Source: Candidatus Rokuibacteriota bacterium
GTDB taxonomy: Bacteria > Methylomirabilota > Methylomirabilia > Rokubacteriales > CSP1-6
Length of the DNA stretch: 35,370 nucleotides
NCBI GenBank assembly: GCA_016188005.1
Contig: JACPIQ010000074.1
Span: forward strand, 1 to 35,370
Reading direction: 5' to 3'
Position numbers and translations under genes: made by a program. This document shows positions 1 through 35,370 of the stretch, piece by piece. Every line of letters starts with the position of its first letter. Within the stretch, counting starts at the first letter, position 1. Under the pieces are notes generated by a model, which saw only the letters and a list, made by a program, of their open reading frames with translations, was not told the origin of the DNA and did not search any database.

Positions 1-7
1 AGGCGCC

Positions 8-889
8 GTGACGCTGCGGCTGTTCGCCCACAACCGCCTGGCCCTGGGCGGGGCCGTGCTCGTGGTGCTCGTGGTCACGGCGGCCGCGATGGGCCCCGTC
101 CTGAGCACGCAGGACCCGCTGGCGATGGACCTCGGCGCCCGCCTGCAGGCCCCGAGCGGTGAGCACGCGCTGGGGACGGACCAGTTCGGCCGCGACCTGC
201 TCGCCCGGATTCTCCACGGCGCCCGCATCTCGGTGCAGGTGGGCCTGGTGGCGGTGGCCATCGGGCTCGCCCTGGGCCTCCCGCTCGGGACGACCGCCGC
301 CTTCCTCGGCGGGATGGTCGACCACCTCGCGATGCGGATCATGGATGCCATCCTGGCGTTTCCCGCCATCCTCCTCGCGCTCGCCATCGTCGCCGCGCTC
401 GGTCCCGACATCACGAACGTGATGATCGCCATCGGCGTCCGTTACGCGCCGATCTTCGCGCGCATCGCTCGCGCCGCCGTGCTCGCCGAGCGCGAGAAGG
501 AGTACGTGGTGGCGGCGCAGGCGCTGGGACAGTCCGGCTTCGCCATCCTGACCCGCGAGATCCTGCCGAACTGCTGGGCGCCGCTGCTGGTGCAGGCGAG
601 CGCGAGCTTCGCGCAGGCCATCATCATCGAGTCGAGCCTGAGCTTCATCGGAGTCGGTATGCCGCCCCCCACGCCGAGCTGGGGCACCATGCTCTTCGAG
701 GCGCGTGGCTTCCTCGAGCGCGCGCCGCTGGTGGCGATCTTCCCCGGCTTGGCCATCTGCCTGGCCGTCCTCGGCTTCAACCTCATGGGCGACGGGCTCC
801 GCGACGCCCTTGACCCGCGGCTGCGCTCCGAGCTCGGCCGCAGCGCGGGCGGCGCCATGGCGCTGGTGCCGGCGAGGGGCGGGCGATGA
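8..889 (+). CDS. dppC: Oligopeptide/dipeptide ABC transporter permease, DppC type
   Basis: Inner-membrane permease of a peptide/nickel/opine-type ABC importer, partner of the DppB-like protein that follows. The 293 residues show the DppC layout: an N-terminal membrane helix (about residues 11-32), the short periplasmic stretch ending in HALGTDQFGRDLLARI, which is typical of the family, then several hydrophobic segments. A cytoplasmic EAA loop (EYVVAAQALGQSGFAILTRE) contacts the ATPases. The GTG at 8 is the first start in the window, but the frame is open to the left edge, so the true start could lie upstream; the length is already normal for DppC. The stop overlaps the next start as ATGA. No DppD/DppF ATPase genes lie in the window, so they are either upstream or elsewhere. 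The substrate cannot be read from the sequence. Confidence 0.9.
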   Translation: MTLRLFAHNRLALGGAVLVVLVVTAAAMGPVLSTQDPLAMDLGARLQAPSGEHALGTDQFGRDLLARILHGARISVQVGLVAVAIGLALGLPLGTTAAFLGGMVDHLAMRIMDAILAFPAILLALAIVAALGPDITNVMIAIGVRYAPIFARIARAAVLAEREKEYVVAAQALGQSGFAILTREILPNCWAPLLVQASASFAQAIIIESSLSFIGVGMPPPTPSWGTMLFEARGFLERAPLVAIFPGLAICLAVLGFNLMGDGLRDALDPRLRSELGRSAGGAMALVPARGGR

Positions 890-1833
890 TCGAGTTCCTG
901 GCGCGCCGCCTCCTCGTGCTGATCCCGGTGCTCTTCTTCATGTCCGTCATCGTCTTCGGGGTGCTGCGCCTCATCCCCGGCGACCCGGTGGACGTCATGA
1001 TGGGCGCCGACCAGGTGGACGCCCAGACGCGGCAGGCCCTCCGCCACGAGCTCGGCCTCGACCTGAGCCTGCCGCACCAGTATCTCCGGTGGGTCGGACG
1101 GGTGGTGCGCGGCGATCTCGGCCGGTCGGTGCGGAGCCGCGAGAGCGTCGTCGCGCTCATCGCCGACAAGCTGCCGAAGACCCTGCTGCTGACCGCCGCG
1201 AGCTCGCTGGTGGCGCTGGTGGTGGCCCTGCCGCTCGGCATCCTGGCCGCCGTCCGCCGCAACACCGGCGCCGACTATGCCGCGATGGTCTTCGCGCTCC
1301 TCGGCGTCTCCGTTCCAAACTTCTTTCTCGGCATCCTCCTCGTCCTCGCCTTCGCCGTCGGGCTCGGGTGGCTGCCGTCCCAGGGGTACGCGAGTGTGGT
1401 CATGCAGCCGGTGCAGGCGCTGCAGTACCTCCTTCTGCCCGCCCTCACCCTCGGCCTCGCCATGGCCGGCGTCGTGACGCGCATGGTCCGCTCGTCGGTG
1501 CTCGAGGCCATCGGGCAGGACTATGTGCGGACGGCCCGAGCCAAGGGCCTCAGCGAGCGCGGCGTCGTGTGGAAGCACGCGCTCAAGAACGCGCTGATCC
1601 CCACCGTCACCGTGGTCGGGCTTCAGTTCGGGACCCTCCTGGGCGGGGCGGTGGTCGTCGAGCAGGTCTTCTCCTGGCCGGGAATCGGCTGGCTGGTCGT
1701 CCAGTCGATCTTCGCGCGGGACTACCCGGTGGTGCAGGGGGTCACCCTGGTCGTCGGGGTGCTCTTCGTCGTGATCAACACGACGGTCGATGTGATGTAC
1801 TCGGTCCTCGATCCGCGGGTCCGTGTCGCGTGA
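886..1833 (+). CDS. dppB: Oligopeptide/dipeptide ABC transporter permease, DppB type
   Basis: Second inner-membrane permease of the peptide-type importer (315 residues, normal length). It has the N-terminal helix with FGVLRLIPGDPVD, the characteristic DppB/OppB segment. Hydrophobic segments follow, and the EAA loop reads GQDYVRTARAKGLSERGVVW. The C-terminal part carries the typical VVVEQVFSWPGIGWL sequence. The start overlaps the upstream permease stop by four bases (ATGA), so the two are translationally coupled. The order C-B-binding protein differs from the usual A-B-C-D-F order of dpp operons. The substrate is unknown; related systems carry peptides, opines, glutathione or nickel. Confidence 0.92.
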   Translation: MIEFLARRLLVLIPVLFFMSVIVFGVLRLIPGDPVDVMMGADQVDAQTRQALRHELGLDLSLPHQYLRWVGRVVRGDLGRSVRSRESVVALIADKLPKTLLLTAASSLVALVVALPLGILAAVRRNTGADYAAMVFALLGVSVPNFFLGILLVLAFAVGLGWLPSQGYASVVMQPVQALQYLLLPALTLGLAMAGVVTRMVRSSVLEAIGQDYVRTARAKGLSERGVVWKHALKNALIPTVTVVGLQFGTLLGGAVVVEQVFSWPGIGWLVVQSIFARDYPVVQGVTLVVGVLFVVINTTVDVMYSVLDPRVRVA

Positions 1834-1918
1834 AGCCGGAGTGCGAAACCGCGGGCTGTCGGCCGGGCCGGAGGCAGGCGCGGCCGAGGAGCGCCTGAGA
1901 GAACAAGGAGGAGAGATC

Positions 1919-3466
1919 ATGGTCAGTCGGCGAGAGGTGCTGAGGGCGGCGGGCGCGGCGGTGATGCTCGCGGGTGTCCGGGGGACGGCGGCGGCCCAGC
2001 AGGGGCCGAAGGCGGGGGGGACGCTGCGCGTGGCGCTCTCGACGGCCTTCGACGATCCCGACCCGCACAAGTACCGGTCGATCACGAACTTCAACCTGTT
2101 CACGCTCTGCCTCGACGGCCTCACCGACGTCGGGAAGAACTTCGAGCTGAAACCCGGGCTGGCCGAGTCCTGGCAGGTGTCCGCCAGCGGCCTCGAGTAC
2201 GTCTTCAATCTCCAGCGGGGGGTGAAGTTCCACAACGGCCAGACCCTGACCGCCGAGGACGTCAAGGCCTCGCTCGAGCGGATCATGAACCCCAGGACCG
2301 CCTCCGCCCAGCGGAGCGACTTCGCCCTCGTCCAGGGCATCAGCGCCGTCGATCCCCAGCGGGTGAAGATCGTGCTGAAGCAACCGTTCGCCCCGTTCCT
2401 CACGAAGGTCGCCACCGTTCGCGTGCCGATCCTTCCCGCCAGCACGCTGCCCGCGGAGGGAGGCGTGAGCAAGGTGGTGGGGACCGGCCCCTGGGAGCTG
2501 GTCGAGTGGAAGACCAACGAGTACGTCCGCCTCCGGCGGTTCAAGGAGTATCGCGAGAAGGGGCTGCCCCACATCGACGAGGTCGTCGTTCGCCCGATCG
2601 CCGACGGCAATACGCGTCTCGCGGGTCTGCGGGCCGGCGACCTGGACTTCATCCAGGAGGTGCCGTTCAAGGACGTGGACGGACTCCGTGGCGGGGCGAG
2701 GAACCTCACGATCTACACGGGGCCCGGCTCGTTCCCCTCGTACATCGTCTTCAACACCCGCAAGCCGCCCTTCGACGACCCGCGGCTGCGCCAGGCCGTT
2801 GCCCACGCCGTGGACAAGAGAGCGCTGATCGACGGGCATCTGTGGGGTCACGCCCAGGTGACGAACCAGCCCTTCTCCAAGGGCTCGCCCTGGCACCTCG
2901 ACGTCAAGGAGCGCGAGCACGACCTCAGCAGGGCCCGCAAGCTCATGGCGGACGCCGGCCTCGCCGGCGGCATCGAGGTGCCCATCCTCATGTCGACGGG
3001 GTGGGCGGAGTTCGTCGCGGGCGGGCAGGTCCTGCAGTCGCAGCTCAAGAAGATCGGTATCACGCTCAAGCTCGACGTCACCGACCTGGCCACGTGGGTG
3101 GCCCGCGTGAACAAGCGCGACTTCAACCTGTTTTATCTCTGGTACAGCGCGCGGTATGATCCGGACGACTTCTACCGCCGGATGTTCCACTCTTCCGAGG
3201 AGGCGAGCAACAACCGCTCCGGCTTCAAGGCGCCGGCCCTCGACGGCCTGCTGGAGCTGGCGGCCACGACCCGGGACCCCGGCGAGCGCAAGAAGATGTA
3301 CACGCGGGCGCTCCAGACAGTCATCGACGAGGCGCCCCTGATCTGGACGAATATCCCGGACGCCAGCCTCGGCTGGACCGGCGCGCTGAAGGGCTTCGAG
3401 ACCAACGCGGGCGGGTATCTGAACTTCGCGGGCGGCGGGCTCACGCGGGCCTGGCTGGATCGCTGA
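1919..3466 (+). CDS. Periplasmic solute-binding protein, peptide/nickel family (SBP_bac_5)
   Basis: Extracytoplasmic binding protein for the peptide-type importer just upstream (515 residues). The ATG at 1919 is chosen because AAGGAGG lies at 1905-1911, eight bases away. An in-frame ATG-less extension further upstream would run into dppB. The N-terminus carries SRREVLRAAG followed by a hydrophobic stretch and an Ala-rich cleavage region near residue 27. This looks like a Tat signal peptide, so the protein may be exported folded. The family hallmark GVKFHNGQTLTAEDV sits at residues 101-115. The C-terminal half has the usual pattern of ligand-pocket lobes (ending APLIWTNIPDASLGW). The ligand cannot be deduced. 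It lies nine bases before the thiolase gene, so the importer and the thiolase/mutase genes may be one operon. Confidence 0.9.
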   Translation: MVSRREVLRAAGAAVMLAGVRGTAAAQQGPKAGGTLRVALSTAFDDPDPHKYRSITNFNLFTLCLDGLTDVGKNFELKPGLAESWQVSASGLEYVFNLQRGVKFHNGQTLTAEDVKASLERIMNPRTASAQRSDFALVQGISAVDPQRVKIVLKQPFAPFLTKVATVRVPILPASTLPAEGGVSKVVGTGPWELVEWKTNEYVRLRRFKEYREKGLPHIDEVVVRPIADGNTRLAGLRAGDLDFIQEVPFKDVDGLRGGARNLTIYTGPGSFPSYIVFNTRKPPFDDPRLRQAVAHAVDKRALIDGHLWGHAQVTNQPFSKGSPWHLDVKEREHDLSRARKLMADAGLAGGIEVPILMSTGWAEFVAGGQVLQSQLKKIGITLKLDVTDLATWVARVNKRDFNLFYLWYSARYDPDDFYRRMFHSSEEASNNRSGFKAPALDGLLELAATTRDPGERKKMYTRALQTVIDEAPLIWTNIPDASLGWTGALKGFETNAGGYLNFAGGGLTRAWLDR

Positions 3467-3474
3467 GCCGGCAT

Positions 3475-4641
3475 ATGCGCGAGGTCTTCGTCCTCGGCGT
3501 GGGCATGCACCCCTTCGGGCGGTTTCCCGACACGCCGCTGCGGGCGCTGGCGGGGGGCGCGGCCCGGGCGGCCCTCCGCGGCGCCGGCGTCGGGCCGCGC
3601 GAGGTGCAGGCGGCGTACTTCGCCAACGCCCTCGGCGGGCTCCTGACCGGGCAGGAGTCGATCCGCGGCCAGATCGCGCTGCGCGAGGCCGGGGTCGCGG
3701 GCGTGCCCGTCGTGAACGTCGAGAACGCCTGCGCGAGCGGCGCCACCGCCTTTCACCAGGCCGTCCTCACGGTGGGCGCCGGGGCCTGCGACATTGCGCT
3801 CGCCGTCGGGGCCGAGAAGATGTTCGTGGGCGACACCGGCCAGACGCTGCGCGCACTGGCCGCGTCGGCGGATGTGGAGCTGACGCATGACATGGGGCTG
3901 CAGTTCACCGCCATCTACGCGATGCGTATCCAGGCGCGGCTGGCCAGCGGCAGCCTCGCCCTGCGCCACCTCGCCGAGGTCACCGTGAAGAGCCACCGGC
4001 ACGGGCGGCTGAACCCGTACGCGCAGCACCGCAAGGAAGTCACGGCCGAGGAGGTCCTCGCCTCGCGCCCGATCGCCGGGCCGATCCGGCTCCTGATGTG
4101 CTCGTCGGTCAGCGACGGGGCGGCGGCGGCGGTCGTGTGCAGCGCCGAGGTTGCGCGCCGCCGGGCGAGCGCCACCGCCATCCGGGTGCTCGCCTGCCAG
4201 CTCCGCTCCGGCGCACTCGGCGCGGGCCGCGAGGGCCAGCTCTCGACGGCGGCGCGCACCGTCAATGCCGCCTACGAGCAGGCGGGGCTCGGGCCCGAGG
4301 ACATCGACATGGTCGAGTGCCACGACGCCACCTCGCCGGGGGAGCTGCTGTACTATGAGGACCTCGGCTTCTGCAAGGCGGGCGAGGCGGCCCGCCTGCT
4401 GGAGAATGGGGACACCTGCCACACGGGGCGGATCCCGTTCAACCCGAGCGGCGGCCTCACCTCGCGCGGCCATCCGGTCGGCGCCACCGGGCTGGCGCAG
4501 ATCGCCGAGGCCGTGTGGCAGCTCCGCGGCGAGGCCGAGGGGCGGCAGATCACGAGGGTCCGGGTCGCGCTGGCCCAGAACAGTGGCGGGTGGATCGAAG
4601 GCGACTCGGCGGCGGGTGTGGCAACGGTGCTCGCCCGATGA
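3475..4641 (+). CDS. Thiolase family protein (SCP-x / lipid-transfer-like acyl-CoA thiolase)
   Basis: Thiolase-fold enzyme of 388 residues that would condense or cleave acyl-CoA esters. The nucleophile is Cys86 in NVENACASGA, and the catalytic His is in SRGHPVGATG (His333). A third motif, ECHDATSPGELLYYED, corresponds to the E-x-HD motif of SCP-x thiolases. The position of the second catalytic Cys of classical thiolases reads QNSGG (Asn369). This resembles the archaeal-type and lipid-transfer-type thiolases that pair with a DUF35 protein, and such a protein is encoded immediately downstream with an ATGA overlap. The ATG at 3475 has no strong ribosome-binding site. Function could be thiolysis, condensation or retro-aldol cleavage; the sequence does not decide. 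Confidence 0.85.
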   Translation: MREVFVLGVGMHPFGRFPDTPLRALAGGAARAALRGAGVGPREVQAAYFANALGGLLTGQESIRGQIALREAGVAGVPVVNVENACASGATAFHQAVLTVGAGACDIALAVGAEKMFVGDTGQTLRALAASADVELTHDMGLQFTAIYAMRIQARLASGSLALRHLAEVTVKSHRHGRLNPYAQHRKEVTAEEVLASRPIAGPIRLLMCSSVSDGAAAAVVCSAEVARRRASATAIRVLACQLRSGALGAGREGQLSTAARTVNAAYEQAGLGPEDIDMVECHDATSPGELLYYEDLGFCKAGEAARLLENGDTCHTGRIPFNPSGGLTSRGHPVGATGLAQIAEAVWQLRGEAEGRQITRVRVALAQNSGGWIEGDSAAGVATVLAR

Positions 4642-5030
4642 CGGCCGCGCCCGGCGCCCGCGCGTATCGCCAGCCCTCCGGGGAGCCGCCGCATCTCGTC
4701 GGCAGCCGGTGTCGCGGCTGCGGCTGGATCTCGTTCCCGGCGCGCCCGGTCTGTGGCGGCTGCGGGGCCGAGCCTACCGACGAGGTGCCCGTGGGGCGCC
4801 GCGGCCGCATTCGATCGAGCGCGGTGGTCCACCACGCCCCGATCGGCTTCGAGCCGCCGTATATCGTCGCGCTCGTCGAGCTGGAGGAGGGACCGATCGT
4901 CTTCTGCCCGATCACCGGCTGCCCGCCGCAGGAGGGGGCGGCGGCGCCGGGGACGGCCGTCGAGCTCACCGTGGCGCCCGCCCGGCCCGGCGGGACACCA
5001 GTGTTCCAGTTCCGGCCCGCGCAGGCGTAG
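4638..5030 (+). CDS. DUF35 / OB-fold zinc-ribbon protein, thiolase partner
   Basis: Small acyl-CoA-binding protein (130 residues) with an N-terminal rubredoxin-like zinc ribbon followed by an OB-fold. The ribbon cysteines are Cys25, Cys28, Cys39 and Cys42 (CRGCGWISFPARPVCGGCG). The OB-fold part has the characteristic RGRIRSSAVVHHAP...YIVALVELEEGP pattern. Proteins of this family bridge thiolases to partner enzymes: archaeal thiolase/HMG-CoA synthase, and ChsH2 with the Ltp2 aldolase. The start at 4638 overlaps the thiolase stop (ATGA), and a longer frame beginning at 4515 would run inside the thiolase gene and is not supported. Tight coupling to the thiolase indicates an obligate complex. Confidence 0.88.
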   Translation: MTAAPGARAYRQPSGEPPHLVGSRCRGCGWISFPARPVCGGCGAEPTDEVPVGRRGRIRSSAVVHHAPIGFEPPYIVALVELEEGPIVFCPITGCPPQEGAAAPGTAVELTVAPARPGGTPVFQFRPAQA

Positions 5031-5057
5031 GCCGAGAGAACCGCCGAGGAGGCGCGC

Positions 5058-6743
5058 ATGTCGAACGAGGACACGGAGAGGGAGATCCGGGAGCGGGTCG
5101 AGCAATGGGAGCGCTACCACCGCGAGACGCTGGCGGCGGGGCGGAAGCCGCGCTTCACGACGCCCAGCGGCTTCGATCTGCGCCCGGTGTACACGCCCGC
5201 CGAGCTGGCGCAGACCGGATGGGACTACCTCGCCGACCTGGGGCTGCCCGGCGAGTACCCGTACACGCGCGGGCGCGATGCCGCCGGCTATCGCAACGCC
5301 TTCTGGCACTGGGAGTTCTACGCGGGGTTCGGCTCCGCCGAGGAAGCCAACCGGCGGTACCGGTTCCTCCTCGATCAGGGCGCCACCGGCGGCGTCTCGA
5401 TGGCGCTGGACCTGCCGACGCAGATCGGGCTGGATTCCGACCACCCGCTGGCCCAGGGGGAGGTCGGGCGCGTGGGCGTGGCGCTCTGCTCCCTGGCGGA
5501 TGTCGAGCGGCTCTTCGACGGGATCGACGTCGAGCAGGCGGGGCATGTCTTCACCACCGCCAACGCCATCGGACCGATCTTCCTGGCGTGGATCATCGCG
5601 CTGTGCCGCAAGCGCGGCATCGATCCGGGGCGGTTCACGCTCCAGGTCCAGAACGACCCCATCAAGGAGTACGTGGCCCGCGGCACCCAGATCTTCCCCA
5701 TCGCCCCCGCCGTCAAGCTGGCGGCTGATGCCGTCGCCTACACGAGCCGGCAGCATCCCAACTGGCTGCCCATCAGCGTCTCCGGCTCCCACATGAAGCA
5801 GGCCGGCGGCAGCTGCCTCCAGGAGGCCGCGTTCACGATCAACAACGGCATCGCCTACGTGGAGGCGGTGCGCGCCCAGGGGCTGCACGTCGACGAGTTC
5901 GGGCCGGGCATCGAGATCCACTTCTGCACGGACATGGAGTTCTTCGAGGAGATCGCCAAGCACCGGGCGGTGCGGAAGGTGTGGGCGCGGCTGATGCGCG
6001 AGCGCTGGGGGGCCACCAACCCGCTGGCCATCCGCGGGCGGCTGCACTCGGCGACCTCGGGGCTTCCCCTCACTGCGCAGCAGCCGAAGAACAACATCAT
6101 CCGCCTCACGCTCCAGGTCCTCGCGCAGATGCTGGGCGGGATCCAGGGCGGCCGCACCGCCTCCTATGACGAGGCCCTCGCCATCCCCACCGAGGAGGCG
6201 GTGACGCTGGCCGTGCGGACGAACCAGATCATCGCCCACGAGACGGGGATCGCGGACGTCGTGGATCCCCTGGGCGGGTCCTATTACCTCGAGTGGCTGA
6301 CCAAGAAGATGGAGGACGGCATCGGCGACTACATCGCGAAGGTCGACGCGATGGGAGGCGCGCTGGGCGCCGTCGAGCGCGGCTTCTACGCCCAGGAGCT
6401 GTCCGATGGAGCCTACCGCCAGCAGCGGGCCCTCGATCGGGGGGAGACGGTGATCGTCGGGGTGAACAAGTACCGGACGGACGAGGAGCCGGACATGCCC
6501 ATCTTCCGCCCCAACCCCGAGTCGGAGCGCCGGCAGATCGCGCGGCTCGAGGAGCTCCGCCGCACCCGGGACCAGGTGGCCGTGGACCGCGCCCTCGGGC
6601 GGCTGCGCGAGGTCAGCGTGAGCGGCGAGAATGTGGTCCCGGCCACGCTCGAGGCCGTGGAGGCCTATGCGACCGTCGGTGAGATCTGCGACGTCTGGCG
6701 CAAGGTGTTCGGCGAGTTCGTCGACCACCCGGTTCAGGTCTGA
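5058..6743 (+). CDS. B12-dependent acyl-CoA mutase, large (catalytic) subunit, divergent (mutase 1)
   Basis: TIM-barrel catalytic subunit of an adenosylcobalamin-dependent carbon-skeleton mutase (561 residues). It has no C-terminal B12 domain and so needs a separate small subunit; the only one in the window is at 21774-22241. The start ATG follows GAGGAGG. Using P. shermanii MutB numbering recalled from memory, it keeps Tyr89 (Tyr88 in EFYAGFGSA), Gln197 (Gln198), Arg207 (Arg208 in VARGT) and His244 (His245). The Tyr/Arg pair is typical of methylmalonyl-type rather than isobutyryl-type enzymes. It differs at several active-site or CoA-site positions: Arg82 to Ala, Thr85 to His, Tyr243 to Ser (GSHM instead of GYHM), Glu247 to Gln, Arg283 to Gly and Gln330 to Ala. 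The label methylmalonyl-CoA mutase is therefore unsafe; a bulkier or different acyl-CoA is likely. It follows the thiolase/DUF35 pair by 27 bases. Confidence 0.85.
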   Translation: MSNEDTEREIRERVEQWERYHRETLAAGRKPRFTTPSGFDLRPVYTPAELAQTGWDYLADLGLPGEYPYTRGRDAAGYRNAFWHWEFYAGFGSAEEANRRYRFLLDQGATGGVSMALDLPTQIGLDSDHPLAQGEVGRVGVALCSLADVERLFDGIDVEQAGHVFTTANAIGPIFLAWIIALCRKRGIDPGRFTLQVQNDPIKEYVARGTQIFPIAPAVKLAADAVAYTSRQHPNWLPISVSGSHMKQAGGSCLQEAAFTINNGIAYVEAVRAQGLHVDEFGPGIEIHFCTDMEFFEEIAKHRAVRKVWARLMRERWGATNPLAIRGRLHSATSGLPLTAQQPKNNIIRLTLQVLAQMLGGIQGGRTASYDEALAIPTEEAVTLAVRTNQIIAHETGIADVVDPLGGSYYLEWLTKKMEDGIGDYIAKVDAMGGALGAVERGFYAQELSDGAYRQQRALDRGETVIVGVNKYRTDEEPDMPIFRPNPESERRQIARLEELRRTRDQVAVDRALGRLREVSVSGENVVPATLEAVEAYATVGEICDVWRKVFGEFVDHPVQV

Positions 6744-6823
6744 GGGGCCGATCGGGTCGGCCACGATCGTCATGGGCGGGCGCCGCGACTGAGGACGAGC
6801 CTGCTCCCGGAGTGGAGGGCATG

Positions 6824-7759
6824 ATGGCAACGCCGAGAATCGGGTTCCTGGGGCTGGGCAACATGGGCGGGGCGATGGCGGGCCGCCTCGCGGCGCAGGG
6901 GTATGCCGTGACCGGCTATGATATCGACGCGTCCCGCGCCGCCCGGGCGGCGGCGGCCGGGGTCGGCCTGGCTCCCTCGCCGGCCCGCGTGGCGGAGGTC
7001 TCGGAGCTCGTCCTGTCGAGCCTCACCGATCCCCCGGCCGTGAGGCGGGCCTATCTCGGCCCTGACGGCGTTCTTGCGAGCCTGCGTCCGGGGATGACCC
7101 TGGTGGACATGAGCACCATCGATCCTGACACGTGGCGCGAGGTCGCCGCGGCGGCTGCCGGCCGGGGCGCGGAGTGCCTCGACGCTCCGGTGAGCGGGGG
7201 CCCGGCCGAGGCGGGCACGGGACAGCTGGTCTTTCTCGTCGGCGGGGAGGTGCCGGTGCTGGAGCGCTGCCGGCCTGTCCTGAAGACGCTGGGCGCCGAG
7301 ATCCACCACGTGGGCCCGCTCGGGTCCGGGCACGTGGTGAAGCTGGTGAACAACGTGATGTCCATGGGCAACGTGGCAGTGGCCGCCGAGGCCATGGTGC
7401 TCGGCGTGAAGGCGGGGCTGGACCCCCAGCGCCTGTTCGACATCCTGTCCACCAGCGGCGGGCGCTCGCACCATTTCCTCAAGCGCTTTCCCAAGGTGCT
7501 CGCCGGGGACTTCACGCCGCATTTCAGCGTCGCCCTGTCGCGCAAGGATCTCTCCCTCGCCCTGGGCCTGGCGGCGAGGCTGGGCCTGCCCATGCTGGCC
7601 GCCTCCGCCGTCCGCCAGGTGTACGAGGCGGCTCATGCGCAGGGCTTGGGGGGACTCGACATGGCCGCCGTGACCGCGCTCTACGAGCAGTGGGCCGGGG
7701 TGAAGGTGCGCGGGGCGGCGGCAGGGTTCGGAAAGGAGGGGGCAGCCGGAGCGCCGTAG
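6824..7759 (+). CDS. NAD(P)-dependent beta-hydroxyacid dehydrogenase, 3-hydroxyisobutyrate dehydrogenase-like
   Basis: Cytoplasmic oxidoreductase of the 3-hydroxyisobutyrate dehydrogenase / tartronate semialdehyde reductase family (311 residues from 6824). The N-terminal Rossmann motif is GFLGLGNMGGAMAG. The substrate-binding signature DAPVSGGPAEAGTG lies near residue 120, and the catalytic Lys is in GHVVKLVNN near residue 167. The GGAGGG at 6814-6819 favours ATG 6824; ATG 6821 and GTG 6812 are in frame but too close to that site or overlap it. Valine catabolism passes through 3-hydroxyisobutyrate to methylmalonate semialdehyde, so this gene next to a mutase and before a branched-chain importer is suggestive. 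Substrate specificity within the family cannot be read from motifs alone. Confidence 0.88.
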   Translation: MATPRIGFLGLGNMGGAMAGRLAAQGYAVTGYDIDASRAARAAAAGVGLAPSPARVAEVSELVLSSLTDPPAVRRAYLGPDGVLASLRPGMTLVDMSTIDPDTWREVAAAAAGRGAECLDAPVSGGPAEAGTGQLVFLVGGEVPVLERCRPVLKTLGAEIHHVGPLGSGHVVKLVNNVMSMGNVAVAAEAMVLGVKAGLDPQRLFDILSTSGGRSHHFLKRFPKVLAGDFTPHFSVALSRKDLSLALGLAARLGLPMLAASAVRQVYEAAHAQGLGGLDMAAVTALYEQWAGVKVRGAAAGFGKEGAAGAP

Positions 7760-7768
7760 GGAACTCGT

Positions 7769-7794
7769 CTGGTCAAACCAGCGGCTCAGAGCCG
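7769..7794 (+). other. Two abutting small hairpins upstream of Liv importer 1
   Basis: CTGGT-caa-ACCAG (7769-7781) is followed without a gap by CGGCT-cag-AGCCG (7782-7794). Both are perfect 5-base-pair stems in the 55-base gap before the binding-protein gene. They could be an operator or an RNA structure near the ribosome-binding site. There is no T-tract, so they are not a standard terminator. Confidence 0.35.
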
Positions 7795-7814
7795 ACAGGG
7801 GAGGAGACAGGGAG

Positions 7815-8999
7815 ATGCGAGGGAGAGTGCTGAAGGCAGCGTTGATCTGCGCGGTGGTCGGGCTGGCGCTCCAGGTGACCCAGGGGCCGGTCGAGCCCCA
7901 GGCGGCCAAGAAGGCGGAGCTGAACATCGGGTTCATCTCCGCCCTGTCGGGCCCCGGCATCGGCTGGGGCATGGGCATGCTGGGCGGCCTCGAGCTGGCT
8001 GCCGAGGATGTCAACAAGAGCGGCGGCATCCAGGTCGGCGGCACGGTCTACACCGTCAAGGTGACGGCCTATGACGACAAGTACACGGGTCCGGGCGCGG
8101 CTCAGGCGGCCCAGCGCCTGATCTCCCAGGACGGGGTCAAGATCATCGTGGGGCCGCTCGGGTCTGTCCCGATGCTGGCCATCGCGGACATCACCGAGGG
8201 CAACAAGGTGCTGGTGCTCTCCAACAGCTACACCAGCAAGGCGCTCGGCGCCAAGAAGCCCTACACCTTCCGGCTGACTCCCACCACCGCCGAGTTCTCC
8301 GCGCCGCTCATCGGCTGGCTCGCGAAGAACCGCCCGCAGCTCAAGACCGCGGCGATCATCTCCCCCAACGACGAGTCGGGCAAGGAGGTCATGTCGCACA
8401 ACGAGAAGGGCTACGAGAAGGCCGGCCTCAAGGTCGTCTTCAAGGACTTCTACGAGCGGGGCACCCAGGACTTCGTCCCCATCCTGACCAAGGTGTTGGC
8501 GGCCAAGCCCGACATCATCGACTTCGACGGCTCCACCCCGGTGGACTCGGGGGTCATCCTGAAGCAGGCGCGGCAGATCGGCTATCAGGGGCAGTTCCTG
8601 AAGGGCGGCGGACCCGGGACACTCGAGATCATCAGGGTCGCCGGCGCCGACAACGCCGAAGGCCTCCTGTACTACAGCCCCTGGGACCCGAACGACCCCA
8701 GGATCAAGTCGCTGATGGAGCGGTTCGAGGCCAAGTACAAGATGCCGTTCAATCCGCTGGGCATCTTCTTCTTCGAAGGCGGGCACATGCTGTTCGACGC
8801 GATCAAGAAGGCGCAGAACGTCACCCCCGACGGCCTGCGGAAGCACCTGGAAGGCCAGAAGGAGTTCAAGGGGCTCCTGGGCCGGTACGTCTGGGGCGGC
8901 GAGGCCGAGTACGGCATCCGCCACCAGTGGATCGCCCCCTTCTTCGTCGGGCAGGTGCAGAAGGGCAAGGAAGTCATGCTGGCGAAGATCGAGCCGTAG
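7815..8999 (+). CDS. Branched-chain amino acid-type ABC transporter substrate-binding protein (Liv importer 1)
   Basis: Periplasmic type I binding protein (Peripla_BP_6 family, 394 residues) feeding the LivHMGF genes downstream. The N-terminus is basic (MRGRVLK), followed by a hydrophobic stretch and a plausible cleavage site around residue 30. The mature part begins ELNIGFISALSGPG, the family signature. The lobes alternate as usual (IIVGPLGSVPMLAIADI, TAAIISPNDESGKEV). The ribosome-binding site is the GGGAGGAG around 7798-7804 ahead of ATG 7815. Many members of this family bind aromatic acids, amides, urea or other organic acids rather than amino acids, so the ligand is open. The last gene before it encodes the 3-hydroxyisobutyrate dehydrogenase-like enzyme. 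Confidence 0.9.
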   Translation: MRGRVLKAALICAVVGLALQVTQGPVEPQAAKKAELNIGFISALSGPGIGWGMGMLGGLELAAEDVNKSGGIQVGGTVYTVKVTAYDDKYTGPGAAQAAQRLISQDGVKIIVGPLGSVPMLAIADITEGNKVLVLSNSYTSKALGAKKPYTFRLTPTTAEFSAPLIGWLAKNRPQLKTAAIISPNDESGKEVMSHNEKGYEKAGLKVVFKDFYERGTQDFVPILTKVLAAKPDIIDFDGSTPVDSGVILKQARQIGYQGQFLKGGGPGTLEIIRVAGADNAEGLLYYSPWDPNDPRIKSLMERFEAKYKMPFNPLGIFFFEGGHMLFDAIKKAQNVTPDGLRKHLEGQKEFKGLLGRYVWGGEAEYGIRHQWIAPFFVGQVQKGKEVMLAKIEP

Positions 9000-9020
9000 G
9001 AATCCGCGCCGCCCGGGACA

Positions 9021-9046
9021 CCGGGCCCGGCTCCGGCCGGGCCCGG
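9021..9046 (+). other. GC-only intercistronic stem-loop between binding-protein and livH genes
   Basis: A perfect 10-base-pair stem, CCGGGCCCGG at 9021-9030 and again at 9037-9046, around a 6-base loop. It lies between the binding-protein stop (8999) and the livH start (9061). No T-tract follows. By position it resembles the 3' mRNA-stabilising hairpins that let binding proteins be made in excess over their permeases; this role is inferred. Confidence 0.6.
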
Positions 9047-9060
9047 CTCCCCGGGACGGG

Positions 9061-9936
9061 GTGCACGTGCTGACCGCATCGTCGATCGCGCAGATCCTGG
9101 TGAACGGCCTCACCGCCGGGGCGTTCTACGTCCTGATGGCGCTCGGCTTCACCCTGATCTTCGGCATCCTGAGGTTGGTGAACTTCGCCCACGGCGAGTT
9201 CTACATGCTGGGCGCCTTCGTCGTCTATCACCTGTACGCCCAGCTCGGGCTCAACTTCTTCGTCGCGCTCGCGGCGGCGGCCGTGGCGGTGGGCGTCGTC
9301 GGCATCGTGGTGGAGCGGGTGGTCTTCGCGCCGCTGCGCTCGCGGGAGCTGAGCATGCTCATGAGCGCGCTGGGGCTGCAGATCGCCGTCCAGGGCATCA
9401 TGGCCGTGCTGGAGGGGATCGAGGGGCTGTCGCTCGCCTCTCCGGTGAGCGGGGTGTACCGGAGCCAGTGGATCACCTTCCCGTACGAGCGCCTGCTCGT
9501 CGTCGGGGTCGCCTTCGTCGTGCTCGCCGGCTTCTACGGCTTCATCAAGCACAGCAAGATCGGGCGGGCGCTGCGTGCCGTGGCCCAGGACGGCGAGGCG
9601 GCGCTCATGCAGGGCATTCCCGTGAACCGGATCTACGCCGTGGCCTTCGGCGTGGGCTCCGGGCTGGCCGCCATCGCCGGCGGGCTCATCGGCCCGGTGT
9701 TCTCCCTTCACGTGTACATGGGGCAGGCCGCGCTCCTCAAGGCCTTCGTCGTGGTGATCCTGGGGGGACTCGGGAGCGTGCCCGGTGCCCTCGTGGGCGG
9801 GCTCGTGCTGGGCCTCGCCGAGAGCCTCTTCGCCACGCTCTTCGGCGGCCTCACCTCCGACATGCTGGGCTTCCTGATGATCATGGGGATCCTGCTCTGG
9901 AAGCCCACGGGGCTCCTGGGCCGGGCCGAGGCCTGA
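9061..9936 (+). CDS. livH: Branched-chain amino acid-type ABC transporter permease LivH
   Basis: Inner-membrane permease of Liv importer 1 (291 residues). It has the LivH hallmark near the N-terminus, LTLIFGILRLVNFAHGEFYM-like (here FTLIFGILRLVNFAHGEFYM), and about eight hydrophobic segments. The cytoplasmic ATPase-contact region is SKIGRALRAVAQDGEAALMQ. The C-terminal signature is VVVILGGLGSVPGALVGG. The start is the GTG at 9061, just after the GC-rich stem-loop, and no better start is visible. One base separates its stop from livM. Confidence 0.92.
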   Translation: MHVLTASSIAQILVNGLTAGAFYVLMALGFTLIFGILRLVNFAHGEFYMLGAFVVYHLYAQLGLNFFVALAAAAVAVGVVGIVVERVVFAPLRSRELSMLMSALGLQIAVQGIMAVLEGIEGLSLASPVSGVYRSQWITFPYERLLVVGVAFVVLAGFYGFIKHSKIGRALRAVAQDGEAALMQGIPVNRIYAVAFGVGSGLAAIAGGLIGPVFSLHVYMGQAALLKAFVVVILGGLGSVPGALVGGLVLGLAESLFATLFGGLTSDMLGFLMIMGILLWKPTGLLGRAEA

Positions 9937-9937
9937 C

Positions 9938-10966
9938 ATGGTCTCCCCGAATCGCCAAGGCCGCTGGGTCACGCCCGCGTTCCTCGTGCTGGCGGTCGGC
10001 TTCGCGTTCCTCGCCCCGACGCTCTTCGAGAGCAGCTTCTGGCTGCATCTCTTCGACATGATGCTGGTCAACGCCCTGATGGCGCTCGGGCTGAACGTGA
10101 TCCTGAAGACGGGGCAGATCTCGCTGGCCCATGCCGGGTTCATGGCCATCGGGGCCTATACCTCGGCGCAGCTCACGGTGAAGCTCGGGCTGCCGTTTCT
10201 CGCGGGCTTCCTCCTGGGCGGGCTCCTGGCCGCGCTGGCCGCTTTCGTCGTGGGCCGCGTCATTCTCCGACTGAAGGGCGTCTACTTCCTCCTCTTCACC
10301 TTCGCGCTCAGCGAGTTCCTCTTCCTTCTGAGCAAGAACACCCCGGCGCTCACCGGCGGGAACACCGGGGTGGTGGGCATCAAGCCGCCGGCGCTGCCCT
10401 TCCTCGCCGAGCCCCTGCGCTCGAAGGCGGCGTTCTACTACCTGGCCCTGGTGATCCTGACGCTGGCCGTGGCCTTCGTCGCCGCGCTGTACCGGTCGCC
10501 GTTCGGCCGGGCCATGAACGCCGTGCGCGAGTCCGAGCTCCTGGCGGGGGCCACCGGCTACGACCCCATGCGCGTCAAGGTCATCGCCTTCTCCGTCGGC
10601 TGTCTCCTGGCGGGGCTCGGCGGGAGCCTCTTCGCCCACTTTCTCCTCTACATCGCCCAGTTCAGCTTCACCTTCTGGGAGTCCGTGAACTTCCTGCTGA
10701 TGAACATCGTCGGCGGGACCGCCTCCCTGGCGGGCCCCATCATCGGCGCCATGATCATCACGCCGCTGCCGGAGTTCCTGCGGGCCTACGTGGTCTGGCA
10801 GCAGGTGCTCTACGGGCTCGTGCTGATGCTGTTCATGCGCTTCCTGCCCGACGGGGTCGTCTCGCTGCTGGGGCCGCCGTATCGGGCCCTCGCCGGCTGG
10901 CTGGGCCGCCTGGGCCGGCCCGCGCCCGTCGAGGAAGCGGTGCCGGGCGCGGGCGAGGGGAGCTGA
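9938..10966 (+). CDS. livM: Branched-chain amino acid-type ABC transporter permease LivM
   Basis: Second permease of Liv importer 1 (342 residues). It carries the LivM hallmark GLNVILKTGQISLAHAGFMA around residue 55, the EAA-like contact region RSPFGRAMNAVRESELLAGA, and a C-terminal segment NIVGGTASLAGPIIGA. About eight to ten hydrophobic segments are visible. The C-terminal tail after the last helix is polar (PAPVEEAVPGAGEGS). ATG 9938 follows the livH stop by a single base, so the two are translationally coupled. Confidence 0.92.
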   Translation: MVSPNRQGRWVTPAFLVLAVGFAFLAPTLFESSFWLHLFDMMLVNALMALGLNVILKTGQISLAHAGFMAIGAYTSAQLTVKLGLPFLAGFLLGGLLAALAAFVVGRVILRLKGVYFLLFTFALSEFLFLLSKNTPALTGGNTGVVGIKPPALPFLAEPLRSKAAFYYLALVILTLAVAFVAALYRSPFGRAMNAVRESELLAGATGYDPMRVKVIAFSVGCLLAGLGGSLFAHFLLYIAQFSFTFWESVNFLLMNIVGGTASLAGPIIGAMIITPLPEFLRAYVVWQQVLYGLVLMLFMRFLPDGVVSLLGPPYRALAGWLGRLGRPAPVEEAVPGAGEGS

Positions 10967-10969
10967 GGC

Positions 10970-11746
10970 GTGGGCGCCATGCTGGAGGTCCAGGGCCTCT
11001 CGAAGCAGTTCGGCGGACTCCGCGCCGTGGACGACCTGTCCCTGACGGTGGACGAGGGCAGCATCGTCGGGCTGATCGGGCCCAACGGCGCCGGCAAGAC
11101 CACCGTGTTCAACCTGGTGACGGGGCAGCTCAGGCCCACCGCGGGCGACGTGCGCTTCAAGGGCCGGCGCACCACGGGCATGCCGCCCCACCACCTGGTG
11201 CGGCTGGGCCTCGTCCGCACCTTCCAGTCCACGGTCCTCTACAGCGACTCCTCGGTTCTCGAGAACGTCCTGCGCGGCGCTGCGGTGCGGAGCCGCGTCG
11301 GGTTCTGGAGGGGGCTCGTGGCGTCGCGGCAGGCCGCGCGGGAGGAGCGGGAGGTCCGGGAGCGGGCGCTCGAGCTGCTCGACTTCGTGGAGCTCGGCCC
11401 GCTGCGGGACGAGCTGGCCCGGAACCTCCCGTACGGGCATCAGCGGGCGCTCGGCGTGGCCATCGGGCTGGCGACGGCGCCGGCGCTCCTCATGCTGGAC
11501 GAGCCCGTGGCGGGGATGAACCCCGAGGAGACGGCGCACATGGCGCGGCTGATCACCCGGGTCAACGCGCGCGGCACCACCATCGTGGTGGTCGAGCACG
11601 ACATGAGCTTCGTCATGCAGCTCTGCCGGGAGATCGTCGTGATGAACTACGGCAAGAAGATCGCCGAGGGGACGCCCGAGCGCATCCGCAATGACCCGGC
11701 CGTGGTCGCGGCCTACCTGGGGGTGGACGAGGATGCCCCGGCTTGA
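10970..11746 (+). CDS. livG: Branched-chain amino acid-type ABC transporter ATPase LivG
   Basis: Cytoplasmic ATPase of Liv importer 1 (258 residues from GTG 10970; ATG 10979 gives 255). Walker A is GPNGAGKT, the Q-loop is VRTFQST, and the signature motif is LPYGHQRALGVAIGLA, the LivG variant of LSGGQ. Walker B is ALLMLDEP followed by VAGMNPEET, and the switch His is in VVVEHDM. The C-terminal extension typical of LivG (GKKIAEGTPERIRNDPAVVAAYLG) is present. GAGGGGAG at 10955-10962 serves as ribosome-binding site. The stop overlaps livF by 14 bases. Confidence 0.93.
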   Translation: MGAMLEVQGLSKQFGGLRAVDDLSLTVDEGSIVGLIGPNGAGKTTVFNLVTGQLRPTAGDVRFKGRRTTGMPPHHLVRLGLVRTFQSTVLYSDSSVLENVLRGAAVRSRVGFWRGLVASRQAAREEREVRERALELLDFVELGPLRDELARNLPYGHQRALGVAIGLATAPALLMLDEPVAGMNPEETAHMARLITRVNARGTTIVVVEHDMSFVMQLCREIVVMNYGKKIAEGTPERIRNDPAVVAAYLGVDEDAPA

Positions 11747-12440
11747 CGTGCGCGACCTCCACGTCTCCTACGGCAAGGTGCGGGCGCTGCAGGGGGTGAC
11801 GCTCAGCGTGGAGGAGCGGCAGATCGTCGCCATCGTGGGCGCCAACGGCGCCGGGAAGAGCACGGTGCTCAAGGCCATCATGGGGCTGGTGCCCGCCGCC
11901 GCCGGGGAGCTGCACTTCGGCGACAGGCGGCTGGACCACATGTCCTCTCCCGGCATCGTGAGAGCCGGAGTGGCCATCTGCCCCGAAGGGCGGCGGCTCT
12001 TCCCGGAGATGACCGTGGAGGAGAACCTCCTGATGGGCGCCTACCAGCGCGGCAGCCGCGAGGCGGCCGCGGCGCTCGCGGAGGTGTACGGCTACTTCCC
12101 GATCCTGACCGAGCGCAGCCGCCAGCTCGCCGGCAGTCTTTCGGGCGGCCAGCAGCAGATGGTCGCCATCGGCCGGGCGCTCATGTCGGGGCCGCAGCTC
12201 CTGCTTCTGGACGAGCCGTCGCTGGGGCTGGCGCCCCTCGTCGTCCGCGACATCGCGAGCATCATCCGGCGCATCCACGCGCGGGGCGTCTCCGTGGTCC
12301 TGGTCGAGCAGAACGCGCGGATGGCCCTCAGGCTCTCTCACCGCGCCTACGTGATGGAGACGGGGCGGGTCGCCCTGTCCGGGACGGGCGAGGAGCTGCT
12401 CAACAACGCCCAGGTCCAGCGCTCCTACCTTGGGCTCTGA
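11733..12440 (+). CDS. livF: Branched-chain amino acid-type ABC transporter ATPase LivF
   Basis: Second ATPase of Liv importer 1 (235 residues from ATG 11733, normal LivF length). Walker A is GANGAGKS, the signature is LSGGQQQM, Walker B is LLLLDEPSLGLAP, and the switch His position reads VLVEQNA, the usual LivF form in which the His is absent. The end ELLNNAQVQRSYLGL is typical. The chosen start lies inside the end of livG (14-base overlap); an upstream in-frame start at 11691 would add residues unrelated to the family. It is the last gene before the 240-base gap with the long inverted repeat. Confidence 0.93.
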   Translation: MPRLDVRDLHVSYGKVRALQGVTLSVEERQIVAIVGANGAGKSTVLKAIMGLVPAAAGELHFGDRRLDHMSSPGIVRAGVAICPEGRRLFPEMTVEENLLMGAYQRGSREAAAALAEVYGYFPILTERSRQLAGSLSGGQQQMVAIGRALMSGPQLLLLDEPSLGLAPLVVRDIASIIRRIHARGVSVVLVEQNARMALRLSHRAYVMETGRVALSGTGEELLNNAQVQRSYLGL

Positions 12441-12476
12441 TGTCCTGTCTCGGGGATCGGAGGAGAGGGCGGCGGC

Positions 12477-12613
12477 CGCGGCAGGGGGCCCTCCCCGCGG
12501 AACACGCTGAGTCGCGACCCGCGGCAACGGCTCGTCGGGAGCCACGAGATCGAGGTCTTGGGCTCCGGTATCGCGCAGAAGCCACGGTTCCGCGGGGAGG
12601 GCCCCCTGCCGCG
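12477..12613. repeat. Perfect 27-base inverted repeat spanning 137 bases between livF and hyuA
   Basis: The left arm at 12477-12503 and right arm at 12587-12613 are exact reverse complements over 27 bases. They enclose 83 bases (12504-12586) that hold smaller complementary pieces such as GGCTC/GAGCC and CTCGT/ACGAG. The whole lies in the only sizeable gap (12441-12680) of the plus-strand run. It could be a miniature transposable element with terminal inverted repeats, a strong end-of-operon structure for Liv importer 1, or a regulatory RNA structure ahead of hyuA. There is no T-tract, no flanking target duplication that I can see, and no second copy in the window. Confidence 0.8.
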
Positions 12614-12680
12614 CCCGGGTCTGGCGCCATGGCTCGTGAGTAGTCAGGCTTAGAGATTTCCGCTCGGGAGGGGAACCGAG

Positions 12681-14717
12681 GTGGCGAAGCTACTGGGGAT
12701 CGACGTGGGAGGGACCTTCACCGACCTGTTCTACCTCGACGAGGCCACGGGACGGGTCGGCATCAGCAAGGCGTCGACGACGCCGCAGGACCTGTCCGTG
12801 GGGCTCTTCAACGCCATGGCGCACATCGGCGTCTCGGCGGCGGAGATCGACCTCTTCATCCATGGCACGACCATCGCGACCAACGCCATCATCGAACGCA
12901 AGGGCGCCCGCTGCGGCCTCATCACCACGCGGGGGTTCCGGGACGTGCTCGAGCTGGGGCGCCGCGACCGGCCGCACCTGTACGGCCTGCACGGGGTCCA
13001 GGAGCCGCTGGTGCCGCGTGACCTGCGGCTGGAGGTCGGCGAGCGGATGAGCCACCGCGGCGAGGTCGTGGAGCCGCTCGACGAGTCCGGCGTGCTGAGG
13101 GCCGGGGAAGTGCTGCGGGCCCGGGGCGTGGACGCCGTGGTGGTCTGCTTCCTGCACTCCTACGCGAACCCGGCGCACGAGCGCCGGGCGGGGGAGCTCC
13201 TCCAGGCGCTCGATCCCCGCTGGACCGTCAGCCTCTCCTCGGAGCTCCTCCCGGAGTTCTACGAGTTCGAGCGCTTCAGCACGGCCACCGTGCACGCCTT
13301 CCTCCAGCCGATGGTGGCCCGGTACGTGGGGGCGCTGAAGGAGCGGCTGGCCGGTGCCGGCTTCCACCGGGACGTGCTCTTCGTGCAGTCCAACGGCGGC
13401 ATCATGTCGAGCGCCACCGCCTGCCAGCGGCCGGCCAACCTGGCCCGCTCCGGTCCGGCGGCCGGCGTCACCGCCGCCAGCTACGTGGCGCGGCTGGCCG
13501 GCTTCGACAACGTCATCTCGGCCGACATGGGAGGCACGAGCTTCGACGTGTGCCTGATCCCGGGCGGGCGGCCCCACACGAGCGACGAGACCCAGCTGGA
13601 CTTCCGCCTGCCCCTCCGGGTGTCCATGATCGACGTGCACACGATCGGGGCCGGCGGCGGCAGCATCGCCTGGATCGATCGCGCCGGCATCCTGCAGGTC
13701 GGCCCGGAGTCGGCCGGCGCGGACCCGGGCCCCGCGGCCTATGGCCGGGGCGGCACCAGACCGACAGTCACCGACGCCAACCTCGTGCTCGGACGGATCG
13801 ACCCCGGCTTCGTGCTCGGTGGCCAGCACGGCATGCGGATGGATCCGGACGCCGCGGCCCGGGCCATCGAGGCCGAGGTGGGCAAGCCCCTGGGGCTCGG
13901 GCTCGAGGAGGCGGCCACCGCGATCATCCGCGTGGCCAACAACAACATGGCCGGGCGCATCCGGATGGTGTCGGTGGAGCGGGGGTATGATCCCCGGGAC
14001 TTCGCCCTGGTCGCCTTCGGCGGCGCGGGTCCCCTCCACGCCGCGGCCCTCATGAGGGACGTGGGGATCGGGCGCTCCATCATCCCGTACTATCCCGGCG
14101 TGCTCTGCGCCCTGGGCTGCGTGACGGCCGACGTGCGCCACGACTTCGCGCGCACCGTGATGCGGAGCCTGGACGACCTGGACCCGGCCGGCTTCCGCGC
14201 CATGGTCGAGGAGAGCGTGGCGGACGGGGTCCGGCTCATCCAGGAGGAAGGGGTGCCCGTGGAGCGGGTGGACGTGCTGCTGGCCGCCGACATGGCCTAC
14301 GAGGGGCAGCGGCACAATATCCGGGTCAGCCTCCCCGCCGAGCTCACCCGGGAGGCCATCGCGGCGGCCTTCGCCGAGGCCTACCGGGCCGAGTACAAGC
14401 AGACGCTCGCCGGCCTCCCCGTGCGCCTCACCACGCTCAGGGTGACGGTGCTGGGGGTCCGGCCCCGGCTCGACATCGCGGGCTGGGTGGCCGGCGCCGC
14501 CGGCGGGACGCAGCCGCCGAAGGGCCGGAGGCGCGCGTACTTCGACGGCCGCTATCACGACACCCCGGTCTACGCCCGGGCGGCCCTGTCCCCGGGCAGC
14601 GAGGTCCCGGGCCCCGCCATCGTGGAGCAGGAGGACTGCACCACCGTCCTCGAGCCGGATACGACGGCGCGGGTCGACCGGCTCGGCAACCTGATCCTGG
14701 AGGCGAGACAGCGATGA
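12681..14717 (+). CDS. hyuA: Hydantoinase/oxoprolinase family protein, HyuA subunit
   Basis: ATP-binding subunit of the N-methylhydantoinase / 5-oxoprolinase / acetone-acetophenone carboxylase superfamily (678 residues). The N-terminal phosphate-binding motif is GIDVGGTFTDLFYLDEATG. The second motif, FIHGTTIATNAIIERKGARC, is highly typical, as are SADMGGTSFDVCLI, TIGAGGGSIAWID and FGGAGPLHAAAL. GTG 12681 follows GGGAGGGG by seven bases. The next gene is HyuB with an ATGA overlap, so they form a heteromeric enzyme that spends ATP to open a cyclic amide or activate a carbonyl or carboxyl group. The substrate is not predictable; there is no acetone-carboxylase gamma subunit nearby. Confidence 0.93.
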   Translation: MAKLLGIDVGGTFTDLFYLDEATGRVGISKASTTPQDLSVGLFNAMAHIGVSAAEIDLFIHGTTIATNAIIERKGARCGLITTRGFRDVLELGRRDRPHLYGLHGVQEPLVPRDLRLEVGERMSHRGEVVEPLDESGVLRAGEVLRARGVDAVVVCFLHSYANPAHERRAGELLQALDPRWTVSLSSELLPEFYEFERFSTATVHAFLQPMVARYVGALKERLAGAGFHRDVLFVQSNGGIMSSATACQRPANLARSGPAAGVTAASYVARLAGFDNVISADMGGTSFDVCLIPGGRPHTSDETQLDFRLPLRVSMIDVHTIGAGGGSIAWIDRAGILQVGPESAGADPGPAAYGRGGTRPTVTDANLVLGRIDPGFVLGGQHGMRMDPDAAARAIEAEVGKPLGLGLEEAATAIIRVANNNMAGRIRMVSVERGYDPRDFALVAFGGAGPLHAAALMRDVGIGRSIIPYYPGVLCALGCVTADVRHDFARTVMRSLDDLDPAGFRAMVEESVADGVRLIQEEGVPVERVDVLLAADMAYEGQRHNIRVSLPAELTREAIAAAFAEAYRAEYKQTLAGLPVRLTTLRVTVLGVRPRLDIAGWVAGAAGGTQPPKGRRRAYFDGRYHDTPVYARAALSPGSEVPGPAIVEQEDCTTVLEPDTTARVDRLGNLILEARQR

Positions 14718-16531
14718 GCACCCGCAGCGTCGTGGATCCCATCACCCTGGCCGTGGTCAAGGGTGGTCTCGAGCAGGTCGTGGACGAGATGGACGCGATC
14801 ATCGTCAGGGCCGCGTTCTCCCCCGTCATCTCCGAGCAGCTGGACCGGGCCAGCGGCGTCTTCCACCCGCGGACGGGCGAGGTCGTGGCCCAGGGGCGGC
14901 TCACCCTGCCCATCTTCATGACCGCCATGCAGTTCTCGGTCCAGGCGGCCATGGCCGCCGCCGAGCGCCGCGGCGGCTTCAGGCCCGGAGACATCTACAT
15001 CCTGAACAACCCCTATCTCGGCGGCACCCATCTGCCCGACGTCAAGCTCGTCATGCCCGTGTTCCAGGGCGACGAGATCCTCGCGCTGCTCGCGGCCTGC
15101 GGGCACTGGAACGACATCGGCGGCTCGACCCCCGGCGGGTTCGCGCCGGGCGCCACCGAGATCCACCAGGAGGGGATCATCATCAACCCGGTGCCCCTCT
15201 ACCGGCAGGGACAGTTCCAGGAGGACCTGCTCGGGCTCCTCATCGACAACGTGCGCGTGCCGGAGGAGCGGCGGGGCGATCTCCAGGCGGTCATCTCCGC
15301 GCTGCACGTCGGGGCGGGCCGCTACCACGACCTCGTCGCCCGCTACGGCGCCGACACCGTCACGGCCTGCTTCGACGAGCTGAACGAGCGCTCGGAGCGG
15401 CACATGCGCGCCCTCATCGAGGAGATCCCCGACGGCACCTACGTCTTCGAGGACGCCGTGGACAACGACGGCCACGTGGACCAGCCGCTCGTCGTGCGCC
15501 TGGAGCTCCGAGTGGCGGGGGACCGCATGACCTTCGACTTCAGCCGCTCCTCGCCCCCCGCCCGCGGGCCCGTCAACCTGCCCCGCAAGACGTGCATCGC
15601 CTCGTGCCAGATCGCCATCAAGCACATCTTCCCCGAGGTCACGATCAACGGCGGCTGCTTCCGCCCCTTCGACTACGTGATCCCGGAGAGCACCTTCGTC
15701 GGGGCCGAGTACCCGTACCCCATCAGCGGCTATCTCGAGACGGTGGGCCGCGTCATCTCGGTGGTGTTCGGGGCCATGAGCCAGGCGCTCCCGGAGCGGA
15801 CCCCCGCCGATCTCTTCGGCACCACCGGCGTCATCACCATGGCCGGCACCCATCCCGAGCGCGGCAACTACTACGTCATGCTCTTCCCCGGGGCCGGGGG
15901 CTACGGGGGCAATCCCCAGGGGGACGGCCTGGTCAACGGGACCACGGCGCTCGGCGCCGCCAACTTCCCCTCCGTGGAGTCCGTCGAGCACCGCGTGCCG
16001 GTGCGGGTGGAGCAGCTGGCCATCCGGGAGGGCTCCGGCGGGGCGGGGCGCCATCGCGGCGGCTGCGGCACCGCCTACCGCTATCGCAGCCTCACTGACG
16101 AGATCGCCGTGGCCGTCCTCGGCGACAGGCGGGACTACCTGCCCTTCGGCGTCCTCGGCGGCAAGCCTGCCGCCGGGGCCGACGTCGTCTTCCGGACCGG
16201 CGCGGGCGAGTCCCGGCTTCCCTTCGTCACGAAGGGGCGGCGCATCCTCGCCCGTGACGAGGTCGTGGAGTATCTCTCTCCTGGCGGCGGCGGCTACGGG
16301 GACCCGCTCGAGCGCGACCCCGAGCGGGTGCTGAGGGACGCCGTCCTGGGCTATATCGGCCCCGTCGAGGCCAAGGAGCAGTACGGCGTCGTGCTCGAGG
16401 CGCGGGCGGGCGCGGATGGGCTGGCCTCGTGGAGCCTGGACAGGACGGCGACCACGGCGCTCCGGGCCGCGATGCGGCGCGGTGAGGACGGGCGCGCCCG
16501 CGTCCAGGCCGCCGGGAGGGGACGGGCGTGA
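14714..16531 (+). CDS. hyuB: Hydantoinase/oxoprolinase family protein, HyuB subunit
   Basis: Partner subunit of HyuA (605 residues, slightly longer than usual for the family). Hallmarks are DPITLAVVKGGLEQVVDEMD at the N-terminus, then ILNNPYLGGTHLPDVKLVMP near residue 95, and the Gly-rich end SGGAGRHRGGCGTAYRYR and LSPGGGGYGDP. The start overlaps hyuA by four bases (ATGA) and the stop overlaps the next gene as GTGA, so the three proteins are translationally coupled. About 40 residues follow the usual family end, and their role is unknown. The direct coupling to a flavin reductase is less common than a plain hyuAB pair. Confidence 0.93.
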   Translation: MSTRSVVDPITLAVVKGGLEQVVDEMDAIIVRAAFSPVISEQLDRASGVFHPRTGEVVAQGRLTLPIFMTAMQFSVQAAMAAAERRGGFRPGDIYILNNPYLGGTHLPDVKLVMPVFQGDEILALLAACGHWNDIGGSTPGGFAPGATEIHQEGIIINPVPLYRQGQFQEDLLGLLIDNVRVPEERRGDLQAVISALHVGAGRYHDLVARYGADTVTACFDELNERSERHMRALIEEIPDGTYVFEDAVDNDGHVDQPLVVRLELRVAGDRMTFDFSRSSPPARGPVNLPRKTCIASCQIAIKHIFPEVTINGGCFRPFDYVIPESTFVGAEYPYPISGYLETVGRVISVVFGAMSQALPERTPADLFGTTGVITMAGTHPERGNYYVMLFPGAGGYGGNPQGDGLVNGTTALGAANFPSVESVEHRVPVRVEQLAIREGSGGAGRHRGGCGTAYRYRSLTDEIAVAVLGDRRDYLPFGVLGGKPAAGADVVFRTGAGESRLPFVTKGRRILARDEVVEYLSPGGGGYGDPLERDPERVLRDAVLGYIGPVEAKEQYGVVLEARAGADGLASWSLDRTATTALRAAMRRGEDGRARVQAAGRGRA

Positions 16532-18501
16532 GCGCCGGGCCGGCGGGCGGGCACGTGAACGGCTTCCCCCATCTCTTCGCTCCTGGGCGGGTGGGCACCC
16601 TCGAGCTGAAGAACCGCCTGGTGTTCGCCGCCACCAGCTCCGAGCTGGCGGACGGGGATGGCCACGTCACCGACGACATGGTGGAGTTCTACGCGGAGCG
16701 GGCTCGCGGGGGCACGGGGCTCCTGGTCGTGGAGGCCACCTACGTGGAGCAGGAGGGCAAGCGCCTCCATCACAACGCCATGCTCCACGACGACAGGTAC
16801 ATCCCAGGCATGCGGCGCCTCGCCGGGGCCGTCCACGCCGCCGGGGCCAGGATCGCCCTCCAGCTCAACCACGGCGGCCGCGAGTCCCTCCCCGAGATCT
16901 CGGGGTCCGTCCCCCTGGCGCCCTCGCCCGTGCCCTCCCGCTTCACCGCCGTGGGCGATCCGGTGATGCCGAGAGAGCTGGACCTGGAAGGCATCCGGCG
17001 GATCATCAGGCGCTACGTCGAGGCGGCGGTCCGCGCCCGGCAGGCCGGCTTCGACGCCGTCGAGCTGCACGGGGCGCATGGCTACCTGATCGGCCAGTTC
17101 ATCTCGCCGGAGGCCAACCGGCGCGAGGACGAGTACGGCGGCGACACCCGGCGCCGCGCCCGGCTCTTCGTCGAGCTGATCCAGGGGATCAAGCAGGCGC
17201 TGGGCGCGGACTTCCCCGTCATCTGCCGGATGAACGGCTGCGATCATGTCGCGGGCGGGCTCGAGCTGGGCGAGGCGGTGGAGGTCGCCGCCCTCCTCGA
17301 GGCCGCCGGCGCCGACTCCGTCAGCGTCTCGGGCGGGATCCATTCCTCGCGGCCCTACCGGATCGTGCCCGGGATGTCGGTGGCTCGCGGCTGCTACGTG
17401 CCCTACGGCGCAGCCGTCAAGGCGCGTCTCGGCATCCCCGTCATGACCGTCGGCCGCATCAACACCCCCGAGCTGGCCGAGGAGATCCTGGCCCACGGCA
17501 AGGCCGACTTCATCTGCCTCAGCCGGGCCCTCCTGGCCGACCCCTTCTTCCCCGCCAAGGCCGCGGCCGGGCTTCCGGACAGGATCGCCCCGTGCATCGC
17601 CTGCAACGAGTGCCTGGCCACCATCCACCGGCACAAGGGGATCGCCTGCACCGTGAATCCCATGGTGAGCCGGGAGCTGGAGTTCAGGCCCCTGCTGGCC
17701 CGGGCGGTCACCCCGAAGCGGGTGGCCGTCGTCGGGGGAGGCGTCGCGGGCATGGCGGCCGCCGTGACGGCCGCGGGGCGCGGCCACGAGGTCCACCTCT
17801 TCGAGAAGGACGGCGCCCTCGGCGGGCAGCTGCTCCTGGCTTACCTGCCGCCCCACCGCGACGAGCTGGAGAATCTCCTCCGCTACCTGGAGCGCGAGGT
17901 GAAGCGGCTGGGCGTCACGGTGCGCCTCGGCCGGGCCTTCACCCCGGACGATTCCCGGCAGCTCTCGCCTGACGCCATCATCCTGGCCACGGGAGCGGAG
18001 GCCCAGCGGCCCGGGGTGCCGGGGGTGGACCTGCCCCATGTGGTCATGGGCTGGCGGGTCATCGCGGGGCTCGAGGAGACCGGCCGGAACTGCGTCATCA
18101 TCGGGGGCGGCCTCGTGGGGATGGAGGCGGCGGATTACCTGGCCCACCGCGGGAAGCGGGTGATCGTGATCGCCCGCTCGGAGCTCCTGAAGAAAGCCGT
18201 GCACGCCGACCGCGTCTACTTCCTCGACCGCATCCGCGACCTCGGCATCGAGGTGCTCACCCACACCCGGGTGCGCGAGATCGGTCCGGACTCGGTGGAG
18301 ATCGAGCCGCCGGGCGGCTGGCGACGCGTGCTGAAGGACGTGGACAGCGTGGTCCTCTGCACGGGCTACCGGCCCCGGACGGAGCAGCGCGACGCGGTCG
18401 GCGCGCTCGGCATCCCCGTGCACCTGGTGGGGGATGTCCAGGGCTCGAGGAAGTTCTTCGAGGCCGTCGAGGAAGGGACGCTGGCCGCCGTCACCCTGTA
18501 G
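16528..18501 (+). CDS. NADH:flavin oxidoreductase of the 2,4-dienoyl-CoA reductase / enoate reductase type
   Basis: Multidomain flavo-iron-sulfur enzyme (657 residues). It has an Old Yellow Enzyme FMN barrel (about 1-345), a 4Fe-4S site, and FAD and NAD(P) domains (about 395-657). In the barrel, LNHGGRES and HGAHGYLIGQFISP (His181, His184, Tyr186) are the family active-site motifs. The iron-sulfur ligands are Cys356, Cys359, Cys362 and Cys374 (CIACNEC, then eleven residues). This is the CxxCxxC spacing of trimethylamine dehydrogenase rather than the CxxCxxxC of E. coli FadH. VVGGGVAGM (401-409) and VIIGGGLVGMEAADYL bind FAD and NAD(P). It would reduce an activated C=C bond or oxidise an amine. 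Its GTG start overlaps hyuB (GTGA). Confidence 0.88.
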   Translation: MSAGPAGGHVNGFPHLFAPGRVGTLELKNRLVFAATSSELADGDGHVTDDMVEFYAERARGGTGLLVVEATYVEQEGKRLHHNAMLHDDRYIPGMRRLAGAVHAAGARIALQLNHGGRESLPEISGSVPLAPSPVPSRFTAVGDPVMPRELDLEGIRRIIRRYVEAAVRARQAGFDAVELHGAHGYLIGQFISPEANRREDEYGGDTRRRARLFVELIQGIKQALGADFPVICRMNGCDHVAGGLELGEAVEVAALLEAAGADSVSVSGGIHSSRPYRIVPGMSVARGCYVPYGAAVKARLGIPVMTVGRINTPELAEEILAHGKADFICLSRALLADPFFPAKAAAGLPDRIAPCIACNECLATIHRHKGIACTVNPMVSRELEFRPLLARAVTPKRVAVVGGGVAGMAAAVTAAGRGHEVHLFEKDGALGGQLLLAYLPPHRDELENLLRYLEREVKRLGVTVRLGRAFTPDDSRQLSPDAIILATGAEAQRPGVPGVDLPHVVMGWRVIAGLEETGRNCVIIGGGLVGMEAADYLAHRGKRVIVIARSELLKKAVHADRVYFLDRIRDLGIEVLTHTRVREIGPDSVEIEPPGGWRRVLKDVDSVVLCTGYRPRTEQRDAVGALGIPVHLVGDVQGSRKFFEAVEEGTLAAVTL

Positions 18502-18528
18502 CTCTCTCGCTTTCCCGAAGGAGGGGGA

Positions 18529-19287
18529 CTGGCCACGCTCACAGGAAAGGTCGCTCTCGTCACCGGAGCCGCGCAGGGTCTCGGGTACGCGATCGGCTCG
18601 ACGCTGGTCGAGCACGGCGCCCAGGTCGTCCTCGCCGACATGGACGTGGAGGGGTGCCGCGCCGCCGCCGACCGGCTCCGGGCCGGCGGGGCCGCCGTCG
18701 TCGCGGTCGGGGGCAACGTCGGGGAGGTCCCGGATGTCCAGGCCATGGTGGGCGCCGCCGTCAGCGCCTTCGGCCGCCTCGACATCCTCGTCAACAATGC
18801 CGGCGGCAGCGCCCGGACGCCGCTCCACATCGAGGAGGTCACGGAGGCGGACTTCGACCGCGTCATGGCCTGGAACGTGCGCGGCACCTTCTTTTGCACC
18901 CAGGCCGCCCTGCTCCATCTCAAGGTCCGCGGCGGATCCATCGTCAACATGGCGTCCATCGCCGGGCGCGGCGGGACGGACGTGGTGAGCCCCCAGTACA
19001 GCGCCGCGAAGGCCGCCATCATCGGGATGACGCGGAACCTGGCGGCGCACCTGGGGCGGTACGGGATCCGGGTGAACGCCATCGCGCCGGGCTTCATCAA
19101 GAGCAGCCCGCGCGTGGAGGCGATCTGGAAGACGCGCAACGAGGCGGAGATGCTCGGGCGCGTGCCCCTGGGCCGCCGGGGCGAGGCGGACGAGATCGCC
19201 CGGGCCGCCCTGTTCCTGGCCTCCGAGGCCTCCAGCTACATCACCGGCGCCGTCCTCGACGTGAACGGCGGCTTCTTCTCCGTGTGA
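18529..19287 (+). CDS. Short-chain dehydrogenase/reductase with an apparent CTG start
   Basis: Classical SDR of 252 residues, NAD(P)-dependent. The nucleotide-binding motif TGAAQGLG (residues 12-19), VNNAG and the catalytic YSAAK (Tyr157, Lys161) are all present, ending YITGAVLDVNGGFFSV as usual. The reading frame is open from the preceding stop (TAG at 18499-18501), but it contains no ATG, GTG or TTG before 18640. A start at 18640 would delete the first 37 residues, including the whole cofactor motif. AAGGAGG at 18518-18524 stands four bases before CTG 18529, giving a normal N-terminus (ATLTGKVALVTGAAQG). I therefore assign CTG as start. A point mutation or sequencing change of a normal start codon is the alternative. 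Confidence 0.85.
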   Translation: MATLTGKVALVTGAAQGLGYAIGSTLVEHGAQVVLADMDVEGCRAAADRLRAGGAAVVAVGGNVGEVPDVQAMVGAAVSAFGRLDILVNNAGGSARTPLHIEEVTEADFDRVMAWNVRGTFFCTQAALLHLKVRGGSIVNMASIAGRGGTDVVSPQYSAAKAAIIGMTRNLAAHLGRYGIRVNAIAPGFIKSSPRVEAIWKTRNEAEMLGRVPLGRRGEADEIARAALFLASEASSYITGAVLDVNGGFFSV

Positions 19288-19301
19288 GCCGGAGACCGTC
19301 C

Positions 19302-20321
19302 ATGGAGCTCACCGGCCGGCGCTTCCTCATCACCGGCGGCTTCAGCCTGATCGGCTCGCACATCGCCGAGCAGGTCCTCGCCGCCGGCGCGGCGGAGGTG
19401 GTGCTGCTCGACAATGCCGCCACCGGCTCGCCCGCCAGCGTCGAGCACCTCGTGCCCGGGGGACGCGTCCGCATCGTCCGGGGCGACATCCTCAGGATGG
19501 ACCAGGTGCTGCAGGCGCTGGAGGGGGTGGACGGGGTCTTCCACACCGCGGCCCTCCTCACGCTGGGGATCTCGCGCGATCCCTGGGCCGGCGTCGACGT
19601 CAACGTGCGCGGCCTCATGACCGTGCTGGAGGCCTGCCGCTGGCGCGCGGTGCGGCGGCTGATCTATTCGTCCTCCGTGGCGGTGTACGGCAATGCGCTG
19701 GGGGAGATCGTGACGGAGGAGACGCCCTTCCTCTCCGTGGGGGTGCAGCCGGTGGCGGCCCTCTACGCCACCTCCAAGCTCATGGGGGAGCAGCTCTGCG
19801 CGCTCTACAGGGAGCGCCACGGGGTGGACGGCATCGCCCTGCGCTACTCGACGGTGTACGGGGAGCGCCAGCACGCCCGCGGCGTGAACGTGCTGCATAT
19901 CCTCGAGGCCTATGACCGGATCAGGCAGGGCCAGCCCCCGGTCATCCCGGGGGACGGCCGCGAGGTCCACGACTACGTCTACGCGGGGGACGTGGCGCGC
20001 GCGAACCTGCTGGCCATGGGGAGCGACTGCTCCGGCGAGGCCTTCACCATCGCCACCGGCGTCGCGACCTCGCTCGAGGAGCTGGTCCGGATCCTGCTCC
20101 GACTCACCGGCTCGGCCCTCGCGCCGGAGTACCGGCCCGACGGCGGCCGGGTCCGCTCCGCGGGGGCCACGGAGATGCGCTTCAGCCGCGAGAAGGCGGC
20201 GGCCAGGCTCGGCTGGACGCCGGAGGTCTCGATCGAGGAAGGGCTGCGCCGCCTCGTCGCCTGGCGGGAGGCGACCACGGCGGGGGCGGCGCCGCCCGTC
20301 AAGACTCAAGGAGGATCGTGA
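19302..20321 (+). CDS. NAD-dependent epimerase/dehydratase family protein
   Basis: Extended SDR of 339 residues related to UDP-sugar 4-epimerases and reductases. The N-terminal Rossmann motif is LITGGFSLIGSHIAEQ, and the catalytic pair is in YATSKLMGE. The substrate-side motif is LRYSTVYGERQ, and DGREVHDYVYAGDVARAN is typical of sugar-nucleotide epimerases. The ATG at 19302 follows the upstream SDR stop by 14 bases with only a weak ribosome-binding site (GGAGA). The stop overlaps the next start by one base. Its place among catabolic genes suggests a role on a small-molecule hydroxy substrate rather than cell-wall sugars, but this is only inference. Confidence 0.87.
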   Translation: MELTGRRFLITGGFSLIGSHIAEQVLAAGAAEVVLLDNAATGSPASVEHLVPGGRVRIVRGDILRMDQVLQALEGVDGVFHTAALLTLGISRDPWAGVDVNVRGLMTVLEACRWRAVRRLIYSSSVAVYGNALGEIVTEETPFLSVGVQPVAALYATSKLMGEQLCALYRERHGVDGIALRYSTVYGERQHARGVNVLHILEAYDRIRQGQPPVIPGDGREVHDYVYAGDVARANLLAMGSDCSGEAFTIATGVATSLEELVRILLRLTGSALAPEYRPDGGRVRSAGATEMRFSREKAAARLGWTPEVSIEEGLRRLVAWREATTAGAAPPVKTQGGS

Positions 20322-21790
20322 TGCCCGAATGGGATGTGATCGTCGTGGGAGCGGGCAACGCGGCGCTGGCCGCCGCCGTGTCGGCGCGGGAGCAGGGGGC
20401 CGGCCGCGTGGCCGTGCTGGAGAAGGCCCCGGTCGAGCTGCGCGGCGGCAACACGCATTACAGCGGGGGCCTCCTGCGCTTCGCCTACGACCGGGCCGAG
20501 GAGTTGCTGCCGCTCGTGCCGGATGTCGAGCGCGAGGTCCCGGGGTTCCTCGCGGGCGTCGAGCCCTATCCGCGTGACCGCTTCCGCGCGGACCTGGCGC
20601 GGGTCACCGAGGGGCGGACCGACCCCGAGCTGTCCGAGATCCTGATCGGGCGCTCCAGGGAGACCGTCGGCTGGATGGCGAAGCAGGGCATCGTGATGGA
20701 AGCGGCGGTGTCGCTGAGCGCCGTGCGGGTGGGCGACACGGTCAAGTGGTCGCCGGGCGCCGTCATCCGGGCCCAGCACGAGGGCGTGGGGCTGTCCCGG
20801 ATGTGGTTCGACATCGCCGAGCGGTGCGGCATCGAGATCCGCTACGACACCGGCGCGGTGCGGCTCGTGCAGGACGCGCGCGGCCGGGTCACCGGCATCG
20901 TCGTCCGTGACCCCCAGGGGTTCCGGGAGCTCTCCGCCCAGGCCGTGGTCCTCGGCTGCGGCGGCTTCGAGGCGAACCCGGAGTGGCGGGCGCGCTATCT
21001 CGGCCGGCCGTGGGACGGGGCCAAGGTACGCGGGACGCGCTACAATGCCGGCGACGGGCTCCGGATGGCGCTCGAGATCGGCGCCCTGCCCCATGGCCAG
21101 TGGACGGGCTGCCACTCGACGCCCATCGACGCCGCGGCGCCGCCTCACGGGGACCGGAAGCTGACCGACAAGACGAACCGCCTGTCGTACCCCTTCGGGG
21201 TCCTCGTCAACGCGCGCGGCGCGCGCTTCGTCGACGAGGGTGAGGACTTCCAGTTCTACACCTATGCGAAGCTCGGCGGGATCATCCTGAACCAGCCCGG
21301 CGGCGTGGCGTTCCAGATCTTCGACGCCAAGGTCGCCGACCTCCTCGAGGGGCGCTACAAGACCGGGACGCCGATCGTCGCGGACTCCCTCCGGCAGCTG
21401 GTCGAGCGCCTGCCCGTGGACCGGACGGCCTGCCTGGAGGCCCTCGAGGCGTACAACGCCGCCGTCGAGGACGGCCGCTTCGATCCCACGGTCAAGGACG
21501 GCCTCAGGACGCGGGGGCTCGCGCTGCCGAAGTCGAACTGGGCCCAGCGGCTCGAGGCGCCGCCCCTCGTCGCCTATCCCGTCACGGGCGGGATCACGTT
21601 CACCTTCGGCGGCGTGCGCATCAGCGAGCGCGGCCAGGTGCTGAGCACCGCCTGGGCGCCGATCCCGGGGCTCTATGCCTGCGGCGAGATGGTGGGCGGG
21701 CTCTTCCACGGGAACTACCCGGGCGGCACGGGACTGATGTCCGGCGCCGTCTTCGGGCGACTGGCCGGCGCCAATGCCGCCGGTGAGTAG
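20321..21790 (+). CDS. FAD-dependent dehydrogenase, tricarballylate dehydrogenase (TcuA)/fumarate-reductase flavoprotein type
   Basis: Soluble flavoprotein of 489 residues in the succinate dehydrogenase/fumarate reductase flavoprotein superfamily. The N-terminal FAD motif is DVIVVGAGNAALAAAV. RGGNTHYSGGLLRF at about 42-55 resembles the RGGN segment of TcuA. The C-terminal part shows TGGITFTFGGVRI, PGLYACGEMVGGLFHGNYPG and GTGLMSGAVFGRLAG, as in the family. TcuA oxidises tricarballylate to cis-aconitate; other relatives work on steroids, fumarate or other alpha,beta-unsaturated acids, so the exact substrate is open. ATG 20321 lies six bases after AAGGAGG (20308-20314); GTG 20318 is in frame but too close. 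It overlaps the B12-binding gene by 17 bases. Confidence 0.82.
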   Translation: MPEWDVIVVGAGNAALAAAVSAREQGAGRVAVLEKAPVELRGGNTHYSGGLLRFAYDRAEELLPLVPDVEREVPGFLAGVEPYPRDRFRADLARVTEGRTDPELSEILIGRSRETVGWMAKQGIVMEAAVSLSAVRVGDTVKWSPGAVIRAQHEGVGLSRMWFDIAERCGIEIRYDTGAVRLVQDARGRVTGIVVRDPQGFRELSAQAVVLGCGGFEANPEWRARYLGRPWDGAKVRGTRYNAGDGLRMALEIGALPHGQWTGCHSTPIDAAAPPHGDRKLTDKTNRLSYPFGVLVNARGARFVDEGEDFQFYTYAKLGGIILNQPGGVAFQIFDAKVADLLEGRYKTGTPIVADSLRQLVERLPVDRTACLEALEAYNAAVEDGRFDPTVKDGLRTRGLALPKSNWAQRLEAPPLVAYPVTGGITFTFGGVRISERGQVLSTAWAPIPGLYACGEMVGGLFHGNYPGGTGLMSGAVFGRLAGANAAGE

Positions 21791-22241
21791 CCGCGGCGGG
21801 CCGCCCGTGAAGGGCCGGGCGGAGCCCGGGACGGTGATCCGCGTCGTCGTGGCCAAGCCGGGGCTCGACGGGCACGACCGCGGCGCCAAGGTGATCGCGC
21901 GCTCGCTGCGGGATGCCGGCATGGAGGTGGTCTACACGGGCATCCGGCAGACCCCGGAGACGATCGTGCGGGTGGCGCTGGAGGAGGACGCGCAGGTCAT
22001 CGGGCTGAGCATCCTGTCCGGCGCCCACCTCCTGCTCTGCGAGCGGATCATGGGGCTGCTCCACGGGCAGGGGATGGGGGACATCGTCGTCGTGGTGGGC
22101 GGCACCGTGCCTCGCGACGACGTCGCGAGGCTGCTGGCCCTGGGCGTGGCGGGCGTGTTCGGGCCGGGGACGGCTGTCCAGACCATCGTCGACTTCATCC
22201 GCCGCGCCGTCGAGGAGCGCGGGGTCGGCCGCCGGCGATGA
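21774..22241 (+). CDS. B12-binding small subunit of an acyl-CoA mutase (stand-alone cobalamin domain)
   Basis: Cobalamin-binding Rossmann-like domain (155 residues), equivalent to the C-terminal domain of methylmalonyl-CoA mutase and to the small subunits of split mutases. The base-off/His-on motif DxHxxG is DGHDRG at residues 32-37, in KPGLDGHDRGAKVIARSL. The Ser-containing loop is GLSILSGAH, and the Gly-rich loop is VVVGGTVPRDD. The first 20 residues are an extension of unknown use; GTG 21783 is an alternative start. It overlaps the flavoprotein gene by 17 bases and precedes livG2. No large subunit adjoins it: mutase 2 is 4.5 kb downstream, beyond a whole Liv importer, and mutase 1 is 15 kb upstream. 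Confidence 0.93.
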   Translation: MPPVSSRGGPPVKGRAEPGTVIRVVVAKPGLDGHDRGAKVIARSLRDAGMEVVYTGIRQTPETIVRVALEEDAQVIGLSILSGAHLLLCERIMGLLHGQGMGDIVVVVGGTVPRDDVARLLALGVAGVFGPGTAVQTIVDFIRRAVEERGVGRRR

Positions 22242-22257
22242 GGTGGAGGCCCCTGCG

Positions 22258-22983
22258 GTGAGCCCGCTCCTCGAGATCCGCGGGCTCTCGAAGCGCTTCG
22301 GAGGCATCCAGGCCAATGACCGCGTGAGCTTCACGGTCCGGGGGGGAGAGATGGTCGGGATCATCGGCCCCAACGGGGCCGGCAAGAGCACGCTGTTCGA
22401 GCTCATCACGGGGTTCGTCCGCCCCGACGCCGGAGAGATCCGGCTGGAGGGCCGCTCCCTCGTGGGCCGGTCCACGTGGGAGATCAACCGCGCGGGGATC
22501 GCCCGGACCTTCCAGAAAATGCGCCTCTTCCTCGGGATGACGGTGCAGGAGAACGTCATGGCGGCCACGGTCGAGCGCAGCCGCGACCTCCGGCAGGCCC
22601 GGGCGCGCGCGCTCGCCTGCCTCGGCTTCGTGGACCTCGCCGACCGCCCGGACATCCCCGCGCGGGCGCTGAGCACCGGCCAGCGGAAGCGGCTGGAGCT
22701 GGCCCGCGCGCTGGCCACGGCGCCGCGGCTGCTCCTCCTGGACGAGGTGACGGGGGGCGTGGACCAGCGCATGATCCCCGCCCTGATGGCGCTGGTGCGT
22801 CGCCTCCGCGGGGAGGGGGTCACGGTGGTGCTGATCGAGCACAACATGCGCGTGGTGATGGACCTCTGCGACCGCATCGTGGCCCTGCACCTCGGCGCCG
22901 TCATCGCCGACGGTCCGCCGGCCGCGGTCCAGCAGACCCCCGCGGTCGTCCGCGCCTACCTGGGTGGCCATGCCCCTGCTTGA
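22258..22983 (+). CDS. livG: Branched-chain amino acid-type ABC transporter ATPase LivG (Liv importer 2)
   Basis: Cytoplasmic ATPase of Liv importer 2 (241 residues from GTG 22258, which stands eight bases after GGTGGAGG; GTG 22243 would add five residues). Walker A is GPNGAGKS, the Q-loop is ARTFQKM, and the signature is LSTGQRKRLELARAL. Walker B is LLLLDEVTGGVDQRM, in which the usual DEP(A/V)AG reads DEVTGG, a departure from most LivG proteins. The switch His is in VLIEHNM. The insert between the Q-loop and signature is shorter than in the first LivG. It overlaps livF2 by 14 bases. Confidence 0.91.
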   Translation: MSPLLEIRGLSKRFGGIQANDRVSFTVRGGEMVGIIGPNGAGKSTLFELITGFVRPDAGEIRLEGRSLVGRSTWEINRAGIARTFQKMRLFLGMTVQENVMAATVERSRDLRQARARALACLGFVDLADRPDIPARALSTGQRKRLELARALATAPRLLLLDEVTGGVDQRMIPALMALVRRLRGEGVTVVLIEHNMRVVMDLCDRIVALHLGAVIADGPPAAVQQTPAVVRAYLGGHAPA

Positions 22984-23683
22984 GGTCGAGTCGCTGGATG
23001 TCTTCTACGGCGACCTGCAGGTCCTCTGGTCGGTGTCCCTTGCCGTCGGCGAGGGCGAGATCGGCGTCTTGCTGGGGCCCAACGGATCGGGGAAGAGCAC
23101 GGTGATGAACGCCATCTCGGGGCTCGTGCGGCCGCGCGGCGGCGCCATCCGCTTCCGCGGCGAGCGCATCGACCGGGTGCCCACGCACGCGGTGATCGAC
23201 CGCGGCGTCGCCCACGTGCTGGAGCGGCGCCGGGTCTTCCCGCTCATGTCTGTCCTCGACAACCTCCTGCTGGGCGGCTTCATCCCCCGCTCGCGCCCGA
23301 CGCGCGCCGCGGAGCTGGAGCGCGTGCTCGGGCTGTTCCCGGTGCTGCGGCAGCGCCGGGGACAGCTGGCCGGCACGCTGAGCGGAGGCGAGCAGCAGAT
23401 GCTGGCCGTCGCGCGCGGCCTCATGTCGCGCCCGCGGCTGCTGCTGGTGGATGAGCCGTTCCTGGGGCTGGCGCCCATGGTCGTCGACGAGCTGCTCCAG
23501 GTGTTCGTCCGGCTCAACCGCGAGGGGATGACGATCCTGCTGGTGGAGCAGAACGTGGAGCTGGCCCTGGGCATGGCGCACCGGGGCGTGGTGCTGGAGT
23601 CCGGGCGGGTCGCGATCGCCGGCCCCGCCCGCGAGGTCCTGGAGTCCAACGAGCTCCGCCAGGCCTTCCTGGGCGTGGCGTGA
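22970..23683 (+). CDS. livF: Branched-chain amino acid-type ABC transporter ATPase LivF (Liv importer 2)
   Basis: Second ATPase of Liv importer 2 (237 residues). Walker A is GPNGSGKS, the signature is LSGGEQQM, Walker B is LLLVDEPFLGLAP, and LLVEQNVELAL follows, all as in LivF. ATG 22970 is preferred over GTG 22964. It gives the MPLLEVESLDVFYG start that matches LivF 1 (MPRLDVRDLHVSYG), and it reproduces the exact 14-base livG/livF overlap seen in importer 1. The end SNELRQAFLGVA is typical. Confidence 0.92.
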   Translation: MPLLEVESLDVFYGDLQVLWSVSLAVGEGEIGVLLGPNGSGKSTVMNAISGLVRPRGGAIRFRGERIDRVPTHAVIDRGVAHVLERRRVFPLMSVLDNLLLGGFIPRSRPTRAAELERVLGLFPVLRQRRGQLAGTLSGGEQQMLAVARGLMSRPRLLLVDEPFLGLAPMVVDELLQVFVRLNREGMTILLVEQNVELALGMAHRGVVLESGRVAIAGPAREVLESNELRQAFLGVA

Positions 23684-23705
23684 GCGGAGGAAAGGAGCAG
23701 GCGCG

Positions 23706-24950
23706 ATGCGAGAGGCGGGCACGATGATGGCGGCGGTGCTGCTGGCCCTGGCGGCCCTGACCTTGGGGGCGGCGCCGGCGGTGGGGGCGGAGGACGAGAT
23801 CCGGATCGGCGCGGTGTGGGGGCTCACGGGGCCCACGGCGGGCGTGAGCCAGGAGGGCCGCCGCGGGATGGAGATGGCCCAGGAGCTGATCAACAAGAAG
23901 GGCGTGCTCGGCAAGAAGATCCGCGTGATCTTCGAGGACGACAAGGCGGACCCCGCCGTCGGCGTCTCGGCCACCGAGAAGCTCATCACCCAGGACAAGG
24001 TGGTGGCCTTCGTGGGCGGGGTCGGCAGCACCATCTGCAACGCCATGCTCGGCGCCTTCGAGAAGTACAACCCGCGCCCCATCGGCGTCCTCACCGGCTG
24101 CGGCGCCACCACCATCGAGCAGCGCTTCGGCAAGGAGCGCGGCTACTTCTTCATCCACCCGTGGGAGTACTACTACCAGTCCACGATGCGGGACTTCCTG
24201 TTGAGCCTGGCCCCCAGGCCGCAGACAGTCTTCATCGGTCACGAGGACCGCCTGTACGGGACCTCGCATGCCAAGATGGCCGACGAGTACTTCCGGGAGG
24301 CGGGGTTCAAGGTGGTGGCGCGCGAGGGCTTCAAGTCGGGCGCTCCCGATCTCACGCCGCTCCTCACCCGGGCGAAGGGCATGAACCCGGACGTCTTCTA
24401 CTGGATCGCCTACGGCGCCGACGCGATCCTGATCACCAAGCAGGGCAAGGAGCTCGGCTTCAACCCCCGGCTCTACGCGAGCACCGTCCAGCTCGGGACG
24501 CAGGAGTACCGCGACGCCGTCGGCCTGAACAACGCCGAGGGCTTCGTCGGCATCACGGTGTGGGAGCCCGCCGCGAACTTCCCCGCCTCCCGCGAGTGGC
24601 CCGATCTCCTGCCGTCGACGCGCGACTGGGTGCGGGACTACACCGCGCGCTACAAGCGCGAGCCCCACTACTACTCGATCATGAGCTACGTCGCCCTGGT
24701 GGCGGCGGCCAAGGGGATCGAGGCGGCGGGGAGCCTCGACCGGGACAAGGTGGTGGCGGCCATCGAGAAGATCACCACCATGTCGCCCATGGGCCCGCTG
24801 AAGTTCTCGCCGAGCAAGTTCGCGGTGAACCACGCCTTCAAGCAGATGATGATCTTCCAGTGGCAGAAGGGGCGCAAGGCGCTGCTCTTCCCCCGCGACA
24901 CCGCGACGGGGCCGGTGCAGTACCCGTTCACGCCCTGGGCCCAGCGCTAG
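23706..24950 (+). CDS. Branched-chain amino acid-type ABC transporter substrate-binding protein (Liv importer 2)
   Basis: Periplasmic type I binding protein (Peripla_BP_6 family, 414 residues). A signal peptide is evident: MREAGTMMAAVLLALAALTL, then an Ala-rich cleavage region around residue 28. The mature part begins EIRIGAVWGLTGPTAGV. An AAAGGAG lies upstream of ATG 23706. The protein differs clearly from the first binding protein (for example FVGGVGSTICNAMLGAFEKY in the pocket region), so the two importers probably have different ligands. The gene sits between livF2 and livH2, an order different from importer 1. Confidence 0.9.
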   Translation: MREAGTMMAAVLLALAALTLGAAPAVGAEDEIRIGAVWGLTGPTAGVSQEGRRGMEMAQELINKKGVLGKKIRVIFEDDKADPAVGVSATEKLITQDKVVAFVGGVGSTICNAMLGAFEKYNPRPIGVLTGCGATTIEQRFGKERGYFFIHPWEYYYQSTMRDFLLSLAPRPQTVFIGHEDRLYGTSHAKMADEYFREAGFKVVAREGFKSGAPDLTPLLTRAKGMNPDVFYWIAYGADAILITKQGKELGFNPRLYASTVQLGTQEYRDAVGLNNAEGFVGITVWEPAANFPASREWPDLLPSTRDWVRDYTARYKREPHYYSIMSYVALVAAAKGIEAAGSLDRDKVVAAIEKITTMSPMGPLKFSPSKFAVNHAFKQMMIFQWQKGRKALLFPRDTATGPVQYPFTPWAQR

Positions 24951-24965
24951 GGGCGCGGCGGCGCG

Positions 24966-25838
24966 ATGTCGGGCGCGATGCTGGCGCAGGTCACGGCCAA
25001 CGGCCTGTCGCTGGCGGGGCTCTACGCGCTGGTGGCGGTGGGCCTCACGCTGGTGTTCGGCGTCATGCGCATCCTGAACTTCGCCCACGGTGAGTTCGTG
25101 ATGATCGGAGCCTACCTGGCCTACTGGCTGTTCGCCCTCTGGGGTGTCGACCCGCTCCTGTCCTTCGCGCTGGTCCTCGGGCTCATGGCGCTCCTCGGGG
25201 CCCTCGTGCAGGTCACGCTCGTCACCCGGGTCCTCGCCGCGCCCCACCTCAACCAGATCCTGCTGACCTTCGGCATCGCCGTCACGCTGCAGAACCTGGC
25301 GCTCCTGCTGTGGACGGGCGACCTGCGGGCCATCAGGGTCTGGTACGCCTCGACGGCGCTCAACGTCGCGGGCGTGAGCCTGAGTCTCGGGCGCACCGTG
25401 GGCATCCTCATCGCCGCCGTGCTCACGGTCGGTCTGTACCTGCTCCTGTTCCGGACCGAGTACGGCCGCGCGCTCCGCGCGGTGGCCCAGGACCCCGACG
25501 CGGCGCTCGTCATGGGGATCCCCATCCACCGCGTCTACGTGCTGGCCATGGCGGTGGGCGCCGCCTATGCGGGCGCGGCGGGCGTGGTGGCGAGCGTCAG
25601 CATGTTCACGTACCCGCTCCTCGGGTTCCTCTTCGGCCTCAAGGCCTTCTGTGTCGTCATCCTCGGCGGGCTCGGCAGCGTGTTCGGGGCGGTGCTGGCG
25701 AGCCTCTTCCTGGGCCTCGTCGAGTCGTTCGTCGGCGCCTTCATCCCGCAGGGCGGCAGCTGGGCCGAGGCGATCTCGTTCATCGTGCTGCTCCTCGTGT
25801 TGCTCATCCGCCCCCGCGGCATGCTGGGCCTGGAGTGA
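24966..25838 (+). CDS. livH: Branched-chain amino acid-type ABC transporter permease LivH (Liv importer 2)
   Basis: Inner-membrane permease of Liv importer 2 (290 residues). The hallmark is LTLVFGVMRILNFAHGEFVM near residue 25. The ATPase-contact region is EYGRALRAVAQDPDAALVMG, and the C-terminal VVILGGLGSVFGAVLAS is typical. About eight hydrophobic segments are present. ATG 24966 is 15 bases after the binding-protein stop and has only a weak ribosome-binding site. The stop overlaps livM2 as GTGA. Confidence 0.92.
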   Translation: MSGAMLAQVTANGLSLAGLYALVAVGLTLVFGVMRILNFAHGEFVMIGAYLAYWLFALWGVDPLLSFALVLGLMALLGALVQVTLVTRVLAAPHLNQILLTFGIAVTLQNLALLLWTGDLRAIRVWYASTALNVAGVSLSLGRTVGILIAAVLTVGLYLLLFRTEYGRALRAVAQDPDAALVMGIPIHRVYVLAMAVGAAYAGAAGVVASVSMFTYPLLGFLFGLKAFCVVILGGLGSVFGAVLASLFLGLVESFVGAFIPQGGSWAEAISFIVLLLVLLIRPRGMLGLE

Positions 25839-26800
25839 GCGTCGCCGCCGCCAGCGCCGGCTGGACCCTCGTCGCGCTGGCTGCGCTGGCGGCGCCGATG
25901 GCGCTCGGCAACTACGGTCTGCACCTGCTGGTGCTCGTCTGCATGTACGTCGCGCTGTCGTCCAGCTGGAACATCCTGACGCTGGCCGGACAGCTCACCC
26001 TGGGGCACGCGGGCTTCTTCGGCGTGGGCGCGTACACCTCCGCGCTGCTGGCGCTGAGACTCGGCGTCCCGTTCTGGGCCGGGATGGGGGCGGGCGCGCT
26101 GGCGGCGGCGGTGCTGGCCGGCGTCATTGGCCTCGTGTGCCTGCGCCTGCGCGGCGTCTACCTGGCCATCGCCACGCTCAGCCTGGTGGAGGCGCTGAAG
26201 ATCGTCGTCCTCAACGTCCCCGACGTCACCGAGGGCTCCATCGGCATCACCCTGAGCCCGGTCTTCGCGGGGGCCCGCCGGCCGGCCTACCACGTCATGC
26301 TGGCCGTCGCGGCGCTGCCCGTGCTCGCCACGGTGTGGATCCGGCGGTCGAAGCTCCACGTCGTCCTCGGCGCCATCCGCGAGGACGAGGGCGCCGCCCA
26401 GATGGCCGGCATCAACACCACGGCCTACAAGGTCTTCGCCTTCGCCCTCAGCGCGGCCTTCGCCGGGCTGGCCGGGGGCTTCTACCCGCACTACATCACC
26501 TACATTGTCCCCGACACGGCGTTCAGCATCGGGCTGTCCATCGAGGCGCAGATCATGCCGATCCTCGGCGGGTTGTACACTGTGACCGGCCCCGTCGTGG
26601 GGGCGGTCGTCCTGACGCTGGCGGGCGAGTACCTGCGCACGCGCTTCGGGGCGGCGAATCTGCTCGTCTACGGGGTGGTCATGGTCGTCGCGATCCTGTG
26701 CCTGCCCGGGGGACTCGTGGGGCTCGCGCAGCGCTGGCGGGCGCCGCTCCGCACGCGGCGGGCGCGGCCGCCGCAGGAGGGAGTGGCCGATGTTCGATAA
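25835..26800 (+). CDS. livM: Branched-chain amino acid-type ABC transporter permease LivM (Liv importer 2)
   Basis: Second permease of Liv importer 2 (321 residues). The LivM hallmark is SSSWNILTLAGQLTLGHAGF, followed by the contact region SKLHVVLGAIREDEGAAQMA and the C-terminal ILGGLYTVTGPVVGA. GTG 25835 is chosen because it overlaps the livH2 stop (GTGA) and gives an N-terminus of normal length; the frame extends further upstream inside livH2, but that part is not LivM-like. The end of the gene overlaps mutase 2 by 11 bases, physically linking uptake and mutase. Confidence 0.92.
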   Translation: MSVAAASAGWTLVALAALAAPMALGNYGLHLLVLVCMYVALSSSWNILTLAGQLTLGHAGFFGVGAYTSALLALRLGVPFWAGMGAGALAAAVLAGVIGLVCLRLRGVYLAIATLSLVEALKIVVLNVPDVTEGSIGITLSPVFAGARRPAYHVMLAVAALPVLATVWIRRSKLHVVLGAIREDEGAAQMAGINTTAYKVFAFALSAAFAGLAGGFYPHYITYIVPDTAFSIGLSIEAQIMPILGGLYTVTGPVVGAVVLTLAGEYLRTRFGAANLLVYGVVMVVAILCLPGGLVGLAQRWRAPLRTRRARPPQEGVADVR

Positions 26801-28415
26801 GGACAAGATCGAGGAGATCCGCCGGGCGCGGCAGGCCTGGGGCGGCCCGGTCGAGGCCGGCGCGCTCTACACGCCTGCGGACCTCGCGGACGCCGGCTTC
26901 GACTATCTGCGTGACCTCGGCGTCCCGGGCCAGTACCCGTTCACGCGGGGGATCCACCCCGCGATGTACCGCGAGCGCCTCTGGACGATGCGGCAGTATG
27001 CGGGCTTCGGGTCGGCGCAGGAGACGAACGAGCGCTTCCGCTACATGCTCGAGCGCGGCATGGCCGGGATCAACGTCGCCTTCGACCTGCCCACCCAGCA
27101 CGGCTACGACTCCGACGACCCCCGGGCCCGCGGCGAGGTCGGGCGGGTCGGCGTCCCCGTCAACTCGCTGCGCGACCTGGAAACGCTCTTCGACGGCATC
27201 CCCCTGGGGCAGGTCAGCCCCGCCAATGCCATCAACGCGCCGGCGGCCGTCATCCTCGCCATGTACGTGGCGCTGGCCGAGCGGCAGGCGCTGCCGCTCG
27301 AGCGCCTGTCCGGGAGCACCCAGAACGACGTCCTCAAGGAGTTCATCGCGCGGGGCACCTACATCTTCCCGCCGGCCCCGTCCCTCCGGCTCGTCACGGA
27401 CATCATCGAGTACTGCGCCCGCGCCCTGCCCCGGTGGAACTTCATCAACGTGTGCGGGTACCACATGCGCGAGGCCGGCTCCACCCTCGTGCAGGAGGTG
27501 GCGTTCGCGCTGGCCGATGCCTGCACCTACGTGCAGGCCGCCGTGGACCGGGGCCTCGACGTCGATGACTTCGCGCCGCGCTTCGCCTTCAACTTCACGG
27601 CCGGCACCGACATCTTCCGCGAGGCCGCCAAGTTCCGGGCCATGCGCCGGCTCTGGGCCCGGCTGATGCGCGAGCGCTTCGGCGCCCGGAAGCCCGACAG
27701 CTGGAGGTTCCGCACCGGCGCCGGCTCCGGCGCCAGCCAGCTGACGGCGCAGCAGCCGGAGAACAACATCGTCCGGGTCACCCTCCACTCGCTGGCGGCG
27801 ATCCTCGGGGGTGCGCAGTCCCTCCACACGGCCGCCTACGACGAGGCCCTCGCCCTGCCCACCGAGAAGTCCGTCACCCTGGCCCTCCGCACCCAGCAGG
27901 TGCTGGCCCACGAGGCCGGCCTGACCGAGACCGTGGATCCCCTGGCCGGCTCCTATTACGTGGAGTCGCTCACCGACGAGATCGAGGCCCAGGCCGGGCT
28001 GCTCATGGGGCAGGTCGAGCGCGAGGGCGGGATGCTGCGGGCCATCGACTCGGGCTGGGTACATCGGCAGATCGTCGAGGAGGCCTGGGCGTATCAGCGG
28101 CGCGTCGAGGCCGGGGCGGAGGTCGTGGTCGGCGTCAACCGGTTCGTGGAGGAGGCGCCGCCTCCAGGATTCGCCCTGCACCGCCACGCCGAGCGCTTCG
28201 AGGCCGAGCAGGCGGCGGCGCTGACGGCGCTCCGGGAGACGCGGGACAGCGCGCGGGTGCGGCGGGCGCTCGGGGAGCTGCGCGCCGCGGCGGCGGAGGG
28301 GACGAACCTGATGCCGATCCTCGTGGAGACCGTGAAGGCCTACGCCACCATCGGGGAGATCTGCGGGGTTCTGCGCGAGGAGTTCGGCGAGTACCGCGCC
28401 CCCCAGGTCTACTGA
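26790..28415 (+). CDS. B12-dependent acyl-CoA mutase, large (catalytic) subunit (mutase 2)
   Basis: TIM-barrel catalytic subunit of an adenosylcobalamin mutase (541 residues) without a B12 domain. GGAGGGAG precedes ATG 26790, which overlaps livM2 by 11 bases. By MutB numbering from memory it keeps Arg82, Thr85, Arg87 and Tyr89 (RQYAGFGSA, Tyr70), Gln197 (Gln178), Arg207 (Arg188), Tyr243/His244 (GYHMREAG) and Arg283 (Arg264). It is thus closer to methylmalonyl-CoA mutase than mutase 1. The segment for His328-x-Gln330, normally H-T-Q-T in split mutases, reads RFRTGAGSGASQ (306-317). It lacks both the His and the Gln and may have a two-residue insertion. This puts the assumed methylmalonyl-CoA activity in doubt. 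The likely partner is the small subunit at 21774-22241. Confidence 0.87.
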   Translation: MFDKDKIEEIRRARQAWGGPVEAGALYTPADLADAGFDYLRDLGVPGQYPFTRGIHPAMYRERLWTMRQYAGFGSAQETNERFRYMLERGMAGINVAFDLPTQHGYDSDDPRARGEVGRVGVPVNSLRDLETLFDGIPLGQVSPANAINAPAAVILAMYVALAERQALPLERLSGSTQNDVLKEFIARGTYIFPPAPSLRLVTDIIEYCARALPRWNFINVCGYHMREAGSTLVQEVAFALADACTYVQAAVDRGLDVDDFAPRFAFNFTAGTDIFREAAKFRAMRRLWARLMRERFGARKPDSWRFRTGAGSGASQLTAQQPENNIVRVTLHSLAAILGGAQSLHTAAYDEALALPTEKSVTLALRTQQVLAHEAGLTETVDPLAGSYYVESLTDEIEAQAGLLMGQVEREGGMLRAIDSGWVHRQIVEEAWAYQRRVEAGAEVVVGVNRFVEEAPPPGFALHRHAERFEAEQAAALTALRETRDSARVRRALGELRAAAAEGTNLMPILVETVKAYATIGEICGVLREEFGEYRAPQVY

Positions 28416-28440
28416 TGACTGTCGCGGAATCCCGTGGCTG

Positions 28441-28490
28441 CGAGGTGCCGGGCCCCGGAGGGCGGCCCCCCCTCCGGGGCCCGGGCCTCG
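28441..28490. terminator. Strong GC-rich stem-loop between convergent genes, probable bidirectional terminator
   Basis: The left arm at 28441-28462 pairs with the right arm at 28470-28490. The 13 base pairs next to the loop are perfect, and the outer part pairs after a one-base bulge. The 7-base loop is 28463-28469. It lies between the mutase 2 stop (28415, plus strand) and the serA stop (28518, minus strand), where a shared terminator is expected. No T-tract follows on either strand, which is common in very GC-rich genomes. Confidence 0.7.
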
Positions 28491-28517
28491 CGTGCGAATG
28501 ATCCGGGCTGGGGGGCG

Positions 28518-29681
28518 TCAGGGAGTGCGGACCGCCATCACGCCCTCGATGCGGGCGATCTCGTCGATCACCGCCCGGGAGATCGGCTGGTCGACGTCGG
28601 CCAGGGTGTAGGCGAGATTGCCGCGCGACTTGTTCAGCATGCCGAGGATGTTCAAGCCCGCCCGGGCCATGGCGGTGGAGAACTGTCCCACCATGTTGGG
28701 CACGTTGGAGTTGACGATGGCGACCCGATACCCCTCGGCGCGCGGCATCGTCACCTCGGGGAAGTTCACGGAGTTGGTGACGTTGCCGTTCTCCAGGTAC
28801 TCCCGCACCTGATCGGTCACCATCACCGCGCAGTTGGCCTCGGCCTCCTTCGTGGAGGCGCCCAGGTGTGGCAGGGCGATCACTCGCTCGTGGCCCTGCA
28901 GCCGCGGGCTGGGGAAATCGCAGACGTAGGCGTGGACCCGGCCGGCGGCGATGGCCGCCAGCACCGCCTGGTCGTCCACGATGCCGCCCCGGGAGAAGTT
29001 GAGGATCACGACTCCTTTGCGCATGCCGCGCAGACGGTCGGCGTCGACCAGCCGCCGCGTCGCGTCCACCAGCGGGACGTGCAGGCTCAGGAAGTCCACC
29101 TTGCCCACCAGCTCGTCGGTCCCGCCCGCCTTCTGCACCTCCGCCGAGAGCTGCCAGGCCCCCTCCACGGTGATGCCCGGATCGAACCCGATCACCCGCA
29201 TCCCGAGGGCCACGCCCATGTTGGCCACGAGCCGGCCGACCGCGCCCAGGCCGATGACGCCGAGGGTGCGCCCCGGCAGCTCGTAGCCGACGAAGCGCTT
29301 CTTCCCCTTCTCCACCTGTTCGTGGATGGTGCCGTCGTCGCCGCGCAGCTGCCGGGCGAAGTCCCACGCCTGGCAGATGTTCCGGCAGGCGAGCAGCATG
29401 CCGGCCAGCACCAGCTCCTTCACGGCGTTGGCGTTCGCGCCCGGGGCGTTGAACACCGGAATGCCGCGCGCGCTCATCTTGTCCACGGGGATGTTGTTCA
29501 CGCCGGTGCCGGCCCGCCCCACCGCCGTGAGCGTCTCGGGGATGGCCATGCCGCGCATGTCGTGGGAGCGCACGAGGATCGCGTCCGGATTCTGGATCTC
29601 CGAGGCGATCTCGTAGCGGTCGCGCGGCAGGCGCTCCAGGCCCGCCACCGAGATGCTGTTGAGGGTCAGGATCTTGAACAT
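28518..29681 (-). CDS. serA: D-3-phosphoglycerate dehydrogenase family protein with C-terminal ACT domain
   Basis: NAD-dependent D-2-hydroxyacid dehydrogenase (387 residues) catalysing the first step of serine synthesis, 3-phosphoglycerate to 3-phosphohydroxypyruvate. The NAD motif is GVIGLGAVGRLVA. The catalytic Arg is in NFSRGGIVDD and the His in LPHLGASTKEAEANCA. A C-terminal ACT domain (about 318-387, with VPNMVGQFSTAMARAGLNIL) would allow feedback by serine. This is the compact form, without the extra intervening domain of the long Actinobacteria type. The gene follows serC by 24 bases with an AAGAGG ribosome-binding site, supporting the serine assignment over other hydroxyacid dehydrogenases. 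Confidence 0.9.
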   Translation of the reverse strand: MFKILTLNSISVAGLERLPRDRYEIASEIQNPDAILVRSHDMRGMAIPETLTAVGRAGTGVNNIPVDKMSARGIPVFNAPGANANAVKELVLAGMLLACRNICQAWDFARQLRGDDGTIHEQVEKGKKRFVGYELPGRTLGVIGLGAVGRLVANMGVALGMRVIGFDPGITVEGAWQLSAEVQKAGGTDELVGKVDFLSLHVPLVDATRRLVDADRLRGMRKGVVILNFSRGGIVDDQAVLAAIAAGRVHAYVCDFPSPRLQGHERVIALPHLGASTKEAEANCAVMVTDQVREYLENGNVTNSVNFPEVTMPRAEGYRVAIVNSNVPNMVGQFSTAMARAGLNILGMLNKSRGNLAYTLADVDQPISRAVIDEIARIEGVMAVRTP

Positions 29682-29705
29682 GCGCCGCCTCTTGGCACGG
29701 GACGG

Positions 29706-30788
29706 TTAGCCATGGCGTTCTTCGAACTCCTTCATGAAGTCGATCAGCGCGTCCACGCCCGATTCCGGCATGGCGTTGTAGAGGCTGGCGCGCATCCCAC
29801 CCACGGAGCGGTGGCCCCCGAGCGTCACCAGGCCCGCGTGCCGGGCCTCGTCGAGGAACCTGCCGTCCAGGGCCGGATCGGCCAGCGTGAAGGGGACGTT
29901 CATCCAGGAGCGGCACGCCCTGTCGACGGGATTGCGGTAGAAGCGCGACCCGTCGATGGCGGCGTAGAGCTTCTGGGCCTTGCGTTGATTGAGGCGCCCC
30001 ATGGCCTCGAGCCCGCCCAGGGCCAGAAGCCGCGCGAAGATCAGCCCGGCGATGTACACGGCGTAGGTCGGCGGGGTATTGTACAGGGACCCGTGGTCGG
30101 CCTGGGTCTTGTAGTCGAACATGGTGGGCGTTCCGGGGAGCACCCGGCCCAGCAGCTCCTCGCGCGCGATGACCAGCGTCAGCCCGGCCGGCCCGATGTT
30201 CTTCTGCGCGCCGGCATAGATCAGGCCGAACCGGCTCACGTCGATGGGGCGGGAGAGCAGGGTGGAGGACATGTCCGCCACCAGCGGGACATCCGCCGTG
30301 TCCGGGATCCAGTGGAATTCCACGCCGCCGATGGTCTCGTTGGGCGTGTAGTGCACGTAGGCCGCCTCGGGGTTGAGCCGCCACGCTGCCCGGGGCGGGA
30401 TCGTCGTGAACCTGGCCGCTTCGGAGCTCGCCGCGACATTCACCTCGCAGTAGCGCGAGCCTTCCTGGATGGCCTTGGTGGCCCAGGCGCCTGTGTTGAC
30501 GTAGTCGGCGGTCGTCTTGCCGCGCAGCAGGTTCATGGGCACCATGGCGAACTGATGCGAGGCCCCGCCCGACAGGAACAGCACCTTGTAGGTGGACGGC
30601 ACGCCGAGCAGCTCGCGCAGATCGGACTCCGCCTGCGCGGCGATGCTCATGAACTCCCTGTCGCGGTGGCTCATCTCCATCACCGCCATGCCGCTGCCGT
30701 GCCAGTCGAGCATCTCGGCCGCCGCGTGCTCCAGGACCTCCTCCGGCATCACCGCCGGCCCCGCGCTGAAGTTGTAGACTCGCGCCAT
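29706..30788 (-). CDS. serC: Phosphoserine aminotransferase
   Basis: Pyridoxal-phosphate enzyme (360 residues, normal length) converting 3-phosphohydroxypyruvate and glutamate to phosphoserine and 2-oxoglutarate. The start RVYNFSAGPAVMPEEVLEHA is diagnostic for SerC. The PLP lysine is in LIYAGAQKNIGPAGLT, and HRSVGGMRASLYNAMPE near the C-terminus is the conserved phosphate-binding segment. ATG at 30788 follows GGAGGAG. The frame is open further upstream, but that part overlaps the dehydrogenase gene in another frame and is not SerC-like. Together with serA it forms a serine-synthesis pair; serB is not in the window. Confidence 0.95.
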   Translation of the reverse strand: MARVYNFSAGPAVMPEEVLEHAAAEMLDWHGSGMAVMEMSHRDREFMSIAAQAESDLRELLGVPSTYKVLFLSGGASHQFAMVPMNLLRGKTTADYVNTGAWATKAIQEGSRYCEVNVAASSEAARFTTIPPRAAWRLNPEAAYVHYTPNETIGGVEFHWIPDTADVPLVADMSSTLLSRPIDVSRFGLIYAGAQKNIGPAGLTLVIAREELLGRVLPGTPTMFDYKTQADHGSLYNTPPTYAVYIAGLIFARLLALGGLEAMGRLNQRKAQKLYAAIDGSRFYRNPVDRACRSWMNVPFTLADPALDGRFLDEARHAGLVTLGGHRSVGGMRASLYNAMPESGVDALIDFMKEFEERHG

Positions 30789-30880
30789 GGTGCCCCCGCT
30801 CCTCCGTGAAGGTTCGCCTGCTCCCGCCCGGGCCCCGTGCGGCCCACCGCGTCCTATCTTGACACGCGCTCCGCCCGCTG

Positions 30881-31663
30881 TCACACGGCCGGCTCGCCCG
30901 CCGTCACCGCGATGCACTGGCCGGAGATGTTGCGGGCGGCGGCGCTGCAGAGGTACACGGCCAGGGCGGCGATGTCCTCGGCGGCGGCCATGCGCTTGAG
31001 CGGCGCGCCCTCGACGAAGGCCTGGCGCATCTTCTCCAGGGGCACCCCGCGCACCTCCGCCTGGCCGGCGATCACGCGGTCGATGCGGTCGCCCGCGACG
31101 GCGCCCGGCGCGATGGCGTTGACCGTGATGTTGTGGGAGGCCAGCTCCAGCGCCATGCCGTAGGTCATGCCGACCTGTCCGGCCTTGGCCGCGCAGTAGC
31201 CGATGCGGTAGGGCAGGCCGCGGCGCCCCGCGGCGGACGAGATGTTCACGATGCTGCCCCCGCCGGCCTTGATGAGCTCGGGCGCGGCGAAGCGGATGCA
31301 CAGGTACGAGCTCGTGAGGCAGGAGTTGAGCGTGTAGAACCAGTCCTCCGTCGTGTAGGCCTGGACGGGTCTGGTGGGCCCCCCGTCGCCGGCGTTGTTC
31401 ACCAGCGTGTCGAGCTTGCCGAAGGCCCGGACACCCCGCTCCACCATGCGCCGCACGTCGTCCTCGGCGGCTGCATCGCCGGTCACGGCGATGGCGCGCC
31501 CGCCGTCGGCGTTGACGAGGGCGGCCGTCTCCTCCACGAGGGGCTGCGTCCGGGCCGCGCAGATCACCGCCGCCCCCTCGCGCGCGAACATCCGGCTCAT
31601 CACACGGCCGATGCCCTTGCTCGCGCCGGTGATGAGCGCGACCTTCCCTTCGAGCTGTCCCAT
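30881..31663 (-). CDS. Short-chain dehydrogenase/reductase
   Basis: Classical SDR of 260 residues. The cofactor motif TGASKGIG lies at about 12-19, with VNNAGDGG, the catalytic Ser in VNISSAAGRRG and YCAAK. The end NISGQCIAVTAGEPAV is typical. The start at 31663 (MGQLEGKVALITG) follows GGGGAGGA at normal distance; an upstream start nine codons earlier is less likely. It reads in the same direction as serC, 92 bases ahead of it. The Ala after AARTQPLV and the absence of a clear acidic residue at the end of strand 2 suggest NADPH, but this is weak. The substrate is unknown. Confidence 0.88.
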   Translation of the reverse strand: MGQLEGKVALITGASKGIGRVMSRMFAREGAAVICAARTQPLVEETAALVNADGGRAIAVTGDAAAEDDVRRMVERGVRAFGKLDTLVNNAGDGGPTRPVQAYTTEDWFYTLNSCLTSSYLCIRFAAPELIKAGGGSIVNISSAAGRRGLPYRIGYCAAKAGQVGMTYGMALELASHNITVNAIAPGAVAGDRIDRVIAGQAEVRGVPLEKMRQAFVEGAPLKRMAAAEDIAALAVYLCSAAARNISGQCIAVTAGEPAV

Positions 31664-31796
31664 GAGTCCTCCCCGGTCTGGCGAGCGCATCGGCTCGCGT
31701 ATTGAGTGCGCGCCGCCGCCGCCTCAGCGGCGCCCCAGCGCCCTCAGCACCTCCAGCGATGGAGCGAAGAAGCTGGCGCCCGACACCGCCTTCCCC

Positions 31797-33395
31797 TCAG
31801 GAGCGGCGCGCGCGGCGGGCTCCCGCCCTGCGGCGGTCGAGCGCGGCGCCCCAGCTCGTGAGGAACGCGGTCACGAAGGCGTGCTCCTTCGCGGGCTCCA
31901 CCGCCAGCGGCGCCAGCGCGAGCGCCGAGGCGAGCGCGATGTGGTACCCCTCGGAGCGCGAGGCCGCCGCGCGACGGTATGCCGGGTGGGCCTCGTTCAC
32001 CCACACCGTGGACTCCACCAGCCGGCCCATCTCCGGATCGCCGGGGCGCTCCTCGAACTGGATGCCGAGGCCGTACCGTCCCGGGCGGCGGAGCCCCCGC
32101 TCTCCTGGCGCAGGCCCCGGGTGGCGCTCCGGCGGCAAGGCCTCCGGCGGCGCAGGCCCTGCAGGTGGCTCGGCGCTCCCTGGCGCTGCGGCGGTGGGCT
32201 CCGGGGCCGCCGGCGGGGGCCCGGCCGCAGCCAGCACCGGCTGCAGCGGCGCCTGGGCCGCGCCGCTCCCCGCCGCCTCGCCCCTGGCCGGCCCGCGGAT
32301 CGGCAACCGGCGCTGCCCGCCCGCGCGATGCTCCACGAGCGAGGCCAGGAGCGGGAAACTGTCGGCGAGGTCCGCGAGAACAGACTCGAGGTCGCGCTCC
32401 GCTGGCCGCGCGGCGCGCCGGTGCCCCCGCTCTCCGCCCTCGGTCCCGTCTCCCCACAGTGCCAGCTGCGCGGAGACCGCCTGCTGGATGACCCTCCGGT
32501 ACGCCAGGTACGCGGCGCCGCGCGCCCCGGAGCGGATGAAGTCCGCCTTGTTGAGCGTCAGGCACTCCGCCAGCGGCGGCGCCTCGATGAGGCCGCCCAC
32601 GCGGTCGGGCGCGGCGGGAGTGAGGCCCAGCCAGTCCCAGCCGCGCTTGATCACCTTCCCGAAGGTACTGATGGCGATCCCCCGGCGCTCCTCCGGGAGC
32701 GGCTCGGGCTCGCGGAGGAGATAGCCAGCCGCCGAGGGCTTGCGCCTGCGCGCGAGACGCACGGCCATCGGGGCCGACTCGGTCGCGGCCCAGCCCTCCG
32801 GGTCGAGCCGAGCGCCGTTGAGGACGAAGCGCACCCCGGCGGGGTAGTGCGCGGCGAGGATCTCCGCGAAGGCGGGGTCGAACAGTGGCTGGAACTGCCG
32901 GCGCAGCACGGCCTCGATGAAGCCTGGATCGAGCAGCGGGGACAGGGCGTTGTCCAGCGTCAGCCGCACGGCCGTCCCCCGCGCGCCCACGAGCCCGGGC
33001 GGCGGCACCCACCGCCACGGGGCCCGGTGGCGCGAGGCGAGCGCCCAGGCCGTCGCCACGTGGCGCTGACCCTGCCGCGTCTCGGTGAGGACCGCCCGGC
33101 AGAGCAGCAGCGCCACCTTGATGCCGACCCCCGCGAAGCCGATGCCCTCGCCCCTGACCTTGGTGGTGGCCGCGATGTCGTGATAGTGGGCCAGCTCGCG
33201 GCGCCTCATCCCCCGCCCGTCGTCCACCAGCGCGAGCGTGCCATCAGCCGGGTCCGCGGTGATCGCGATCGTCGCCGCGCCGGAGTCAAGGGCGTTGGCG
33301 ACGATCTCGGTGAGGATGGTCTCCTCGGCAGGCCCGGGGTAAGCATCCCGCAGGTCTTCGAGGAGATGCAGCAGGTCCACGCGCGTCTCACCCAC
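31797..33395 (-). CDS. GHKL-fold ATPase (Hsp90/MutL/MORC-like) with unrecognised C-terminal half
   Basis: Protein of 532 residues whose first about 100 residues are a GHKL ATP-binding domain. The N-box is ETILTEIVANALDSGA (Glu30, Asn34), the G1 box is LVDDGRGM (Asp59, Gly60), and the G2 lid is GEGIGFAGVGIKVALLL (82-98). Residues about 105-330 could be a transducer (S5-like) domain, with ISTFGKVIKRGWDWLG and LNKADFIRSG. This is followed by a Pro/Ala-rich linker (about 370-435) and a C-terminal globular part (GIQFEERPGDPEMGRLV...). It is not a histidine kinase: no H-box, receiver or sensor domain is seen. Members of this fold work in chaperoning, mismatch repair or chromatin. I do not recognise the subfamily. 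GTG 33395 is the start; the methyltransferase gene ends 33 bases upstream. Confidence 0.75.
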   Translation of the reverse strand: MGETRVDLLHLLEDLRDAYPGPAEETILTEIVANALDSGAATIAITADPADGTLALVDDGRGMRRRELAHYHDIAATTKVRGEGIGFAGVGIKVALLLCRAVLTETRQGQRHVATAWALASRHRAPWRWVPPPGLVGARGTAVRLTLDNALSPLLDPGFIEAVLRRQFQPLFDPAFAEILAAHYPAGVRFVLNGARLDPEGWAATESAPMAVRLARRRKPSAAGYLLREPEPLPEERRGIAISTFGKVIKRGWDWLGLTPAAPDRVGGLIEAPPLAECLTLNKADFIRSGARGAAYLAYRRVIQQAVSAQLALWGDGTEGGERGHRRAARPAERDLESVLADLADSFPLLASLVEHRAGGQRRLPIRGPARGEAAGSGAAQAPLQPVLAAAGPPPAAPEPTAAAPGSAEPPAGPAPPEALPPERHPGPAPGERGLRRPGRYGLGIQFEERPGDPEMGRLVESTVWVNEAHPAYRRAAASRSEGYHIALASALALAPLAVEPAKEHAFVTAFLTSWGAALDRRRAGARRARRS

Positions 33396-33428
33396 GGTTC
33401 GCGCTCCGGTCCCGGCCCGCCCGTGGTG

Positions 33429-34490
33429 CTAGTGCCGGCAAATGTAGATGCTGTTCTGCGGGCCGGGGGCGTCCACCACCTCGACGCTCCGGAGGCCCGC
33501 CTCGGCGAGCATGCCCCGGGCGACCTGCTCGCCCCAGCAGGTGCCGAGCCCCGTGCCGCCCTCGGCGAGGGACACCGTCAGGCAGTGCAGCACGCTGATC
33601 CCGTACATGTACGGCGCGAACGGGTTGCCGATATTGTCCTCGAGCTGGCTCGAGGCCTTGGGCTCGATCATGAGGTAGACCCCGTCAGGCTCCAGCGCGC
33701 CGACGATGCGCCGGAGCACCGCCGCGGGATCGCGCTGGTCGTGGATGGCGTCGAACGAGGTGATGAGGTCGAACTTGGGCTCGGCAGCCAGCTGCGTGAT
33801 GTCCAGCGCCTCGAAGCGCGCGTTGGCGAGGCCCATGGCCTCCGCCTCCGCCCTGCCGCGCGCGATGGCGTCCTCGCCCCAGTCATAGCCGATGAAGCTC
33901 GAGGCCGGGTACTCCCGGGCCATCACGTTGACGGCGTGCCCCGTGCCGCAGCCCACGTCCGCCACCCGGATGCCCGCCTTGAGCCGCTCGGGCAGCCCCT
34001 TGGCCGCGGGCAGGAACCCCTTGATCAGGAGCCCGTCGTAGAGGAGCCGCCACGAGGCGTCCTGGGACGCGGTGAAGTCGGGCCTGAACTCGCTGTACGG
34101 CACCCCGCCGCCGGTCCGGAAGCACTCGGCCACCTTCAGCATCCGGGCGGCCAGCATCGGCACCAGATGGCTGTTGGGCGCGAGGTTGCGGCTGGAGGTC
34201 CCGGTGAGGCAGAGGGCGTGCTCGGCCGGGAGCGTGAAGGTCTTCGAGGCGGCGTCGTACTCGACGAGGCCGCCCGTAGCCATGGCGCCGAGCCACTCGC
34301 GCGTGTAGCGCTCCACGAGCCCGGCTCGGTCGGCGATCTCGCGGCTGGTGCCCGGGCCCTTCGCCACAGCCTCGAAGAGCCCCGTGCGGTGGCCGACATC
34401 GACGAGCAGCGTGAGCAGGCTGCTCGTGTACAGCCCGAACACCTTCCGGGCGAACTCCTGGACGCGCTGACGATCGAGCTTCTGCTCCAT
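33429..34490 (-). CDS. Class I SAM-dependent methyltransferase with N-terminal winged-helix domain
   Basis: Methyltransferase of 353 residues resembling the Rv2258c-like group and O-methyltransferase-type proteins. The N-terminal part (about 10-90) is a dimerisation/winged-helix region (GTSREIADRAGLVERYTREW). The Rossmann SAM-binding motif I is VADVGCGTGH at 177-186, with an acidic residue ending the next strand (FIGYDWGEDAIA). Motifs follow at FDLITSFDAIHDQRDP and LEPDGVYLMIEPKAS. ATG 34490 follows GGAGGAGG. The substrate is unknown. It precedes the GHKL ATPase gene in the same direction. Confidence 0.88.
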   Translation of the reverse strand: MEQKLDRQRVQEFARKVFGLYTSSLLTLLVDVGHRTGLFEAVAKGPGTSREIADRAGLVERYTREWLGAMATGGLVEYDAASKTFTLPAEHALCLTGTSSRNLAPNSHLVPMLAARMLKVAECFRTGGGVPYSEFRPDFTASQDASWRLLYDGLLIKGFLPAAKGLPERLKAGIRVADVGCGTGHAVNVMAREYPASSFIGYDWGEDAIARGRAEAEAMGLANARFEALDITQLAAEPKFDLITSFDAIHDQRDPAAVLRRIVGALEPDGVYLMIEPKASSQLEDNIGNPFAPYMYGISVLHCLTVSLAEGGTGLGTCWGEQVARGMLAEAGLRSVEVVDAPGPQNSIYICRH

Positions 34491-34642
34491 GGGTCCTCCT
34501 CCGCATTGCGTGGCAGGCTGCCGCGGGCCCGGAGCCTCCGGGGGATCGGCGTTCCGGGGGTATCGAGCCCCGTCTAGCTGGAGGGATACTGCGCCGGCGA
34601 CAGCGGCGCCGTCAAGGAGCGTCCGCGGCCTTCTTGAAGCCC

Positions 34643-34733
34643 GGGTGACAGCTCTTCCTCGTCGAGGAGGGCGAACCCGTCAGAGGGCAGAGGCCTGGAC
34701 CGCCGCGCTCGCGTCTATGACCAGCACGCTCAC
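34643..34733 (-). pseudogene. Remnant of a PIN-domain (VapC-like) toxin, frameshifted and truncated
   Basis: The GTG at 34733 overlaps the antitoxin stop (GTGA) and begins VSVLVIDASAAVQASAL, the first strand of a PIN domain with its catalytic Asp, then stops at 34682-34680. Shifted by one base, the next frame continues DGFALLDEEELSP (34681-34643), which matches what normally follows in such toxins. After that the sequence (to a stop at 34574) no longer looks like a PIN domain, and the remaining acidic residues are missing. The toxin is therefore inactive. The identification rests on short stretches and on its position behind an antitoxin. Confidence 0.65.
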
Positions 34734-34957
34734 CGCCCCGCGCGCGATCGCCGCACGGAGTGGACGACATTGGGCATGGCCTCCCCCGTGCTGGTCTTCT
34801 TCCAGGCCGGAGGCAGCGGCAGCACGTCCGGCTTGAAGAGACTCCTCAGGTCACCTTCGTCGACCACGTGCTGCGTGCCCACCTTGCGGGCGCGCAAACG
34901 GCCCGAGCGAATCCAGCGACGGACAAGCCTGGCGGCAACTTCCGGCACGGTGAGCAT
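34730..34957 (-). CDS. Excisionase/MerR-type helix-turn-helix antitoxin, defective
   Basis: Small DNA-binding protein (75 residues) starting MLTVPEVAARLVRRWIRSGR and continuing LRARKVGTQHVVDEGDL, the pattern of HTH_17 antitoxins paired with PIN toxins. Between ARL and VRRWI one expects about six residues (turn and start of the recognition helix, as in G-x-S-x-x-T); they are absent, as after an in-frame 18-base deletion. DNA binding is probably lost. The stop overlaps the toxin start (GTGA), as in many toxin-antitoxin operons. An upstream in-frame ATG at 34969 lies inside the probable -10 box, so ATG 34957 is preferred. Confidence 0.6.
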   Translation of the reverse strand: MLTVPEVAARLVRRWIRSGRLRARKVGTQHVVDEGDLRSLFKPDVLPLPPAWKKTSTGEAMPNVVHSVRRSRAGR

Positions 34958-34964
34958 GTGTAAC

Positions 34965-34970
34965 AGCATA
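34965..34970 (-). promoter_or_regulatory. Possible -10 box (TATGCT) of the antitoxin gene
   Basis: On the minus strand TATGCT stands in a short AT-rich patch that is unusual for this GC-rich window. Seven bases separate it from ATG 34957, so transcription starting there would give a leaderless mRNA. No ribosome-binding site precedes that ATG. No good -35 box is visible. Confidence 0.3.
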
Positions 34971-35053
34971 CAAGACTACGGCCCGCCGCGGACGCCCCGG
35001 ACGAAGCGGCGCGTGCGGCCGAGCGCGCGAGCCGACGCTGGATCCGGTGCCGG

Positions 35054-35370
35054 TCAGCTGCGCGGCGTGATCGGGCGATCGATGAGCACGGCGAGGAACA
35101 GCGCCGGTCCGCCATGGGCAGCCCAGGCGTGGCTGGTGCCGCGCTGGATCACGATCTGGCCGGGTCTCAGCCGCGTCTCGCCGCTCTCCAGGATCAGGGA
35201 CGCATCCCCCTTGAGGAGACAGATGACGTCGAGGGTGTGCGTCTCGTGCATCGCGTGATGCCGCGTCTGGTCCTGCAGGTGGGCGGCCGCACCCATGCGC
35301 GCGAAGGCCGCCTTGGCGGCCGCGTCCAGGGCCGCCTTCGGCGCGCCGGGCGGCGGCGGCTCGACGATGA
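35054..35370 (-). CDS. Cupin-domain protein, 5' part cut off by the window edge
   Basis: The reading frame runs from the right edge of the window to a stop at 35054, giving at least 105 residues of the C-terminal part. An internal ATG at 35296 exists, but in-frame sequence upstream of it (PPPPGAPKAALDAAAKAAFA) continues to the edge, so the true start probably lies outside. The cupin barrel is seen in ETHTLDVICLLKGDASLILE, then the segment LRPGQIVIQRGTSHAW with the PxG and His of cupin motif 2. The family is very diverse (dioxygenases, isomerases, regulators), and the function is not assigned. 84 bases without visible features separate it from the antitoxin gene. Confidence 0.75.
   Translation of the reverse strand, partial: IVEPPPPGAPKAALDAAAKAAFARMGAAAHLQDQTRHHAMHETHTLDVICLLKGDASLILESGETRLRPGQIVIQRGTSHAWAAHGGPALFLAVLIDRPITPRS

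Follow-up and report, generated by a model that had tools for sequence, protein, structure and literature searches.

A perfect inverted repeat between livF-like and hyuA genes of a Rokubacteria genome lies within a dispersed repeat, probably an IS630-type MITE with a conserved core

Several families of short bacterial repeats can be compared with the one described here. RUP of Streptococcus pneumoniae, an IS630-Spn1 type MITE, is likewise a small non-coding repeat with a TA target and IS630-like ends, but it is 107 bp long, shares its genome with its partner, and is described without mention of a conserved core in the relevant sections of the source (PMC2229807). The Correia/NEMIS repeats of Neisseria also have TA at their ends, terminal repeats, and transcripts proposed to form long stems; they differ in sequence and host, and the same sections distinguish two size classes that differ by an internal 50 bp, with no mention there of a conserved apical core (PMC2229807). 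The CIR repeats of alphaproteobacteria are intergenic, contain a conserved GANTC and consist of two linker-joined arms, comparable in this to the two-headed units of genomes G020 and G052 (see below); they are described as ~110 bp long and without clear MITE ends (PMC2229807), whereas our element has ~160 bp per arm, lacks GANTC in many A-type copies, and is single at most of its places in its own genome. REP/BIME repeats with RAYT share with it the pairs of palindromes in opposite orientation at gene ends, but our element is much larger, has IS630-like ends and adjoins no RAYT gene. Among IS630-family elements, ISY100 is described as inserting at TA and duplicating it (PMC2170065).

Searches of the open-access literature on Rokubacteria repeats and mobile elements, on covariation or structure in MITEs, and on IS630 MITEs and stop codons retrieved no paper naming this family, and a term search found neither IS630 nor Rokubacteria in the main text of a 2024 review of prokaryotic MITEs. 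An IS630-type MITE is a known kind of element, and ours is otherwise ordinary; its unusual and distinctive part is the well conserved, folded core.

The window analyzed here (the whole stretch of 35,370 nucleotides) had been reported in a preliminary description to contain an exact 27-base inverted repeat around 83 bases, and this was confirmed: the arms at 12477-12503 and 12587-12613 are complementary at 27 of 27 bases and, with one mismatch allowed, extend to 31 bases (12473-12503 and 12587-12617, 97%). When the whole window was shuffled 40 times with dinucleotides preserved, no perfect pair of at least 16 bases within 250 bases occurred; the repeat is real and not a product of chance. For a 240-base region, the folding energy is -145.6 kcal/mol on the + strand (z -4.8 against shuffles) and -128.5 kcal/mol on the - strand (z -4.4). 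The repeat is the inner part of an element of ~211 bp; the span 12477-12613 first given for the feature is exact for the arms, and the element is larger, about 12440-12650. Nor is this the only large gap in the region, as had been stated: 4642-5057, another stretch between listed ORFs, is longer, with at most one weak ORF possible inside it. The features of the locus are listed below, the + orientation of the element being an arbitrary choice of the strand on which the core motif reads 5'-3'.

11691..12440, + strand: upstream gene, livF-like ABC ATPase (Pfam ABC_tran), with its stop codon at the insertion point
12438..12439, no strand: left target TA, now TG, within the TGA stop of the livF-like gene (the G001 empty site reads CTC TAG; the mutation is inferred)
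12440..12650, + strand: whole element, about 211 bp (limits from the G001 empty site and the ends of other copies)
12440..12462, + strand: left terminal repeat ATGTCCTGTCTCGGGGATCGGAG (compare TAGTGTCCTGTCTCAGAGATCCG of copy L093)
12473..12503, + strand: left stem arm, by sequence complementarity (12477-12503 perfect, 27 bases)
12500..12590, + strand: core, 91 bases, GAAC...GTTC, of near-fixed length across the family
12509..12513, no strand: GAGTC, a GANTC site, at the same place in 62 of 85 copies
12574..12590, + strand: strongly conserved core motif CGCAGAAGCCACGGTTC (variant CGCAGAAGATACGGGTC in G052)
12587..12617, + strand: right stem arm, by sequence complementarity (12587-12613 perfect, 27 bases)
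12628..12650, - strand: right terminal repeat, degraded (weak match to the end consensus, 7/13)
12651..12652, no strand: right target TA (window sequence and G001 empty site)
12681..14717, + strand: downstream gene hyuA, hydantoinase A (Pfam Hydantoinase_A)

Downstream of the element hyuA is followed by hyuB (Pfam hydantoinases A and B). In the sister genome G001 the two flanks, 88% (livF) and 85% (hyuA) identical, are 8 bases apart, compared with 228 in the window. The junction reads CTC TAG GAGATC at this empty site and CTC TG, element, TAG AGAT in the window; livF and hyuA are close neighbors in G001 and are separated by the insertion in this genome. The element might instead act in cis between livF and hyuAB, as a terminator or as a regulatory RNA (the latter suggested earlier as an RNA preceding hyuA), which would agree with the very stable fold, with the position between two same-strand genes and with the location of copies at gene 3' ends. 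Such a role is contradicted by the orthologous G001 junction, which lacks the element, by the location of copies next to many different genes, in either orientation and without strand preference, and by the Rfam search, in which no family reached its gathering score in the window. We regard this explanation as very unlikely, and a riboswitch or terminator of hyuA is rejected by the empty site together with the absence of orientation bias. Elsewhere Rfam gave sub-threshold matches alone; those to mir-1295 and mir-642, far below the gathering scores, were taken as chance hairpin matches. A side effect of the element on read-through is possible, and any effect of the insertion on hyuA expression is a matter of conjecture.

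Five further own-genome loci (C4, C26, C28, C68, and C122) were searched with joined flanks, and the sites of C4 and C26 proved to be empty in G001. The flanks of C28 were about 2.6 kb apart, the joined flanks of C68 had no match, and for C122 one flank alone matched in G001. At C4 the right flank diverges shortly past the junction; at C26 the left TA has apparently been lost, and in G002 this site retains a remnant of the element's left end, followed by other inserted DNA. No orthologous flanks of L093, a young copy of G002, were among the matches listed in G000 or G001, and for the pair L135 of G052 the left flank alone was found, in three of four genomes.

The preliminary description had proposed to look for further copies in the source genome and its relatives. 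A BLAST search of the own genome with 12440-12680 as query returned 43 matches, several of them merely the opposite arm of one copy, which correspond to 25 distinct places (fragments included) with differing flanks. Exact matches to a 17-mer of the core number 20 in the own genome, 15 in G002, three in G023, two in G003 and one in G001; the other 143 of 148 genomes have none. In a collection of named genomes, 14 stretches were found, all from Rokubacteria MAGs (GWC2_70_16, GWA2_70_23, and NC_groundwater_277). A covariance model of the family has matches in 17 of 94 genomes, its counts possibly including both strands of one palindrome; the element thus also occurs in related soil bacteria, and the spread across genomes is patchy. 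Other genera also yield weak matches, 137-143 bases long, at E 1e-6 to 1e-5 (L153, G039:C28, G014:C55, and G032:C41), which may represent a remoter branch of the family. Neither plasmids and phages (blastn) nor viral contigs (pattern search) had a match to the element, and an origin from phages or plasmids was rejected on these grounds.

Some individual copies deserve mention. The copy at positions 1-400 of contig C30 of G000 (L013), at the contig start, has flanks that are mirror images of one gene end; this copy, retained in the alignments, is likely a fold-back artefact of assembly. An element of ~100 bp at G000:C28:35196 (L099) has both terminal repeats and the outer stem without the core. 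In addition, a second kind of repeat end (CTATTGACTCTTGCCGAATACGGTTACG and TAACGGTAATCCGCAAGAGTCATTAG) was observed at TA sites in G002:C21 near L249 and in the right flanks of G000:C122 (L022) and G000:C60 (L011), where it adjoins or replaces the hairpin element; these ends probably represent a second MITE family.

The terminal repeats of the element (TAGTGTCCTGTCTCAGA) resemble the ends of IS630-family elements in related genomes. The best-preserved young copy, L093, has CTAGTGTCCTGTCTCAGA at both ends and CTAG on both sides; many copies have no recognizable ends. A single TA is found at the three empty sites (the window copy, C4, and C26), and at each of the three filled sites one TA has been mutated or lost. 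TA within CTAG is reportedly the preferred target of IS630. The duplication may instead be the 4-bp CTAG (IS5-like), and the two cannot be distinguished at most sites, because CTAG is palindromic. Genes of IS630 type (DDE_3) are present in 30 of 60 genomes, and in 30 DDE_3 loci we identified five end-like matches (two in L210, one each in L214, L220, and L230) against 0.1 expected from mononucleotide shuffles. L210 is a complete IS630-family element of 1176 bp with a match at both ends and CTAG on its flanks; by eye, the ends of L210, L214, and L230 share 18-19 of 23 positions with those of our element. The one DDE_3 gene of the own genome has different ends and was rejected as a partner.

The element is thus dispersed, lies at TA in CTAG-like sites, has IS630-like ends and is absent from the orthologous site of the sister genome, in agreement with the miniature mobile element that had been suggested initially. 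It is short (~211 bp), multi-copy and without coding capacity, and we consider it very probable that it is a non-autonomous DNA transposon (MITE) of IS630/Tc1-mariner type. A transposase with matching ends was not found in the fragmented assembly of its own genome, nor was a DDE_3 gene found in the likewise fragmented assemblies of G001, G002, G003, and G023, some of which hold many copies. Presence of the partner in the same genome is not strictly required; it may have been lost or may be missing from the draft assembly.

If the element were REP/BIME-like and mobilized by a RAYT (Y1) transposase, this would account for the BIME-like convergent pairs of copies, and G002, G004, G020, and G052, all rich in copies, each have a single RAYT-like gene. 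However, none of the four RAYT-like loci contains a copy at E 0.01 within the 5-8.5 kb around each gene, the sequences adjoining these genes are of another kind, the own genome, G003, and G023 hold copies but have no Y1 match, and the ends of the element fit IS630. This explanation was rejected because the element does not flank the RAYT-like genes, and we give it very little weight. The four single-copy Y1 genes (L174, L175, L176, and L177) have GGGGTCAGGTCT in the flank of three of their four loci, with an inverted copy downstream in L176. Similarly, an RNA-guided mobile element, for example of guide-RNA type (HEARO/IscB omega RNA), would be in keeping with a multi-copy structured element downstream of stop codons, but no HEARO match was detected in five loci searched up to E 10 or in five searched up to E 5, and such an origin appears extremely improbable.

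The MITE interpretation also offers an account of where the copies lie. CTAG occurs three times in the window (24947, 33429, and 34574), compared with 92 expected in 35 kb, and at 24947 and 33429 it forms stop codons according to codon-model gene ends. Hardly any CTAG in this DNA lies outside stop codons, which places the copies at the 3' ends of genes. We placed 86 copies with fetched flanks against genes from a codon model trained on the window; 76 of them have a gene on both sides, 33 convergent, 39 codirectional and 4 divergent, in counts that take pair members singly and may include wrong weak gene calls. Between codirectional genes, 17 copies are in sense and 22 in antisense orientation, that is, without bias. 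By manual count, 14 copies have an upstream stop that ends 24-26 bases ahead of the model start, where the element begins; these stops are TAG in 12 cases and TGA in two, compared with TAG at 6 of 29 in the window overall.

Conservation of the interior was analyzed in an alignment (A3) of 85 copies from nine genomes. It was gathered with a model derived from an earlier alignment (A2), itself gathered with the core motif, and invariance of the core is therefore partly built in. A set of 18 own-genome copies comes from the plain-BLAST places and was then picked by a loose motif, which dropped the fragments C25, C45, C95, and C1; C56 and C49 were left out. With the stored structure, 95.9% of cells in A3 are paired, 24 of 34 stem pairs have changed on both sides, and such changes occupy 340 cells against 102.7 in shuffles. 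The covariation score is 0.323, compared with at most 0.072 for the slid structure, and the strongest mutual-information pairs are stem pairs. The structure noted in the core at the outset is thus matched by strong compensatory change in the stem, which belongs to the repeat family and not to hyuA. Most helices within the core show no covariation because they hardly vary, and their pairing is putative. The interior is a long stem kept by compensatory change, and the core at its apex is nearly constant in length and has strongly conserved motifs.

A functionless core is possible, though we doubt it: the copies would have descended recently from few masters, and template switching at the palindrome, which copies one arm onto the other during replication, would have kept their arms complementary. 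In agreement with this explanation, pairing is better in the inner stem than in the outer one, as expected from correction at a hairpin, and copies of related genomes cluster in parts of the tree. Against it, mean identity over the 85 copies is ~0.89 in the two core motifs, compared with 0.73 in the stem arm and 0.56 in columns 51-75 (the core being part of the query), and the apical core of ~91 nt keeps its length within a few bases across genera. GANTC is found at columns 44-48 in 62 of the 85 copies, with G or C as the middle base in 61; by subtype, it is present in 45 of 47 B-type and 15 of 36 A-type copies. This site recalls the CIR repeats.

Twelve close pairs of copies were detected (six in G052, four in G020, and one each in G004 and G000), 11 of them convergent and one, at a contig end of G020, tandem. 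In the phylogenetic tree, each of the ten G052 and G020 pairs and the G000 pair combine one A-group and one B-group copy; the G004 pair falls in a G004 group. A simple stem-base label rule miscalls a few of these, and the assignment follows the tree, whose support is moderate. We read the pairs as a two-headed unit, made of two diverged subtypes in the two related species G020 and G052; alternatively, paired copies may be independent insertions side by side.

In the mechanism that we propose for the MITE, an IS630-family transposase is predicted to act in trans on the ends of the element. Insertions would fall at gene 3' ends, where the junction TAG would still be usable as a stop. Least certain is the step at which the core would be recognized as a folded strand, either an extruded DNA hairpin or RNA, during spread; we hold the chances for and against it to be about even, and selection would then act on the element itself rather than on livF or hyuA. 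More speculatively, and on balance doubtfully, the core may be a structured RNA or single-stranded DNA of an unrecognized class, one that is perhaps read by way of GANTC methylation, is carried by the IS630-type MITE and is needed for its spread; in G020 and G052, two diverged versions would form the convergent two-headed unit.

The striking palindrome of this locus is thus explained, with high probability, as a mobile repeat, and its distribution accounts for the accumulation of such repeats at stop codons where CTAG is rare. If the core is truly under selection, the MITE would carry a structural function beyond its ends.
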